Shown here: in pieces, positions 1 to 64,000 of the stretch | Numbering within the stretch: the stretch's first letter is position 1 | Layout: each line of letters starts with the position of its first letter | NCBI GenBank assembly: GCA_965223725.1 | Contig: CBDCXE010000003.1 | Location: forward strand, 248,001 to 312,000 | Origin: CBDCXE01 sp965223725 [NCBI: Nitrospinota bacterium] | GTDB lineage: Bacteria > Nitrospinota_A > UBA7883 | Reading direction: 5' to 3' | DNA length: 64,000 nucleotides | Notes under the pieces: generated by a model | Told to the model about the DNA's origin: nothing | Databases searched by the model: none | What the model saw: the letters and a program-made list of their open reading frames with translations, nothing else | Position numbers and translations under genes: made by a program

Positions 1-698
1 AAGCAAACGAAACCAGGCTGTCAAAAGAATCGGAGAATGTGCACAGGCTGGGGCTGGGCCAGGCGGAGAAAGTGCTGAGGACATTCCATGACGCCGATGT
101 AAAAAATATAGCGGTGCTGGGCAAAATCGACAAGCGAGTGTTGTTTGAAAACCCAAAGTTCGACCTCAAGGCTTTGTCACTGCTCAGGAGCCTTCGGGCG
201 CAAAACGATGACTCTATCATGGGCGCGATCATGACGGAGCTGGAGAAGCAAAACTTCAAAGTGCTGAGTCAGATAGATTTGTTCCAGGAGCATATTCCAT
301 CAGCCGGTGTCATATCAAAAAGGGCTCCTTCTAAAAAAGAGAAAGAAGATATAGAATTCGGCATGGAAATGGCCAAAGGGATAGCCGCGCTGGATATAGG
401 GCAGACCGTTGTTGTGCGGGACAAATCTGTGGTGGCGGTGGAGGCGATCGATGGCACTGACGAGACCATAGCGCGAGGGGGAGCCATCGCCAAAAAGGGC
501 GCCGTTGTGTGCAAAGTCAGCAAACCGGCCCAGGACCCACGCTTCGATGTCCCTGCGGTGGGCGCCGACACCATCGAGACCATGGCAAAAGCAAACGCTA
601 CGGCTTTGGGGATAGAGGCGGACGCTACTATTGTTATCGATCAAGATTCTGTCAAAAAAGCGTGCGCCCGTCATAAAATATCGTTGATCGCGATCTGA
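1..698 (+). CDS. lpxI: UDP-2,3-diacylglucosamine pyrophosphatase LpxI (5' truncated by window edge)
   Basis: LpxI hydrolyses UDP-2,3-diacylglucosamine to lipid X in lipid A synthesis, at the inner face of the membrane. The reading frame is open to the left edge. An internal GTG at 39 is not the start, because the upstream in-frame codons continue into the family's N-terminal domain just before the LGQ segment. The visible part covers most of both LpxI (DUF1009) domains. The C-terminal half shows the typical order VVVRD-KSVVAVEAIDGTDE-A-KGAVVCKVSKPAQDPRFDVP-VG. About 50 residues are missing compared with the usual 270-280. It is followed after 4 bases by a GT39 glycosyltransferase instead of lpxB. 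The family assignment is firm; the catalytic role is inferred from homology. Confidence 0.88.
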   Translation, partial: ANETRLSKESENVHRLGLGQAEKVLRTFHDADVKNIAVLGKIDKRVLFENPKFDLKALSLLRSLRAQNDDSIMGAIMTELEKQNFKVLSQIDLFQEHIPSAGVISKRAPSKKEKEDIEFGMEMAKGIAALDIGQTVVVRDKSVVAVEAIDGTDETIARGGAIAKKGAVVCKVSKPAQDPRFDVPAVGADTIETMAKANATALGIEADATIVIDQDSVKKACARHKISLIAI

Positions 699-702
699 CC
701 TG

Positions 703-2190
703 ATGGATCGAAACAGACACTATACACGCCTGTCCATTGTTTGTGTGCTTGCCTTTGCCCTGTTCCGGACGTTGGTGATGGGGCGTACCGGCCTGGGTGA
801 TTCCGAAAGCTACTACTGGGCATGGTCGCAAAGGCTCGACTGGAGCTACTATGATCATCCGCCGCTGGTGGCATGGCTGATACGGCTGTTTACAGATATC
901 GGCGGCGATACATCGTTCATGGTTCGGCTTCCTTCTGCGTTGCTTTTTTTGGTGATAGGTTGGTTGTTCTATCGGCTGGCTATGGAACTTTTCGCCGACG
1001 CCAGGGTCGCCTTCATATCAATTCTGACTTTTAACCTGGTCCCTATGTTCGGCATAGGCGCGCTGCAGATGGTGCCGGACATCCCGTCCGCTGTATGTTA
1101 TCTGGCGTTTGTTCTGTTGTTGACGAAACTGCTGAAGCAAGACGGACCGGGCTGGCTCTGGTATATTTTGGGCTTCATTCTGGGCATTGGTTGTCTTGGC
1201 AAATACTTTGCCATACTGCTGGTTCCATGCACTATCATCCTCGTGGCTGCCATACCAGAATATCGACATTGGTTCAAGCGGCCAGAGCCGTACCTGATGG
1301 CCGTTGCCGCGCTTATCGCATTTTCTCCTGTCCTTATATGGAACATAACAAACGATTGGCCCAGCTTCCGTTTCCATCTGATGGATCGGCACTCCAGCGC
1401 AGGGTTTACGCTTCGGAACGCAGGCCAGCTAGTTGGAGGGCAGTTTCTGTATGTAAGCCCGTTATACCTGATAGCGCTTCTGTGGGCCGTGTGGGCCGGG
1501 TTAAAGCGTGCTATAGCTGGCGATAGGCGTTACGCGGTGTTAACCGCTTTTTCCGCCCCTGTTCTGATATTCTTTTACATAATATGCGCATGGACAAACG
1601 AGTCGGAGCCGCACTGGCCGGCGTTTGGTTATCTTAGCGCGATCATAATTATGGCGGCGGTCGGCCTGGAACTGTGGGACCGTGGCGGCTCTGATAAGGC
1701 CAGGCGAGCTATGCGCTATTTTATTACCGCCGCCGGGTTGGCCGCGATTATGTTTATCCTGTTTTATATCCATGTGTTCAAGCCGATACTGCCGATCAAA
1801 CCAAAATACGATATTATTAACGAAGTTTATGGCTGGGATAAAGCTGGCGCCCAGATTGAAAAAATATATAACGAAAAACTGGATAAAAACGGTTTTATTC
1901 TAGCCCATCACTGGGTGCTCTGTTCCCAGATCATGTTTTCTACCGCCGATAAATTTCCGGTGGCTTGCATCAATGGCAGGATCGATCAGTTCGATTTTTG
2001 GGATGATGAAGATAAGCTGAAGGGCAAAAACGCCCTGTTTGTGAGTGATCTGCGGTTTGAAGAGCCACCCGACCAGTTATACCATTTTGAGAATGTGGAA
2101 AAAGTGGAAGAGATACCGATAGAACGGGGGGGCAGAATGGTTCGCCAGTTTACGATTTGGATTGGGCGCAATTACCAGGGAATTCGTTGA
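703..2190 (+). CDS. GT39/ArnT-like integral membrane glycosyltransferase (paralogue 1)
   Basis: Predicted GT-C fold transferase that would move a sugar from a polyprenyl phosphate donor to a lipid or protein acceptor on the periplasmic side. The 495 residues carry about ten hydrophobic segments. The first periplasmic loop holds the acidic/aromatic motif GDSESYYW, followed by YYDHPPLVAWLI, typical of the PMT_2/GT39 superfamily. A hydrophilic C-terminal tail (about 370-495) follows the last membrane segment. It starts 4 bases after lpxI, so the two are probably co-transcribed, which suggests but does not prove a role in lipid A or LPS decoration. A close paralogue lies at 27346-28830. Donor and acceptor are unknown. 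Confidence 0.85.
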   Translation: MDRNRHYTRLSIVCVLAFALFRTLVMGRTGLGDSESYYWAWSQRLDWSYYDHPPLVAWLIRLFTDIGGDTSFMVRLPSALLFLVIGWLFYRLAMELFADARVAFISILTFNLVPMFGIGALQMVPDIPSAVCYLAFVLLLTKLLKQDGPGWLWYILGFILGIGCLGKYFAILLVPCTIILVAAIPEYRHWFKRPEPYLMAVAALIAFSPVLIWNITNDWPSFRFHLMDRHSSAGFTLRNAGQLVGGQFLYVSPLYLIALLWAVWAGLKRAIAGDRRYAVLTAFSAPVLIFFYIICAWTNESEPHWPAFGYLSAIIIMAAVGLELWDRGGSDKARRAMRYFITAAGLAAIMFILFYIHVFKPILPIKPKYDIINEVYGWDKAGAQIEKIYNEKLDKNGFILAHHWVLCSQIMFSTADKFPVACINGRIDQFDFWDDEDKLKGKNALFVSDLRFEEPPDQLYHFENVEKVEEIPIERGGRMVRQFTIWIGRNYQGIR

Positions 2191-2196
2191 AGACGG

Positions 2197-2478
2197 TTAA
2201 TTCTGCTTTTTTACTTTTATATTGTAGTCGGTCAGCTTTCGGCGTAATGTATTGCGGTTGAGACCCAGGATATGCGCCGCTTGACTCTGGTTACCGCCAC
2301 TTTCATCCATTACCATTTCCAACAGATGTTTTTCGACAGTGCAGATGACCATGGGATGCAACCCCCCGCCATTTTCCAGGCCATTTAATCCCTTTATATA
2401 TTTTTTCAGGTTAGCCCGCAGAAAATCATCAAGCGATATCTGTTTAACAGACGCCTGACCCTGTTTTGAGTTGCCCAT
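2197..2478 (-). CDS. Fis-family DNA-binding protein
   Basis: Small nucleoid-type regulator of 93 residues. The C-terminal 40 residues form the Fis helix-turn-helix (GNQSQAAHILGLNRNTLRRKL), the same module found at the end of NtrC-type activators. The ATG at 2478 gives a length like E. coli Fis (98). A GTG 87 bases further upstream (2565) would add a poorly conserved leader and is less likely. Neither start has a strong Shine-Dalgarno. It is convergent with the GT39 gene (6 bases apart) and divergent from groES. There is no ATPase or receiver domain, so it probably acts as a DNA-bending or architectural factor. Targets are unknown. Confidence 0.8.
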   Translation of the reverse strand: MGNSKQGQASVKQISLDDFLRANLKKYIKGLNGLENGGGLHPMVICTVEKHLLEMVMDESGGNQSQAAHILGLNRNTLRRKLTDYNIKVKKQN

Positions 2479-2621
2479 TAGCCCACAAGTGTGTTTGAAA
2501 TTTACTGCATGTACCGATGTTGGCAATCTTATCAGACGGAAAAGTTTAGTCAATGGTAATTTCACACTTTTCTGCCAAAATCGCCAAAAAAATTAAATTT
2601 GAAAAATTATTTGGTGTGAGC

Positions 2622-2650
2622 TTGCTTTTTGCTTTACCAGATTCTATTAT
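2622..2650 (+). promoter_or_regulatory. sigma-70 type promoter of groES-groEL
   Basis: TTGCTT (2622-2627), a 17-base spacer and TATTAT (2645-2650). It lies directly upstream of the CIRCE operator, the classical arrangement for HrcA-controlled chaperonin operons. The predicted transcription start is near 2657. The rest of 2479-2810 holds the CIRCE, an imperfect hairpin around 2731-2752 (GTGGC / GCCAC) and the groES ribosome site GGAGG. Confidence 0.7.
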
Positions 2651-2660
2651 GATTCAGGGA

Positions 2661-2687
2661 TTGGCGCTCGCCTTGCCAGAGCGCTAA
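2661..2687 (+). promoter_or_regulatory. CIRCE operator (HrcA binding site)
   Basis: Inverted repeat TTGGCGCTC - 9 bases - GAGCGCTAA. It matches the CIRCE consensus TTAGCACTC-N9-GAGTGCTAA with three substitutions and the exact 9-base spacer. It sits at about +4 relative to the predicted start, where HrcA would block transcription. HrcA itself is not in the window. Confidence 0.85.
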
Positions 2688-2810
2688 ATATGTTGGGCAT
2701 TTGCAAAGTGTTTAATATATTGAAGTTTTGGTGGCGCTTTGGCAGCGGCCACTTTATAATATTAGGTTTTTCAATTAACTTTTAACAAGAAATTCGGAGG
2801 ATTATATTAA

Positions 2811-3092
2811 ATGGCAGTAAAAATTAAGCCGCTTGGCGATCGTGTTTTGGTGCAGCCGATGGAAGCGGAAGAGGTTATGAGCGGCGGGATAATTATTCCT
2901 GATTCAGCCAAGGAGAAGCCTCAGGAAGGCGAAATTGTGGCGGTGGGTCCGGGTCAGCCGGATGGTGACGCTCTTACAGTCAAGGTTGGGGACAAGGTTA
3001 TTTATTCCAAATATGCGGGCACAGAAATCAAACTTGATGGTCTAGATTATCTACTGATGCGTGAAGACGATCTGTTGGGAATCGTGGTTTAA
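2811..3092 (+). CDS. groES: Co-chaperonin GroES
   Basis: Heptameric lid of the GroEL folding chamber in the cytoplasm. The 93 residues match the family length. N-terminal [13 protein letters not shown], the mobile-loop region [12 protein letters not shown], and the beta-strand segment VAVGPG are all intact. The start has a clear GGAGG about 11 bases upstream. It is first gene of a two-gene operon with groEL 51 bases downstream, controlled by the CIRCE element. Confidence 0.98.
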
Positions 3093-3143
3093 ACGACAAT
3101 CACTAAATACTTAATATAAAAAGAGAAAGAGGTTTTTAAATAA

Positions 3144-4814
<1,671 letters not shown>

Positions 4815-4852
4815 ACCACTCGTACTACCTGGCAACGCCAGATAGCTATATT

Positions 4853-4888
4853 GGCGGCATGGCAGTTATTGCTTTGCCGCCTTTTTTT
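4853..4888 (+). terminator. Rho-independent terminator after groEL
   Basis: Perfect 7-bp stem GGCGGCA / TGCCGCC with a 15-base loop, followed by seven T. It ends the groES-groEL transcript. Confidence 0.88.
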
Positions 4889-5203
4889 GTTTTTAATCTG
4901 CATAATTCACATTTTATTACTTAATACTGGGTTGGAGCACTCCAATTAACCAATCGTGACCAAGAGATTTAATTATAATATTACAAATAATTTTTAATAA
5001 CTTTATCCATGAGTCTCATGTTAAAAGCAAGACCAAGCCTAGAATGCAATCAAATGGAAAAAATGTATAAAATTAGCTACTTATTTATTTAAAATGATGA
5101 TATTATGTTGATGCCTTTTGTAAATATGGTTAAATTTGCCCAAAGGAGGGGTGGATTTATAAGGAGACCATATTTTTCCTAAACAGTCTCAAAGGAGGAA
5201 GTT
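4889..5203 (+). other. AT-rich upstream region of the porin gene
   Basis: No coding potential seen. It contains a palindrome TTGGAG-CA-CTCCAA at 4932-4945 that looks like an operator. A weak candidate promoter is TTGATG (5108-5113), 16 bases, TTAAAT (5130-5135). Three Shine-Dalgarno-like runs stand before the porin start: AAAGGAGG near 5141, AAGGAG near 5160 and AAAGGAGG near 5190. Only the last is correctly spaced from the ATG. The first two are followed by no usable reading frame. Confidence 0.45.
4932..4945. promoter_or_regulatory. Palindromic operator candidate upstream of porin
   Basis: Six-base perfect arms TTGGAG / CTCCAA around CA in otherwise AT-rich, gene-free DNA about 260 bases before the porin start. 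The binding factor is unknown; chance occurrence cannot be excluded. Confidence 0.3.
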
Positions 5204-6301
5204 ATGAAATTTTTTCACACATCCATCAAACCGTTCACAGCGATGCTGGTTGGTCTCGCGATGTTGTGCTCTGCGCCGGCCTCGTTAGCCGCTGTAGAAA
5301 TCGGTGAAGGACTAACACTTGATGGAGATGTCCGTTTCAGGTACGAGATCGATTCTGACGACGCTAAAGACAAAGACCGGGATCGTCAGCGTGTTCGTTT
5401 GCGCCTTGGCGGTAACTATCAAGCCAGCGACGCAGTATCGATTCGCTTTCGGCTCGAAACAGGATCCGCCACCATCCAATCACAAAATACCACTTTGGAA
5501 GTAGCCAACGCTGGTAAGAATGCTGATTTCGGATTAGGCGAAGCCCACATCTTTTTTAATCTGATGCCGGTTGTCGCCTTGCTGGGTAAATGGGCAAGCC
5601 CTCTTTATAACCCAGGCCAGTTTATCCATGATGCGGATATCAACTTTGAAGGTCTCGGCGTCGGTTATTTTGGCGGCAGTGACGCAGCAAAATTTACCGC
5701 GCTTGCGGCCTACCATCTCGTTGGTGAAAACGGCTTCAACGATATTAATGGCGATAGCGCTATTTTGACTTGGCAGTTGATTCTTAATGGCGGTGAAGAA
5801 GTCGCGTGGAAGGTTGCCGCCGGCGCGAATCATCTGACACTCAGAACGCCGGGCGAGAGTGATGTTAGCCAGACATATCCAACTATTCTTGCTGAAATCA
5901 CATTGACAGAGATGAACGCGCTGACTGTCGGTGGCGGGTACACATTTTCCAGTGGTGACATCGAAGGTGAGTCCAAGGATGAAAACGCCCTTATGGCTTT
6001 TATCAAAGCTAAAGTAGGCGCGTTCGGACTGGGCGTGACTTATTATGAAGTTGGTGGTATTGCGGCTTTGATAAACGGCGCCGCAGCCCATGATAACTTT
6101 CCTTTCGCAGCTAACTACAAGGGTTTTCAGTTCAAGGTGAAAATGCCTAAATTTCTGGATGCTGTAAAGTGGGATGTTCGATACTATACTCAGGAGACCT
6201 TGAATGATAATTTCGGTAATGCTGATTCTCCTGGTTTTGTTATGGTTGGGCCTGGTCGTAACAGGAACCGCGCGCAAGTTAATTTCACCGTTGGTTTCTA
6301 G
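5204..6301 (+). CDS. Outer-membrane porin-like beta-barrel protein
   Basis: Secreted protein of 365 residues with a clear signal peptide (about 1-29; charged start, hydrophobic core, cleavage near APASLAA). The mature part begins with strand-like alternation (LDGDVRFRYEI, RQRVRLRLGGNY) and ends in an aromatic-terminated strand (RAQVNFTVGF), the signal for the outer-membrane assembly machinery. It resembles alginate-export or putative-porin families found in delta-proteobacterial-grade genomes. Substrate is unknown. The strong ribosome site AAAGGAGGAA and a terminator right after the gene make it a monocistronic, probably highly expressed gene. Confidence 0.8.
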   Translation: MKFFHTSIKPFTAMLVGLAMLCSAPASLAAVEIGEGLTLDGDVRFRYEIDSDDAKDKDRDRQRVRLRLGGNYQASDAVSIRFRLETGSATIQSQNTTLEVANAGKNADFGLGEAHIFFNLMPVVALLGKWASPLYNPGQFIHDADINFEGLGVGYFGGSDAAKFTALAAYHLVGENGFNDINGDSAILTWQLILNGGEEVAWKVAAGANHLTLRTPGESDVSQTYPTILAEITLTEMNALTVGGGYTFSSGDIEGESKDENALMAFIKAKVGAFGLGVTYYEVGGIAALINGAAAHDNFPFAANYKGFQFKVKMPKFLDAVKWDVRYYTQETLNDNFGNADSPGFVMVGPGRNRNRAQVNFTVGF

Positions 6302-6320
6302 CTGAATACTGATCTATTTT

Positions 6321-6350
6321 GGCCGCCTGCTTTGCAGGTGGCCTTTTTTT
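6321..6350 (+). terminator. Rho-independent terminator after porin gene
   Basis: GGCC(G)CCTGC - TTT - GCAGG(T)GGCC followed by seven T. It overlaps the stop codon of the convergent cytochrome gene by two bases. Read leftward, the stem is not followed by a T-run, so it mainly serves the porin. Confidence 0.88.
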
Positions 6351-7476
6351 ATTTCAACACATAATCAGTAAAGTATAACGGGATTCTCATTTCTTTCTGC
6401 TCTGTTAACACGGGCGCATATTTCATATAAGCGTTTGCGTTTACGCTTTTGATATCCGCGACCCTTCTGGAGAAAACAAATTTCTCTGTTCTGGCTTCAC
6501 CTGCTTTCAGTCGGTTATCGCTGATGATTTTGACTCCATTTAAAAACACGTCACCATCAGAATAGATTTCCGCGCCATCAGCGTTTATAACTGCTTTGCG
6601 ATAGACGATCTCCTGCGTCTCGATCACACGGCCTGCGATATCTACAGATTGCGCTTGCAGCACAAGCTGGCGTTGCGGGGCTCCTGTGGGCACATAGTGG
6701 CCGGCGCGAGCGTTTATGATCTCCACTTCAATGCCGAGCCGTACGCCAGAGCGTATCGGGTCGCCCAGTTTCAGAGTGACCGCTTCTTTCATCGTGGCAA
6801 GGTTTCGGGCCATGGAGTGATCATGGATCATCTCCCTTCCACCTTCGTTGGCGGTTTTACCCGGGATTTCCTTCATATGACAGCTTTGGCAATGCTCATT
6901 TTCCTTTGCATGATTTGTCTGGCTCCACTCGTCATATGTGGCGCCGACTTTTATGCCATGCCTATTCGTGAAATTGTGGCATGTCGCGCATATTTTCGAA
7001 GTAGCAAAATCATCTGAATAAGCTGTTTCATGATGGGGCGATTCGGCGTCTTTTAATACCGATCGTTTCACATCACCCGGCTCCAGCTTGGCAGAAACAT
7101 TGCTCCCATTAATAGTTACGTTTGATATGGAATGACAGAAATCGCAAGTGATACCTTCGCGGGTTATAGTCAGCTCGACATCATAATCTTTCGTCAGCCG
7201 CACCGTTGGCGCATGGCAGTCGAGGCAATACTTTTTAGCCTCGCCCTTTGTTTCCAGGTAGGCCTTTTGGTATGCAGTCTGAAACACAGGGTTGGTGTAA
7301 GAGTTGGCGTGAAGGGATCGCGCCCAGTTGCGATAGTTATCCACATGGCACTCCTTACATACCTGGGAGCTTTCGAACATATCTGCGCCTTCCGCAAGGG
7401 CCAGCGAAGGCATGATTTGCAAAATCAATGTAGAAATGAGAATTAGTGTGCTGAGAGTATAAGTAAAACGTTTCAT
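6349..7476 (-). CDS. Pentaheme c-type cytochrome (cytochrome c554-like)
   Basis: Periplasmic electron carrier or redox enzyme. A signal peptide (about 1-29, cleavage near LALAEG) is followed by five CXXCH haem-binding motifs at residues 40 (CKECH), 84 (CLDCH), 111 (CDFCH), 163 (CATCH) and 196 (CQSCH). The remaining 170 residues have no haem motif and look like a beta-rich domain. The haem region is most like the cytochrome c554/multihaem family; an octahaem hydroxylamine-oxidoreductase is excluded by count. GGAGG lies 11 bases before the ATG. It is single gene, convergent with the porin. The electron partner is not evident in the neighbourhood. Confidence 0.85.
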   Translation of the reverse strand: MKRFTYTLSTLILISTLILQIMPSLALAEGADMFESSQVCKECHVDNYRNWARSLHANSYTNPVFQTAYQKAYLETKGEAKKYCLDCHAPTVRLTKDYDVELTITREGITCDFCHSISNVTINGSNVSAKLEPGDVKRSVLKDAESPHHETAYSDDFATSKICATCHNFTNRHGIKVGATYDEWSQTNHAKENEHCQSCHMKEIPGKTANEGGREMIHDHSMARNLATMKEAVTLKLGDPIRSGVRLGIEVEIINARAGHYVPTGAPQRQLVLQAQSVDIAGRVIETQEIVYRKAVINADGAEIYSDGDVFLNGVKIISDNRLKAGEARTEKFVFSRRVADIKSVNANAYMKYAPVLTEQKEMRIPLYFTDYVLK

Positions 7477-7641
7477 TTTGCCCGCCTCCGTTTTTACCGG
7501 AATAACGCGCCCCGGTATTATAAATTTGAGCGTATTTATAGGAACAAGCCGTACTCCGGCTATGATTTACTTTATACTTATTGATGCGGTCAAACTGCTT
7601 TTGATTCGCCTGTAAATTAATCAAGGATAAAATTATTTGAC

Positions 7642-9450
7642 ATGACAGAACATATTATCGTCGCTTTGGCCCTCATCATATTCACGGGAATACTTTGCCA
7701 ATGGTTCGCCTGGGCGGTAAAGCTGCCGGCGATACTGTTTCTGCTGATGGCGGGTATAATCGCTGGCCCCATCACAGGAGGGCTCGACCCTGTTGAACTG
7801 TTTGGTCAATTGTTGTTTCCGTTGGTGTCACTATCTGTTGCGATAATACTATTCGAAGGAGGTCTCACGCTCAAACTGCACGAAATTTCCGGGCTGGAGC
7901 GGGTGGTTCGAAACCTGCTCACCATTGGCCTGCTGGTGACCTGGGTGGTGACAGCTGTCGCCACCAGGCTGGCCCTCGGCTTTTCATGGGAGCTTTCGTT
8001 TCTGTTTGGCGCCATAACCGTGGTCACAGGCCCGACGGTTATCGTACCAATGCTACGGACCGTGCGCCCCAACGCAACAATATCGAACATACTTCGTTGG
8101 GAAGGGATCGCCATCGACCCGATCGGCGCATTGCTGGCGGTGCTGGTATTTCAGTTCATAATCTCTGGCAGTGATGGCGGGGCGCTGGGCCACACCATAT
8201 TCTCCTTCGGTCAGACTATATTCATCGGCCTAACGCTGGGCGCAGGCGTTGGTTATGGGTTTGGGGTGACACTGCGCAACCATTGGCTGCCGGAATATCT
8301 GCATAATGTCGCCACTTTGGCGCTGGTATGCAGTCTGTTCGCTTTTTCCAATATGGTCAGTGAAGAGTCGGGCCTGCTTGCAGTGACGGTGATGGGGTTT
8401 TGGCTGGCGAACATGAAAGATACACCGATAGAAAATATCCTTGATTTCAAAGAGAGCCTGAGCGTGCTGCTGATCTCCGCGCTGTTTATCATCCTCGCAG
8501 CGCGGATAGAGTTCCATGAATTCTGGGAGCTTGGTTACGCCGCGTTATGGATTTTTCTGGCGATACAGTTTCTCGCTCGGCCATTGAAAGCATTTGTCTC
8601 CACCCTGGGGTCGTCGTTGAAATGGCAGGAGCGCGCCATGCTGGGGTGGATCGCCCCCAGGGGGATAGTGGCCGCGGCTGTATCTTCGCTGTTTGCCATC
8701 CGGCTGGAGCAGGCTGGCTATGATCAGGCGGGCCTGCTCGCCCCGTTGACGTTTGTGGTGATCATAGGCACCGTCACCTTGCAGAGCGCCACCTCCAGAC
8801 CCCTTGCCAGCTGGCTGAACGTTGCCGAACCGGAGCCGAAGGGGTTCCTGATCATAGGCGCCAATCAGGTTGCCCGGGCCATATCACAGGCGCTTGAATC
8901 GAACGGTTTCCGGGCGCTGATGACCGATACAAGCTGGGATAACATAAAAAAGGCGCGGATGGAAAATCTGCCGGCTTATTACGGCAACCCGATCTCTGAA
9001 CATGCTGACCGGCAGCTCGATCTGGTAGGTATCGGGCGTATGCTGGCGCTGTCACCACAGGCGGAGCAAAACCTGGTGGCCGGGCTGCGATACCGCCTGG
9101 AGTTCGGACGGAACGCTATCTATACCTTGATGACATCCAGCGAGAAGACCGCGCCGGAAAAGTTGCGCGCCGCAGACGCCCATAGGGGAAATGTGCTGTT
9201 TGGAGACGGTGTGACCTACTCCATGCTGGCAAGCCTGATCAGCCAGGGCGCGGAGATACGTAGCACCGGTCTGACCGAGGAATTCGATCTGGAACAGTAT
9301 GAGCAGCAGTATGGCGCCAGCGCAATCCGTATGTTTGCTATCGATGGCAAGGGCAGGATAAAAGTGTTTACCACTGATAACAGCCTGAAACCGGGCCCCG
9401 GCTGGACCATCATGAGCTTGGTAAAAGCGGAGAAGGAGAACGAAGACTAA
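7642..9450 (+). CDS. CPA-type cation:proton antiporter with C-terminal TrkA-like domain
   Basis: Inner-membrane Na+(K+)/H+ exchanger. Residues 1-395 hold about 12 membrane segments with NhaP/CPA1 features: GIIAGPITGG, LSVAIILFEGG, TVVTGPTVIVPML and WEGIAIDPIGALLAV (the ND/DP ion-site segment). From about 400 a soluble Rossmann-like domain starts with GFLIIGANQVARAI, a TrkA-N type fold, followed by a TrkA-C-like tail. The 602-residue length fits such fusions. No strong ribosome site; AAGGAT lies 14 bases upstream. It converges with the exopolysaccharide operon, overlapping by four bases. Confidence 0.88.
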   Translation: MTEHIIVALALIIFTGILCQWFAWAVKLPAILFLLMAGIIAGPITGGLDPVELFGQLLFPLVSLSVAIILFEGGLTLKLHEISGLERVVRNLLTIGLLVTWVVTAVATRLALGFSWELSFLFGAITVVTGPTVIVPMLRTVRPNATISNILRWEGIAIDPIGALLAVLVFQFIISGSDGGALGHTIFSFGQTIFIGLTLGAGVGYGFGVTLRNHWLPEYLHNVATLALVCSLFAFSNMVSEESGLLAVTVMGFWLANMKDTPIENILDFKESLSVLLISALFIILAARIEFHEFWELGYAALWIFLAIQFLARPLKAFVSTLGSSLKWQERAMLGWIAPRGIVAAAVSSLFAIRLEQAGYDQAGLLAPLTFVVIIGTVTLQSATSRPLASWLNVAEPEPKGFLIIGANQVARAISQALESNGFRALMTDTSWDNIKKARMENLPAYYGNPISEHADRQLDLVGIGRMLALSPQAEQNLVAGLRYRLEFGRNAIYTLMTSSEKTAPEKLRAADAHRGNVLFGDGVTYSMLASLISQGAEIRSTGLTEEFDLEQYEQQYGASAIRMFAIDGKGRIKVFTTDNSLKPGPGWTIMSLVKAEKENED

Positions 9451-10847
9451 ATAGTTTGCCGGTTTTGCAAAGAGCCCGCAGATATGCCAAGGGCCAGAAG
9501 CGTGAAAAAATAAAGGGAGTTTGCCGGTATTTGAAAATTAAAATCAACAAACCCATGAAAAAGTATAGCGATTGCGCCGGTCAATGACGCGAACAATACA
9601 CCCCTGATTAACATATCACCGCTTTTAATAGACGCCATGCCAATTTTTATTAGCAATATAATTATTGCCACCGCTAATAATGTAAACCCAATGATACCTT
9701 GCTCCGACAATATTTCCAGATAATCATTATGCGCATGATTGAAGTCGACATATAAAGACCCATCCTCGTACATCGGGAAAATATATTGCAACGTGCCAGC
9801 GCCGCTTCCTGTGATGAAAAAATCGTGTATGATATTTTTGGTGGTTGCCCATGCCTGGGTCAGCTCCGCCTGTGTCGGGGTGGTGGCCAGCCTATCTGTA
9901 AACCACCCAGAGCCGATGATCAACCCGGCGAAAATTGCGGCTGTCAGAATCATTGGGGCGATGCGCGCTTCATGGGAGCCTTTTCCTTTGATGATATAAG
10001 AGAACCCGATCGTTATGGTCAACGCGGTAAGCAATGAAATAATACCGGCGTAAGAGTAAGAGAGGAACAGCGCAGTAAACATTATTAAAATCAGAACAAC
10101 CAACTGCGCCCTTCTTTCTAGCAATGATGAGATTAAATACGCCATGGTAAAACGTTTGCCAACGCTGATCCTGGCTTTCGGCCCGCGGGATATCAGCATG
10201 CCGATCGCCAACGGGATAATCATTTCCAGGTGACCGGCAAAATGATTTCTGTTAGCGAAAGTTCCGGTGACAAATCCTTGGTGGGCGGTTTTCTGGCTCC
10301 ACCATATATACTCGATACCGGTCAATGTATTGAATAAACCGTAAAGCGATTCGATTACACCAACGGTGATCAGGGCCCCCACAGCAATTTTAAGCCGTTT
10401 CAGGTTATCTACCAACAGAAGGATCAGAAAAAATATTGCGATGCATGAGCATCCTTTCAAAAACTGAGCCAGCGTAGTGCCACGATCAACACTTATGGGT
10501 ATCCAAACGCTGCCATTATCGATTAAATTAAATTGATAAGCCGCATGTGAGTATGGGCTGAGCATGGCGACAATATTTTGAGGCAGTGGCGTAGCCTGTA
10601 GCAGTATGTAGCTTGCCCAAGCTAACAGAATAAACAGTGGTGCGCGCGCAGCCTTTACGGCTGCCAGGCCTGATTGACGCCGGGAGTATCCAATAACCCA
10701 GCATGCAAGGGTCAGAAAAGAGCCCACCTCCAGGATCGACCAGGCCCATACCCTGTTACTGCCCAGTGGCAGAGGCGCCCATACAATCAAAGCGATGAGC
10801 GCTATAAAAGCATACCGGTCGCGATTATCGTTATGGTCAGCTGGCAC
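9447..10847 (-). CDS. O-antigen ligase / Wzy-type polysaccharide polymerase
   Basis: Polytopic inner-membrane protein of 466 residues with at least ten hydrophobic segments. The large periplasmic loop contains FNHAHNDYLEILSEQGIIG, the signature of the Wzy_C/O-antigen ligase family. It would polymerise or ligate undecaprenyl-linked repeat units. Last gene of the leftward exopolysaccharide operon. The GTG start shares a base with the stop of the preceding gene (TAGTG), so translation is probably coupled. Whether it is polymerase or ligase cannot be decided from sequence; the Wzc/Wza context favours polymerase. Confidence 0.85.
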   Translation of the reverse strand: MPADHNDNRDRYAFIALIALIVWAPLPLGSNRVWAWSILEVGSFLTLACWVIGYSRRQSGLAAVKAARAPLFILLAWASYILLQATPLPQNIVAMLSPYSHAAYQFNLIDNGSVWIPISVDRGTTLAQFLKGCSCIAIFFLILLLVDNLKRLKIAVGALITVGVIESLYGLFNTLTGIEYIWWSQKTAHQGFVTGTFANRNHFAGHLEMIIPLAIGMLISRGPKARISVGKRFTMAYLISSLLERRAQLVVLILIMFTALFLSYSYAGIISLLTALTITIGFSYIIKGKGSHEARIAPMILTAAIFAGLIIGSGWFTDRLATTPTQAELTQAWATTKNIIHDFFITGSGAGTLQYIFPMYEDGSLYVDFNHAHNDYLEILSEQGIIGFTLLAVAIIILLIKIGMASIKSGDMLIRGVLFASLTGAIAILFHGFVDFNFQIPANSLYFFTLLALGISAGSLQNRQTI

Positions 10848-11602
10848 TAGACCGTGCCTCCATAAGCTTTGGAACGCTCTGAATTCAGCTCAAAACGGCT
10901 AATCTTGTTTTGGCGCTGGTTCCTGCCCTCCAGTTCATCTTCCAGAATTATTAGCAGTCCAGGGTCAGTTATCATCGGGAAAATAATAGACTCCCGGTTT
11001 AGCTGTACCATCATTTTTATAATGTTTTTCGCCTGTTCAGGGTGCTGAAGCGACTTTCTTATTGTATCTTTCATAATTTCCCTCAGTTCATCAGAGAAGT
11101 GCTCCCATACTGTCATACTGATCCAGATAAGCTTGTACTGAATTATCGGTTCGTGCTGGCCCAGGGTGATGGCTTTTCGCATTGCGTCGAACGCTTCACC
11201 ATCCATCTGCTGGTTGAGAAACTTGCTCTGTGTCAGGCTGGTCCACGCCAGGCTCCATGTGGGGCGTTTGGAGCAAGCGATCCGGTAAAGCGCTATCGCT
11301 TCATCACGATGCCTGCGCGAGTCAGCCGACCATATGGGGTACTCAAGGGCCTTCCACTCATGAAATTTACCCAGATAATAGTCGTAATTTGCGCCTGTAC
11401 GGTCCAGTTTCCGCGCTTTTTCCAGAGAATGGACGCCCTGTTCCCAGGCTGCTGGTCTGTCTATTTTGCCAACGTATTCCCACACATACATAGACTGAAG
11501 CGGCTTTATCGACAGAAGGTCAGCGATGCCCCATGTGAAGGACCATATAGCAAGCCCGACAAGGGGAACAATGGAGGCAAGAATCAAGCGATTGGTTTTC
11601 AA
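10847..11602 (-). CDS. VpsP-like/TPR-like exopolysaccharide cluster protein
   Basis: Protein of 251 residues with one N-terminal membrane anchor (about 7-30) and an alpha-helical remainder with TPR-like helices (ANYDYYLGKFHEW, AIALYRIACSKRPTWSLAW, AFDAMRKAITLG). This pattern and position match VpsP-type proteins of Wzc-dependent exopolysaccharide loci; their role is not established, perhaps a scaffold for the polymerase. A TTG start is chosen, as GAGG lies 6 bases upstream and the anchor follows directly. It sits between the tyrosine kinase and the polymerase and overlaps the latter. Confidence 0.6.
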   Translation of the reverse strand: MKTNRLILASIVPLVGLAIWSFTWGIADLLSIKPLQSMYVWEYVGKIDRPAAWEQGVHSLEKARKLDRTGANYDYYLGKFHEWKALEYPIWSADSRRHRDEAIALYRIACSKRPTWSLAWTSLTQSKFLNQQMDGEAFDAMRKAITLGQHEPIIQYKLIWISMTVWEHFSDELREIMKDTIRKSLQHPEQAKNIIKMMVQLNRESIIFPMITDPGLLIILEDELEGRNQRQNKISRFELNSERSKAYGGTV

Positions 11603-11697
11603 ACAGGACCTCTACAAGAAGATTTGTTTACCAGGCGTTTTAACCAGACAGAGCAAACAGTCATCCATATATCGGCTGACTGCCTTCCAGCTTCTGG

Positions 11698-13926
11698 TTA
11701 AGTCTCTTCAACGTTCTGTTCAGCGTACTGGTTGTAGTAGTAATAATATCCACCATAGCCGGACATCTGCTCTATATCGACCTGGGACAATACAACACCC
11801 AGCGGCATTATATTCGATGATACAAACCGTTTGACCGCCTCTTGCGCCGCGTCATGGGTTGTATGGTCCGCCCGGACCAGCAGTATAACTTCATCCACCA
11901 GGTGCCCCAGTGCGATAGCGTCGCTGTAAGGTAAAACAGGGGCAGTGTCCACAACAATATAGTCGAACACTTTTTTAAGTTTTTTAAATGTCTTGGCAAA
12001 TTTTTTCGACGAGAGGAACTCTATAGGGTTCATCGGCATGTCACCGCTGGCCAATACATAAAACGATAGTGTGCCGGTGGTCATTTTCGAAATACAGTCC
12101 CGCAGCTTTTTTTCGCCAGATACCAGCGATGTGAGGCCATCCTTGATTTCCAGGTCAAAAACGGTGGCAAGGCCAGGCTTGCGCAGATCAGCGTCCATCA
12201 GCAATGTACGCCCCAGTCGGCTCAAAGACGCGGCCAGGTTGGTGCTCAATGTTGTTTTACCTTCACCAGGGATCGATGATGTAACAAGTATCGTTTTCGA
12301 CGGCGCGTCGAGATTCGAAAATAGAACCCCGGTGCGGATATTGTTTATAGCTTCAGAAAAGGGTGATTTAGGATTATCGAGGGCATAGCGCTCCGGGTTT
12401 GGGGCGATACCGTTTTCTTTTTTAAGATAGTGTAAAGAGCCCAAGGCAGGCAAAGCCAGGTAACGTTCCACATCTTCATGGCTTTTGAAAGTTTTATCCA
12501 GATGGTCACGCGCAAACGCCAGCAAAATCCCGAGAAACAGGCCCGCCGCCATTGAACCTGCAGCAATCAAGACTTTTTTCGGTTTTGCAGGGTGGGTCGG
12601 TGGCTCCGCCATGTCTACAATCTGGACATTGGTGACATCATTTTCACTGGCAATTTGTGTCTCCTGTATTCGCTTGAAGAAAGCATCGTAGAGTTGACGA
12701 TTGGTGGCGACTTCCCGCTCCAGTTTTGCCAGTTCAAACTCTTTACCCTTAAGCCCACGTTTTTCCACTTTCATCCGTTCACTTAATCGCAAAAGTTCTC
12801 TTTCGTTTTTCAGGGCCACTTCATATTCCCGGGTTATGCCGTCAACAACCTTGTTGATCTCTTTATCCAGCCGCTGGGCCGATTCGTTTAGGTCAGATTT
12901 GGCCGCGATCATCTTTGGATGCTTGGCGCCATACCGTTTGCCCAGTTCCGCCACGCGACGTTGCAGGCGTGATTGTTCTTCCTTGAGGGTTTGGACAAGT
13001 GGATGCTGTAACACTGGGCGCAACGAATCATAACCTTCTCCACTATTTGCAGCTTCCTTGACCTGGTTAAATCGAATTTCCGCTTCTATTCTCTTGGTTT
13101 GCGCTTCGACAATACCAGCGGTAACACTGGCAAGCTTACCCGAAATTATTTCCTTCTGACTTTCAGTATCTACAATCCCTTCAGCAATCTGGTAATCCTG
13201 CAGCGCTTTTTCCGATTTGTTAAGTTGCGCTCGTAACTCTTCAAGCCGTCCGGTCAACCAACTGGACGCCTGTTCAACAACACTCAACCGTGATTCCAGA
13301 CCGGTGTTTACATACGCCTCCGCCACAGCGTTCGCTACGTCAGCCGACAGACCTGGGTCGCTGGCTTCAAAAGATATCTGCATTACCTGGCTCTGCTCTT
13401 TGTTGCTGACATATAATCTTTCATTAAATTCATCCAGCAGTTTTGACGCTGCGCTCTCTTCGTTAATAGGCAGATTATCCTCTGGTAACCACCCTTCAGG
13501 GATCAATTCCAGAATATAAGACTTTATGTTTTTATTCTGTTTTTCATCAAACTCAGGATGGTTTTCCAGCTCCAGCTTTTCCACCACCGAGCTTGCCAGT
13601 TTCCTGCTGTTTATGATCTCCCTTTGGGTCTCGTAGAAATATTTTATATTTGTATTGTTCTGCAAAGGGTCCAATGAAATTATTTTCGGCTGATCCGGCT
13701 CTATCAAAAGCGATACAGTGGCTACATAGATTGGTGTCATTGAAAAAGCAGTTAATACGCCAATAATGGTAGAGACCAGGGCAAAAACTATGATCTGCCA
13801 TTTATGTATTTTAATAATTCGTAGATATTCGATCAGGTCCAGGCTGTTGTCCGGCGCGGGTTCCGTTAAAACGCTGGAATCAAGCAGGGTGGTGATGTCT
13901 TGTTCATGATTGTGCATAGAAGACAT
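11698..13926 (-). CDS. Polysaccharide co-polymerase / tyrosine autokinase (Wzc-like)
   Basis: Chain-length regulator and BY-kinase of 742 residues. A Wzz domain with first membrane helix (about 35-60) is followed by a long periplasmic coiled coil (about 190-430), a second helix near 450-475, and a cytoplasmic P-loop kinase. Kinase motifs are Walker A SSIPGEGKTT (near 548), Walker A' LLMDADLRKP and Walker B YIVVDTAP. The C-terminal tail is a tyrosine cluster (GYGGYYYYYNQY), the autophosphorylation site that controls oligomerisation. Transport and kinase parts are fused, as in proteobacterial Wzc, not split as in Firmicutes. GAGG precedes the ATG. Confidence 0.93.
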   Translation of the reverse strand: MSSMHNHEQDITTLLDSSVLTEPAPDNSLDLIEYLRIIKIHKWQIIVFALVSTIIGVLTAFSMTPIYVATVSLLIEPDQPKIISLDPLQNNTNIKYFYETQREIINSRKLASSVVEKLELENHPEFDEKQNKNIKSYILELIPEGWLPEDNLPINEESAASKLLDEFNERLYVSNKEQSQVMQISFEASDPGLSADVANAVAEAYVNTGLESRLSVVEQASSWLTGRLEELRAQLNKSEKALQDYQIAEGIVDTESQKEIISGKLASVTAGIVEAQTKRIEAEIRFNQVKEAANSGEGYDSLRPVLQHPLVQTLKEEQSRLQRRVAELGKRYGAKHPKMIAAKSDLNESAQRLDKEINKVVDGITREYEVALKNERELLRLSERMKVEKRGLKGKEFELAKLEREVATNRQLYDAFFKRIQETQIASENDVTNVQIVDMAEPPTHPAKPKKVLIAAGSMAAGLFLGILLAFARDHLDKTFKSHEDVERYLALPALGSLHYLKKENGIAPNPERYALDNPKSPFSEAINNIRTGVLFSNLDAPSKTILVTSSIPGEGKTTLSTNLAASLSRLGRTLLMDADLRKPGLATVFDLEIKDGLTSLVSGEKKLRDCISKMTTGTLSFYVLASGDMPMNPIEFLSSKKFAKTFKKLKKVFDYIVVDTAPVLPYSDAIALGHLVDEVILLVRADHTTHDAAQEAVKRFVSSNIMPLGVVLSQVDIEQMSGYGGYYYYYNQYAEQNVEET

Positions 13927-13956
13927 AACCGAAATACCTCTGTTTCTAATAAATGG

Positions 13957-14805
13957 CTAGAACAGGCTCTCACCCACTGTAATAATGTCACCTGGCTGAA
14001 CCAGTTCATTCATTCCCACCGATTTCATAGGTTCATCCGGGTTGTCCTCTCGCACCAGGCTGATTTTTGATTTGGATGCGCGTTCGGTAAACCCTCCTGC
14101 CAGAGCGATTCCTTTCTGAATCGTCAGGCCCGCCACATAGCTGTAGCCGCCTGGTTTTTCGACCTCGCCCCGAACATAAAACAGCCGATACTGTAAAATA
14201 GACACTGTAACTTGTGGATCTTTTAAATAGCCCTCCTGTAGCATTTCTGCAATATGAGCTTCCAGCTTTTTTGGATTATAGCCAAGAACTTTTATTTCAC
14301 CCAGCAGTGGATAGGATATGGCGCCAGCCCCGTTTACCCGAATTTCAGGAATGCTCAGGTCTTCTTCGCCAAACACCCGGATGCTCAAAAGATCGCCTGG
14401 GCCTATGGTATATTGACTAACTATAATAGTAGGCTCTTCCCTATCGATAACTGGTTGCGGAGTTTCATCTATTTGTGGATCGGCCTGATCTGATATTATT
14501 TCAGGGGTTTCCTCTGCTGGGTTATCGTTAGCTTCGGGGGGTTGTTCAGTATCCTCATCCTTTTCAGGCTTGCCCGAAGACATGGTTAATAATATGTTTT
14601 TAAAATATGGATTATTAGCCAGTCTGGATTGATTTTGTTCAATCGACGAGTAATCTTCGTCCAGGTTTAAACTATTTTGGACCAGCGTTAATGAAACAAG
14701 AAAATTACTTAATTCAGATGCTTCTGTTTGAGCCCCAAACAATGTAACTGCGGTAAAAGCAAATAACACAAACCCAATTTTAAGGTACCTTTTCAACTCT
14801 GCCAA
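13957..14805 (-). CDS. Polysaccharide export protein (Wza-like, SLBB domain)
   Basis: Periplasmic/outer-membrane export channel component of 282 residues. An N-terminal hydrophobic segment (about 9-28) acts as signal peptide. An acidic Pro/Glu-rich linker (about 75-125) leads to the Poly_export domain (YTIGPGDLLSIRVFGEEDLSIPEIRV) and one SLBB domain (FYVRGEVEKPGGYSYVAGLTI). There is no lipobox cysteine, unlike classical Wza, and only one SLBB repeat, so it may depend on the adjacent beta-barrel for the outer-membrane pore. Start appears to be TTG with AGGA upstream. It lies 30 bases before the Wzc-like gene. Confidence 0.85.
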   Translation of the reverse strand: MAELKRYLKIGFVLFAFTAVTLFGAQTEASELSNFLVSLTLVQNSLNLDEDYSSIEQNQSRLANNPYFKNILLTMSSGKPEKDEDTEQPPEANDNPAEETPEIISDQADPQIDETPQPVIDREEPTIIVSQYTIGPGDLLSIRVFGEEDLSIPEIRVNGAGAISYPLLGEIKVLGYNPKKLEAHIAEMLQEGYLKDPQVTVSILQYRLFYVRGEVEKPGGYSYVAGLTIQKGIALAGGFTERASKSKISLVREDNPDEPMKSVGMNELVQPGDIITVGESLF

Positions 14806-14826
14806 CTTCGGATTAATCCTAAATGG

Positions 14827-16053
14827 TTATCTGTTTTTATTGCTTTTCACCTTCTGCTTCATTGTATCAAATATTAAGGATATACTAAACAAATTGGATC
14901 TGTAGTTAATATCAGGAAAACTGGAGTCCCTGCTGGAGTTAAGGTATCGGCCTGCTATGAAAAAGTTTCTCCATATGTTATATTCAAGATCAACATCGAA
15001 ATCTACATAATCATCTTTCCGCTCGGCTGTGGAGAGAACATTAAAATCATCCTCCTGGAATCGAACCCTGCCCGTAAGTGTTAACGCCTCGGTCAGGTCA
15101 TGTATATAGTCGAGCCCTGCAGTGGTGGACACATAATAGTTGGCGATTGAATGGGGCGATTCCTTGGTTATCCTGCTCAGGAGCAAAACGATCTCAATAT
15201 ATGATTTTGGCTCATACGACACTTCACTGATAACGCTAAATCCTGAAAAATCAGGGTTTGTGGAGTCATCAAACCTTTTGGACAGCCAACCAGCCTTGAA
15301 TATACCGGTGGTTTTGTCAGTGGCATCCCATTCAATACCACCCAGCACCCTGTACTCTTCGCTGGTAAGGTCAAGCGACGCTCGCTTGTCGAAATAGTCA
15401 TAGTCTCTATATTGCCCTTCAAGCAACAGCCTGGTCTTCTCCCGGTTACGATAATAAGTCGCGGTCAGGATTTTTCTATCCCTGTCTCTGGTTTCCTGCT
15501 GGTTGTTAGTATAACGTCTTTCATAACCTTCGAGCCGCACCTCCAATTGGTTCTTTGACTCCCTGTTCCCAAGGATAACACCACCCATCAGCCTTTTGGC
15601 GTTCCATTCGTCCGGCTCTAGAGAAATTTCGAGCCTGGAGCCAGATGAGCCGCGCGATTCATGGGCAAGGGCATAGTCAGCCCCCAGCTCCAAGGCCAGC
15701 CATTTTCTCAGGTTGAGTGTCAGCAATCCATCAACGAAATGATCTTCCACATCTTCATCCTTATTGGCGTCGAAACGGTACACATCGACAAAATAGCTGG
15801 CTTCGAAGGAATGCTTTCTGAATAATGACTTTAGTGTAATGGAGGGCTGGATAAGAAATATGTTGTCTTCTTCCTTGAACTCGTCATTTTTGAAAACGTT
15901 GTCATCCAGACTGTAGGTGACACCTAGCGCAGGATACAACCCTGGCCCGATTTTGTCTTTTTCCTTGGCGTCGGCTGCGGAAATAAACTGAAATGAAAGC
16001 ATAACAGTAGCAAAAAGAACTGTTAAGCTGAATTTTATAATACTTTGGACCAT
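14827..16053 (-). CDS. Outer-membrane beta-barrel protein of the exopolysaccharide operon
   Basis: Secreted protein of 408 residues. The signal peptide (MVQSIIKFSL to about ISAADA) is followed by about 18 amphipathic strands with the look of the BBP2-type beta-barrels found in Wzx/Wzy-type exopolysaccharide loci. The C-terminus is strand-like (NLFSISLIFD) followed by a short basic tail, which is atypical for a barrel end. The start at 16053 is chosen because it gives a clean signal peptide with an AAGG site upstream; an ATG at 16122 would put 23 unrelated residues ahead of it. Probably the outer-membrane secretion pore for the polymer. Confidence 0.75.
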   Translation of the reverse strand: MVQSIIKFSLTVLFATVMLSFQFISAADAKEKDKIGPGLYPALGVTYSLDDNVFKNDEFKEEDNIFLIQPSITLKSLFRKHSFEASYFVDVYRFDANKDEDVEDHFVDGLLTLNLRKWLALELGADYALAHESRGSSGSRLEISLEPDEWNAKRLMGGVILGNRESKNQLEVRLEGYERRYTNNQQETRDRDRKILTATYYRNREKTRLLLEGQYRDYDYFDKRASLDLTSEEYRVLGGIEWDATDKTTGIFKAGWLSKRFDDSTNPDFSGFSVISEVSYEPKSYIEIVLLLSRITKESPHSIANYYVSTTAGLDYIHDLTEALTLTGRVRFQEDDFNVLSTAERKDDYVDFDVDLEYNIWRNFFIAGRYLNSSRDSSFPDINYRSNLFSISLIFDTMKQKVKSNKNR

Positions 16054-16145
16054 TCCCCGCACCTTCCCAATAATTTCCCCGAGGGGTGGTGTACCGGACA
16101 CACCACCTATAATCATAATCAACAGATCTAATTAAAGCCTTTTGC

Positions 16146-16706
16146 TCACGAAGGGCTTGCCGGGCCACCACCAATCACTGGAGTAGGTGGCGTAGGAATA
16201 ACCACAACAGGCTCTGGCACTTCTGGAGGCTGGATGAGGCCAACACCAAAAGGTGTCACACCACCCCGTCCAATACCTACACTAGGCATGGAAGCCGGCG
16301 CAAATGGTGATGGAGCTGTTCTGCCAGCGGCAGTCGCGGCGGCAACCAGAGCAGGATCGGCGCCCGCCAGAATAGCAGCCTGGACAATTGCTTCTTCATT
16401 TGCTGGGTTTGCGCTGACAGCGGCTGTAACAGCTACGCCAGCCAACGATGGATCAGTGGAGATCACCGTTATAATCACCAGCCCAGGGTCCACCCCCGCG
16501 TTTAAAGCGGCAGTTACGATTTCACCAGCAAATTCCGGGCTCTGCTCGATAGCTTCTTTAATTATTTCCTCTGCTTTTTCAGGCGCATTTGCTATCGCTT
16601 CTGTTACCGCCTGGTCTATGGGAAGATCCGCAGAGAGATCAGCCGCTGAAGCGATAAATGTGGAAAAAACCACCAGCGCCATTACTGATAGTATGTTTTT
16701 CATCAT
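16146..16706 (-). CDS. Secreted alanine-rich repeat protein, unknown function
   Basis: First gene of the exopolysaccharide operon, 186 residues. Not recognised. A signal peptide (about 1-21) is followed by six degenerate 12-17 residue repeats (about 40-128) of form DP-x-L/A-A-x-x-I-V-x-A-A-x-x-A-G; prolines at 42, 57, 74, 86, 101 and 118 mark each unit, suggesting short helical hairpins. The C-terminal third (about 130-186) is rich in Pro, Gly and Val with no membrane anchor, lipobox or PEP-CTERM. The start (two tandem ATGs) has GAGG upstream. It may be a secreted matrix or scaffold protein exported with the polymer; that is inference from context only. Confidence 0.7.
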   Translation of the reverse strand: MMKNILSVMALVVFSTFIASAADLSADLPIDQAVTEAIANAPEKAEEIIKEAIEQSPEFAGEIVTAALNAGVDPGLVIITVISTDPSLAGVAVTAAVSANPANEEAIVQAAILAGADPALVAAATAAGRTAPSPFAPASMPSVGIGRGGVTPFGVGLIQPPEVPEPVVVIPTPPTPVIGGGPASPS

Positions 16707-16738
16707 TGTTCATGTCCTCGCATGAAAGTCAATACTTC

Positions 16739-16757
16739 ACTTTGATACCTTCAAAGT
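16739..16757. promoter_or_regulatory. Palindrome in the leader of the exopolysaccharide operon
   Basis: Perfect 7-base arms ACTTTGA / TCAAAGT separated by 5 bases, located about +10 to +28 downstream of the predicted leftward start and 33 bases before the first ATG. Could be an operator or an mRNA hairpin. Confidence 0.4.
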
Positions 16758-16773
16758 CTTCCTTTGCATCATC

Positions 16774-16802
16774 AGTATCCTATATTATTAGCATTTAGTC
16801 AA
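16774..16802 (-). promoter_or_regulatory. sigma-70 type promoter of the exopolysaccharide operon
   Basis: On the reverse strand: TTGACT (16802-16797), a 17-base spacer, GATACT (16779-16774). This drives the leftward operon 16706 to 9447. No second promoter or terminator was seen inside the operon. Confidence 0.5.
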
Positions 16803-16909
16803 GTAAAATTAACTTATTAGGGGGAAACCGCCGCACCGATCGAAACCATAAAAGCTGGACTTGATGTGGTAGAATATATAATTTAGGATTCACCAGGAGA
16901 TATTCTTAA

Positions 16910-17659
16910 ATGAAACGTATCATCTTATTGTTCATCGTTTTGGCTGTCACTTCATGCTCTTCTGAGGCTCAAAATTCGCCCTCGGATAAAGAGGCTCTTG
17001 AAAAAATAATAGAAAACTATATAACAAATCACCCGGAAGTAATCGAAAGCTCTCTTAAAAATTATTATGATAAGCAAAGAAAAGCCCAGGAGGACGCCGC
17101 TTTCCATGAGTCAATGAAGCAACGGTACGAAGTGCCCATAGGTTCTTCACCGGTCAAAGGCCCAAAGCAGGCCCCTGTCACCATCGTTGAATTCAGCGAT
17201 TTTCAATGCCCCTATTGCGCCCGTTCTGTGGAAGCGCTAAAGGAAATTGACAATAAATATAAAGGTAAAATAAAGTTTGTTTTCAAGCATTTCCCGCTGG
17301 AAAACATACATCCGCTGGCCAGAAGCGCGGCCCGGGCTTCCATGGCGGCCATGAAACAGGGCAAATTCTGGGAGTATCACGACACTTTGCTGAATAATCA
17401 ATCGATGTGGAGCAGGGGTGACAAGGATGCCATGTTCGAACAATACGCAAAGGGCCTTGGTCTTTCTGTGGAGCAGTTCAGAAAAGATCTGGCGGCCGAT
17501 AAGGATGATAAGCAGATAAATGAGGATATGGCCCTGGCGAAAAAATTGAACGTCGGCTCCACCCCCACATTTTTTATCAATGGGGTGCCGATGCGTGGTT
17601 TGGGCGCGCCTTCCTACTTTTACAAAGTCATCGACGCTGTCATGAAGGAGAAACAATAG
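16910..17659 (+). CDS. DsbA-family thioredoxin-like lipoprotein
   Basis: Probable periplasmic thiol oxidoreductase or disulfide isomerase of 249 residues. A lipoprotein signal peptide ends in VTSC (Cys16). A helical linker (about 25-75) leads to a Thioredoxin_4/DsbA domain with active site CPYC (Cys100-Cys103) and cis-proline segment GSTPTFF near 213. The CPYC active site resembles that of thioredoxin_4 proteins and DsbC/DsbG-like enzymes more than the classical CPHC of DsbA. AGGAGA precedes the ATG. It stands alone between divergent and convergent genes. A role in maturing the multihaem cytochrome or export proteins is possible but not shown. Confidence 0.87.
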   Translation: MKRIILLFIVLAVTSCSSEAQNSPSDKEALEKIIENYITNHPEVIESSLKNYYDKQRKAQEDAAFHESMKQRYEVPIGSSPVKGPKQAPVTIVEFSDFQCPYCARSVEALKEIDNKYKGKIKFVFKHFPLENIHPLARSAARASMAAMKQGKFWEYHDTLLNNQSMWSRGDKDAMFEQYAKGLGLSVEQFRKDLAADKDDKQINEDMALAKKLNVGSTPTFFINGVPMRGLGAPSYFYKVIDAVMKEKQ

Positions 17660-17671
17660 GAAACGGGGTAA

Positions 17672-19108
17672 TCACCCTTTTTTTTCGAATTTGATATCCA
17701 GCTCGGTTATTTTTTTTGCAAGCGTGTTCCTGTTCAGGCCGAGAGCTTTCGCCGCTTTGGCCTGAACATTGTTTTCTGCGGCTAACGCATTTTCAATCAA
17801 TACTTTCTCTACTTCCCCTATCACCTCGGCGTAAGCCGACCCATGGGGCGCGTTCTTTTGCAATTGCCGGATTAAACGGGCCAGCTCACGGTTGCGGCTG
17901 CGTCCGCTGGTCCGCTTCCCGCTGGGGCCACTTATATCTTCCGGTATGTCATCTATGGTTATCGTCTCACCCGGCGCCATGATTATCGAGCGGCGGATTA
18001 CATTCTCCAACTCCCGCACAGAGCCTTTCCAGTCATGATCCATCAGAGCTTTGATCACATCGGGGGACACCGATTTCGTCTCCTCATTCAATGTCCTGGC
18101 GGTTTTCCGGAGAAAACTTTCCACCAGCAGCGGTATATCCGATTTGCGTTCGTTGAGCGGCGGCAGATGAATCCGCACCACGTCGAGCCGATGGTATAAA
18201 TCTTCGCGAAATCGGCCGCTGGCAATGTCGGCGCCAAGGTCGCGGTTGGTGGAGGCTATCACCCTCGCCTTGCTCTGCAATGGCCTGGCGCCCCCCACCG
18301 GATAAAACTCCTTGTCCTGTAATACCCGGAGCATCTTCGCCTGCAGCTTCAGCGGCATATCGCCCACTTCATCAAGCAAGACAGATCCTTCCCCAGCTAT
18401 TTCGAATTTGCCAGGTTTATCATCCTCAGCTCCTGTGAAAGCCCCTTTTACATGGCCGAACAGTTCCGATTCCAGGAGTTCAGCCGGTATGGCGGCGCAG
18501 TTGATCGCCACAAACGGCTTATCCGCGCGGTCGGAGCTGTTGTGGAGCGCCCTGGCGATTAACTCCTTGCCGGCGCCTGTGGGCCCGGTGATCAGAATAT
18601 TCACTTCGCTGTTGGCGGAACGTCCGATCAGTTTGAACACTTCCTGCATGGCCGGCGACCGGCCAACGATTTCATCTTCAGGCGCTTGTGTGGTCGATGT
18701 TTTTAATCGCGACAGCTCGTTCGACATCTTCCGATAATCGACTATCCGCTGTGTGAGGATCTCTATCTCATCGATATCGAACGGTTTTGTTATATAGTCG
18801 AACGCTCCTTCGCGCATGGCGGAGATGGCGTTTTTCATGGTGGCCTGCGCGGTCATGATCACCACGGATGGCGGCGATGAACGCTTTTTGATCGATTCGA
18901 GCAGATCGAACCCGGAGCCATCGGGTAATGTGATGTCTAGATAGACAAGGAAATATCGGTTTTCGTTCAGCAGCTCCCGCGCTTCTTCCACGCTACCAGC
19001 CGAGTCAACCTGGTATCCGCCCCGCTCCAGCCCGCCGGACAGCACGATCCGGATACTCTCTTCGTCGTCAACCACGAGGATGCGCCAGATACTGTTATCT
19101 ACTTCCAT
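17672..19108 (-). CDS. Sigma-54-dependent response regulator (NtrC family)
   Basis: Transcription activator of 478 residues. Receiver domain about 9-122 with the acidic pocket DDE (14-16), phospho-acceptor Asp58, Thr near 86 and Lys near 108. AAA+ domain about 148-385 with Walker A GPTGAGKE (175-182), the sigma-54 contact loop GAFTGA (222-227) and Walker B LLDEVGD. The Fis-type helix-turn-helix is at the end (about 437-475). No partner histidine kinase is adjacent, so the input signal is unknown. It resembles NtrC/NtrX/ZraR types. It is convergent with the DsbA-like gene. Confidence 0.93.
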   Translation of the reverse strand: MEVDNSIWRILVVDDEESIRIVLSGGLERGGYQVDSAGSVEEARELLNENRYFLVYLDITLPDGSGFDLLESIKKRSSPPSVVIMTAQATMKNAISAMREGAFDYITKPFDIDEIEILTQRIVDYRKMSNELSRLKTSTTQAPEDEIVGRSPAMQEVFKLIGRSANSEVNILITGPTGAGKELIARALHNSSDRADKPFVAINCAAIPAELLESELFGHVKGAFTGAEDDKPGKFEIAGEGSVLLDEVGDMPLKLQAKMLRVLQDKEFYPVGGARPLQSKARVIASTNRDLGADIASGRFREDLYHRLDVVRIHLPPLNERKSDIPLLVESFLRKTARTLNEETKSVSPDVIKALMDHDWKGSVRELENVIRRSIIMAPGETITIDDIPEDISGPSGKRTSGRSRNRELARLIRQLQKNAPHGSAYAEVIGEVEKVLIENALAAENNVQAKAAKALGLNRNTLAKKITELDIKFEKKG

Positions 19109-19181
19109 GCCGAGGAATTTTTCTCCTTACCAAAATAAATTCAAGTAGTATGATACCTCTTATTTGCCAACGAAGGTTAAT

Positions 19182-20222
19182 GTGAAAAAAGAGATAACAT
19201 ACAAAGACGCAGGAGTAGACATCGACGCAGGGCAGGAGAGCCTGCGGCGGATAGCGGAGTCCGCCCGATCTACGCACAGCGACAGTGTGCTGACGGGGTT
19301 AGGGGGGTTCGGGTCTCTGTTCGATATGGGCCCGGCGCTGAAAGGGTATACAGAGCCGGTGCTGGTCCAGAGCGCCGACGGCGTCGGCACCAAGCTGATG
19401 GTGGCGAACATGATGAACCGTTACGACAGCGTGGGGATCGACATCGTCAACCATTGCTGTAACGACATACTGTGCCAGGGCGCCCGGCCGCTCACCTTCC
19501 TCGACTATATCGCCGTCGAAGTTCTGAAGCCGGAGCAGATAGAGCAGCTGGTGGCGGGCATGGCCAAAGCGTGCAGGGAAAACGGAGTGTCGCTGGTGGG
19601 GGGCGAGACAGCGGAACTGCCCGGCACCTATGCCAAGGGCGAGTACGACCTGGTGGGCGTTATCACCGGCATAGTGGAAAAATCAAAAATTATTACCGGG
19701 CAAACTATCCAGCCGGGCGATACACTGCTGGGGCTGGCCTCCAGCGGACTGCACACCAACGGCTATACCCTGGCCCGCAAGGTGATCTTTGACACGCTGG
19801 AAATGGATATTGATGAAGCGCCGCCGGAGCTGGGGCGGCCGGTGGGCGAAGCGCTATTAGAGCCGCACAAGGATTATTCGCAAACCATGCTGCCGCTGTT
19901 TGATAAATACGATATTAAAGGGCTGGCCCATATAACCGGCGGCGGCCTGCCGGGCAACCTTTCGCGGGTTCTGCCGGACGGTTGCGATGCGGTTATCAGC
20001 AAACAATCGTGGGACACACCGCCCCTGTTCCAGCTGATCGCCAGCGGCGGCCTTGTCCCCAGCGATGATATGTACCGGACATTCAACATGGGCATCGGCA
20101 TGGTTATCGTCACCGGTCCGGATAACGCCAAGAACCTTATCAACGCGCTGGATTCATCCGGCGAGACCGTCTATACAATCGGTGCCATAGAGGAGGGAAA
20201 AGGAACCGTTCGCCTGGTCTGA
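19182..20222 (+). CDS. purM: Phosphoribosylformylglycinamidine cyclo-ligase (AIR synthetase)
   Basis: ATP-dependent ring closure of FGAM to AIR in purine synthesis. 346 residues starting at GTG 19182, with GAAGG 7 bases upstream; a TTG at 19164 would add six residues and is less likely. Motifs: TYKDAGVDIDAG at the N-terminus, SADGVGTKL, the glycine-rich VGGETAELPG, SSGLHTNGYTLAR and ITGGGLPGNLSRVLP. All family landmarks are intact, and length equals E. coli PurM (345). Stand-alone gene divergent from the NtrC-type regulator; no other purine gene nearby. Confidence 0.97.
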   Translation: MKKEITYKDAGVDIDAGQESLRRIAESARSTHSDSVLTGLGGFGSLFDMGPALKGYTEPVLVQSADGVGTKLMVANMMNRYDSVGIDIVNHCCNDILCQGARPLTFLDYIAVEVLKPEQIEQLVAGMAKACRENGVSLVGGETAELPGTYAKGEYDLVGVITGIVEKSKIITGQTIQPGDTLLGLASSGLHTNGYTLARKVIFDTLEMDIDEAPPELGRPVGEALLEPHKDYSQTMLPLFDKYDIKGLAHITGGGLPGNLSRVLPDGCDAVISKQSWDTPPLFQLIASGGLVPSDDMYRTFNMGIGMVIVTGPDNAKNLINALDSSGETVYTIGAIEEGKGTVRLV

Positions 20223-20253
20223 TCTTTTCCGGGTAGTATCGATTTGTTATTGG

Positions 20254-20895
20254 TCAGACGGCTGAGTTCACGGTATCAACGCCTGCTGTATGGTCTGATT
20301 CATCATCTGTGATTTTGCCGGCCATCAGGTCGCGGATATACTGGATCATCACCGGGTTGTCCCACTCCCGCGCGCCGAGGGACTGGGCGATGACGTGCCC
20401 TTCTGGCGAAATGATGTATGACAACGGCAAAGTGGTGACTCCATACATTTTCATGATCGAGTTATCCCTGTCGTGCAGGATGGTGAAATCCAGCTTATGC
20501 TCGTCAACAAAAGCCTGCACATCGGCCGCGTCGTTTTTATCCACGCTGATAGCGACCATGTCGAACCCTTCATCTTTCAGCTCTTTATACAGGTTGTTCA
20601 TCATCGGCATCTCCACCACGCATGGGCCGCACCAGGTGGCCCAGAAATTGACAAACACCCATTTGCCCCGAAAATCGGAAAGTGAAACATCACCCCCGCC
20701 AATGGAGGGCAACGTGAAATCGGGCGCTTCCACATCTTCCCCCTCGAAATGGCCCCCGGGAGCGGAGGCGCTATGGGGGAGGGATTCATCAATGCCATGC
20801 CCTGAATGTGGATCATGACTAAGTACCGTGGCTATTCCGGCCACATAACCGATGGCCAGAATCGTTATATATATAAAGGCGGTCTTAAGTTTCAT
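20254..20895 (-). CDS. TlpA/ResA-like membrane-anchored thioredoxin
   Basis: Periplasmic thiol-disulfide reductant of 213 residues, as used in cytochrome c maturation. One N-terminal anchor (about 7-25). The segment that follows is unusually His-rich (His27, 30, 33, 41, 49), which could bind metal or haem. The AlkC/TSA-like thioredoxin fold starts at VEAPDFTLPSI, with active site WCGPC (Cys89, Cys92) and cis-proline TTLPLSYII near 157. It lies in a leftward group with an Nfu-type protein and a small membrane protein. Reductive partner (CcdA/DsbD) is not seen. Confidence 0.88.
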   Translation of the reverse strand: MKLKTAFIYITILAIGYVAGIATVLSHDPHSGHGIDESLPHSASAPGGHFEGEDVEAPDFTLPSIGGGDVSLSDFRGKWVFVNFWATWCGPCVVEMPMMNNLYKELKDEGFDMVAISVDKNDAADVQAFVDEHKLDFTILHDRDNSIMKMYGVTTLPLSYIISPEGHVIAQSLGAREWDNPVMIQYIRDLMAGKITDDESDHTAGVDTVNSAV

Positions 20896-20920
20896 AAATT
20901 ATTATTTGTTAGCAGGCAAG

Positions 20921-21139
20921 TTACGCCTGCTCCACCGATTCTATCTCCGGCACCCGGTCCTTCAACACCCGTTCGATGCCCATCTTCAACGTCATCAAGG
21001 AACTGGGGCAGGAGCCGCAGGCGCCCAACAGCTTCACCTTCACCACATTGTTTTCAATATCCACAAGCTCCACATTGCCGCCATCTTTCACCAGATAAGG
21101 CCTGATCTCGTCCAGCGCGGCTTCCACTTTCTCTCTCAC
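20921..21139 (-). CDS. NifU C-terminal-domain (Nfu-type) Fe-S scaffold protein
   Basis: Small 72-residue protein made of the NifU C-terminal domain alone. It carries the conserved CGSCPSS (CxxC) that binds a transient Fe-S cluster as a dimer, with the family start [20 protein letters not shown] start, with AGGAG 9 bases upstream. It would deliver Fe-S clusters to targets such as the ferredoxin-type oxidoreductase. The downstream TlpA gene is 25 bases away. Confidence 0.92.
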
Positions 21140-21197
21140 AACATTAATCTCCTACAGGTTTGACGTAATAGCTCCCGATATATTCGAATAACCCCGG

Positions 21198-21704
21198 CTA
21201 CGATTCATCCCTGGCCGCTTCCGGGTCATCCACAAAAGTTGTTTCCACGGCCTGTATATAAATCCTTCGGTTCTCTGTCAGCTTGTCTTTAGACAGATAT
21301 ATCACCAGCGCCGCCAGTATCAGCGCCTCCCACGCCACGACATGATGATACCAGACCGGGGCCATGCCCACATCCGCCGCCGCCCCCAGCAACGGCGTTG
21401 CGCTGATAAGGATCATGGCGATCAACACCCAGGGGAATAGCGCTTTTTTGTACCCTCTGGTCTTGTAGTAATCTTCTTTAGCGACGGTTTTCTGTATGGC
21501 CGCGGTTTTAATGGTCGATCCTGTATATATGAAATGGAACATCATCAACGAAAGCCAGAGTATCACCAGCATCGTTGTCAGAAAGCCAGCCAGAAAATGA
21601 AACCCATGCAAACGTGGGTCACTATAAGCCATATAACCCAGCGCGACACAGAGAGCGATCGCCGCGGCGCTCACCCACCCGAAATAGTAATGAAACCTGT
21701 CCAT
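21198..21704 (-). CDS. Four-helix membrane protein, unknown function
   Basis: 168 residues, not recognised. Four predicted membrane helices at about 8-27, 36-60, 90-108 and 118-138, short polar tails. Histidines at or near helix ends (His33, 36, 57, 120, 121) are spaced as in small haem-b membrane proteins, so a cytochrome-b-like role is possible but unproven. First gene of a leftward trio with Nfu and TlpA (58 bases to Nfu), which also hints at redox or metallo-protein maturation. GGGA lies upstream of the ATG. Confidence 0.65.
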   Translation of the reverse strand: MDRFHYYFGWVSAAAIALCVALGYMAYSDPRLHGFHFLAGFLTTMLVILWLSLMMFHFIYTGSTIKTAAIQKTVAKEDYYKTRGYKKALFPWVLIAMILISATPLLGAAADVGMAPVWYHHVVAWEALILAALVIYLSKDKLTENRRIYIQAVETTFVDDPEAARDES

Positions 21705-21855
21705 GCATTTTCCCGATTAATTATAATCTGGATATTATTGCACACCTTAAGCAAACAAGATAAGCTTTGATATCATCCCTTCGATGCTATAAAGTGTGTT
21801 ATACCATGCGCCGGATGGCAGTGTGAACCAGTATAAATAACCAGATTTAGGTATT

Positions 21856-22926
21856 ATGAAAAGCCTGGACGAGCTTCGAGAAAAAATCGACAAAATAGAC
21901 GACCGCCTGATAAAACTGTTGAATGACAGGGCCAAGCTGGGCCTGAAAATCGCCGAGGTGAAAAGCAAAACCGGGGCGCCGGTGTTTCACCCATATCGCG
22001 AAACCCAGATATTGAAAAAGATCTCGGATAAAAACGGTGGACCCCTTTCCGACCGCGCGTTGGGCAATGTGTTTCGTGAAATATTTTCCGCTACCCGGTC
22101 GGTGGAGCGCGCGCTCAAGTTCGCTTGCCTCGGCCCTGCCGGATCGTTCAGCCACCTGGCCGCGCTAAAACTGTTCGGCTCTTCGGCCCAGGGCGTGCTC
22201 AACAGTGATATAGACTCTGTGTTCAATGCGGTGGAGCGCGATGTGGTCGACTATGGGGTTGTGCCGATCGAGAACAGCATCGAGGGCGCCATAGGCAGGA
22301 CGCTGGATCTGTTGATGACATCACCGGTTAAAATATTTGGTGAGTTTTATTTCGATATACATATCAACCTCAACTCCAAAGCGAAAAGGATCGAGGATGT
22401 GCAGACCTTGTACACCCACTACATGCCGCTGGGCCAGTGCCGCCAATGGCTGAGCGGCACATTGCCAAATGTGAAGATTGTGGAGACCGCGTCATCCACC
22501 GCCGCCGCCATCAAGGCCAAGGATGACCCGGAGTCCGCCGCGCTCGGCTCTTATGAAGCGGCGCAGATTTATAAACTGAACACATTGGCGGAGAAGGTGG
22601 AGGACCGGTGCGGCAACCAGACCCGGTTCCTGGTGATATCGATGAAGGACGGACCGCGCACCGGCAAGGATAAAACATCTATACTGTTTTCGATAAAGCA
22701 TGAGTCGGGCGCATTGCAGAAGATCCTGCGCCAGTTTTCCACCCGGAATATTAACCTGTCCAAAATCGAATCGCGCCCCAGCCCAACAAAGGAATGGGAA
22801 TACATTTTCTTCGTCGATTTTGATGGGCACGCTGACGATGACGAGGCCCGGCTGGCGCTGCGCAAAGTAGAGCCGATGACCCATTTCCTGAAAATGCTCG
22901 GATCGTATCCGAACTCCCGGACGTGA
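21856..22926 (+). CDS. pheA: Chorismate mutase / prephenate dehydratase (P-protein)
   Basis: Bifunctional enzyme converting chorismate to phenylpyruvate for phenylalanine. Of 356 residues, about 1-85 form an AroQ-type chorismate mutase (LDELREKIDKIDDRLIKLL). The prephenate dehydratase follows (ACLGPAGSFSHLAA; GVVPIENSIEGAIG near 135; the TRFLVIS segment near 258). A C-terminal ACT domain with the KIESRPSP signature gives Phe feedback control. A possible promoter, TTGATA (21767) and TATAAA (21788), has a short 15-base spacer. It starts the run pheA-tyrA-cmk-rpsA. Confidence 0.96.
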   Translation: MKSLDELREKIDKIDDRLIKLLNDRAKLGLKIAEVKSKTGAPVFHPYRETQILKKISDKNGGPLSDRALGNVFREIFSATRSVERALKFACLGPAGSFSHLAALKLFGSSAQGVLNSDIDSVFNAVERDVVDYGVVPIENSIEGAIGRTLDLLMTSPVKIFGEFYFDIHINLNSKAKRIEDVQTLYTHYMPLGQCRQWLSGTLPNVKIVETASSTAAAIKAKDDPESAALGSYEAAQIYKLNTLAEKVEDRCGNQTRFLVISMKDGPRTGKDKTSILFSIKHESGALQKILRQFSTRNINLSKIESRPSPTKEWEYIFFVDFDGHADDDEARLALRKVEPMTHFLKMLGSYPNSRT

Positions 22927-22948
22927 CCCGGAGCCGGCGCTGTAACTG

Positions 22949-23821
22949 ATGGAACAGCTATTTAAACGGACGGTGATAGCCGGCGTCGGCCTGATCGGCG
23001 GATCGCTGGCGCTGGCGGGAAAAAAAAGCGGCGCCCTCGGGCATGTAACCGGACTGGGCAGGAACAAAGAGAACCTGGATACCGCGCTTCGCCTTGGCAT
23101 GGTCGATAATGTAACCGATGATTTGGAACTGGCCGCGAAGGACGCGGATTTTTTCTTTGCCGCCACACCGGTGGAATCGATCGTTACATTGTGTCAAAAG
23201 GCGTCCAGTCATGTCGCGCCTGGTTGTATCATCACTGACGGTGGTTCAGTAAAGGCGGACATCGTCGGCAAGCTCGACAGCTCATTGCCGGAAACTGTGC
23301 GGTTTGTGGGTGGCCATCCGGTGGCCGGCACAGAGAAATCTGGCGCAGGCTCTGCGTTTGCGGAACTATTCAACAACAGATATGTGATCCTGACACCCAG
23401 CGACAAAACCGATAGTGACGCCATCGACCTGGTGGAGCGGCTCTGGCGATCAGTCGGCGCAGACACCGTCCGGATGAGCGCCGAAGAGCATGACCGCGCG
23501 TTGGCGTTTATCAGCCATTTGCCCCATTTGGCCGCTTATGCGCTGGTGGACAGCGTGGCGGAGGCGGACGATGACAACTCGATCAAAAGGTTCGTGGCGG
23601 GCGGATTCAAGGACACCACCAGGATCGCCGCCAGCAACCCGGAGATGTGGCGGGACATATTTGACATGAACAAAGGGCCATTGCTGGAGTCACTCAACCT
23701 GTTCAGGAAAAAACTGGAGCAGTACGAAACCATGATAACCAACGGAGAGCAGGATAAACTGAGGCAGGTGTTGGACGATATCAAAAATATCCGCCAGAAA
23801 ATGGATGATCATTGTGACTGA
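22949..23821 (+). CDS. tyrA: Prephenate dehydrogenase
   Basis: NAD(P)-dependent step to 4-hydroxyphenylpyruvate in tyrosine synthesis; 290 residues, cytoplasmic. Rossmann start VIAGVGLIGGSLA, then TDGGSVK and the catalytic-region GGHPVAGTEKSG, followed by an all-helical dimerisation domain (HDRALAFISHLPHLAAYAL). No ACT domain. It lies 22 bases after pheA; aroA, which often stands between tyrA and cmk, is missing here. Confidence 0.95.
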   Translation: MEQLFKRTVIAGVGLIGGSLALAGKKSGALGHVTGLGRNKENLDTALRLGMVDNVTDDLELAAKDADFFFAATPVESIVTLCQKASSHVAPGCIITDGGSVKADIVGKLDSSLPETVRFVGGHPVAGTEKSGAGSAFAELFNNRYVILTPSDKTDSDAIDLVERLWRSVGADTVRMSAEEHDRALAFISHLPHLAAYALVDSVAEADDDNSIKRFVAGGFKDTTRIAASNPEMWRDIFDMNKGPLLESLNLFRKKLEQYETMITNGEQDKLRQVLDDIKNIRQKMDDHCD

Positions 23822-23846
23822 TCACACTGCACGGTAAAGGCGCCGA

Positions 23847-24542
23847 ATGATAGACCCGGACAGTTTGCCAGATCGGTTGATAATAGCCATCGACGGCCCC
23901 GCCGGTTCCGGCAAATCCACAATAGCGCAGAAACTGGCCGATGCGCTGGGGGCCGTGCGGATAGACTCCGGCGCCATGTATCGGGCGGTCACCGCTCGGG
24001 CGATCGATGCGGGGATTGACATATCGGACCAGAGAGCGGTGGTCGAGCTGGCGGAAAAAATATCTATAAAGCTGTTGCATGATCCGCAAAAGGTCATTGC
24101 AGATGGCGCCGACCTGACCAAACGCATCCGGGAGCCGGATGTGAACGCTGTCGTATCCCAGGTTTCTGCCATTGATGGTGTTCGCAAGGCTATGGTATCG
24201 CTGCAGAGGAAGATCGCCTCGATGGGGCGCGTGGTGATGGAGGGGCGGGATATCGGCAGCCATGTGTTCCCCGACGCTGATATAAAATTTTACCTGACAG
24301 CCGATGAAGCGACAAGGACCCAGCGGCGCAAACAGGAGCTGGAAAGCTTTGGTCAGAAGGTCACCTATGAGCAAGTGCGGGAAAATATAGCCAACCGAGA
24401 CAGAATGGACAGCTCCCGCGCCAGCAGCCCGTTGACAAAACCGGACGATGCAAAAGAAATCGACACCACTGATTTAGTGATTGACGAAGTTTTGGATAAA
24501 CTGATAGAGTGGGTGGTTTACAGGTGTGGCGTTCACAACTGA
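23847..24542 (+). CDS. cmk: Cytidylate kinase
   Basis: Phosphorylates CMP/dCMP with ATP. The 231 residues match the family. P-loop DGPAGSGKST near 16-25, RIDSGAMYRAVT next, and the C-terminal MEGRDIGSHVFPDADIKFYLTA, followed by the Arg-rich lid (RTQRRKQEL). AAAGG precedes the ATG. Placement between tyrA and rpsA is a common cmk-rpsA pairing. Confidence 0.96.
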   Translation: MIDPDSLPDRLIIAIDGPAGSGKSTIAQKLADALGAVRIDSGAMYRAVTARAIDAGIDISDQRAVVELAEKISIKLLHDPQKVIADGADLTKRIREPDVNAVVSQVSAIDGVRKAMVSLQRKIASMGRVVMEGRDIGSHVFPDADIKFYLTADEATRTQRRKQELESFGQKVTYEQVRENIANRDRMDSSRASSPLTKPDDAKEIDTTDLVIDEVLDKLIEWVVYRCGVHN

Positions 24543-24610
24543 ACCGTAGGGAAACTGGGATAAAATCTGGCTTACGGGTAAATATTACATGAAAGGTTGC
24601 TAACTAAAGT

Positions 24611-26401
24611 ATGACAAAAGGCCGAAAAAGCAGATTAAGCAGGGTAAAAGAGGAGCATTACACAGACGACGCGGTGGGAGTATTCGACGATATAGATGTT
24701 CATATCGACACTGATGGCGACAGCTTGCCGGCGGATCAATATGACGAGTTAGTCAGCGAAAGCATGACAACGTTCCAGTCCGGGCAGATCGTAAATGGAA
24801 CGGTTGTTGGCAAATCGGATGATTTCATCATTATTGATATCGGGTTCAAAAGCGAAGGCGCCGTATCGAAAGGGGAGTTTGGCAGAGCTGCGGAATCGCT
24901 GGAGATTGGCGACAATACCGAAGTGTTCCTGGAGAAAAGCGAGGACTCTGAAGGTCGACTGGTGCTGTCGAAAGAGAAAGCGAACAGAATCCGTGTTTGG
25001 GAGGAGATGGCCGAGAAACATGAAAATGACGAGATTATTGAAGGTGTCGTTATTTCCAAAATCAAGGGCGGCCTCACGGTCGACATAGGCCTCAAAGCTT
25101 TTCTGCCTGGCTCTCAGATTGATCTTCGACCCATAAAAAACCTGGACAAGCTGCTGGGCGAGCGGTTCAAGCTGAAAATAATCAAAATGAACAAAAAGCG
25201 GGGCAACATTGTCCTGTCGCGCCGGGTTATCCTGGAGCAGGAGCGCAAAGTCAACAAGGACAGCACATTGTCGCAGATCGAGGAAGGCTCGATATTGGAA
25301 GGGATCGTTAAAAACATCACAGAATATGGCGCGTTTATAGACCTGGGCGGCATCGACGGCCTGTTGCATATCACAGATATGTCGTGGGGCCGTGTGAATC
25401 ATCCATCAGAGATGTTCGCTATCGGGGACACTATCAATGTTATGGTCCTGAAGTTCGATAAAGAGACCGAGCGTGTATCGCTGGGCCTGAAGCAGGCCAC
25501 ACCGGACCCGTGGAGCTACGCCGAAGAGAAATATCCGGTCGACAGCCGCGCCGAAGGCAAGATTGTATCGATAGCGGATTACGGCGCGTTTGTGGAGCTG
25601 GAAGAGGGTATCGAAGGGCTGGTCCATATATCGGAGATGACCTGGAACAAACATATCCGCCATCCGGCCAAAGTTGTGAATATTGGCGACATGGTCGAGA
25701 CCGTGGTATTGGCGCTGGATAAAGAGAAAAAGCGGATCTCGCTAGGCATCAAACAAGCCCAGCCAAACCCGTGGGAGAATATCGAAGAGAAGTACCCTGT
25801 CAACTCCATAGTTGATGGGCGGATACGCAACGTCGCCGAGTTTGGCGCGTTTGTGGAGCTGGAAGAGGGTGTGGACGGGCTGATTCATATCTCCGACATG
25901 AGCTGGACCCACAAAATAAAACATCCATCAGAGGTTGTGAAAAAGCGGGACAAGGTCCGCTGTATCGTTCTTAATATAGATAAAGAGAACGAGCGTATAT
26001 CCCTCGGCCTGAAGCAGTTGGAAAAAGATCCGTGGGATGATGTGGATGAAAAGTACCCGATCGGCGCCGAGGTGAAGTGCACCGTGGTGAAGATCACAAA
26101 TTTTGGCGCCTTCGCGGAGATCGAGAGCGGAGTCGAAGGGCTGATCCATGTATCACAACTCTCCACCAGCAAAGTGGCCAACCCGCGCAAGGCGATCAAG
26201 GTTGACGAAGAGGTTGTCGCAAAAGTAATAAAGGTCGATCTGCCGAACAGGAAGATCGGGCTTTCTGTGAAGGCTTGCATGGAAGAAGATGGCTATGATA
26301 GCGAGCTTACCTCATTGGAAAATGTTGACCAGCAACCGGAACCTGCGGACAGCGAGGTAGCCAACCCTGCTTCGGAAAACAGTGAAGGTGAGACAGATTA
26401 G
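24611..26401 (+). CDS. rpsA: 30S ribosomal protein S1
   Basis: mRNA-binding ribosomal protein of 596 residues with six S1 repeats, beginning near residues 55, 140, 225, 311, 397 and 483. Repeats 3-6 are strongly alike (GxxxxIxxYGAFVELEEGxxGLxHISxM). An acidic N-terminal leader (about 20-50) and an acidic low-complexity tail (about 570-596) flank the repeats; six repeats match proteobacterial S1. AAAGG lies 15 bases before the ATG. Transcribed with cmk. Confidence 0.97.
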   Translation: MTKGRKSRLSRVKEEHYTDDAVGVFDDIDVHIDTDGDSLPADQYDELVSESMTTFQSGQIVNGTVVGKSDDFIIIDIGFKSEGAVSKGEFGRAAESLEIGDNTEVFLEKSEDSEGRLVLSKEKANRIRVWEEMAEKHENDEIIEGVVISKIKGGLTVDIGLKAFLPGSQIDLRPIKNLDKLLGERFKLKIIKMNKKRGNIVLSRRVILEQERKVNKDSTLSQIEEGSILEGIVKNITEYGAFIDLGGIDGLLHITDMSWGRVNHPSEMFAIGDTINVMVLKFDKETERVSLGLKQATPDPWSYAEEKYPVDSRAEGKIVSIADYGAFVELEEGIEGLVHISEMTWNKHIRHPAKVVNIGDMVETVVLALDKEKKRISLGIKQAQPNPWENIEEKYPVNSIVDGRIRNVAEFGAFVELEEGVDGLIHISDMSWTHKIKHPSEVVKKRDKVRCIVLNIDKENERISLGLKQLEKDPWDDVDEKYPIGAEVKCTVVKITNFGAFAEIESGVEGLIHVSQLSTSKVANPRKAIKVDEEVVAKVIKVDLPNRKIGLSVKACMEEDGYDSELTSLENVDQQPEPADSEVANPASENSEGETD

Positions 26402-26441
26402 TCCAGGCTGCATTTTTACCTGGTAACCGAAGGTCATATGT

Positions 26442-27341
26442 ATGACTAATAACATTGGCGGATTCCGGTCCTTCATGACCGCGCTTCTGTTTCTTATGCT
26501 TTTGCTCATGCTGTTCGGCATGGGTGTATACTACTTCTTTTTCCCTTCGGAAGACCTTTTTGAAGCTTCAATGACTGGCGAAAAGGTGGCGGTCGTCCGT
26601 GTCGAGGGGATGATAGTGGATAGTGAAGAGACAAATCGCCAGATCAAAAAATGGGCGAAGGATAAATCTGTCAAGGCGATAGTGCTGCGCATAGACAGCC
26701 CCGGCGGCGCCGTCGCCCCATCCCAGGAGATTTACAACGCGCTCCTGAGGGCAAAAGAGAAGAAACCTGTCATCGCCTCCATGGGCTCTGTTGCCGCGTC
26801 CGGAGGATATTATATAGCAGTGGCGTGTGACAAGATCATCGCCGACCCTGGCACGTTGACCGGCTCCATCGGCGTCATCATGATGTTCGACAACTTCGAA
26901 AAACTGTGGGATAAAATCGGGCTCAAGTCGGTGGTGTTCAAAAGCGGAAAGTTCAAAGACACCGGCTCGCCGTTCCGGGAAGTGACCGATGAAGACAAGG
27001 CGCTGATCCAGGGGATCATCGATGATATATACACCCAGTTTATCACCGATGTGGCCGCCGGCCGGCAGATGGACCTGGAAGAAGTTCGCAAGCTGGCCGA
27101 TGGCCGTATTTATACGGGCAAACAGGCGCTCGACCGCAAGCTTGTGGATGAGATGGGCGGCATGCAGGTGGCCATCAACACCGCTGGAGAGCTGGCCAAA
27201 ATCGATGGCGAGCCGAAAATTGTGGAAGAGGAAGAAGAGGAAAGCTTTTTGCGCTGGATGCTGGGTGATGAGCTGAACTCGAAAATAGCCGAAAGCGTTA
27301 AGCCGAAAAGCGGCGCATACTATCTGTGGCCCGCCTGGTAA
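26442..27341 (+). CDS. sppA: Signal peptide peptidase SppA (S49 serine protease)
   Basis: Membrane-bound serine protease that degrades cleaved signal peptides; short form of 299 residues. One N-terminal membrane segment (about 11-33). S49 domain with LRIDSPGGAV, the nucleophile region GSVAASGGYY (Ser near 113-117) and the Lys base in RIYTGKQALD near 225. The domain length indicates the 36-kDa SppA type active as an oligomer. It lies 40 bases after rpsA. Confidence 0.93.
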   Translation: MTNNIGGFRSFMTALLFLMLLLMLFGMGVYYFFFPSEDLFEASMTGEKVAVVRVEGMIVDSEETNRQIKKWAKDKSVKAIVLRIDSPGGAVAPSQEIYNALLRAKEKKPVIASMGSVAASGGYYIAVACDKIIADPGTLTGSIGVIMMFDNFEKLWDKIGLKSVVFKSGKFKDTGSPFREVTDEDKALIQGIIDDIYTQFITDVAAGRQMDLEEVRKLADGRIYTGKQALDRKLVDEMGGMQVAINTAGELAKIDGEPKIVEEEEEESFLRWMLGDELNSKIAESVKPKSGAYYLWPAW

Positions 27342-27345
27342 GTAA

Positions 27346-28830
27346 GTGAAGCAAAATTTCTACTTCATTACTTTCCTTCTGGCCCTCACTCTTTTCAGAA
27401 TAGCGTACGCAGGCTGGTTCGAGCTGTCGCTGGACGAGGCGTATTACTGGCTCTGGGCGCAACATCCTGACCTTAGTTACTATGATCATCCGCCAATGGT
27501 GGCGTGGCTGATTGCGCTGACCGGATGGTTGCCCGAGTCGGAGCGGGCCGTTCGCCTCTCCGCCATACTGTGCGGCGCCGGGGTCACCTGGTTTGTCTAT
27601 CTGATAGCTTCCGATATTTTCAACAGCCGCGCTGTCGGTTTCGCCACCGCTGTTCTGATAAACCTGACGCCGATATTCTCCCTCGGCTCGCTGTTGATCA
27701 CACCGGATGCGCCATTATGCCTCTTTTGGGCGGCGTCGCTCTATTGCGGACTGAGGCTGATCGACACCCAGGAGCCAAGGTGGTGGTATGCGATTGGGCT
27801 CTGTTTCGGGTTGGCTATGCTGTCGAAATATAACGCTGCGCTGTTTGCGCCCAGTTTACTATTGTACATGCTGTTCTCCGCAGAGAATCGGTATTGGCTG
27901 TTTCGAAAAGAGCCGTATCTTGCGTTTGCGCTTTCGATGATTGTTTTTTCTCCTGTGATTATCTGGAACCATCAGCGCGACTGGCTATCGTTCAAGTTCC
28001 AGTTCGCCCACGGGTTTGACGCTGGATCATTTGACATCGTGGAGAAGCTGAAAGATTTCGCCGAGTTCTGGGGTGGGCAGGCCGGCCTCTATGGCCTGTT
28101 TCTGTTTTTCTTTTTCATTGTAGCCGCATTCGGTATCGGGCGACTGGGACTGAAGGATAAACGGGATGACTATCTCTATCTGTCGATCATGTCCGCGCCG
28201 ATGATCCTGTTCTTCCTGATCAACAGTGCCAGGACCAGCATGGAGGGCAACTGGTCGATCACCGCGTATATCGCCGCCATAACTGCAACAGCTGGCTATG
28301 TTGCCATAAAAGCGGACCGGGGCAGTGACAACGCCGGCCGATGGTGGAAGAGCGGTTTTGGTTTTGCCGCCATCATCGCGGCGCTGTTGATCGTTTACTC
28401 GCATATACAGATTGTGGACCCAGTCCTGCCGATGCCGAAAAAATATGAAATTTCCCGCAGGATCTTCGGCTGGAAAATTTTGGCGGCGGAATCGGACAAA
28501 CGGTTGGACGGACTGGGCGAGAAAGCGTTCATAGTCACACCCCGCTACCAGATATCAACACTACTCACTTTTTATACTGAGGGACATCGGGAAGCCTATA
28601 TCACCAATGGTAAAGGACGCTTTGGCTATCTAGGATCGGTGGACCACTTGCCCGGCGCCAATGCTTTGTACGTGGTGGAGACAAGCCGGACCAACCTGAA
28701 ACAGATCTCCGCGCATTTCGACAGGGTGGAGCCGGATGGCAACGTAATTATTGAACGACGGGGCGAGCTGATACGGGAATTTTCATTTTTTAGATGCTAC
28801 AATTACAAAGGCGGATTGATAGAAATATAA
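27346..28830 (+). CDS. GT39/ArnT-like integral membrane glycosyltransferase (paralogue 2)
   Basis: 494 residues, about ten membrane helices, with the canonical acidic motif LDEAYYWLWA and YYDHPPMVAWLIAL in the first periplasmic loop. Same architecture, length and C-terminal soluble tail as the gene at 703-2190, so the two arose by duplication. GTG start, only 4 bases after sppA. Genomic context (sppA, aroK-like) gives no hint of acceptor. Lipid A, exopolysaccharide or protein glycosylation are all possible. Confidence 0.85.
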   Translation: MKQNFYFITFLLALTLFRIAYAGWFELSLDEAYYWLWAQHPDLSYYDHPPMVAWLIALTGWLPESERAVRLSAILCGAGVTWFVYLIASDIFNSRAVGFATAVLINLTPIFSLGSLLITPDAPLCLFWAASLYCGLRLIDTQEPRWWYAIGLCFGLAMLSKYNAALFAPSLLLYMLFSAENRYWLFRKEPYLAFALSMIVFSPVIIWNHQRDWLSFKFQFAHGFDAGSFDIVEKLKDFAEFWGGQAGLYGLFLFFFFIVAAFGIGRLGLKDKRDDYLYLSIMSAPMILFFLINSARTSMEGNWSITAYIAAITATAGYVAIKADRGSDNAGRWWKSGFGFAAIIAALLIVYSHIQIVDPVLPMPKKYEISRRIFGWKILAAESDKRLDGLGEKAFIVTPRYQISTLLTFYTEGHREAYITNGKGRFGYLGSVDHLPGANALYVVETSRTNLKQISAHFDRVEPDGNVIIERRGELIREFSFFRCYNYKGGLIEI

Positions 28831-28845
28831 TCTGAGGATAATCGA

Positions 28846-29376
28846 ATGGCGCAGACAATCGCCCTGATCGGGTTTAAAGGAAGCGGTAAATCGACGGTGG
28901 GCCGCGCGCTGGCCGAAAGGCTGGGGGTCGATTATTTCGACACCGACGCCATGATCGAACAGGAGCATGAGCAAAAGTCGGGCAAAATGATGTATTACCG
29001 CGATATCTTCATCGCCCATGGGGCCGAATATTTTGAGCAGATGGAATCTGGCGCCATAGCTAAAGCCTTTACACAACACACCGGCCAGGTGGTCTCGCTG
29101 GGGGGCAGGGCGCTGCAAAACCCTGCTTTCAATAATCTCGATAAAAAAAGCATAACATTTGTCCATATCACCGTCGAAAGCGATACACTGTTCGAACGGA
29201 TCATGAAGGATGGTCCGCCCCCGTTTTTTGATGATGACGACCCGAGGGGGTCGTTCGAAAGGATATACGCCCAGCGGGCTGGTGGTTATGCGATCCTGGC
29301 TGACATTACGGTGGATAACAGCGGCCCATCACCGGAAATCACCGTGGATGATATCATCGCGCAACTGGATAATTAG
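28846..29376 (+). CDS. Shikimate-kinase-like P-loop kinase with altered substrate site
   Basis: 176 residues with the shikimate kinase fold: P-loop GFKGSGKST (9-17), FDTD (Asp32, Asp34), a GG pair and C-terminal ADITVD. Compared with authentic shikimate kinases (checked from memory against the mycobacterial enzyme), several substrate residues differ. The GExxFRxxE motif reads GAEYFEQME (Arg58-equivalent is Glu64), the GGG is GGR (86-88), and the lid RPLL is GPPPFF. There is a 6-residue insertion after the IEQ motif. The Arg of the C-terminal QRAGGY segment is kept. It lies 54 bases before aroC, which fits the shikimate pathway, but the substrate may have changed. GAGG upstream of ATG. Confidence 0.75.
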   Translation: MAQTIALIGFKGSGKSTVGRALAERLGVDYFDTDAMIEQEHEQKSGKMMYYRDIFIAHGAEYFEQMESGAIAKAFTQHTGQVVSLGGRALQNPAFNNLDKKSITFVHITVESDTLFERIMKDGPPPFFDDDDPRGSFERIYAQRAGGYAILADITVDNSGPSPEITVDDIIAQLDN

Positions 29377-29430
29377 AAGGTGGGCGTTGGCTGTTGACAG
29401 TTATGACGAATTATTTAAGCGGAAAATGAG

Positions 29431-30504
29431 ATGGCAGGAAGTTCATTCGGCAAACAGTTCAGGATAGCCACCTGGGGTGAATCCCACGGCCCCGCAATAG
29501 GTGTGGTGATCGATGGTTGCCCATCCGGCGTCGCCATAGATGAAGCGGTTATCCAAAAACAGCTCGACCGCCGGCGGGTGGGCCAGAGCGCGGTCACCTC
29601 GCAACGGAAGGAAGCGGATCGATGCAAAATAGTATCCGGTGTATTCGAAGGCTTGACCACCGGCGCGCCCATCAGCGTGATCATCGATAACAAGGATTCC
29701 GATTCATCCGCCTACGACGCGATAAAGGAAAAGTTCCGCCCCGGCCACGCCGACTATACCTACACCGTAAAATATGGCCACCGTGACTGGCGCGGCGGCG
29801 GGCGGGCCTCCGCCAGAGAGACAGCATGCCGTGTGGCGGGCGGCGCTGTGGCGGGGCAGATATTAAGCGATGTTGGTATCGACGTCTATGCGCACACAGT
29901 GCAGATAGCCGACGTGATTGCCGATACATTTGACCGGGATGTCATCGAATCGAACGATGTCCGGTGCGCCGATCCGGACGTTGCGGAACGGATGATAGAA
30001 AAAATCCTGGAAGCCAGGAAAGCGGGCGACTCTGTCGGCGGGATTATCGAAGTCCGGGCGGAAAGTGTTCCTGCCGGGCTGGGCGAGCCGATATACGATA
30101 AGCTGGACGCCGACCTGGCCAGCGCCCTGATGTCGATCAACGCCGTCAAGGGGGTGGAGATCGGCGCCGGTTTTTCCGCCACCGGAATGCGCGGATCGGA
30201 ACATAACGACCAGATGCGGATAGTGGATGGCAAGCCGACTTTCGTCACCAATAACAGTGGCGGCATAGATGGTGGCGTCAGCAACGGCAACACCATCGTC
30301 GCGCGGATGGTGGTCAAGCCGACCCCGTCTATATTGAAAGCACAGAAAACCATCGACCGGTCGGGCGCCGAAACCACGATACAGGTCGAGGGCCGTCACG
30401 ACCCATGCGTCTGTCCCCGCGCCGTGCCGGTGGCCGAGGCTATGATGATGATCACCCTGGCCGACCACTATCTGCGCGCCCGGTCCGCACGACTGAAAGA
30501 TTGA
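29431..30504 (+). CDS. aroC: Chorismate synthase
   Basis: FMN-dependent elimination of phosphate from EPSP to chorismate. 357 residues, family length. N-terminal GKQFRIATWGESHGPAIGVVIDGCP, then RRVGQSAVTSQRKEAD, RPGHADYTYTVKYGHRDWRGGGRASARET and the C-terminal GRHDPCVCPRAVPVAEAM are all intact. Supplies chorismate to the upstream pheA/tyrA. Stop TGA overlaps the neighbourhood of the following gene start. Confidence 0.98.
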   Translation: MAGSSFGKQFRIATWGESHGPAIGVVIDGCPSGVAIDEAVIQKQLDRRRVGQSAVTSQRKEADRCKIVSGVFEGLTTGAPISVIIDNKDSDSSAYDAIKEKFRPGHADYTYTVKYGHRDWRGGGRASARETACRVAGGAVAGQILSDVGIDVYAHTVQIADVIADTFDRDVIESNDVRCADPDVAERMIEKILEARKAGDSVGGIIEVRAESVPAGLGEPIYDKLDADLASALMSINAVKGVEIGAGFSATGMRGSEHNDQMRIVDGKPTFVTNNSGGIDGGVSNGNTIVARMVVKPTPSILKAQKTIDRSGAETTIQVEGRHDPCVCPRAVPVAEAMMMITLADHYLRARSARLKD

Positions 30505-30509
30505 ATCTG

Positions 30510-33458
30510 GTGTCGATCAGCTCTTTCATACAGGAACTGAAATCCTCCAAAGGGCCAGACGGCGACATAGTTCATGACCGCAAGATCGAACCGCAAAAAC
30601 CGGACAGAAAACCGATCCCTGATCTTCATCCAGCGCTGGTATCGAAGCTGGGGCAGCAGGGCCTGACAGAGCTGTACTCCCATCAGGCGGATGCGATAGA
30701 GGCTGCGACCAACGGCCGTGATGTGATAGTCGCCACGCCCACGGCCTCCGGCAAAACGCTCTGCTATATGGCGCCGGTGATGCACGATTTTTTGAACGAC
30801 CCGGAGAGCAAGGCGATATTTCTGTTCCCGCTAAAAGCGCTGGAGCATGATCAGTTGAAATCGTTTCGGGAGCTGGCGGAGGGCCTGCCGGGCGATATCA
30901 ACGCAGAGATATTTGATGGCGATACGTCGGCCCATTTTCGCAAAAAAATCCTGGCCAACCAGCCGCGGGCGATATTTACGAATCCCGATATGCTGCATCT
31001 CTCCATACTTCCATACCATCACAAATGGGAGGAGTTTTTCAAAAAGCTAAAGTATGTGGTTGTGGACGAGACCCACACATACCGCGGCGTGTTCGGCTCC
31101 CATGTGGCGCAGATATTCAAGCGGTTGATCAGGATCGCCAGCCACTACGGCGCCAAGCTGCAATTCATCTGTTGCTCCGCCACCATCAATAACCCGGGCG
31201 GTTTTGCCGAAACATTGACCGGACGGGGGTTCGAAGTTGTCAATCAATCGGGCGCGCCGAGGCCGGGCGGACATTTCATCGTATACAACACCGACGCCAG
31301 CCCATACACCGACGCGTCGAAGATTTTCCGGCAGGCGATCCGGTCGAACCTGAAAACCATTGCGTTCACCAAATCGCGCAAGATCACCGAGCTGATATAC
31401 ACATGGACCGCCCAGGCTGACCCGGAGCTGGCGGCGCGGGTCAGTTGCTACCGCGCCGGATTTTTGCCGGAGGAGCGGCGACAGATAGAGCAGGATCTGT
31501 TCAGCGGGAAGCTGGACGGTGTGGTCTCCACCTCGGCGCTGGAGATGGGGGTCGATATCGGTGGGCTGGATGTCTGCGTGCTGGTCGGCTATCCTGGCAC
31601 CATAATCAACACGTGGCAGCGTAGCGGCCGGGTCGGCCGTGGTGACCGGGAGTTTCTGATCGTGCTGGTGGCGCAGCCGGACGCGCTGGATCAATATTTC
31701 GTTCGTCACCCGGAGGAGCTTTTCACGCGCGAGTTCGAATCGGCCATCATCGACCCGGACAACGAGCCGATACTGAAAAGCCATATCATCTGCGCCAGCG
31801 CGGAGCTGCCGATACTGGCCGATGACAGGTGGTTCAGTCCGGTGGAGAAAACGAAGGAGTTCAATGAGCTGATCCGGGAGCGGCGGCTGGTCCTCTCCAA
31901 AGATGGCGACAAGTGGCTCTCCCCCCGGCAGTACCCGCATCGCGATGTGCATATCCGCTCCATCGGTGATCGCTATTCAATATTCATAAACAGCGGACAG
32001 ACCATAATAGGCGACATCAGCGGCTCGCGGGTATTCAAGGAGGGGCACGAGGGGGCGGTTTATCTGCATAAGGGCCGGCAGTATGTGGTGGAGCGGCTCG
32101 ATCTGGAGAAACGCGCGGTCCATGTAAAACCTATGGACGAGCGTTACTATACCCGGCCCCGGTCGGATAAAGAGACGGAGATACTGAGCGTCATCAAAGA
32201 AAAACAGGTGGAAGGATTCACAATCAAGCTGGGCAGGCTGAAGGTGACAGAACAGGTGATCGGCTATGAGAAGCGGGCCATATTCGGGCAAGGGTCGATG
32301 GGCGTGTTCGATCTGGAAAGTCCGGTCACCGAGTTCGAAACCGTCGGCTTCTGGATAGAGATCGACGACGTGATAAAAAGTAGAATAGAGAACAGCCGGC
32401 TGGGCTACATGGGCGGTATCCACGCCTTCGAGCATGGGGCCATCGCCATGTTCCCACTGTTCGCCCTGTGCGATAGGGACGATATCGGCGGCATTTCCTA
32501 CCCACACTACCCAGCGCTCGGTCACTCCGCCGTGTTTTTCTACGATGGCTACCCTGGTGGACTGGGGCTGTGCGAGGCTGTATACGATAAAGTCGAGCAG
32601 TTATGGGAGACCACACGGAAACTGATCGCCGATTGCGATTGTGAGGTCGGTTGCCCTTCATGTATCCATTCGCCCAAATGCGGCTCCGGCAACAAGCCGC
32701 TGGACAAACAGGCGGCGCTGACATTGCTGGAGTATGTGTGCGGAGCCAAAAAAGCGCCCACTGCAAGCAGAAAAGCGAAGCCAACGGTGAAGATAGTGGA
32801 ACCGGTGACGCCAGCGGCGCTGGATGACGATGCAGATTATATTGACCCGGCTCCGGAGCGGCGGATACTCTTCTTTGACCTGGAGACCAAGAAAAGCGCG
32901 GAGGAGGTGGGTGGCTGGAACGCGATCCATCTGATGGAGCTGGCGGTGGCGGTGATCTACGACTCGCGGGAGAAGCGTTACATACGTTATTGGGAAGATG
33001 ACGTGAACGAGCTGATCGATAAGATTCTATCGGCCGACCTGGTGGTGGGGTTCAACCATATTCGGTTTGACTACACCGTCCTCTCCGGCTATAGCGACAC
33101 CAACCTGAAGCGGAAGGCCAAATCGTTCGATATCCTGAGTGATATCCATAGCCGGCTCAACTTCCGCCTCAGCCTCGGTCATCTGGCGCAGGCCACGCTG
33201 GACAAACCGAAAAGCGCCGATGGATTGCAATCGCTGAAATGGTGGAAAGAGGGGAAATATGAGCAGGTGGCCGATTATTGCCAGGTGGATGTGGAGATCA
33301 CCAAAGAGCTGTTCGAGTTTGGGCTGGAGCAAGGTTATCTGGCCTATAAACTGAAGAGCGGTGAAACGGCCCGCATCGACCTTGACTGGGATCTGGACCG
33401 GATTATTAAAGAAGCAGGCAATCGGCCAGCCGTTAAAAAGCGAAGGCTGAAGTTTTAG
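30510..33458 (+). CDS. MrfA-like DEAD/DEAH helicase fused to MrfB-like RNase H-fold exonuclease
   Basis: 982 residues starting at GTG 30510 (an upstream in-frame start at 30405 lies inside aroC and is unlikely). N-terminal helicase: Walker A TPTASGKT near 76, DETH box near 182, motif III CCSAT, helicase-C STSALEMGVDIGGLD near 340, QRSGRVGRGD. A C-terminal cysteine cluster CDCEVGCPSC...C (about 709-726) is the MZB zinc site of MrfA/YprA. From about 785 an RNase H-like domain begins: FDLET (DxE), VGFNHIRFDY and YCQVDVE (final Asp near 927), like YprB/MrfB. In Bacillus MrfA and MrfB are separate proteins in mitomycin repair. It stands between aroC and ispD. Confidence 0.9.
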   Translation: MSISSFIQELKSSKGPDGDIVHDRKIEPQKPDRKPIPDLHPALVSKLGQQGLTELYSHQADAIEAATNGRDVIVATPTASGKTLCYMAPVMHDFLNDPESKAIFLFPLKALEHDQLKSFRELAEGLPGDINAEIFDGDTSAHFRKKILANQPRAIFTNPDMLHLSILPYHHKWEEFFKKLKYVVVDETHTYRGVFGSHVAQIFKRLIRIASHYGAKLQFICCSATINNPGGFAETLTGRGFEVVNQSGAPRPGGHFIVYNTDASPYTDASKIFRQAIRSNLKTIAFTKSRKITELIYTWTAQADPELAARVSCYRAGFLPEERRQIEQDLFSGKLDGVVSTSALEMGVDIGGLDVCVLVGYPGTIINTWQRSGRVGRGDREFLIVLVAQPDALDQYFVRHPEELFTREFESAIIDPDNEPILKSHIICASAELPILADDRWFSPVEKTKEFNELIRERRLVLSKDGDKWLSPRQYPHRDVHIRSIGDRYSIFINSGQTIIGDISGSRVFKEGHEGAVYLHKGRQYVVERLDLEKRAVHVKPMDERYYTRPRSDKETEILSVIKEKQVEGFTIKLGRLKVTEQVIGYEKRAIFGQGSMGVFDLESPVTEFETVGFWIEIDDVIKSRIENSRLGYMGGIHAFEHGAIAMFPLFALCDRDDIGGISYPHYPALGHSAVFFYDGYPGGLGLCEAVYDKVEQLWETTRKLIADCDCEVGCPSCIHSPKCGSGNKPLDKQAALTLLEYVCGAKKAPTASRKAKPTVKIVEPVTPAALDDDADYIDPAPERRILFFDLETKKSAEEVGGWNAIHLMELAVAVIYDSREKRYIRYWEDDVNELIDKILSADLVVGFNHIRFDYTVLSGYSDTNLKRKAKSFDILSDIHSRLNFRLSLGHLAQATLDKPKSADGLQSLKWWKEGKYEQVADYCQVDVEITKELFEFGLEQGYLAYKLKSGETARIDLDWDLDRIIKEAGNRPAVKKRRLKF

Positions 33459-33462
33459 GCAT

Positions 33463-34149
33463 ATGAGCGTCACAGCAATTGTCCCGGCCGCTGGCGCCGG
33501 CGAGCGGTTCCACAGCGATATAAAGAAGCAGTTCTATCAGCTGGGTGGTATGCCACTTTTGGCGCGGACTATCTCGAACCTGTCGATGTCGGATGAAATA
33601 GATAACATAATTGTGGTGACCCATCCAGAGCAGATTGATCATTGTGAAAAAATCATTGCGGAACATGACCTGAGTAAAGTCAGCGCAGCAATCGAAGGAG
33701 GCGCCACACGGCAGGAATCGGTAAGCAACGGGTTTCGGCAAGTGGCCCACGATGTGGAGCTGGTGATGGTCCATGATGGCGTGCGCCCCTTCGTCACGGC
33801 TGATATGGTTGACGCTGTGGCTAAAGCGGCAAGGGAGCATGGCGCCGCTATTGCCGCGGTCAAGGTAACCGACACAATTAAAAAAGTGATCGATGACGTC
33901 GTAACGGAAACTGTGGATAGAGGGGGGCTCGTACGATCCCACACCCCTCAATGTTTCCAGTACGACATACTGCGAGACGCCATAAAAAAAGCGGAGCAAG
34001 ATAGCTTTGCTGGCACAGACGAAGCCTCACTGGTCGAACGGATCGGGCTGGATGTCCATATTGTGGAAGGCTCGCCATCTAACATAAAGATCACAATTAT
34101 GAGCGATCTAACGTTAGCCAGGGCGTTACTGGACTTTCAGAAAAAATAG
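33463..34149 (+). CDS. ispD: 2-C-methyl-D-erythritol 4-phosphate cytidylyltransferase
   Basis: Third MEP-pathway enzyme, joining MEP and CTP; 228 residues. Motifs are PAAGAGERF (nucleotide site, near 8-16), EGGATRQESVSNGF near 82, and HDGVRPFVT near 106. The C-terminal GSPSNIKITIMSDL is as in the family. It does not include IspF, so it is the stand-alone form. It lies 4 bases after the helicase/nuclease gene; dxr and uppS in this window belong to the same pathway. Confidence 0.97.
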   Translation: MSVTAIVPAAGAGERFHSDIKKQFYQLGGMPLLARTISNLSMSDEIDNIIVVTHPEQIDHCEKIIAEHDLSKVSAAIEGGATRQESVSNGFRQVAHDVELVMVHDGVRPFVTADMVDAVAKAAREHGAAIAAVKVTDTIKKVIDDVVTETVDRGGLVRSHTPQCFQYDILRDAIKKAEQDSFAGTDEASLVERIGLDVHIVEGSPSNIKITIMSDLTLARALLDFQKK

Positions 34150-34181
34150 ACGCGCGCTTTTTCATATATGGCAAGCTTTCA

Positions 34182-34253
34182 GGTGGTCATTGTTTATTTG
34201 CAAAACCCTGATTGCAAATATGTTGGCAATTGATCTGACCACCAGCAAATAAA
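34182..34253. repeat. Interleaved inverted repeats upstream of oxoacid oxidoreductase genes
   Basis: Two perfect inverted repeats are interleaved. GGTGGTCA (34182-34189) pairs with TGACCACC (34236-34243). TTTATTTGC (34193-34201) pairs with GCAAATAAA (34245-34253). Inside lies a third: TTTGCAA (34197-34203) and TTGCAAA (34212-34218). The A-B-A'-B' order is pseudoknot-like if transcribed. No U-run follows, so it is not a simple terminator. Confidence 0.6.
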
Positions 34254-34384
34254 TTAATTGTAATTGATCGGTTTTATTATGTAGAATGGCCGGTTCAGGA
34301 GTGTGGTATGCTCTTTTTTGGATCATAATACGTCATGCTGTGGTGTTTTTTGACGTTTTACGAATAGCTATTTAGGAGAACTAT

Positions 34385-35377
34385 ATGTCGAAGCTTCCAA
34401 TCGTAAACGATCTGGGGTTTTATGAAATCAGAATGGAATCTGTTGGTGGATTTGGCGCCAACCTGGCCGGGAAGATTCTTGGCGAAGCTGGTGTGCTGGG
34501 CATGGGGTTCAACGGCTCCAACTTTTCAAGCTACGGTTCCGAGAAGAAAGGCAGCCCGGTAAAGGCGTTTATCCGGTTTTGTGATTCCGAAAAAATTGTG
34601 CGGGTCAACAGCCCGGTCACCGATCCGCATATGCTGGTCATCTTTGTGGAGAGCATGCTCGACAGCACGCCTGGATTAATTTCGGGCGCTGGCGAAAACA
34701 CCGCCGTGATAGTGAATACATCCATGAGCCCGGACGAGGCGCGGGACAAGATGAAGCTGAACGCGGGCATGGTGGTCACGGTCGACGCGATGAAAATCGC
34801 CGTGGAAGAGAAGACCCGTGTGAACACCGCCCTGCTGGGCACAGTGGCTTCGGTGTCCGGTTTTATCGATCCGGAAGCGGTGAAAAACTCTATCAAATAT
34901 AATCTGGGCAAAAAATACGCGTTCCTGATCGAGCCGAACCTGAAGACGTTTGATCGAGGCGCCAAGGAGTATCAATCGAAATGTTTCGATGATGATGGCA
35001 AATATCCGCCACAGCCGTTCCGGCGCGACGGGCAGAAACTCGGTTATATGAACCAGGCCATTGGCGGTGTCATCACCACACCGGGCAACTCTGTGCATAA
35101 GGACTTGACCGTATCCCGGGCAGGGTGGATTCCCATTTTGTTGAAAGATTTATGCACAAACTGTGGTGAGTGTGACATTACCTGCCCCGATTACTGTTTT
35201 GAATGGAACAGGGAAGTTGATAAAAAGGGGAAAGAGGGACAGGTTTTGAAACGAATTGTATATCAACATTGCAAAGGATGCCTGCGCTGTGTGGAGATCT
35301 GCAAGTTTAGCGCGCTGGTTTCCAAAGTAGAGGCGGAGACCGATCCGGAAATCATTGAAAGAGGATATTCAGGATAA
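34385..35377 (+). CDS. 2-oxoacid:ferredoxin oxidoreductase, fused gamma and delta subunits
   Basis: 330 residues. The gamma (catalytic-subunit II) part, about 1-190, begins EIRMESVGGFGANLAGK with the GFNGSNFSSYGSEKKGSPV segment. A linker leads to a two-cluster ferredoxin domain: CTNCGECDITCP near 257 and CKGCLRCVEIC near 297, for two [4Fe-4S] clusters. This makes it the electron-transfer partner of the next gene. The enzyme decarboxylates a 2-oxoacid (probably pyruvate, possibly 2-oxoglutarate or another) to an acyl-CoA, reducing ferredoxin, or runs in reverse. TTAGGAG lies upstream of the ATG. Confidence 0.88.
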   Translation: MSKLPIVNDLGFYEIRMESVGGFGANLAGKILGEAGVLGMGFNGSNFSSYGSEKKGSPVKAFIRFCDSEKIVRVNSPVTDPHMLVIFVESMLDSTPGLISGAGENTAVIVNTSMSPDEARDKMKLNAGMVVTVDAMKIAVEEKTRVNTALLGTVASVSGFIDPEAVKNSIKYNLGKKYAFLIEPNLKTFDRGAKEYQSKCFDDDGKYPPQPFRRDGQKLGYMNQAIGGVITTPGNSVHKDLTVSRAGWIPILLKDLCTNCGECDITCPDYCFEWNREVDKKGKEGQVLKRIVYQHCKGCLRCVEICKFSALVSKVEAETDPEIIERGYSG

Positions 35378-35403
35378 CAGCCTGATAAGGAGATAGACCA
35401 TAA

Positions 35404-37698
35404 ATGGGCACTAAAACAAAAGCTAAAAAATCTAAGGCAAGTAAACCGGTACAAGTGACCGATTTCAAATCTGGTAACGAGATGTCGTCGCTTGCGGCGT
35501 CGCATGTAAACTTTCATATCATGGGTTACTACCCGATCACACCGTCCACCGAAGTGGCGGAGTTTCTGGACGAAATGGGCGCCAATGGCGAGCATGATGT
35601 GCGTATGGTCCCGGGTGATGGAGAGCATGGCGCGGCTGGCATATGCTATGGCGCGACCACGGCAGGTGGCCGGGTGTTCAATGCGACGTCGGCCAATGGG
35701 CTTCTATACTCTATAGAGCAGATGCCTGTCCAGTCTGGCACCCGATACCCGATGGTGCTCAACCTTGTGTGCCGTTCGGTTTCTGGTCCGTTGGATATCC
35801 GCGGCGACCATTCCGACCTGGTCTCTACCCTGGATATGGGCTGGATCGTGCTTATGGCAAAGGACCCGCAGGCGACCTATGATATGACAGCTATTGCGGT
35901 GAAACTGGGCGAGCATGAAGATGTCCGCCTGCCTGTGATCGTGGCGGATGACGGATTTTTCACGTCGCACCAAAAACGGCGCGTGAGCTATTTCGAGGAT
36001 CGAAAAGTCATTCAGGATTTTGTTGGTGAGTTCAACCCGATGAACAGCTCGGTCGACCCTGCAAAGCCGATTACTATCGGCCCATACATGAACGATCCGG
36101 ACCAGATAAACAACAAAAAACAGCTATCCATCGCCATGTCCGCTGCGGAATCTGTCCTGCCGAAAATATATGAGGAGTGGGAAAAAATAAGCGGCAGGAA
36201 ATATGAGCATCTTGAATCGTACATGATGGATGACGCGGAAGTAGCCATCTTCATACTCAATTCCGCTGCGGATACTGCCATGAACGCGGCGGACCGGATG
36301 AGGGCGGATGGTGTGAAGGCTGGCGTTATGTACCCCACCTGCATCAGGCCGTTTCCGTCAGAGCAAGTGCGCCAGATGTGCAAAAACGTTAAAGCTGTTG
36401 TTGTGGGCGACAGGGCCGATTCGTATGGCGCCCATGGCGGCAGGATGGCGACGGAAGTGAAAGCCGCGTTGAAAGATGATCCGGATAACAGAACGTTGGT
36501 CGTATCCCGTATATATGGGCTGGGCGGCAAGGATATTTTTGCGGATGACGCTGTTGAAATGTTTGGTGTGGCTCTAGACGCTGTGGCCAAGGGCAAGGCT
36601 GATATTCCGTACGACTATATAGGCGTCTCGCCGGGCGACCCGGAATGGAAGCCGGCGGAGGGAGTCCCGGCTTTGACTGAAGAACAGCAGTCCCCAGGTA
36701 TATTAAAAGTAACTGAAAACGAAGAAACCGGTATTGTGGAAGTTAAAGGTGTGAAGCAGCGGGACCTCACCGCAATGCCGCAGCGGATCACACCCGGACA
36801 TGGCGCATGCCCCGGTTGCGGTATCTTCCCGAATATTGGCACGTTCCTGAAAGGTATAGAAGGATTCGTCGTGATGCTGTGGCACACCGGTTGCGGCATG
36901 GTGGTCACCACCGGCTACCCGAACAGCTCGTTTGCCATCACATATATACATAACCTTTTCCAGAACGGCGCGGCGACCCTGTCTGGCGTTGTGGAGATGT
37001 ATAAAGAGAAACAGAAGCGGGGCGAGATTCCGAAGGATCAGGATATTACATTTGTAATGGTCACCGGCGATGGCGGGCTGGATATCGGCCTGGGGCCTGC
37101 GCTGGGCACGGCGTTTCGGAACCATAGCATGATCATCCTTGAGTATGATAACCAGGGGTACATGAACACTGGCAACCAGATGTCGTTCACGACTCCGATA
37201 GGTCACGCCACTTCGACGTCGAATGTCGGCACTGTGGGCAGGGGTAAAACGTTTGCTCATAAGGATTCGGCGCAGTTGTTCGCATCGTGTCATATTCCTT
37301 ATGTTTTCACCGCCACCGAGTCTATGTACAAAGACCTTATCGCCAAGGCGGCCAAGGCGCAGTGGTATGCAAAGAACGAAGGGCTGGTGTTTGGCAAGTT
37401 GTTCTCCGACTGTCCGTTGAACTGGCGCCATCCGGATGAGACCGGGCAAGCGGTCTGTCAGGCGGCGGTGGATTGCAACTTCTTCCCGATTTATGAGGTA
37501 GAGCGCGGGGTCACCACCCTAAATTATGACCCGGAGGAAAAGGGCAAAAAAGTGCCGGTGACAGAGTGGCTGAAACTGATGGGTAAAACCAAGCATATGC
37601 TGAAGGATGAAAACAAGGATCTGGTCGACAAGCTCCAGCATGAGTCGGACCGTCGTTTCGCCAGGATAAAAGCGATGAGCGAACACCCGGACTTGTAA
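35404..37698 (+). CDS. 2-oxoacid:ferredoxin oxidoreductase, fused alpha and beta subunits
   Basis: 764 residues. The alpha part (about 15-440) has the pyrimidine-domain YYPITPSTE near 43, GEHGAAGICYGA and QSGTRYPM. The beta part (about 455-764) has GHGACPGCG near 468, HTGCGM, and the thiamine-diphosphate motif GDGGLDIG...N near 555. It therefore contains the TPP active site and at least one [4Fe-4S] ligand set. Both catalytic subunits are in one chain and both accessory ones in the other, instead of four separate subunits or one 130-kDa chain. Substrate cannot be fixed from sequence. It lies 26 bases after its partner. Confidence 0.9.
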   Translation: MGTKTKAKKSKASKPVQVTDFKSGNEMSSLAASHVNFHIMGYYPITPSTEVAEFLDEMGANGEHDVRMVPGDGEHGAAGICYGATTAGGRVFNATSANGLLYSIEQMPVQSGTRYPMVLNLVCRSVSGPLDIRGDHSDLVSTLDMGWIVLMAKDPQATYDMTAIAVKLGEHEDVRLPVIVADDGFFTSHQKRRVSYFEDRKVIQDFVGEFNPMNSSVDPAKPITIGPYMNDPDQINNKKQLSIAMSAAESVLPKIYEEWEKISGRKYEHLESYMMDDAEVAIFILNSAADTAMNAADRMRADGVKAGVMYPTCIRPFPSEQVRQMCKNVKAVVVGDRADSYGAHGGRMATEVKAALKDDPDNRTLVVSRIYGLGGKDIFADDAVEMFGVALDAVAKGKADIPYDYIGVSPGDPEWKPAEGVPALTEEQQSPGILKVTENEETGIVEVKGVKQRDLTAMPQRITPGHGACPGCGIFPNIGTFLKGIEGFVVMLWHTGCGMVVTTGYPNSSFAITYIHNLFQNGAATLSGVVEMYKEKQKRGEIPKDQDITFVMVTGDGGLDIGLGPALGTAFRNHSMIILEYDNQGYMNTGNQMSFTTPIGHATSTSNVGTVGRGKTFAHKDSAQLFASCHIPYVFTATESMYKDLIAKAAKAQWYAKNEGLVFGKLFSDCPLNWRHPDETGQAVCQAAVDCNFFPIYEVERGVTTLNYDPEEKGKKVPVTEWLKLMGKTKHMLKDENKDLVDKLQHESDRRFARIKAMSEHPDL

Positions 37699-37749
37699 AG
37701 GTAACACGGATAAAAATTGTTTGTCCGCGTCAAAAACGATATTATCAAG

Positions 37750-37775
37750 CGCCTGCCTTTATGGGCAGGCGTTTT
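37750..37775 (+). terminator. Terminator after oxoacid oxidoreductase genes
   Basis: Perfect 8-bp stem CGCCTGCC / GGCAGGCG with a 6-base loop, followed by only four T. Probably Rho-independent but with a short tract. Confidence 0.7.
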
Positions 37776-37909
37776 GCGTTGGAGCGAGGTTATATAAAAT
37801 AGTGTGGGTTTGCTAATCCGGTTCGTCCAAAACTGTAAGAGCATGCTGGACTGGAAAACAAAATTTTTAATATAATTAAATATGCGTAAACAAAAATCTT
37901 CAGGAAGCC

Positions 37910-38680
37910 ATGCTTCGTAAATTTTTTGGTATGAGCCAAAAGAGAGGCCAAGACCCACGGAGTTCATCCGTTCCCCACGGCTTACGCATCTATGCCATTG
38001 GCGATATTCATGGCCGGGTAGACTTGCTAAAGTCGCTTCATAAAAAGATAAGCGAAGACGCGAAAAACGCTGATCCGGATACCAGGAAAATAGCAATCTA
38101 CCTGGGCGATTATGTAGACCGGGGCGATCATAGCAAGGAAGTGCTGGATCTGCTGATTGATGAGCCGCTGGAAGGTTTCGAATCTGTTTTCCTGAAGGGT
38201 AATCATGAAGAGATGCTGTGCCATTTTGTGGAGGATGCGTCGGTTGGTCTGGTCTGGCTGGCGTATGGCGGCGACGCGTGTATCTACAGCTACAAGGTGC
38301 CAGCACCCAACGGCACATCGAAACCTGAAGAAGTGGTCAAAATTCAGCGGTCATTGCAAAGCGTGATTCCGGATTCGCATATGGAGTTTTTAAATAACCT
38401 GATGCTCAGCTATGAGGTGGGTGACTACTACTTTGTCCATGCAGGAGTGAACCCAGATCAGCCGTTATTTGAGCAGGGCCCTGCCAGCCAGATGTGGATC
38501 AGGGAGGAGTTTATCAACGATCCCAGGTTCCATGGCAAGGTGATAGTGCATGGCCATACAATTACAGAAACACCGGATATTATGCATAACAGGATCGGAA
38601 TAGACACCGGCGCATACTATAGCGGAACGTTGACATGCCTTGTATTGGAGAATGACGAGAAGCGATTTATAACAACCTGA
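37910..38680 (+). CDS. PPP-family metallophosphatase (bacterial serine/threonine phosphatase-like)
   Basis: 256 residues, cytoplasmic. All metal-site motifs are visible: GDIHG near 34, GDYVDRGDHS near 66, KGNHEEML near 98, a HAGV segment near 167 and VHGHTITE near 205. Such PPP proteins act on phosphoproteins or nucleotide tetraphosphates (ApaH-like), which sequence does not distinguish. AGGAAG lies upstream of the ATG. It lies between the oxidoreductase operon and the ribosomal operon and ends about 40 bases before the ribosomal promoter, so it is probably a separate unit. Confidence 0.85.
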   Translation: MLRKFFGMSQKRGQDPRSSSVPHGLRIYAIGDIHGRVDLLKSLHKKISEDAKNADPDTRKIAIYLGDYVDRGDHSKEVLDLLIDEPLEGFESVFLKGNHEEMLCHFVEDASVGLVWLAYGGDACIYSYKVPAPNGTSKPEEVVKIQRSLQSVIPDSHMEFLNNLMLSYEVGDYYFVHAGVNPDQPLFEQGPASQMWIREEFINDPRFHGKVIVHGHTITETPDIMHNRIGIDTGAYYSGTLTCLVLENDEKRFITT

Positions 38681-38723
38681 ATCCGCCAAAACCAGATTTT
38701 ATAAAAAAAACCCATATAAATGA

Positions 38724-38752
38724 TTGACAGCGCATTGCGCTATATCTATACT
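38724..38752 (+). promoter_or_regulatory. Near-consensus sigma-70 promoter of the ribosomal superoperon
   Basis: TTGACA (38724-38729), a 17-base spacer, TATACT (38747-38752). It lies about 180 bases before rplV and supports rplV as the first gene of the transcript. Confidence 0.8.
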
Positions 38753-38841
38753 TAATCGCTTATCTTCTGGTTAACATATTTAAAGCAAAGTGTTACCGCG
38801 ACGGTCGGGTAAAAAAGTGACAGTCTGGCTTAACAGGCGAT

Positions 38842-38888
38842 GATCGGCTATAAAGGCGCCGGTCGAACCTGAATGGGGCAGTCAGGTT
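38842..38888 (+). promoter_or_regulatory. Two tandem stem-loops in the rplV leader
   Basis: First stem GATCGGC / GCCGGTC (38842-38848 with 38858-38864; one U-G pair), 9-base loop. Second stem AACCTGA / TCAGGTT (38866-38872 with 38882-38888), 9-base loop. They are separated by one base and end 45 bases before the rplV ATG. No U-run follows. Possible autoregulatory leader for a ribosomal protein. Confidence 0.5.
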
Positions 38889-38933
38889 TAAGAGATTCGG
38901 CGGCGGTTATTTTTTATTGGATACGGATACAAG

Positions 38934-39497
38934 ATGGAAGCAATTGAGGCGAGAGCGACATTAAAACATTTTCGCATCTCCCCCCAGAAAACAAGATTGG
39001 TGGCGGACCTTATCAGGGGCCAGGGTGTGGAGCAGGCGAAGAAAACCCTTGCGTTCACCCAGAAAAAGGCGGCGCGTGTTTTGTTGAAGCTTCTTAACTC
39101 GGCAATCGCAAACGCCGAGGAAAAATCGGTAGAGGATACGGAGCTTCTGCTGGTGAGCGAAATATGGGTCAGCCAGGGGCCGGTGCAGAAGCGGTATATG
39201 CCCAGGGCGCGGGGCCGGGCGGATGTTCTGCGCAAGCCGACGAGCCATGTGACCATCGTTGTAAAGGAAGATCTGGAAGCCAAGAAAGCTGAAGAAGCCA
39301 GAAGGGCGGAGCTGGAAGCCAAACGGGCCAAAAAGCGGGCGGCGAAGAAAAAAGCGGATAGCAGGAAAGCGGAAGAGGAAAAGGATGAGAAATCGGCGGT
39401 AGAGAAGAAAGAAGCCGAAGCGAAAGAAGAAACAAAGGAAAAAGAAACAAAAACCAAGTCGGCCAAAGAGGAAAGCGCCGACAAGGGAAAGAAATAA
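38934..39497 (+). CDS. rplV: 50S ribosomal protein L22 with charged C-terminal extension
   Basis: Large-subunit protein lining the exit tunnel. The core (1-112) is intact: [16 protein letters not shown] and the tunnel hairpin [20 protein letters not shown]. The protein is 187 residues rather than about 110, because of a 75-residue Lys/Glu/Ala tail predicted as a charged helix or disordered. First gene in a split S10 operon; rpsS, which normally precedes it, is not present. rpsC follows after 4 bases. Confidence 0.97.
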
Positions 39498-39501
39498 CAA
39501 T

Positions 39502-40332
39502 ATGGGACAAAAAGTACACCCAGTAGGGTTCAGGCTAGGCGCGATTAAACCATGGGAGTCTGAGTGGTTTACTGTAGGCACTTATGCCGACGACCTGCAT
39601 AACGATTTCAAGATCCGGGACTTTATTAAGAAGGATCTATACCACGCCGGGATCGCGAACATCTTTATCGAGCGCAAAGGCAACCAGGTGAAGATAAACA
39701 TTTTCGCTGCGCGTCCTGGGATCATCATCGGCAAACGGGGCAAGGAAGTTGACAAGTTGAAAGAGCGGCTCCAGGCGATGGCCCCCGGTCGCGAAATATT
39801 TCTTAATATAAAAGAAGTCCGCAAGCCGGAGCTCTCCGCGCAACTGGTGGCGGAAAATATAGCGATGCAGCTACTGCGCCGGGTCGTGTTCCGCCGGGCG
39901 ATGAAAAAAGCGGTGTCCACATCTATACGGTTTGGCGCCAAGGGTATTCGCGTGCGGTGCTCTGGCCGGTTGGCTGGCGCCGAGATAGCGCGCAACGAAT
40001 GGTATCTGGAGGGCCGTGTGCCGTTGCACACCATCCGGGCCAACGTCGATTATGGCTTTGCCGAAGCGAAAACCACATTCGGTATCATCGGCGTGAAGGT
40101 CTGGATCTATCTGGGCGATGTACATTTTGGCCGGGAGGCGCGCCGGATCGAGGAGCAGAGAAAACTGCGAAGCCAGATGAAGGTTGAGGAAGCTGTGGAA
40201 GCGGCCAAGGCCGACCTGGCCGAAGAGGGCCTGGATAGCGACAGAGTGACAGAACCTGTGCCGGAGCCGGGAATCGAAACGGTGGATAGTGATGGCCTGG
40301 ATTTTGAAACGCCGGAAGATGGCGCAAGTTAA
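39502..40332 (+). CDS. rpsC: 30S ribosomal protein S3
   Basis: Small-subunit mRNA-entry protein. The KH domain has [15 protein letters not shown] near 73. The C-terminal domain has [31 protein letters not shown] near 154. The core ends near 215; an acidic tail of about 60 residues follows (276 total, against about 210-235 usual). The N-terminus [13 protein letters not shown] is typical. Transcribed with rplV. Confidence 0.98.
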
Positions 40333-40344
40333 AGGTAAACCACA

Positions 40345-40770
40345 ATGTTAATGCCGAAAAAAGTTAAATATAGAAAACGTCAGAAAGGGCGCTCCAAAGG
40401 CACCGCCTGGCGCGGCTCCAAAATAAGCTTTGGCAGGTATGCGTTGCAAAGCCTGGATGGCGGATGGATAACGGACCGGCAGATAGAGTCTGCCCGTATC
40501 GCCATCACCCGCCACGTGAAAAGGGGCGGCAAGGTGTGGATCCGCATTTTCCCAGACAAGCCGCTGACCAAAAAACCGGCCGAAGTGAGGATGGGTAAAG
40601 GTAAAGGCTCGCCGGAACAGTGGGTCGCCCGGATCAAGCGGGGGCGGATATTGTTCGAGCTGGAGGGTGTGGAGCCGGATGTGGCCAAAGAGGCGATGCG
40701 GCTGGCTTCTCATAAACTGCCGGTGCAGACGCGCTATATCTGCAGAGACGACAGGAGTTTTGTGCTATGA
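40345..40770 (+). CDS. rplP: 50S ribosomal protein L16
   Basis: Lies near the A-site tRNA on the large subunit. 141 residues, normal length. The classic N-terminus [15 protein letters not shown] and [19 protein letters not shown] segment are present. Its last codons overlap the rpmC start by 4 bases (ATGA), so translation is coupled. Confidence 0.98.
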
Positions 40771-40979
40771 AGTTTTCGGCACTGGCAGAACTTACCAACG
40801 AAGAGATCGAGCGGAAAATGGAAGAGCTCAAGGAGAGCTATATGAAGCTCCGGTTCCAGCACGCCACAGGCCAGCTGGACAGCTCCGCCAAGCTGAAGCA
40901 GACCCGGCGCGATATAGCAAGGATAAATACACTGATGGGCCAGCGGGCCGGATCAGCCAGCGGACCTTCAGGAGAATAG
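40767..40979 (+). CDS. rpmC: 50S ribosomal protein L29
   Basis: Small helical large-subunit protein at the exit, a docking site for nascent-chain factors. 70 residues: [19 protein letters not shown] then [25 protein letters not shown]. Short Gly/Ser-rich tail. Overlaps rplP by 4 bases. Confidence 0.96.
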
Positions 40980-40983
40980 ATAG

Positions 40984-41250
40984 ATGTCGTCAGATAGCGG
41001 TGCAAAACGTAAGAGCAGGGTTGGCGTGGTAGTGAGCGCCAAGATGGACAAAACCGCGGTGGTGAAAGTGGAGCGAAGAACACCGCACCCTGTGTTTGGC
41101 AAGATCATCACAAAAAGTAAAAAATACCATGTCCATGACAAGGATAACCAGCTGGGTGTCGGCGATAAAGTGAAGATAATCGAGAGCCGGCCATTGAGCA
41201 AGCTCAAGCGGTGGCGGCTGGGCGAAGTGCTGAAAAAGGCCGAGATTTAA
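40984..41250 (+). CDS. rpsQ: 30S ribosomal protein S17
   Basis: OB-fold small-subunit assembly protein of 88 residues. Core [27 protein letters not shown], then YHVHDKDN and [20 protein letters not shown] are family signatures. Five bases after rpmC. Confidence 0.98.
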
Positions 41251-41266
41251 CGGAAGACCAGAGGAA

Positions 41267-41635
41267 ATGATACAACTACAATCAGTGCTTTCGGTGGCGG
41301 ATAATTCTGGCGCAAAAAGAGTGCGATGCATCAAGGTTATGGGCGGCAGCCACAAGCGATACGCCACCATCGGTGACAAGGTGAAGGTCTCGGTGATAGA
41401 GGCGATCCCGAACGCCAATATTAAAAAAGGAACCGTGAAGACGGCGGTTGTGGTCCGGGTGAAAAAAGAGATAAGGCGCAGCAACGGCACTTATATCAAG
41501 TTTGATGAAAACGCGGCTGTGTTGCTGGATGAAGCCAACGAAATCATCGGCACCCGTATTTTTGGCCCAGTGGGCCGGGAGCTGCGGGCAAAACGGTTTA
41601 TGAAAATCGTATCCCTTGCCCCGGAGGTGCTGTGA
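41267..41635 (+). CDS. rplN: 50S ribosomal protein L14
   Basis: Intersubunit-face protein of 122 residues starting [19 protein letters not shown], with [12 protein letters not shown] and the [13 protein letters not shown] signature. The stop overlaps the start of rplX. Confidence 0.98.
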
Positions 41636-41967
41636 TGGGCGCAAGGAAAATGATGAATATAAAGAAAAACGATATCGTCTATGTGATATCCGGCGCCGAC
41701 AAAGGCAAAAAGGGGCGCGTCATCGAGGCGTTGCCGTCGGAGAACCGGGTGATCGTAGAGAAGGTGAACATCATCAAGCGCCACCAGCGCCCGACCCAGC
41801 AACAGCGCCAAGGCGGCATTATAGAGCGCGAGGCGAAGATCCACCGCAGCAACGTCCAGATATTCTGCACCAAGTGCGACAAGCCGGTCCGGATAGGGCA
41901 TAAACGGCTGGAAAACGGAAAGAAGGCCCGCATATGCGTAAAGTGCGGCGAGATGTTTGATTTATAG
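41635..41967 (+). CDS. rplX: 50S ribosomal protein L24 with C-terminal zinc ribbon
   Basis: Early assembly initiator, KOW domain near 10-60 (GADKGKKGRV, VNIIKRHQRP). The C-terminal part holds two CxxC pairs (CTKC and CVKC), a probable zinc ribbon as in many non-gamma bacteria. ATG at 41635 is preferred, with GGAGG 7 bases upstream; a GTG three bases earlier is also in frame. 110 residues. Confidence 0.96.
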   Translation: MGARKMMNIKKNDIVYVISGADKGKKGRVIEALPSENRVIVEKVNIIKRHQRPTQQQRQGGIIEREAKIHRSNVQIFCTKCDKPVRIGHKRLENGKKARICVKCGEMFDL

Positions 41968-41983
41968 AACAAAATAAAGAATT

Positions 41984-42523
41984 ATGTCTGCATTAAAAGA
42001 AAAATATAAAAAAGAGATAGTTCCATCAATGATGGAAGAGTTCGGATACGCCAATATCATGCAGGCGCCGGCTCTGTCCAAGGTTGTATTGAACATGGGG
42101 CTGGGTATGGCCATCCAGAACGCCAAACTGTTGGACGACGGTGTCTATACATTGACCCAGATATCGGGCCAGAAGCCGGTAATCACCAAAGCCAGGAAGG
42201 CGATCAGTAACTTCAAGCTGCGCAAGGGCTTGAGTATTGGCGCCATGGTGACCTTGCGGGGCGACCGGATGTATGAGTTTCTGGAGCGGATGATCACCGC
42301 CGCGATACCCCGGATTCGCGACTTCAAAGGTGTCTCCGGCAAAGCTTTCGATGGGCATGGCAACTATACCATGGGCATCAAGGAGCAGCTGATTTTCCCG
42401 GAGATCGATTACGACAAGATCGCCGGCGTGAACGGTCTGAACATATCTATTGTGACCACGGCCAACACAGACGCCGAGGCAAAAAGTTTACTGAAGCGGC
42501 TGGGTATGCCGTTTAGAAATTAA
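41984..42523 (+). CDS. rplE: 50S ribosomal protein L5
   Basis: 5S rRNA-binding protein of 179 residues. Motifs: [34 protein letters not shown] segment ([14 protein letters not shown]), [11 protein letters not shown], and [19 protein letters not shown]. Normal length. 17 bases after rplX. Confidence 0.98.
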
Positions 42524-42532
42524 GAGGGACGC

Positions 42533-42718
42533 GTGGCAAAAAAATCGATGATCGCCAAGCAGAGGCGCAAACCAAAATTTAAAGTTCGCGCATACAACAG
42601 GTGCCGGTTGTGCGGCAGGCCCAGGGCGTTTTTGCGCAAGTTTGCCATGTGCAGGCAATGCTTCCGCAAATTCTCGCTGGAAGGCAAGATCCCGGGCGTG
42701 ACGAAAAGCAGCTGGTAA
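42533..42718 (+). CDS. rpsZ: 30S ribosomal protein S14, zinc-binding (type Z)
   Basis: 61-residue short S14 with the zinc ligands CRLC and CRQC, and the terminal [11 protein letters not shown]. This is the zinc-dependent form, not the longer zinc-free paralogue. GTG start; ten bases after rplE, with AGAGGG upstream. Confidence 0.97.
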
Positions 42719-42739
42719 AGAGAGAAGGTAAAATTAACG

Positions 42740-43135
42740 ATGTCAATGACTGACCCGATAGCTGATATGCTGACAAGGATCCGCAACGCCATCATGGCAG
42801 GTCACAGCAAAGTGGAGATCCCGTCGTCGCAGATCAAGGCGGAAATAGCGGCGTTGCTGGCCCATGAAGGCTATATAAAAGATTTTAAAATAGTGCGGGA
42901 CGAAAAACAGGGTGTGATCATCATCGCCCTGAAATATTCCGACGGCGCCCCTGTGTTGCGCGGCATCAAGCGGGTGTCGAAGCCGGGCCTGCGGATATAC
43001 GCAAAAGCGAACAACATCCCATCAGTGCTCAACGGCACCGGCACTGCGGTATTATCTACTAACAAGGGAATATTGTCGGACACAGAGGCGCGCGACGCCC
43101 ATGTGGGTGGCGAGGTTCTCTGCCATGTCTGGTAG
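42740..43135 (+). CDS. rpsH: 30S ribosomal protein S8
   Basis: Central-domain assembly protein and, in E. coli, the translational repressor of the spc operon. 131 residues: TDPIADMLTRIRNA, KRVSKPGLRIYAK, and the STNKGILSDTEAR segment near the end, GGEVLCHVW. Start could be the first ATG or the second two codons later. Confidence 0.98.
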   Translation: MSMTDPIADMLTRIRNAIMAGHSKVEIPSSQIKAEIAALLAHEGYIKDFKIVRDEKQGVIIIALKYSDGAPVLRGIKRVSKPGLRIYAKANNIPSVLNGTGTAVLSTNKGILSDTEARDAHVGGEVLCHVW

Positions 43136-43147
43136 CGGGGCGACGGT

Positions 43148-43687
43148 ATGAGCAGAATAGGTGGCAAACCGGTGGCGATCCCATCCGGTGTGGACATAAA
43201 GATCGACGGACCTGCCGTGACAGTGAAAGGCAAGCTGGGCCAGCTTAGCAGCAGCTTCAACTCTGGCATGAAGATCGAAGTCGATGATGGCAGAATCGTG
43301 GTTACCCGGCCGGATGACAGCGGGACCAGCAAAGCGTTGCATGGGCTGACCCGGGCGTTGCTGAACAATATGGTGGTTGGTGTTACCGAAGGTTTTTCCA
43401 AAACCTTGAATATAGAGGGTGTGGGTTATCGCGCTACGATGAAAGGCAAGAGCCTGGAGTTTGCGCTCGGTTATTCCCATCCGATTTTATTCGACCCACC
43501 GGAGGGCATTACTTTTAAATGCGCCAAGCAGACCGAAGTGGTAGTGGAAGGGATTGATAAGCAGAAGGTCGGCCAGGTGGCGGCGGAAATACGGTCGCTG
43601 AGGAAGCCAGAGCCGTATAAAGGAAAAGGTGTCCGGTACGCCGGCGAATATATCAAGCGTAAAGCCGGCAAGGCCGCAGTCAAGTAA
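43148..43687 (+). CDS. rplF: 50S ribosomal protein L6
   Basis: Protein near the GTPase centre with two alpha/beta repeats. 179 residues, [16 protein letters not shown] at the start, [23 protein letters not shown] mid, and [17 protein letters not shown] near the end. All normal. Thirteen bases after rpsH. Confidence 0.98.
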
Positions 43688-43704
43688 AACAGCAAGATAA
43701 GGAA

Positions 43705-44064
43705 ATGAGCAAACTTACAGATAAAAAACGCCGCCAACTGGCCCGTAAACAGCGGATCAGGCGGTCTATTCAGGGCAAAGCCGATTGTCCCCGGATCAGC
43801 GTATATTTCAGCAACAAAAATATCATCGCCCAGGCGATAGACGATAACGCCGGCAAGACAGTCGCGTCGGTATCGACCATCGGCTCTGGCATTTCGGCAT
43901 CCGGCAAAACCAGGGCAACCGCCAAAGATGTGGCTGCCACATTGGCGGATAAAGTGAAAAGCGCGGGCGTGGAGAAGGCTGTTTTTGATAGAAACGGGCG
44001 TCGTTATCATGGCAAGGTCAAGGATTTTGCCGATGCGATGCGTGAAAAAGGAATACAGATGTGA
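43705..44064 (+). CDS. rplR: 50S ribosomal protein L18
   Basis: 5S rRNA-binding protein of 119 residues. [17 protein letters not shown] segment ([13 protein letters not shown]), then AQAIDD and [21 protein letters not shown] are family marks. Overlaps rpsE by 4 bases (GTGA). Confidence 0.97.
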
Positions 44065-44591
44065 ACGATACCAACCGGAACCCAAGAGGCAACAACCGTG
44101 ACAATTTTTCTGACGGTCACGACAGCGAGCTGGCCGACCGGGTCATCCATATAGGCAGGGTCGCCAAAGTTGTCAAAGGCGGCAGAAGGTTCTCTTTTTC
44201 TGCGCTGGTGGCTGTGGGCGACAGAGAGGGCAGCGTGGGCCTGGGCACCGGCAAGGCGAACGAAGTGCCGGAGGCTATCCGCAAAGCGATGGCGGACGCC
44301 AAGAAAAACCTGTCGAAAATGTATATACAGGACGGCTCGATACCTTACCAGGTTATCGGCCATTTCGGCGCGGGGCGTGTGTTGCTGAAACCGGCGTCAC
44401 GCGGTACTGGCGTGATAGCCGGCGGCGCGGTCCGGGCGATACTGGAGGTGGCCGGCATCCGCGACATACTGACCAAATCGTTGGGCACCTCCAACCAGGT
44501 GAATATGGCCAGGGCCACAATGGAAGGCCTTAGCCAGCTGTACAGCCCAGCCGCGTTGCGTAAAGCGCGTGGATTATCTGCTGAAGGGTAG
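44061..44591 (+). CDS. rpsE: 30S ribosomal protein S5
   Basis: Decoding-fidelity protein of 176 residues. [21 protein letters not shown] near 31, [17 protein letters not shown], and [21 protein letters not shown] are canonical. GTG start overlapping the rplR stop. The gene after it is rplO; rpmD (L30) is absent, as in several phyla. Confidence 0.98.
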
Positions 44592-44597
44592 GGGCAT

Positions 44598-45038
44598 ATG
44601 AAACTGCATGAGTTACAACCGGCCAAAGGCGCCAGAAAAAACAGAAAAATCGTCGGTCGTGGCCCCGGGTCTGGCTTGGGCAAAACCTGTGGCAAAGGCC
44701 AAAAGGGCCAGAAAAGCCGATCGGGCAACGGCAAGCCAGCGCCATATTTCGAAGGGGGGCAGATGCCCCTTATCCGACGCCTGCCAAAGGTTGGGTTTAC
44801 AAATATATTCCGCAAGGAATATGCAATAGTAAACCTGAAAACCTTGGAACAGTTAGAACTGGAAGGCGAAATCACAGCCGAGGCTCTGGTGGAGAAAGGC
44901 ATGATAAAAGCTGGCCTGCCGTTGAAAATACTTGGCAATGGCGAACTGACCAAACCTTGCACAATCAAAGCCGCAAAATTCTCTAAATCGGCAGTTGAAA
45001 AGATCGAAAAGTCCGGCGGCCAAGCCGTGGTGATCTGA
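44598..45038 (+). CDS. rplO: 50S ribosomal protein L15
   Basis: 146 residues with [22 protein letters not shown], the Gly/Lys-rich loop, [17 protein letters not shown], and the C-terminal globular part. Follows rpsE by 6 bases with no rpmD between, and is one base before secY. Confidence 0.98.
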
Positions 45039-45039
45039 T

Positions 45040-46374
45040 ATGGCCACAGAAGGCATCGGCGGAATCTTTAAAATTCCGGAGCTGAAAAACCGGATACTTT
45101 TTACTTTGGGTATGCTGGCGGTTTTCCGTGTCGGCTCCCATATCCCGGTTGCTGGTGTCGACACTGATGTGCTGGGGGATTTTTTTCGTAACATGGCGGG
45201 AACCATGTTTCAGATGTTCGACATGTTCACCGGCTCCAACTTTTCCCAGGCGACGATATTCGCGCTGGGCATCATGCCTTATATAAGCGCGTCGATTATT
45301 CTACAGCTGCTTACGGTCGTCGTGCCGCACCTGGAGAAGCTGAAAAAAGAGGGCGAGCAGGGGCAAAAGAAAATAACCCAGTACACCCGCTATGGCACCG
45401 TCGTCCTCGCCAGCATCCAGGGCCTGGGCATCAGTTTCTGGCTGGAGTCGCTCCAGTCACCCGGCGGACAGCTGGCGGTCTCCTCCCCGGGTTGGGGCTT
45501 CCGGTTGATGACCGTGATAACGCTGGCCGCTGGCACAGCGTTTCTGATGTGGCTGGGCGAGCAGATCACAGAACGTGGCGTGGGCAACGGCATATCGTTG
45601 ATTATCTTCGCCGGCATCGTGGCCGATATGCCGACGGCTATCTTGCAGACGTTGCAGCTTATCAGCATCGGCCAGCTGAACGCTGTGCTGATGGTGGGCC
45701 TTTTGATATTAATGCTGGTGGTTATCGCCGCCATTGTGTTTATGGAGTCGAGCCAGCGGCGGTTGACGATAAACTATGCCAAGCGGCAGGTCGGCCGACG
45801 GCAGTTCGGGGGGACATCGTCCCATCTGCCGCTCAAGGTAAATACATCGGGCGTTATCCCGCCCATATTCGCGTCATCGATTATCATGTTTCCCGCTACA
45901 TTGGCCAACTTTGTGGATCAGGAAACTTTTCCATGGATATCGTATGTTACGGACGCATTGCGGCCAGGCAACATGTCGTATGAGCTGATCTATGTGGCGG
46001 CCATTTTCTTCTTTTGTTTTTTCTACACGGCGATTATATTCAATCCGTCCGATGTGGCGGAGAACCTGAAAAAGGGCGGCGGCTATATCCCGGGCATCCG
46101 GCCGGGCCGACCCACGGCGGAGTATATCGACAAAGTGCTATCACGGCTTACATTCACCGGCGCTTGCTACCTGGCGATTGTTTGTATCATCCCGGACTTT
46201 CTGATAGCCAAGCTGGCTGTCCCATTTTATTTTGGCGGAACCGGTTTGCTGATCGTTGTCGGTGTGGGGATGGACACCATGTCCCAGATAGAGTCGCACC
46301 TGATAATGAGACATTATGACGGTTTTGGCGGCGGAAAAGGAGGAAAGGGAGCTCTGCGCGGCCGCCGCCGATAG
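45040..46374 (+). CDS. secY: Protein translocase subunit SecY
   Basis: Central channel of the Sec translocon in the inner membrane; 444 residues with ten membrane segments. Visible motifs: FRVGSHIPVAGVD in the plug region, GIMPYISASIILQLL, the QYTRYGTVVLA segment and GERGVGNGISLIIFAGI-like stretch, and HLPLKVNTSGVIPPIFASSI. C-terminal tail is short and basic. Located at its usual position after rplO. Confidence 0.98.
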   Translation: MATEGIGGIFKIPELKNRILFTLGMLAVFRVGSHIPVAGVDTDVLGDFFRNMAGTMFQMFDMFTGSNFSQATIFALGIMPYISASIILQLLTVVVPHLEKLKKEGEQGQKKITQYTRYGTVVLASIQGLGISFWLESLQSPGGQLAVSSPGWGFRLMTVITLAAGTAFLMWLGEQITERGVGNGISLIIFAGIVADMPTAILQTLQLISIGQLNAVLMVGLLILMLVVIAAIVFMESSQRRLTINYAKRQVGRRQFGGTSSHLPLKVNTSGVIPPIFASSIIMFPATLANFVDQETFPWISYVTDALRPGNMSYELIYVAAIFFFCFFYTAIIFNPSDVAENLKKGGGYIPGIRPGRPTAEYIDKVLSRLTFTGACYLAIVCIIPDFLIAKLAVPFYFGGTGLLIVVGVGMDTMSQIESHLIMRHYDGFGGGKGGKGALRGRRR

Positions 46375-46408
46375 ATTCACAATTTCGAAATAAAAAGGGG
46401 GATACGAT

Positions 46409-47053
46409 ATGAAAATAATTTTGCTAGGCGCGCCAGGGGCCGGGAAAGGCACCCAGGCGAAAAAAATAACCGATACCAGGAAGATTCCGCAGATCTCCAC
46501 CGGCGACATTTTAAGGCAAGCGGTGAAAGACCAGACAGAGATGGGCACATTGGCCGAACAGTATATGACATCGGGTCAGCTGGTCCCGGATGAGGTGGTC
46601 ATCGGTATCATACTCGACCGTATCAAAGATGAGGATTGCGCCAACGGTTATATTCTGGACGGGTTCCCCAGGACACTGGCACAGGCAGAAGCCCTCGATG
46701 AAGCGCTGGACGCTTCCGGCTCCAGCATCGATCATGTGATCAATATAAATGTCGATCCTGGCAAGCTGGTGGCCCGGTTGACCGGGCGGCGGGTCTGCGC
46801 CGAATGCGGCCAAATGTACCACATAGAATATAACCCGCCGGCAAAAGAGAACGTTTGCGACAACTGTGGCGGCAAGCTGTACCAGAGGGATGATGATCAG
46901 GAGAGCACCATATTAAAGCGTCTGGATGTTTTCAACAGTCAGGCGGAGTTTATGGAAGCGCACTATTCAAAATCTGGCAAGTACCAGGTTGTTAATGGTG
47001 ACGCGGCGCCTGATGAGGTGAGCAAAGAACTGTTCGCCATACTGGAAAAGTAA
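46409..47053 (+). CDS. adk: Adenylate kinase (zinc-lid type)
   Basis: Interconverts ATP + AMP and 2 ADP. 214 residues: P-loop GAPGAGKGTQA (7-17), DGFPRTLAQAEALD near 85, and a lid with four cysteines (CAEC and CDNC, near 130-153) that bind structural zinc. The long-lid form. Stop and map start overlap (TAATGG). GGGG ribosome site. Confidence 0.98.
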   Translation: MKIILLGAPGAGKGTQAKKITDTRKIPQISTGDILRQAVKDQTEMGTLAEQYMTSGQLVPDEVVIGIILDRIKDEDCANGYILDGFPRTLAQAEALDEALDASGSSIDHVININVDPGKLVARLTGRRVCAECGQMYHIEYNPPAKENVCDNCGGKLYQRDDDQESTILKRLDVFNSQAEFMEAHYSKSGKYQVVNGDAAPDEVSKELFAILEK

Positions 47054-47802
47054 TGGCCATTAACTATCGATCCGCTGATGAGATCGATAAGTTGCGCAAA
47101 GCGAACCAGATCGTGGTCGCCGCCCATAAACGGTTAGAAGAAATATTACAGCCAGGAATCAGTTCGCTGGAGTTGGACCGGGAGGCGGAGCAAGTGATCC
47201 GTGATCTTGGCGGCAAGCCATCGTTCAAAGGTTATCGCGGGTTTCCTAATACATTGTGCGTTGCGCTGAACGATCAGGTAGTGCATGGTATACCAAACAA
47301 GGTGAAGCTGAAGGAGGGCGATATTATCGGCCTCGACCTTGGCGCGGAGTATGAAGGCTATTTCGGTGACGCGGCCAGGACAATGCCGATCGGCGAAATA
47401 AGCGCTGCAGCGGCCGACCTGCTGGAGACGACAGAGAGCGCCTTGATGAAAGGGATCGAGCAGATCAGGCCCGGTGGCAGACTGTCCGATATATCCCACG
47501 CTATACAGAGCTATGCGGAATCGAAGGGTTATTCTGTGGTCACCGCATTTGTGGGGCACGGGATAGGGACGCAACCGCATGAAGAGCCGCAGGTGCCGAA
47601 TTTTGGTCCGCCGGGCCGGGGGCCGGTATTGCGCGAAGGGATGGTGCTGGCTATCGAGCCGATGGTAAACATAGGGTCGCCCAAGGTGGAAGTGTTGGAC
47701 GATAAATGGACCGTCAGGACCATAGATGGAGAGCTTTCCGCCCATTTTGAGCACTCTGTTGCGGTGTTAAAAGATGGATATTCGATATTAAGTGAATTTT
47801 AA
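47053..47802 (+). CDS. map: Methionine aminopeptidase, type I
   Basis: Removes initiator Met from nascent proteins. 249 residues. Metal ligands in GLDLGAEYEGYFGDAART (Asp residues near 95 and 106), HGIGTQPHEEPQ (His near 170) and EGMVLAIEPM (Glu near 203), plus the final EHSVAV (Glu). No zinc-finger extension. Overlaps adk by one base. infA, which often follows, is not seen here. Confidence 0.97.
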   Translation: MAINYRSADEIDKLRKANQIVVAAHKRLEEILQPGISSLELDREAEQVIRDLGGKPSFKGYRGFPNTLCVALNDQVVHGIPNKVKLKEGDIIGLDLGAEYEGYFGDAARTMPIGEISAAAADLLETTESALMKGIEQIRPGGRLSDISHAIQSYAESKGYSVVTAFVGHGIGTQPHEEPQVPNFGPPGRGPVLREGMVLAIEPMVNIGSPKVEVLDDKWTVRTIDGELSAHFEHSVAVLKDGYSILSEF

Positions 47803-47813
47803 TTAATTTTTCC

Positions 47814-47841
47814 TTGGTATTTATAGAAATTCTGGTATAGT
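47814..47841 (+). promoter_or_regulatory. Weak internal promoter candidate before rpmJ
   Basis: TTGGTA (47814-47819), 16-base spacer, TATAGT (47836-47841), in the 97-base gap between map and rpmJ. It may drive the rpmJ-rpsM-rpsK-rpsD-rpoA-rplQ half separately. Confidence 0.4.
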
Positions 47842-47899
47842 TAAAGGCTTTACAGTGTGCAGGTCATCCTGTTGTATTAATAGAGTAGAATAAATAATA

Positions 47900-48013
47900 A
47901 TGAAAGTTCGAGCTTCCGTCAAACCGATTTGCCCTAAGTGCAAAGTGATTAAACGCAAAGGCGTAATCCGTGTGATTTGCGACAATCCAAAGCATAAACA
48001 GAAGCAAGGATAA
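47900..48013 (+). CDS. rpmJ: 50S ribosomal protein L36 (zinc-binding)
   Basis: 37-residue protein, [15 protein letters not shown] at the start and [14 protein letters not shown] at the end. Zinc ligands Cys11, Cys14, Cys27 and His32 are all present, so it is the zinc form. Typical location before rpsM. Too short to be picked up by most gene finders. Confidence 0.97.
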
Positions 48014-48030
48014 AAGAGTAAAGAGATAGA

Positions 48031-48414
48031 ATGGCGCGTATTGCAGGTGTTGATATCCCGAGAGGGAAACGAATCGAAGTAGCCCTTACATATATTTTCG
48101 GAATTGGTCCACACACATCAAAAAAAATCCTGGCCGCGTCCGGGGTCGGCCCGGATGTTCGGGTTAAAGACTTGACCGATTCCGATGTCGCCCAGTTGCG
48201 CGGCATTATAGAAAAAGAATATCAAGTAGAAGGCGACCTTCGTCGTGAGATCCAGTTCAACGTGAAGAGGCTGATGGATATCGGCTGTTATCGTGGTCTG
48301 AGGCACCGCCGTGGTTTGCCGGCCAGGGGCCAGCGGACCAGGACCAACGCCCGGAGCCGCAAAGGGCCGAAACGCACAGCCGGGTCGGGCCGCCGTAAAG
48401 AGCTGAAAAAGTAA
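48031..48414 (+). CDS. rpsM: 30S ribosomal protein S13
   Basis: 127 residues. [33 protein letters not shown] (helix-hairpin-helix), [17 protein letters not shown], and the basic tail [17 protein letters not shown] are all standard. Contacts the P-site tRNA and the 50S head bridge. Follows rpmJ by 17 bases. Confidence 0.98.
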
Positions 48415-48472
48415 ACAGTCCGGTTCGCAAAGTTTAAATACATACAATATATTATGAAATCAGGGAGCCGTA

Positions 48473-48874
48473 ATGGCCGATAAAAAAAGCGGAAAATCAA
48501 CGTCAGGCAAGAAAAAGACGAAGCAGGTAGGCGCAATAGGCATAGCCCATGTCCGCTCTACTTTCAACAATACGATTATCACCATAACCGACACCTCCGG
48601 CGCTGTTATATCCTGGTCCTCTGCTGGTAATCAGGGGTTTAAAGGATCGCGCAAGAGCACACCCTTCGCCGCGCAGATTGCGGCCGAGGAAGCCGCCAAA
48701 AAGGCGATGGAGATGGGTTTGCAAAGGGTGGATGTGCTGGTAAAAGGGCCTGGGGCAGGGCGTGAGGCCGCGGTCCGGGCGTTGCAATCGGCAGGGTTGG
48801 AGGTGGACATTATCCGTGATGTCACACCCATACCGCACAACGGATGTCGGCCTTCCAAGCGCCGAAGGGTTTGA
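48473..48874 (+). CDS. rpsK: 30S ribosomal protein S11
   Basis: 133 residues. Basic N-terminal leader, then [45 protein letters not shown] and the C-terminal [15 protein letters not shown]. Platform protein near the mRNA exit. 58 bases after rpsM. Confidence 0.98.
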
Positions 48875-48901
48875 TAAATATGATACTGGAGGCAATTACG
48901 G

Positions 48902-49528
48902 TTGGCTAGATATAATGGCCCTGTTTGCAGGTTGTGCAGAAGGGAAGGGGCAAAGCTGTTTTTGAAAGGAGACAGGTGCCTGTCGAAAAAATGCTCGATA
49001 GAAAAAAGAAGTTATCCCCCCGGTATGGCGGGGCAACGCCGTGTCAAAATGAAGGAGTATGGGATACAGCTGAGGGAAAAGCAGAAAGTACGACGTATCT
49101 ATGGTGTGCTGGAGAAGCAGTTCCGCGGATATTTCCATATAGCGGATAACATGAAAGGCGTCACCGGCGAGAATCTGTTGTTCCTTCTGGAATCCCGGCT
49201 CGACAGCGTTATATACAACCTTGGTTTCGCCAAAAGCAGGGCATTGGCCCGGCAGATGATTCGGCACAACCATTTCAGCGTAAATGGACGGAAGGTGAAC
49301 ATTCCTTCCTTTCAGGCCCGCCAGGGCGATGTGGTCGAGATCCGGCCGAAAAGTAAAAAATCGTTGTTCGTAATCGACGCGCTGGAGGCCAAATCCGATG
49401 ACCAGATTCCGGACTGGCTGGAGCTGGATCGTGGCGCCATGCGTGGTACGGTGGCGCAAAGCCCGACCCGGGACGCGGTGACGATGCCGATCCAGGAGCA
49501 GTTGATTGTCGAACTGTACTCTAAATAA
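48902..49528 (+). CDS. rpsD: 30S ribosomal protein S4
   Basis: 16S-binding assembly initiator, 208 residues. Start is TTG ([15 protein letters not shown] follows), with GGAGG about 10 bases upstream. Zinc-type N-terminus with CRLC and a CLSKKC motif. S4 RNA-binding domain near 98-150 ([34 protein letters not shown]). Ends in [11 protein letters not shown]. In E. coli S4 represses this operon. Confidence 0.97.
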
Positions 49529-49554
49529 TAAACGCAATTAGTGGTGGAGGTTTC

Positions 49555-50571
49555 ATGATATCGCCTTGGAAAGGGCTGGCGAAGCCAAAAAAGCTTGAGT
49601 CTGACAACAAAACGATGACCGATAGCTTTGCTGTGTTCACAGCAGAGCCGTTTGAACGTGGTTTTGGCACAACTATTGGCAACTCTCTTAGAAGGCATCT
49701 TCTCTCCTCGATAGCGGGGAGCGCGGTTGTGGCCGTAAAGTTTGAGGGGATACACCACGAATTTTCCACGATGGACGGCGTGGTGGAGGATGTCTCCGAT
49801 ATTATCCTGAACATTAAGCAGTTGATAGTCCGTAAAACTGATAGCGAAGACCGGACAATAATGCTGAAAGCTTCTGGAAAAGGCGACGTCACCGCCGCCG
49901 ATATTGAAGCTCCACCCCAGGTGGAGATACTCAACCCGGAGATACTGATCGCCACCCTGACCGATGATCGGGCGACCCTAAGCGCAGAGATGATAGTCAA
50001 AAGCGGCCGCGGATACAGCCCGGCGGAAAACAACCACGACCCGGACTGGGATGTTTCCATGATCCCTGTGGATGCTGTTTTTTCACCGGTGGTCAAGGTC
50101 TCTTTTCAGGTGGAAAAAACCAGGGTTGAGGAATCGTCCGATTACGACAAGCTGATCCTGGAGGTCACCACCGACGGTTCTGTGCGCCCGGCGGATGCAT
50201 TGGCCCAGGCGGCGAAAAACCTGAAAGACCATCTGCAGCTGTTCATAAGCACAGAAGAGGAAGAAGAACCGCAAACCCAGACAGTGAACGAAGAGAAGCT
50301 GAAAGTGGCCATGAACCTGAGCAAAAGCGTTGATGAGCTGGAGCTTTCGGTGCGTTCATACAACTGCCTCAAAAATGCGGAGATTAAAACCATCCATGAG
50401 CTGGTCAGCAAGTCTGATAACGAAATGCTGAAAACCCGCAACTTTGGCCGTAAATCTCTCAACGAGATTAAGGAAATTCTGGAAGAGATGGGTTTGAGCC
50501 TCGGCATGAATGTGGAAAATTATAAAGAAGAGCTTGATATGATCGATCAAGGTCTGGCAGGCAAGATCTAG
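49555..50571 (+). CDS. rpoA: DNA-directed RNA polymerase subunit alpha
   Basis: 338 residues. N-terminal assembly domain: [23 protein letters not shown] near 32, then the [14 protein letters not shown] segment. C-terminal domain (about 250-330) has [26 protein letters not shown] and [24 protein letters not shown], for UP-element and activator contact. Normal length. GGAGG before the ATG. Confidence 0.98.
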
Positions 50572-50590
50572 GCAGGGCAGGCTTTTAATT

Positions 50591-50998
50591 ATGCGTCATC
50601 TAAAACAAAAGAAAAATTTCAGCAGGACAGACAGCCACCAGCGGGCCATGTTCCGCAATATGGTCACCTCCCTGTTACAATACGAACGGATCACCACAAC
50701 CCTGCCGAAGGCGAAAGAGCTGCGACGGATCGCCGACCGTATGATCACCCTCGGTAAAAACGGATCGCTTGCCCATCGTAGGCGGGCCATCAGTTATGTT
50801 AAGTCCAAAAATGTGGTTCATAAGCTTTTCGACTCTCTTGCAGACCGGTATAAAGAGCGGTCGGGTGGATACACCAGAATATACAAGCTGGGCGCCCGGG
50901 TCGGCGACAACGCCCCCATGGCCGTGATAGAGCTTGTGGATCGCGACCCTGCCGCCATGCCGAAACGAAGGGTCAAACGGATAGAAAAAGACGACTAG
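50591..50998 (+). CDS. rplQ: 50S ribosomal protein L17
   Basis: 135 residues. [49 protein letters not shown], and [28 protein letters not shown] are typical. Last gene of the superoperon. The 279 bases downstream contain no clear terminator; there is a weak hairpin near 51035-51053 without T-run. Confidence 0.98.
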
Positions 50999-51277
50999 GC
51001 AGGTTTCAACTACGGTTTCCCACCTTCATTCTGGTTGCTTGACAGGCAGGCAAATTATAGAGTCGTCGACGGGCTGTAAATATTTTATATCAAACGCATT
51101 TTTAATGCCCACCAGACGGCAAAGGCATGCTATCATCCAAAGTTAATCTGGTTTTGGAAATTTATCAAAAACCAAATAACACACATGCTTCCTGATCCGC
51201 AACGCCAAAGTGCGGCGCAAGCCGTGGCGCGCAGGAGACGACGGGGGCAGAGGAACAACTAAACACAGGAGAATTGA
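50999..51277 (+). promoter_or_regulatory. rplQ-rpsB intergenic region and rpsB leader
   Basis: No gene seen. Near the end is a stem CCGCA / TGCGG (51197-51201 with 51211-51215, 9-base loop) about 60 bases before the rpsB ATG, which may belong to an S2 autoregulatory leader. A TTGACA at 51039 has no correctly spaced -10 box. The rpsB ribosome site AGGAG stands before the ATG. Confidence 0.35.
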
Positions 51278-52282
51278 ATGAGTGAGATCACGCTAAAAAG
51301 CATGATGGAAGCCGGGCTCCACTTTGGTCATCAGACAAAGCGGTGGAACCCGAAAATGCAAAAGTATATCTTCAACGCCCGCAACGGCATATACATAATC
51401 AACCTACAGCAAACGATCAAGCTGTTCAAATCCGCGCGCCAGTTCGCACAAAAACTTGCCAGCCAGGGCGGGACAGTGTTGTTTGTCGGCACCAAAACCC
51501 AGGCGAAGGATATCATCGCCAACGAAGCGGTCCGCAGCGGACAACCGTATGTGAATGAAAGATGGCTGGGGGGCATGCTGACCAATTTCGACACGATACG
51601 AAAAAGCGTCGGGCGATTGCGGGAGCTTGGAGAGATGGAAGCGGATGGCTCGCTGAAGGTATTGGCGAAAAAGGAATCTGTCCGGCTGCAAAAAGAGCGG
51701 GCAAAGCTGGAGCGCTACCTGGGCGGCATAGCCGACATGGAGAAGCTGCCAGACGCCGTGTTCATCGTTGACACGAAGAAAGAGCGGATCGCGCTCAATG
51801 AAGTGCGCAAGCTTGGCATACCTGTGATAGCTATCGTTGATACCAACTGCGATCCGGACGGGATCAACTTTGTTATACCAGGCAATGATGACGCTTCCCG
51901 GGCGATTAGCCTGATCACATCGGAGATAGCCAACGCAATCACCGAGGGCGCCCAGGAACTGGAGATGAGAGAAAAAGCGCTCATCGAAGAGAGGCAAAGG
52001 GCCGCCGAACAGAAAAAGAAAGAGGAAGAGGAAGCAGCCAGACAAAAAGCGGAAGCGTTGGCTGCAGCGGAAAAGCTGAAAGCGGAACATGCAGCGGCGG
52101 TTGAGCGCGCGGAGCTGGCTGAACCGGATGGACAGGCGACACAGGAGGAACAGAAAACTGATGAGCCAGAGAATGATACCACATCCGCTCCGGCGATGGA
52201 AACCGTCGAAAGCGCTACAACCGAGGATACGGACACCAGGTCTGGTGATGAAGAGTTAAATGAAGGTGATAAAAAAAAATGA
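51278..52282 (+). CDS. rpsB: 30S ribosomal protein S2 with acidic C-terminal extension
   Basis: 334 residues. The S2 core (1-225) is standard: [63 protein letters not shown]. It is followed by about 105 residues of Glu/Lys/Ala helix and then a Thr/Asp-rich acidic tail, not found in most S2 proteins (about 240). AGGAG before ATG; the stop overlaps the tsf start by four bases. Confidence 0.97.
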
Positions 52283-53154
52283 CGATTACTGCTGATATGA
52301 TCAAGGACCTGCGTCAACAATCGGGCGCGGGGATAATGGAATGTAAGGAAGCGCTGAAAAACAGTGATGGGGACATCGATGGCGCGCTCGACTTTTTACG
52401 GAAAAAAGGCGCCGGCAAAGCGGCAAAAAAAGCTGACCGAACAACGAAAGAGGGCGCCGTGGGTGGTGTTGTGTCCGGTGCAAAAGCGGCATTGGTGGAG
52501 ATAAAATGCGAGACCGATTTTGTGGCCCGCAACGACAAGTTCCAGGAGCTTTGCAAGCTGGTGGCGGAGCATATCGTCGCTTCAGAGCATTTGGAAGACG
52601 CCACCGCGTTTATGGAGCAGCCGATGTTTAACGACTCATCGAAGGCTGTCAAGGATCTGGTGGCGGAAAACATACATGAACTGGGCGAGAACATTGTGAT
52701 CGAGCGCAGGGTCCAGTATCGACTGGCCAGCTCTGGTGGTTTTGGATTGTATATCCACGGCGTTGGCGGTGTCGGTACGTTGGTGGAAGTCGCCTGCGAC
52801 TCTGACGATGTTGCAAATGATAGCCTGTTTAAAGAGCTATGCCACGACCTGGCCATGCATATCACCGCGTCGCGTCCCGCCTCGGTTGGCGTGGATGATC
52901 TGCCAGCGGATCTGGTGGCCAAAGAGAGGGAGATCTTCGAGGCGCAGGCGAAGGAGTCTGGCAAACCGGATAAAATAATCCCTAAGATTGTGGATGGCAG
53001 AATGAAAAAGTTTTATACCGAAGCCTGCTTGTTGGAACAGCCGTTTGTGAAGGATACAGATATCAACGTCAAACAGTTAGTCGAGGATACTGCTAAAAAG
53101 CTGGGCAGCGGTATCACGGTTAACCGGTTCAGCCGGTTAAACCTGGGCGAGTAA
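52279..53154 (+). CDS. tsf: Elongation factor Ts
   Basis: Nucleotide exchange factor for EF-Tu, 291 residues. N-terminal UBA-like helix ([20 protein letters not shown]), then [13 protein letters not shown], and the C-terminal core [14 protein letters not shown] strand ([17 protein letters not shown]). Normal length and order. Overlaps rpsB by 4 bases. Confidence 0.97.
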
Positions 53155-53166
53155 CCTAAGGATCTC

Positions 53167-53892
53167 ATGAGTAACGAGAATCTGCCTTTCAAACGTGTGC
53201 TGTTAAAGGTTACCGGTGAAGCGTTCTCCGGTGTTGGGCAGCATGGGGTGGATCTTGAAAGTGTAAAGCATCTGGCCCAGGAGGTGAAAGAAGTCGCCGA
53301 TCTGGGTATAGAGATGGCTATAGTCGTCGGCGGCGGCAATATCTTCCGTGGCTCCATCGCCAGCCGTGATGGGATGGAGCGGGTGACCGGCGATAACATG
53401 GGTATGCTGGCCACCATGATCAACGGCCTCGCACTCCAAAACGCGCTGGAAGAAATGGACTGCGATACGCGGATGCTGACCGCCATCGATATCCACCAAC
53501 TGGCGGAGCCATATGTCCGCCGCCGGGCGTTGCGTCATCTGGAGAAGGGCAGGGTGGTGATCCTTGCCGGCGGCACAGGCAACCCGTATTTCACCACCGA
53601 TACCACCGCCTCCCTGCGCGCCATGGAGCTGAGCGTCGATGTGGTGCTGAAAGCCACCAAGGTGGATGGCGTATACGATTCCGACCCGATGGTGGACGAC
53701 AAGGCACGCAAGTTTTCCGAGTTGAAATTCATCGATGTGCTGAAAAACGATTTGAAAGTTATGGACGCCGCGGCGATCTCTTTATGCATGGAAAACAAGG
53801 TCAATATTATAGTATTTAATATGACAGTCCCTGGTAATATCAAAAGAGTGCTCACCGGCGAAAAAATCGGAACAATAGTAACGGGAAATTAG
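53167..53892 (+). CDS. pyrH: Uridylate kinase
   Basis: Phosphorylates UMP, homohexamer of the amino-acid kinase fold. 241 residues: RVLLKVTGEAFSG (usual KLSGEA), VVGGGNIFRG, DNMGMLATMINGLALQ, GTGNPYFTTDT and DGVYDSDP. In the usual rpsB-tsf-pyrH-frr order. Confidence 0.98.
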   Translation: MSNENLPFKRVLLKVTGEAFSGVGQHGVDLESVKHLAQEVKEVADLGIEMAIVVGGGNIFRGSIASRDGMERVTGDNMGMLATMINGLALQNALEEMDCDTRMLTAIDIHQLAEPYVRRRALRHLEKGRVVILAGGTGNPYFTTDTTASLRAMELSVDVVLKATKVDGVYDSDPMVDDKARKFSELKFIDVLKNDLKVMDAAAISLCMENKVNIIVFNMTVPGNIKRVLTGEKIGTIVTGN

Positions 53893-53897
53893 GAACT

Positions 53898-54452
53898 ATG
53901 GAACGGGTATTTACTGATGTAAAACATAAAATGGATGTCACCATCGATCATCTGGTAAGGGAGTTTACCGCTATTCGCACAGGCCGCGCTTCGGTCGGCC
54001 TGCTGGATGGAATAACCGTCGATTATTATGGCGCCCAGACACCGATCAACCAGGTGGCCAACCTGTCACTGCCTGATCCGCTGACCATCGGTATCCAGCC
54101 GTGGGAGTCTAATATGATACCGGTAATAGAGAAGGCGATCCTGACCTCGGATCTTGGTTTGACCCCGATAAACGATGGTAAATCGATCCATATTCCGATA
54201 CCTGCGCTAACTGAAGAGCGACGTAAAGAGCTGAGCAAGGTTGTGCGTAAGGCGGCGGAAGATGCGAAAATCGCCATCCGTAACGTCCGACGCGAAGGGG
54301 TGGAAGGCCTGAAAAAGCTGGAGAAGCAAAAAGAAATATCGGAAGATGAATCGCGGGGTGGTCAAGATAAAGTGCAGAAAATTACAGACGAGCATGTCAC
54401 CAAGGTGGATAAGATAACCGCCGAGAAAGAGAAGGAGATCATGGACCGCTAG
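53898..54452 (+). CDS. frr: Ribosome recycling factor
   Basis: 184 residues of the three-helix plus beta/alpha/beta fold that splits post-termination ribosomes with EF-G. RTGRASVGLLDGITVDYYGAQTPINQVA, IGIQPWE, and RRELSKVVRKAAEDAKIAIRNVRR-like (KELSKVVRKAAEDAKIAIRN) are family marks. Five bases after pyrH. Confidence 0.98.
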   Translation: MERVFTDVKHKMDVTIDHLVREFTAIRTGRASVGLLDGITVDYYGAQTPINQVANLSLPDPLTIGIQPWESNMIPVIEKAILTSDLGLTPINDGKSIHIPIPALTEERRKELSKVVRKAAEDAKIAIRNVRREGVEGLKKLEKQKEISEDESRGGQDKVQKITDEHVTKVDKITAEKEKEIMDR

Positions 54453-54472
54453 GTCTTGATTATACTCCTGCC

Positions 54473-55234
54473 ATGCCGTTAGAGGAGATTATCTCCAGGG
54501 TAGATAAAACGCGGTTACCCCGCCATATTGCGATCATAATGGATGGCAATGGCCGCTGGGCCGAACAGCAGGGCCTCACAAGGGTCGAAGGGCACCGCGC
54601 AGGTGTGAAAGCGGTGGACCGGGTGGTCTCGTTCTGTTGCGAAGCTGGAATACCCGCCCTTACCTTATACTCCTTCAGCTCAGAAAACTGGCGCCGCCCA
54701 GCCGATGAGGTCAAGGCGTTGATGAATATATTGAAAGAATACCTGACCAGTGAGCTGGGCCGCATGACGAAAGAAAATATCCGGTTCAACACCATCGGAG
54801 AGATAGATAATCTTCCCGTATTTGCCAGGACCGCTGTTAACTCGGTGGTAAAAAAGACTAGTAGTAACACTGGTATGACGCTGACCCTTGCCCTTTCATA
54901 CGGTGGCCGTTCCGAACTAACCAGAGCGGCGCGCAAACTGGCCGGGGATGTTAGTAATTCATTGGTTAAGCCAGAAGAGATAGACGAAATGGTTTTTGAA
55001 CAATATCTGGACACAAAAGGTTTGCCAGACCCGGACCTGCTGATCAGGACCAGCGGCGAGCTGCGGATAAGTAATTTCCTGTTGTGGCAGATCGCCTATA
55101 CCGAGCTGTATTTCACTGATAAGCTGTGGCCAGAGATTGCCGCCGGGGATATAGCCGAAGCGATAGTATCGTTCCAGAATCGGGATCGGCGCTATGGGAA
55201 AACAACATCCGACCCGGGCGACAGGAAAGGGTAG
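54473..55234 (+). CDS. uppS: Undecaprenyl diphosphate synthase (cis-prenyltransferase)
   Basis: Makes C55-PP from FPP and IPP for peptidoglycan and polysaccharide carriers. 253 residues. HIAIIMDGNGRWAEQQG near 18 (catalytic Asp), RVEGHRAGVKAV, LYSFSSENWRRP, and LLIRTSGELRISNFLLWQIAYTEL near the end. Supplies the carrier used by the GT39 enzymes and the exopolysaccharide operon. Confidence 0.97.
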   Translation: MPLEEIISRVDKTRLPRHIAIIMDGNGRWAEQQGLTRVEGHRAGVKAVDRVVSFCCEAGIPALTLYSFSSENWRRPADEVKALMNILKEYLTSELGRMTKENIRFNTIGEIDNLPVFARTAVNSVVKKTSSNTGMTLTLALSYGGRSELTRAARKLAGDVSNSLVKPEEIDEMVFEQYLDTKGLPDPDLLIRTSGELRISNFLLWQIAYTELYFTDKLWPEIAAGDIAEAIVSFQNRDRRYGKTTSDPGDRKG

Positions 55235-55240
55235 GCGCAG

Positions 55241-56032
55241 ATGACAAGAATTGTGAGCGGTGTTGTGATGGCGGTCGCCGTTCTGGCGTTGCTGTTGTTT
55301 GGCGACTCGTTCATGTTTTTCATATTTGTCGAGCTGTTGATCGCGCTTTGCGCATGGGAGATGTTTTGCATGTTGGAGGTTGGCTCGCAACCAGGCCTGA
55401 AATATGTCGGTGTGGCGTTGGCGGTGGCGCTGGGGTTTGCCATCTATATTGGCGATATGGCCACTATTATGATCGTATTGGCCGTTATGATGGTTTCTGT
55501 TCCAGTCACTTCATTCTTGCGACGTGACCTTGATATCTTTCAAGCATCGACCCAAACAGTATTTCCTGTCGTCTATATAGCGGTCACCCTCATCACGCTG
55601 GCCCTGATCCGGAATATGGACGATGGCGCGAGCTATATAATCATGGTCATTGCGGTGAACGCGCTTTGCGATACCGGCGCATATTACACAGGTCGAACAT
55701 ATGGCAAGACGAAACTGGCGCCCATGATCAGCCCCGGCAAAACGGTGGAAGGGTTCATCGGTGGCGCTGTCGTCGCAACGCTGAGCGCTATAGTTATCGC
55801 CCTTATATTTTTTCCTGCAATCACTTTTGTCAACGCGTTGGCCATCGGATTGATCGCCGGGTTTATCGGGCCTGCGGGCGATCTGTTTGAGTCATCCATC
55901 AAGCGAAAAATGGGTGTTAAAGACTCTGGCAGCACGATCCCCGGCCATGGTGGTGTCCTCGACAGGGTGGATAGCCTGATGTTCACATCTGCGGCGCTCT
56001 ATGTTTATATGGAGTTGATTATCACTCCATGA
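55241..56032 (+). CDS. cdsA: Phosphatidate cytidylyltransferase (CDP-diglyceride synthase)
   Basis: Inner-membrane enzyme making CDP-diacylglycerol. 263 residues with about seven membrane segments. The C-terminal signature (SSIKRKMGVKDSGSTIPGH and GGVLDRVDSLMF) is complete, as is DTGAYYTGRTYGKTKLAP. Overlaps dxr by 4 bases. Confidence 0.96.
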   Translation: MTRIVSGVVMAVAVLALLLFGDSFMFFIFVELLIALCAWEMFCMLEVGSQPGLKYVGVALAVALGFAIYIGDMATIMIVLAVMMVSVPVTSFLRRDLDIFQASTQTVFPVVYIAVTLITLALIRNMDDGASYIIMVIAVNALCDTGAYYTGRTYGKTKLAPMISPGKTVEGFIGGAVVATLSAIVIALIFFPAITFVNALAIGLIAGFIGPAGDLFESSIKRKMGVKDSGSTIPGHGGVLDRVDSLMFTSAALYVYMELIITP

Positions 56033-57180
56033 AAAAAATTGTCATCCTTGGCTCCACCGGTTCCATTGGCGTAAACGCGCTGAAAATTATTGCCAGCATG
56101 CCTGACCGGTTCAAAGTTTTGTGCCTTTCCGCCCGAAACAATATGGAAATCCTTGCCCAACAAATCGATCAGTTCAAACCGAAGATTGTATCTGTGGCGG
56201 ACAAGGCCAGAGCGGACAAACTGAAAAAACTGACATCGGCCAATGTTAAAATAGTAACAGGTATAGAAGGCGCCATAGAGTGCGCCTCATGCCCCGACGC
56301 CGACCTGGCTCTGTCGGCCATGGTGGGCGCGGCAGGGCTGGCGCCGACATTGGCGGCTATAAAATCTGGTAAAGATATTGCTCTCGCCAATAAGGAGACG
56401 CTGGTGACGGCTGGAAAGCTTGTGACCAGCGAGGCGAGGGCGGCTAAGACAAAAATCATCCCGGTCGATAGCGAGCACTCCGCAATATTCCAGGCGTTGC
56501 GAGGTGAGAAACGCAAGAGCGTAAAACGTCTGATCGTGACAGCCTCCGCCGGGCCGTTCCTGCGGTTTACCGAAAAGCAGATGAAAACCGTTACTGTCGA
56601 GATGGCGCTGAAGCACCCTAACTGGACTATGGGCCCGAAGATCACCATCGACTCGGCGACCATGATGAACAAAGGCCTGGAGGTGATCGAGGCGAAGTGG
56701 CTGTTCAATATTCCGTCGGAAAAAATTGAAGTGTTGGTGCATCCGCAAAGCATTGTGCATTCCCTGGTGGAGTTTTGCGATACTTCGGTCATCGCCCAGC
56801 TGGGCCTGCCCGATATGAAGGCGCCCATAGCGTTCGCCCTCAACTACCCGGATCGCGGCGAAGTAGCTTTACCTAGCCTGGATCTGGCGAGGCTGGGGAC
56901 ATTGACTTTTGAAGAGCCGGATCACATCCGCTTCCCATCCCTGAAGCTGGCGTATGCCGCGCTGGACACCGGCAAAAGCGCGCCAGCGGTCCTGAATGCA
57001 GCTAATGAAGTGGCCGTGGAGACGTTTCTGGATAATCGGATGCCGTTCCAATCGATACCGAAAACTGTGGAGCGGACATTATCGCAATCTCGATTTGCGC
57101 CGATACAATCGTTGGCCGACGCGCTGGACGCGGACAGGGAGGCGAGGGCGAAGGCTGGTGAAATAATCGAGAGCCTATAG
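56029..57180 (+). CDS. dxr: 1-deoxy-D-xylulose 5-phosphate reductoisomerase
   Basis: NADPH-dependent second MEP-pathway step. 383 residues. GSTGSIG (8-14), ALANKETLVTAG near 121, PVDSEHSAIFQAL near 145, HPNWTMGPKITIDSATMMNKGLE near 205 and NAANEVAVE near 325. All metal and substrate motifs are intact. It ends in CTATAG, whose reverse complement is also the larC stop. Confidence 0.98.
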   Translation: MKKIVILGSTGSIGVNALKIIASMPDRFKVLCLSARNNMEILAQQIDQFKPKIVSVADKARADKLKKLTSANVKIVTGIEGAIECASCPDADLALSAMVGAAGLAPTLAAIKSGKDIALANKETLVTAGKLVTSEARAAKTKIIPVDSEHSAIFQALRGEKRKSVKRLIVTASAGPFLRFTEKQMKTVTVEMALKHPNWTMGPKITIDSATMMNKGLEVIEAKWLFNIPSEKIEVLVHPQSIVHSLVEFCDTSVIAQLGLPDMKAPIAFALNYPDRGEVALPSLDLARLGTLTFEEPDHIRFPSLKLAYAALDTGKSAPAVLNAANEVAVETFLDNRMPFQSIPKTVERTLSQSRFAPIQSLADALDADREARAKAGEIIESL

Positions 57181-58353
57181 TTTGCGTTTATCGGCAGCTG
57201 TGATAGCTGACCGGTAGACCTGTTCAAACGGCTTGTCATGTTTCCGCGCCGCCTTTTGTACTGACTCATATTCCGGCATATTCCTGACGGAGCCATCCGG
57301 CAATTTTGCGACTTTTACATCAATGGTTCCATAGCCGGTTTTGACCTTAACGATTTTTCGATCAAGGCTGACCCTGTCCAGCTCATAACGGCGCACGCCC
57401 AGGGTGGAGGTGTGGACGAACAATATCCGCTCCAACCCATCGGCTTTGCCTGGCTGGCACAAAGTTGTCAGCATGGTCCCGGGCCGTCCCTTTTTCATCT
57501 GAACAGGCGTCAGTGTGACATCCAGGGCGCCTGCATCGAAAAGAAGTTTTGTGACAACATCGTATGCTTGCGGATTCATGTCGTCGATATTTGTTTTAAG
57601 TTCTGTCAAGCGTTGACGCTGGATGTCAGGGCCATCGGTCCCGATGAAAATCCGGAGGATATTCGGGCGGTCATCGAAGTCGTGCCCACCTGCGCCACAA
57701 CCTACATTTTCGGTTATCATCATCGGCTGCGGGCCGAACCTTGACCCTAATGTTTTAAGGATAGCCGCCCCTGTGGGTGTGGTCAGCTCCAGGTTTGGCC
57801 CTTCGGCGTATGATGGGATATTGTTCAACAACAGAGCGGTGGCCGGGGCGGGGACCGGCAATATTCCGTGGCTGGTTTTGACGACGCCTGAACCTGTGTT
57901 GACAGGCGAAGCTGTTATTTTGTCGATACCAAGCTCATGGATAGCTATGGCGGCGCCAACAATGTCAACTATGGAATCAACCGCGCCGACCTCATGGAAA
58001 TGTACATCCTCGACATTTACAGCATGGACCTTCGCTTCCACCGTGGCTACAGTTTTGAAAATATCGAGGGCTCTCTCTTTAACCGGGCCTGAAAGTTTGC
58101 TGGCTGTTATCAGTTTTACTATATCGGAATAGCGCCGCCGCTTTTTATTTGTAGAGTCATCCACCTTCACAGTCAGCTTGGTGGCCGATATGCCGCATCG
58201 CTTAACCTTCCTTGCGCTGATTGAGTATCCTATGACCTTCAGTTTCGCAAGCTCGGCCCGCAGTGTTTTGGTTGACAACCCGGCGTCGATAAAGGCGCCC
58301 AGGGCCATGTCGCCGCTGATCCCGCAGAAACAATCGAAATGCGCGATTTTCAT
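57175..58353 (-). CDS. larC: Nickel-pincer cofactor insertion enzyme LarC
   Basis: CTP-dependent nickel insertase for the nickel-pincer nucleotide cofactor of lactate-racemase-type enzymes. 392 residues from ATG 58353 (KIAHFDCFCGISGDMALGAF). It includes ENVHFHEVGAVDSIVDIVGA-like motif (VHFHEVGAVDSI) and the C-terminal ferredoxin-like half (ETNIDDMNP-like TNIDDMNPQAYDV; RRYELDRVSLDR). It is one uninterrupted frame, whereas in Lactobacillus LarC is made by a programmed frameshift. ATG overlaps the larB stop (TAATG). An upstream ATG at 58449 is in another gene and ignored. Confidence 0.93.
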   Translation of the reverse strand: MKIAHFDCFCGISGDMALGAFIDAGLSTKTLRAELAKLKVIGYSISARKVKRCGISATKLTVKVDDSTNKKRRRYSDIVKLITASKLSGPVKERALDIFKTVATVEAKVHAVNVEDVHFHEVGAVDSIVDIVGAAIAIHELGIDKITASPVNTGSGVVKTSHGILPVPAPATALLLNNIPSYAEGPNLELTTPTGAAILKTLGSRFGPQPMMITENVGCGAGGHDFDDRPNILRIFIGTDGPDIQRQRLTELKTNIDDMNPQAYDVVTKLLFDAGALDVTLTPVQMKKGRPGTMLTTLCQPGKADGLERILFVHTSTLGVRRYELDRVSLDRKIVKVKTGYGTIDVKVAKLPDGSVRNMPEYESVQKAARKHDKPFEQVYRSAITAADKRKL

Positions 58354-59111
58354 TATTCGTTTTGATCTGGCAGGGAGTTTATTTTGTGGGCCATCACCCC
58401 GGCGCCGAAACCGTTGTCTATATTCACCACCGCCACCCCGGCGGCGCATGAGTTCAGCATAGCCAACAATGCCGATACTCCGCCAAACGCCGCGCCGTAG
58501 CCCACCGATGTGGGAACAGCGATCACCGGACGCTCCACCAGCCCACCCACCACCGAGGCCAAGGCGCCATCCATCCCTGCCACTACAATGATGACCCTTG
58601 CTTTTTTGATTGTTTCCATATGGTCGAACAGGCGGTGTATCCCGGCCACCCCCACATCATATATCGTCTCGACGGCAGAGCCCATGACGCTGGAGGTGAC
58701 CATGGCTTCTTCGGCCACTGGTATATCAGATGTGCCGGCAGAGATCACCAGCACCGATCCGGTTTTATCCTTCTCCTCGGTCTCCACCACTATTGCGCGA
58801 GACCGGGCATGAAACACAGCGCCAGGCGCAAATTTCTTAACTTCCTTGAAAAGCTTTGAAGATGCGCGGGTGGCAAGCAACGGCGCTTCGCTCTCCACTA
58901 TCTTTTTGGCGATTGCTATAACTTCTTTATCGGTTTTGCCTTCGCAATAGATCACCTCCGGGAAACCTTGCCGAATGCCGCGATGATGGTCTATCCGGGC
59001 GAACCCCAAGCTCTCTGTTGGGAAATGCCGCAGCTTGTCTAGCGCCTCGACCGGATTTAGCTCACCTTTGCTAACCAGCTCCAGAATCTTTTTCAGCTTG
59101 TGATTAGCCAG
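58353..59111 (-). CDS. larB: Nickel-pincer cofactor biosynthesis carboxylase/hydrolase LarB
   Basis: Converts nicotinate adenine dinucleotide to the dicarboxylated mononucleotide. Full-length frame of 252 residues, PurE-like core: SAGTSDIPVAEEA, VGVAGIHRLF, VVAGMDGALASVVGGL and TSVGYGAAFGG. Only TTG (59009) is a standard start, but conserved N-terminal residues (KKILELVSKGELNPVEALDKL) lie upstream of it in frame. No ATG, GTG or TTG precedes them before the stop at 59115-59117. The likeliest start is CTG at 59111, with GAGGAG 10 bases upstream; ATT is a further possibility. It follows gpsA, overlapping its end. Confidence 0.85.
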   Translation of the reverse strand: MANHKLKKILELVSKGELNPVEALDKLRHFPTESLGFARIDHHRGIRQGFPEVIYCEGKTDKEVIAIAKKIVESEAPLLATRASSKLFKEVKKFAPGAVFHARSRAIVVETEEKDKTGSVLVISAGTSDIPVAEEAMVTSSVMGSAVETIYDVGVAGIHRLFDHMETIKKARVIIVVAGMDGALASVVGGLVERPVIAVPTSVGYGAAFGGVSALLAMLNSCAAGVAVVNIDNGFGAGVMAHKINSLPDQNE

Positions 59112-60126
59112 TAGTTATAAACTCCTCTTTAAGCTCACGGCTCATCAGGTCAGACACCGCGCTTTTCGGGTCCTTCTTTTTGTATAGCGTTTTATAAACC
59201 TCTTCGCTGATCGGCATATCCACATCATGTTGAGCAGCCATATTGTGCAACGATAGCGATGTGGTCACTCCCTCAGCTATAGAATTTGTGGTTCCAATAA
59301 TAGTATCCAGGCTCTCTCCTTTACCCAAACGCAGTCCAACAGTCCGGTTACGTGACAAATCACCAGCGCAGGTCAATAACAGGTCACCTATGCCGGACAG
59401 CCCATTAAAGGTTTGAGCGTCGCCACCCATGGCCACACCCAGCCGTGTCATCTCCGCCAATCCTCTGGTGATAATCGCGGCTCTGGTATTATGTCCGAAA
59501 CCTAGCCCGTCACTGATGCCAGCGGCTATGGCAATTACATTCTTGACTGCCCCGCCAAGCTCGGTCCCGACTACGTCGCTGTTTGCGTACAGCCGCAGGT
59601 AAGGAGTAGAGAGTACATTTTGCGCCAGCACGATGGATGTATGATTTTTCGAAGCCACTGTGGCGGCGGTGGGGACCTGCTGCGCCAGCTCCCTGGCGAA
59701 CGTTGGGCCAGACAAAAAGGCGCATTTCGCCACGATGCTGTCTGGCATGGTATCCGATATCATATCCATCGGCATTGCCAAGGTATCGTTTTCTATCCCT
59801 TTGGTCGCAGAGACCAAAACGGCGGCAGGAGGAATCACTTCAGCCAGATCTGTAAGGGCGGAGCGCATAAACTGTGAAGGCGTTACAAACAGCAGCAGTT
59901 CCATACCATCAACAGCCTCTCCCATATCTGTTGTGGCCTCGATATTTTCCGGTAATGCTATATCTGGCATGTAAGTACTGTTTTCCCGCTGGTTGTTAAT
60001 AGAGTCGACAACATCTTCTTCGATGGACCATAACTTGACGTTGGTTCCATTAGACGCCACGGACCAGGCGAGCGCAGTACCCCACGCCCCTGCGCCGATT
60101 ATCCCTATCTTATTTATACCGCTCAT
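59104..60126 (-). CDS. gpsA: Glycerol-3-phosphate dehydrogenase [NAD(P)+]
   Basis: Makes glycerol 3-phosphate for phospholipid synthesis. 340 residues. Rossmann start IGIIGAGAWGTALAW (8-18), SATKGIENDTLAMP near 108, the AKCAFLSGPTFARELAQ region and NVIAIAAGISDGLGFGHNTRAAIITRGLAEM with the catalytic Lys. Strong AAGGAGG before the ATG. First gene of the leftward gpsA-larB-larC group, whose 3' end overlaps larB. Confidence 0.97.
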   Translation of the reverse strand: MSGINKIGIIGAGAWGTALAWSVASNGTNVKLWSIEEDVVDSINNQRENSTYMPDIALPENIEATTDMGEAVDGMELLLFVTPSQFMRSALTDLAEVIPPAAVLVSATKGIENDTLAMPMDMISDTMPDSIVAKCAFLSGPTFARELAQQVPTAATVASKNHTSIVLAQNVLSTPYLRLYANSDVVGTELGGAVKNVIAIAAGISDGLGFGHNTRAAIITRGLAEMTRLGVAMGGDAQTFNGLSGIGDLLLTCAGDLSRNRTVGLRLGKGESLDTIIGTTNSIAEGVTTSLSLHNMAAQHDVDMPISEEVYKTLYKKKDPKSAVSDLMSRELKEEFITTG

Positions 60127-60256
60127 TGAAAACCTCCTTTTGTATTTACCTGATTATTATATATCAGGCCGGATCGCATATCATTATTGCTCTACACTCT
60201 TACCGTTACTATAAAATAGCATGTTTAATGAGCGCTATATTTTACTTCAACAGGTT

Positions 60257-60285
60257 TTGACAACGTTAATTATCTCTGCCATAAT
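60257..60285 (+). promoter_or_regulatory. sigma-70 type promoter of the zinc-ribbon gene
   Basis: TTGACA (60257-60262), 17-base spacer, CATAAT (60280-60285), about 50 bases before the ATG. A second TTGACA (60291) lies downstream without a matching -10. Confidence 0.65.
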
Positions 60286-60336
60286 CATCTATTGACAATT
60301 TTATTGAGCCAAAACAGCTCATTGTGAAAGGTATCC

Positions 60337-61092
60337 ATGGGCTCTAATACAGAACAAATCCAGAATAAAATGAACCCTGACCTGGAAAAGCTTATCCTGC
60401 TCCAGGGTTTGGACAAAGAGATCGCTCGCAAGGCCGACCTGCTGGAGAATACTTTGCCAACGGAGATTGATAAACTGCGCTCTGGCCTGGAAACCGCCCG
60501 GGAAAACCTGAAGCGGTTCGATGAAGAGCTGGAAATGTTGAACAAAAACCGCAGAGAGCTGGAAGCTGAAGTCGAAATCAATAAAGAGAATATCGCCAAA
60601 GCCAAACAAAAACTGCCCGATGTGAAAACCAATGTCGAGTACCGCGCCATATTAAAAGAGCTGGATACGTTCGAGAAGAAGATTGTGGCCATCGATGACA
60701 ATCAGATTGAGCTTATGGAGGCCATGGATGGCAAGGATGATGAGAAGAAAGCGTTGGATGCGGCCTTGAAGAAAGAAGAAGCGGCTTTCAATAATCTGAA
60801 GGGCGAGAAAGAAGAAGCCATGGCCAGTCTGGAAAAAACTGTGGCTGAATTAAAAACGAAGCGCGCCACCATTGTAGATCAGATCAGCGGCGCTGTTTTG
60901 AGCAATTATGAGAAAGTTAGTCAGATGCGCGGCACAGGGGTCACCCAAGTGGTTGACCAGTCGTGCCAGTCGTGCTTTCAAATGATCCAGCCACAGCTAT
61001 ACTATCTGGTGCGGACATCGGACAAGATTTATCAATGCCCCCATTGCGACCGATATCTGTATCACGACCCGAAGGAAAACGAAGAGGAATAA
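60337..61092 (+). CDS. Coiled-coil zinc-ribbon protein (C4-type, CdsZ/zf-RING_7-like)
   Basis: 251 residues. A long antiparallel coiled coil (about 5-200; LEKLILLQGLDKEIARKADLL at the start) is followed by a C-terminal zinc ribbon with CQSC near 209 and CPHC near 233. The family is widespread, is essential in some pathogens, and has been linked to nucleic-acid-related functions. No firm role here. Its own promoter (60257-60285) drives it; the next gene is 254 bases away. Confidence 0.85.
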   Translation: MGSNTEQIQNKMNPDLEKLILLQGLDKEIARKADLLENTLPTEIDKLRSGLETARENLKRFDEELEMLNKNRRELEAEVEINKENIAKAKQKLPDVKTNVEYRAILKELDTFEKKIVAIDDNQIELMEAMDGKDDEKKALDAALKKEEAAFNNLKGEKEEAMASLEKTVAELKTKRATIVDQISGAVLSNYEKVSQMRGTGVTQVVDQSCQSCFQMIQPQLYYLVRTSDKIYQCPHCDRYLYHDPKENEEE

Positions 61093-61273
61093 TACCCTGA
61101 AAAACGGCAGATTTACTCTCGCCTGATTAGCTGAGCCACGGTCCAGTTTTTGTTGTAGATGGCAATATCTTTAGCGATTATAGATATGTGAATAAGTAAA
61201 CATAAAGGCATATCCGCATGTCCCGTCAGGGCTGAAAGCGCCATCGTGACGCCTTCAAACGCTCACCTGCTAT

Positions 61274-61301
61274 TTGCAATTAATGTATTCTCTTGTAAAG
61301 T
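61274..61301 (+). promoter_or_regulatory. Weak promoter candidate before the deoxyhypusine-synthase-like gene
   Basis: TTGCAA (61274-61279), 16-base spacer, TAAAGT (61296-61301). Start would fall inside the tandem repeat at 61305-61325. The rest of 61093-61346 contains nothing recognisable. Confidence 0.35.
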
Positions 61302-61304
61302 CAA

Positions 61305-61325
61305 ATGTAGCGCATATGTAGCGCA
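61305..61325. repeat. Tandem direct repeat at the deoxyhypusine-synthase-like promoter
   Basis: Two perfect copies of ATGTAGCGCA (61305-61314 and 61316-61325), period 11 bases (about one helical turn), 21 bases before the ATG and overlapping the predicted transcription start. Operator-like. Confidence 0.55.
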
Positions 61326-61346
61326 GGAACAAGTATTGGATAAAGA

Positions 61347-62426
61347 ATGGAAAATTATAAAGGGCCACGGATATCAGCGTCCAGGATATCAAAAGGTATT
61401 GGTGTTGACGAGCTGATCGATAACTACTTCAACGCGTATAACGCAGCACGGTTGGCGGAAGTATGCAGAGTGTTGGCGATAAAGGTTCTGGGCCAGGATA
61501 CTCTGGTCGGCATGTCGCTCAGCGGCGCGCTGACCCCGGCCGGGCTTGGGTCGTCCGCCATCGTCACATGGATAGAAAACGGGTGGGTGGACTATATAGT
61601 CTCCACCGGCGCCAACCTTTATCACGACCTGCATTTCGGGCTGAACCTGCCGCTGCACCGCTCCACACCTTTTGTGGATGATGCAAAATTAAGGGAAAAA
61701 GAGCTGATCCGCGTCTATGACATCATCTTTGATTATGACGTATTGATACAGTCGGACAAATATCTGCAACGTATTTTCAAGGAGCCGGAGTTCAACGCCC
61801 CCATGGGCACAGCCGAGCTGCATCACAGGCTGGGCAGGTATGTGGACGCCACGGAGAAAGAATTAAAATGTGAAGGCGCCACCCTGCTGGCCGCGGCATA
61901 CCGCAACGCGGTACCGGTTTTTTGTCCATCACCGGGCGATTCCGCCATAGGGCTAAACATATCGGAACTCTCATTCGGTGGCTCCTATCCGATGGTAGAT
62001 ACAACGAAGGATGTAAATGATTCTGCAGCCATCGCCTATGAAGCGAAGAGTAACAGCAAAAGCGCCGTGCTGATATTTGGCGGCGGCAGCCCGAAGAATT
62101 TTCTGCTGCAGACCATACCATTCCTCGACGAGATAATGGAGATACCGGTCAAAGGGCACAACTATTTTATCCAGATAACAGACGCCCGGCCAGACACCGG
62201 CGGGCTGTCCGGCGCCACGCCCCAGGAGGCGGTCAGCTGGGGCAAGGTCGACCCGGGCCAGCTACCAGATTCTGTGGTATGTTATACAGATAGTTCTATC
62301 GCAATTCCGCTGATCACCGCATATTTGCTGAACAGAACAAAGCCGCGTGCGCCCAAAAGATTGTATGACAAAAAAGACGAACTGTATGAAAGGCTGGAGA
62401 AGAAATATCGTGAACGTAAAAAATAA
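61347..62426 (+). CDS. Deoxyhypusine synthase family protein
   Basis: NAD-dependent aminobutyl transferase family, 359 residues, cytoplasmic. Motifs: MSLSGALTPAGLGSSAI, VDYIVSTGANLYHDLHFG near 81, CPSPGDSAIGL near 193, GGGSPKNFLLQ with the catalytic-type Lys250, and ATPQEAVSWGK. eIF5A does not exist in bacteria, so the reaction may be spermidine-dependent homospermidine synthesis or modification of an unknown target. The ending overlaps the next gene by 17 bases, suggesting an operon. Ribosome site is weak. Confidence 0.9.
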   Translation: MENYKGPRISASRISKGIGVDELIDNYFNAYNAARLAEVCRVLAIKVLGQDTLVGMSLSGALTPAGLGSSAIVTWIENGWVDYIVSTGANLYHDLHFGLNLPLHRSTPFVDDAKLREKELIRVYDIIFDYDVLIQSDKYLQRIFKEPEFNAPMGTAELHHRLGRYVDATEKELKCEGATLLAAAYRNAVPVFCPSPGDSAIGLNISELSFGGSYPMVDTTKDVNDSAAIAYEAKSNSKSAVLIFGGGSPKNFLLQTIPFLDEIMEIPVKGHNYFIQITDARPDTGGLSGATPQEAVSWGKVDPGQLPDSVVCYTDSSIAIPLITAYLLNRTKPRAPKRLYDKKDELYERLEKKYRERKK

Positions 62427-62976
62427 ATACTTTATATACCTTGCCGCTTTGGCGGTCGGCGCAACGCTGCTGGCGGGGTGTCAGGACCATCACTGGAAAG
62501 CGTATGACGAAATGGAGGAGCATCCGGAAATAGCCACCGAACAAAAGGGCAAGGCCCCTGTTGCGCCACCGATCGAAAGTCAGTACGGCACGGCGGATAT
62601 GCTGTCGGAGTATCGGGCGGATAACAAAAGCTCTGTATTGGTATCAGGTACGGTGGAGCTTGACCCATCGGCCGAAGGCGCCGACTATAACGGCTGGGTG
62701 TTATATGTTATAGCGCGGCCAGCCGAAGGCCAGGGCCTGCTGGCGGCTATCAAAGCGGAGAATGTGAAGTTTCCCTATGAATTCCATATCATGCCGAAAG
62801 ATATTATGTTTGGTGAGCCGAACCAGGACATGACCTATTTTGTGGACGCCCGGTTTGATTCCGATGGCGACCTTGATACGAAAGACGCCATCGACCTGTT
62901 TGGCCGCAATGATGGTGAGCCGCTGCCTATGGGTGCGGATAATGCATTGGTAACCATCAAAAAGAAAGAAAGTTAG
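62410..62976 (+). CDS. Lipoprotein with CcmI-C-terminal-like domain
   Basis: 188 residues from GTG 62410 with GGAGAAG upstream. The signal peptide ends in LAGC (lipid Cys24). Mature part has a His-rich start (QDHHWKAY), a linker with Pro, then a beta-rich domain: VSGTVELDPS...GWVLYVIARP...FPYEFHIMPKDIMFG...YFVDARFDSDGD. This pattern resembles the C-terminal domain of the cytochrome c maturation protein CcmI. Haem chaperone or assembly role is inference. An alternative start at 62347 lies deep in the preceding gene. Confidence 0.65.
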   Translation: MNVKNKYFIYLAALAVGATLLAGCQDHHWKAYDEMEEHPEIATEQKGKAPVAPPIESQYGTADMLSEYRADNKSSVLVSGTVELDPSAEGADYNGWVLYVIARPAEGQGLLAAIKAENVKFPYEFHIMPKDIMFGEPNQDMTYFVDARFDSDGDLDTKDAIDLFGRNDGEPLPMGADNALVTIKKKES

Positions 62977-64000
62977 CGAAACTTATGTCTCACCATGAAT
63001 TGTTCAATCATCGTTTCCAGCTTCTGCTTGAACAGCGGGCGGGCAAACCGTAACGCCTGACGCCGCATAGCCTCCGGGCTTAATTTATCGCTGTTGGCTT
63101 CAAACCGGTCGACGGCTTTATCTAGATCATAAACCGTCTGATGATCGAAATAGAGACCGGTCGGGCTTTCCGAAAACTCGTCGCGCAACGGTATCACCGT
63201 CTCCAGCGCGCCGCCGACGCCATAGGAGATCACCGGCATGCCACAAGCCATAGCCTCCACCGGCACGATACCAAAATCTTCCATGCCAGGAAAGATCAGC
63301 GCCCTTGATGTGCGGTACAGCTCGCGGATACGTTCGGAGCTGACGGAGCCTTCAAACTTTATGTTCGGCCCGGCCAGTTTACGCAGGCGCTTCTCGTCCT
63401 CCCCTTTGCCGACGATGGTCAACCGGTCGCGTCGGTTGTTGAAAGTTTCCACCGCCAGGTCGATCTTTTTATACGGCGCGAAAGCAGACACCACCAGATA
63501 GCCATCTCGTTTTGTGGTTGTGTCAAGGGTATAAAACTCGGTATCCACCGGTGGGTGGAGCACATCGGCTTCGACGTTATAATGCTTCTGGATCCGGTTG
63601 GCGACGTTCAAGGAGTTGGCGACGAACCTGTCCACCCGGTTGGCTGTGCGCACATCCCAGCGGCGCAGGTACGGCATTATTTTCTCGATCATGAAAAGTT
63701 TCGACCGCGAAAACCGGGCAGGATTGAAATAGTCGTCATACAGGTCCCAGGCGTACCGCATCGGTGTGTTGCAATAGCAGAGATGAGACGCCGCCCCAGG
63801 TATGATCCCTTTGGCGACGCAATGGCTGATCGAAAACACAAGGTCGTAGCCGCGCAGCTTGAACGACTCGATAGCTTTTGGCATCAGTGGCAGATAGTTG
63901 CGATACTTTTGTTCAGCGCCAGGAAGCTTTTGGATAAAAGACGTATATATTTTGCGGTCCTCGATGATCGGCGATACCGACCCGGGGATGTGCAGCAATG
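62973..64000 (-). CDS. GT4-type glycosyltransferase (5' part beyond window edge)
   Basis: GT-B fold transferase; 342 codons visible, open to the right edge, missing about 35 N-terminal residues. N-terminal half has YCNTPMRYAWDLYDDYF near 75. C-terminal half: GYLVVSAFAPYKKIDLAVE, GKGEDEKRLRKLAG, FPGMEDFGIVPVEAMACGMPVISY, with the EX7E-type donor-site glutamates (E in GMEDFGIVPVEA). Makes a glycan of the cell surface; linkage is unknown. It overlaps the convergent lipoprotein gene by 4 bases. Confidence 0.88.
   Translation of the reverse strand, partial: LLHIPGSVSPIIEDRKIYTSFIQKLPGAEQKYRNYLPLMPKAIESFKLRGYDLVFSISHCVAKGIIPGAASHLCYCNTPMRYAWDLYDDYFNPARFSRSKLFMIEKIMPYLRRWDVRTANRVDRFVANSLNVANRIQKHYNVEADVLHPPVDTEFYTLDTTTKRDGYLVVSAFAPYKKIDLAVETFNNRRDRLTIVGKGEDEKRLRKLAGPNIKFEGSVSSERIRELYRTSRALIFPGMEDFGIVPVEAMACGMPVISYGVGGALETVIPLRDEFSESPTGLYFDHQTVYDLDKAVDRFEANSDKLSPEAMRRQALRFARPLFKQKLETMIEQFMVRHKFR

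What the first reader, a model, noticed from the sequence alone, without database searches (positions are those of the whole stretch)
30510..33458. MrfA-like helicase and MrfB-like exonuclease fused in one protein
The N-terminal half carries DEAD/DEAH motifs plus the Cys cluster (CDCEVGCPSC..C) diagnostic of MrfA/YprA. The C-terminal 200 residues carry RNase H-like exonuclease motifs (FDLET, N..FD, YCQVD) as in MrfB/YprB. In Bacillus the two act together as separate proteins in a UvrA-independent mitomycin-type repair pathway. A single polypeptide suggests a fixed helicase-nuclease machine. It also sits between aroC and ispD, an unexpected context.
Basis: partly seen in the sequence, partly recalled or inferred. 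Interest (0 to 1): 0.6.

Follow-up and report, generated by a model that had tools for sequence, protein, structure and literature searches.

The report
Repair helicase fused to DEDDy exonuclease

Summary
Window 30510-33458 (+) is one 982-residue frame: a YprA/MrfA-type SF2 helicase (best solved relative B. subtilis MrfA, E 4e-152), a disordered linker (about 753-780) and a 3'-5' exonuclease domain of the RNase_H_2 family. It is no assembly artefact: 57 of 198 Desulfobacterota and 30 of 199 Acidobacteriota genomes carry the fusion (one in two broken frames). [quoted passage not shown]

The interpretation needs correcting. The nuclease half is not MrfB: it has a DEDDy site (Tyr in 44 of 44 fused rows) where MrfB has DEDDh (His in 16 of 16), lacks the TPR part and forms its own clade. 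The helicase halves also form their own clade. None of the 87 fused genomes has a clear MrfB, while 76 of 80 genomes with a MrfA-type helicase do. Best reading: a second, self-contained helicase-exonuclease machine that stands in for MrfAB; mechanism and substrate are inferred. The aroC-ispD setting was seen in none of 25 related loci. Moderate interest; new variant of a known kind.

The parts
30510..33458 (+). whole gene, 982 aa helicase-exonuclease fusion (GTG start)
   Evidence: many relatives align from residues 2-7
30678..31190 (+). RecA1 / DEAD domain (res. 57-227): Walker A ATPTASGKT and DETH
   Evidence: PF00270 E 1.3e-31; T78 S80 G81 K82, D186 E187 H189 invariant in 30 fused proteins
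31338..31640 (+). RecA2 / Helicase_C (res. 277-377)
   Evidence: PF00271 E 1.2e-13
31749..31964 (+). winged-helix domain (res. 414-485)
   Evidence: PF22982 WHD_HRQ1 E 7.6e-13
32427..32666 (+). MZB, MrfA Zn-binding domain (res. 640-719) with CDCEVGCPSC
   Evidence: PF09369 E 3.7e-22; cysteines invariant
32766..32849 (+). predicted disordered linker (res. 753-780)
   Evidence: pLDDT under 50 in the full-length model
32856..33455 (+). C-terminal DEDDy 3'-5' exonuclease domain; catalytic D790, E792, D854, Y923, D927
   Evidence: PF13482 28.0 bits; model and fold matches; residues invariant in fused and lone rows
29431..30504 (+). aroC, upstream neighbour (context only)
   Evidence: TIGR00033 E 2.2e-137
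33463..34149 (+). ispD, downstream neighbour (context only)
   Evidence: TIGR00453 E 1.4e-70

Best explanation
The gene encodes a self-contained DNA-repair enzyme: an SF2 helicase of the YprA/MrfA kind carrying in cis a DEDDy 3'-5' exonuclease recruited from a branch of RNase_H_2 other than MrfB. It most likely does the MrfAB job with one polypeptide. The helicase loads on a 3' single strand at a nick or gap near a bulky lesion and moves 3' to 5', and the tethered exonuclease degrades the same strand in the same direction, removing a tract with the lesion; a polymerase and ligase refill. Shown here: architecture, intact active-site residues, a clade of its own for each half, and exclusion between the fusion and MrfB in the sampled genomes. 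Inferred: polarity (from B. subtilis MrfA and MrfB), DNA rather than RNA as substrate, lesion type, and equivalence to MrfAB.
For: Helicase: MrfA is the best PDB match (511 bits; next 93 bits) and the best fold match (6znp, E 3.6e-72); MZB and winged helix present. Nuclease: D790/E792/D854/Y923/D927 conserved in 44 of 44 fused rows (43 different) and 17 of 17 lone rows; model pLDDT 92.8, fold of PolB/T7 polymerase exonuclease domains. Separate branches: nuclease clade of fused and lone rows SH-aLRT 99, MrfB clade 98; helicase clade of 43 fused and 5 unfused rows 100; the 13 helicases taken from MrfB genomes of Desulfobacterota, with one from an Acidobacteriota genome that also has MrfB, 98; hhalign values. 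Exclusion: a clear MrfB in 0 of 57 fused Desulfobacterota and 18 of 18 MrfA-type; 0 of 30 fused Acidobacteriota and 58 of 62 MrfA-type (sorted in 81). 13 of the 18 are rows of the MrfB model and match by construction; the other 5 and all Acidobacteriota are independent. B. subtilis MrfA contacts the exonuclease core, not the TPR, by two-hybrid (PMC11194089, passages), which fits a fusion without TPR.
Against: I found no biochemistry or genetics for this protein family. Exclusion is partly shared ancestry, so the Fisher p-values (6.5e-04, 1.5e-05) overstate it; the tool scored only the best few candidates per genome (8 for MrfB), so a miss is possible, and one fused genome (G102) has a weak MrfB-model match (4.6e-09, exonuclease part) that I did not count. 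Exclusion holds for the fusion, not for the nuclease: three Acidobacteriota genomes (G244, G257, G282) hold MrfB, a MrfA-type helicase and a lone copy of this nuclease. The nuclease also lives alone in 31 of 194 genomes of the Verrucomicrobiota sample, with no MrfA-type helicase found in those 31, so it has uses without this helicase. Four Desulfobacterota members of the helicase clade (G136, G071, G164, G214) lack the nuclease. One Acidobacteriota genome (G307) holds an unfused relative of the fused helicases beside a MrfA-type helicase and MrfB. The relative placement of the halves was not examined; pTM 0.85 may mostly reflect the helicase.
Confidence: 0.62

Rival explanations
1. One reading: the C-terminal half is MrfB itself, fused and diverged, so this is simply MrfAB in one chain.
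For: Same Pfam family PF13482; hhalign E 8.6e-07 between the two profiles; [quoted passage not shown]
Against: Tyr versus His in the active site without exception in my rows; no TPR part; MrfB closer to a third RNase_H_2 group; separate clades. In the 76 genomes with both a MrfA-type helicase and MrfB, I saw no single open frame holding both, judged by the frame lengths printed. Long branches leave the deep order of the three groups open (support 76).
Confidence: 0.15
2. The enzyme is an anti-phage effector, like YprA-family helicases with nuclease tails in ARMADA, TALON or Druantia.
For: Defence YprA helicases often carry C-terminal nucleases (PMC12458937, section 8); PADLOC gives helicase hits, best BrxHI 155 bits, DruE 140 bits.
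Against: The match to B. subtilis MrfA is far stronger (511 bits); the nuclease half has no PADLOC match at E 0.001; the gene sits among aroC, ispD, rpsA and sppA; no widely shared neighbour was recognised around 23 fused loci, though the clusters were not annotated by a family search; the architecture is spread widely within two phyla.
Confidence: 0.08
3. The nuclease half acts on RNA or R-loops (RNase D or NrnC style) or edits 3' ends, and the enzyme serves replication or transcription conflicts more than adduct repair.
For: DEDDy nucleases include RNase D and NrnC (PMC11194089, passages); weak hit to DNA_pol_A_exo1, below its cut-off; the nuclease persists without a detected MrfA-type helicase in Verrucomicrobiota.
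Against: Closest folds and PHROG matches are DNA-polymerase 3'-5' exonucleases (phrog_403 E 1.4e-11); MrfA is a DNA helicase (PMC12458937).
Confidence: 0.15

Closest known systems
MrfA/YprA (B. subtilis; PDB 6znp)
   Same: SF2 core, winged helix, MZB Zn domain with the Cys cluster; best PDB match by sequence and by fold
   Different: MrfA has no nuclease; the fused helicases form their own clade against the MrfA-type helicases sampled (B. subtilis MrfA itself was not in the tree)
MrfB/YprB (B. subtilis; PDB 8un9)
   Same: RNase_H_2/DEDD exonuclease that partners a MrfA helicase
   Different: DEDDh, TPR part, separate gene; the window domain is DEDDy, has no TPR, is in cis, and its profile does not find 8un9 at E up to 1, while a Desulfobacterota MrfB does at 1.2e-28
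Lone ~190-aa DEDDy exonuclease of Verrucomicrobiota (L004, L006, L016 and others)
   Same: 39-47% identical to the window domain in the 15 rows aligned, same active site and same clade
   Different: no helicase in the same frame and no MrfA-type helicase found in 10 of 10 genomes searched with it
S. aureus DinG (exonuclease-helicase fusion)
   Same: helicase and 3'-5' exonuclease in one chain; [quoted passage not shown]
   Different: DEDDh nuclease at the N-terminus, DinG helicase, 5'-3' polarity
TALON YprA helicases
   Same: YprA helicase with a C-terminal RNase H-fold domain (PMC12458937, section 8)
   Different: there the domain is described as inactivated and the system as a predicted defence operon; not compared by sequence here
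Haloarchaeal plasmid locus L154 (pHcu_235)
   Same: YprA-like helicase encoded beside RNase H-like nucleases
   Different: three separate genes; its nucleases resemble the window domain only weakly (hhalign E 8.5e-04 and 0.044)

Membership tests
YprA/MrfA helicase, repair branch | SF2 motifs plus MZB/DUF1998 Zn domain with Cys cluster | tested here: met
YprA/MrfA helicase, repair branch | closer to MrfA than to defence YprA helicases | tested here: met
   511 bits to MrfA; best PADLOC hits 155 and 140 bits. Scores of different models are only roughly comparable; no joint tree with defence members was built
NCBIfam TIGR03817 (helicase/secretion neighborhood putative DEAH-box helicase) | curated score cut-off | tested here: not met
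   697.5 bits against 874.1; best NCBIfam match, but not filed under that model. The model is a 'hypothetical equivalog', not a definition of the whole YprA family
YprA/MrfA helicase, repair branch | 3'-5' DNA unwinding | not testable with these tools
   needs enzyme assay
MrfB/YprB | RNase_H_2 (PF13482) domain | tested here: met
   28.0 bits, cut-off 22, domain given alone
MrfB/YprB | DEDDh active site (His 4 before the last Asp) | tested here: not met
   Tyr in the window and in 44 of 44 fused rows; His in 16 of 16 MrfB rows
MrfB/YprB | C-terminal TPR part | tested here: not met
   the protein ends about 22 residues after the last conserved position of the exonuclease domain
MrfB/YprB | groups with MrfB in a tree | tested here: not met
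   deep order of the RNase_H_2 groups unresolved
MrfB/YprB | fold match to MrfB crystal structure 8un9 | tested here: inconclusive
   not among the 50 rows shown
DEDDy 3'-5' exonuclease | D-x-E, D, Y-x3-D in DnaQ fold | tested here: met
Mitomycin-repair pathway | loss gives mitomycin C sensitivity independent of UvrA | not testable with these tools
   needs a mutant
YprA defence systems (DISARM, Druantia, ARMADA, TALON) | partner genes in the neighbourhood | tested here: inconclusive
   the 9 neighbours between 24611 and 38680 that were scanned gave no defence family; 7 are clearly housekeeping or metabolic, one had no match and one is phosphatase-like. No PADLOC scan of the whole window was made

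The most novel reading that the evidence does not exclude
There are two alternative, independently assembled MrfA-type excision machines in bacteria: the known MrfA + MrfB pair (DEDDh, two genes) and a single-chain YprA-DEDDy enzyme that replaces it lineage by lineage, so that a MrfA-type helicase has paired at least twice with 3'-5' exonucleases of different branches.
Probability: 0.5. Interest if true: 0.5.

Novelty: new variant of a known kind. Interest (0 to 1): 0.36.

Why it matters
If true, pairing this helicase with a 3'-5' exonuclease is the functional core of a repair route that is poorly known outside Bacillus, since evolution arrived at it with two different nucleases. A single-chain enzyme removes the complex-assembly problem and gives a ready object for enzymology and structure: where the nuclease sits relative to the DNA exit, and what limits the tract. 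It also corrects a possible lumping of these proteins under MrfB/YprB.

Tried and rejected
Assembly artefact: rejected, the same fusion was found in 87 of 397 genomes. True MrfB fusion: rejected on active site, TPR and tree. Apparent MrfA-MrfB fusion in G038 (1214-residue open frame holding MrfB): rejected, the helicase (L121 965-3352) lies in another frame. Conserved gene context for the fusion: none recognised; two loci had a relative of the window's sppA at their edge and one a relative of the gene at 37910-38680. Phage origin of the nuclease: 17 phage records match at 29-34% identity, mostly annotated DNA polymerase, best E 4e-06, too weak to argue origin. Lone nuclease as a derivative of the fused form: suggested by the quick tree, but one clade of all fused rows is not rejected (p-AU 0.417). 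Host of the window: no whole genome held, no Rfam match at the gathering threshold; among matches at E up to 1e-100 the PorA+PorB neighbour reached 59-63% in 5 of 148 Desulfobacterota and 37% in the 1 of 149 Acidobacteriota that matched; left open. Plasmids: no tblastn match to the nuclease half at E 0.001. PDB MrfB 8un9 is not in the listed fold rows, which is no evidence of a different fold. Promoter and terminator scan: counts near those of shuffles, not used.

Rows dropped or set aside: before the nuclease tree, L055 (same gene as L010) and refetched duplicates; also L039, L091, L096 and L099. L099 and L043 are identical rows, so 44 fused rows are 43 sequences. In the helicase tree two MrfA-type sets fall outside the 98-support group: L133 (long branch; one of two helicases of G276) and the Verrucomicrobiota set L108-L112. 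Genome classes were sorted by hand from the printed rows. MrfB counts leave out hits weaker than 1e-20: 7 genomes in Desulfobacterota (one of them, G102, fused) and 1 in Acidobacteriota. In Desulfobacterota 5 clade members without nuclease (G130 cut by a contig end), 1 fragment (G095) and 5 other helicases were set aside; one of the 57 (G066) is broken into two frames. In Acidobacteriota 3 clade members without detected nuclease and 6 others (5 lone nucleases, 1 other helicase) were set aside.

Full report
What is there. The window frame 30510-33458 (+) encodes 982 residues without interruption. Pfam assigns DEAD, Helicase_C, WHD_HRQ1 and MZB, the MrfA Zn-binding domain. The best solved relative is B. 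subtilis YprA/MrfA (511 bits; next 93 bits), aligned over residues 7-721 including the cysteine cluster. AlphaFold2 on an alignment of 30 fused proteins gives mean pLDDT 87.0 and pTM 0.85, with residues 753-780 under 50, which reads as a flexible linker; Foldseek puts MrfA first at E 3.6e-72.

The C-terminal half. Given alone it matches RNase_H_2 (PF13482) above the curated cut-off, and 22 of 22 aligned rows (the window and 21 relatives) match the family at E up to 1. Its own model (pLDDT 92.8) resembles the 3'-5' exonuclease domains of T7 and family B DNA polymerases. Phage DNA-polymerase exonuclease profiles match too (phrog_403 E 1.4e-11). The residues D790, E792, D854, Y923 and D927 form a DEDDy site.

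It is not MrfB. MrfB of B. subtilis is DEDDh with a TPR part (PMC11194089, passages read). In my set, 16 of 16 MrfB rows have His, and 44 of 44 fused rows (43 different), 17 of 17 lone nucleases and 7 of 7 other RNase_H_2 rows have Tyr at that column. The label MrfB was tested on one row: L081 finds PDB MrfB 8un9 at 1.2e-28, which the profile of the window domain does not at E up to 1; the other 15 rows were found by similarity to L081. In the tree the fused and lone nucleases are one side of a branch (SH-aLRT 99) and MrfB another (98). By hhalign MrfB is closer to the third group (7e-17) than to the window's family (9e-07). The deep order of the three groups stays open (support 76).

The helicase halves differ too. 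The fused helicases form one clade (SH-aLRT 100) together with a small Desulfobacterota subclade that lacks the nuclease. The 13 helicases taken from Desulfobacterota genomes with MrfB form another (98), which also holds one Acidobacteriota helicase (L132) whose MrfB lies on another contig. Two other MrfA-type sets, L133 and the Verrucomicrobiota helicases L108-L112, fall outside both.

Either one or the other. Desulfobacterota, 198 genomes: 57 with the fusion, 0 of 57 with a clear MrfB; 18 with a MrfA-type helicase, 18 of 18 with MrfB. By place, 15 of the 18 have an RNase_H_2 match beside the helicase, one is 9 kb away and two are on other contigs. Acidobacteriota, 199 genomes: 30 with the fusion, 0 of 30 with MrfB; 62 with a MrfA-type helicase, 58 of 62 with MrfB. 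Thirteen of the MrfB proteins built the search model and match by construction; the other 63 did not. Shared ancestry weakens any p-value. Against a strict rule: G102 (fused) has a weak MrfB-model match of 4.6e-09, and G307 holds an unfused relative of the fused helicases beside MrfA and MrfB.

The nuclease on its own. In the 194-genome Verrucomicrobiota sample there is no fusion, and 31 genomes carry the nuclease alone, with no MrfA-type helicase among those 31; the same was seen in 10 of 10 Verrucomicrobia genomes searched earlier. Many of these records are draft assemblies from metagenomes, so absence is not proof. A scan of genome contigs with the nuclease half gave 41 loci: 5 fused, 36 with no helicase in the frame, of which 3 are cut by a contig end. 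Three Acidobacteriota genomes hold MrfA, MrfB and a lone copy of this nuclease (G244, G257, G282).

Mechanism. Shown: the architecture, intact motifs and exclusion between the fusion and MrfB. Inferred: B. subtilis MrfA is a 3'-5' helicase and MrfB a 3'-5' exonuclease (PMC12458937), so on one strand both would move the same way; a tethered pair would unwind and trim the same 3'-ended strand past a lesion. Two-hybrid data place MrfA against the MrfB exonuclease core rather than the TPR (PMC11194089), which fits a fusion without TPR. Lesion type and pathway are untested.

What is known. PMC12458937 (abstract, sections 5, 8 and 26, and passages; [quoted passage not shown] I found no account of the DEDDy identity or of the exclusion in the library searched (other papers seen as listings only); subscription papers are mostly not held, and that preprint's supplementary tables were not read. 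PMC12345164 (passages) describes S. aureus DinG as resembling a natural MrfA-MrfB fusion, with another helicase and polarity.

Context. The gene is packed between aroC and ispD with 5- and 4-base gaps, after a shikimate kinase-like gene, and further upstream lie sppA and rpsA. Among 25 loci with related genes neither aroC nor ispD was found; two had an sppA relative at their edge; 8 of the 25 are cut by a contig end. The neighbourhood therefore says little about function.

Verdict. Observation confirmed; interpretation partly supported; a widespread but little-described variant of the MrfA-exonuclease theme.

Noticed in passing
window 34385-37698: Pyruvate/2-oxoacid:ferredoxin oxidoreductase encoded as two fused polypeptides: PorC+PorD (34385-35377) and PorA+PorB (35404-37698). 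The PorA+PorB protein has 59-63% relatives in 5 of 148 Desulfobacterota genomes.
   Followed up: partly
L154 1493-6084 (Halobacterium salinarum plasmid pHcu_235): A YprA-like helicase gene lies between two genes annotated as ribonuclease H-like proteins; both nucleases show DEDD-type motifs with Tyr by eye. It may be a separate-gene helicase-nuclease module of haloarchaeal plasmids.
   Followed up: partly
L153 6367-6930: Genome G119 carries both the fusion and a lone ~190-aa paralogue of its nuclease domain.
   Followed up: no
L125, L126, L127, L128: A Desulfobacterota subclade of the fused-helicase clade has no nuclease domain and no MrfB match; what replaces the nuclease is unknown.
   Followed up: partly
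Verrucomicrobiota genomes such as G439, G442, G592, G601: Some lone nucleases lie in open frames of 276-395 residues, which may mean an extra domain.
   Followed up: no
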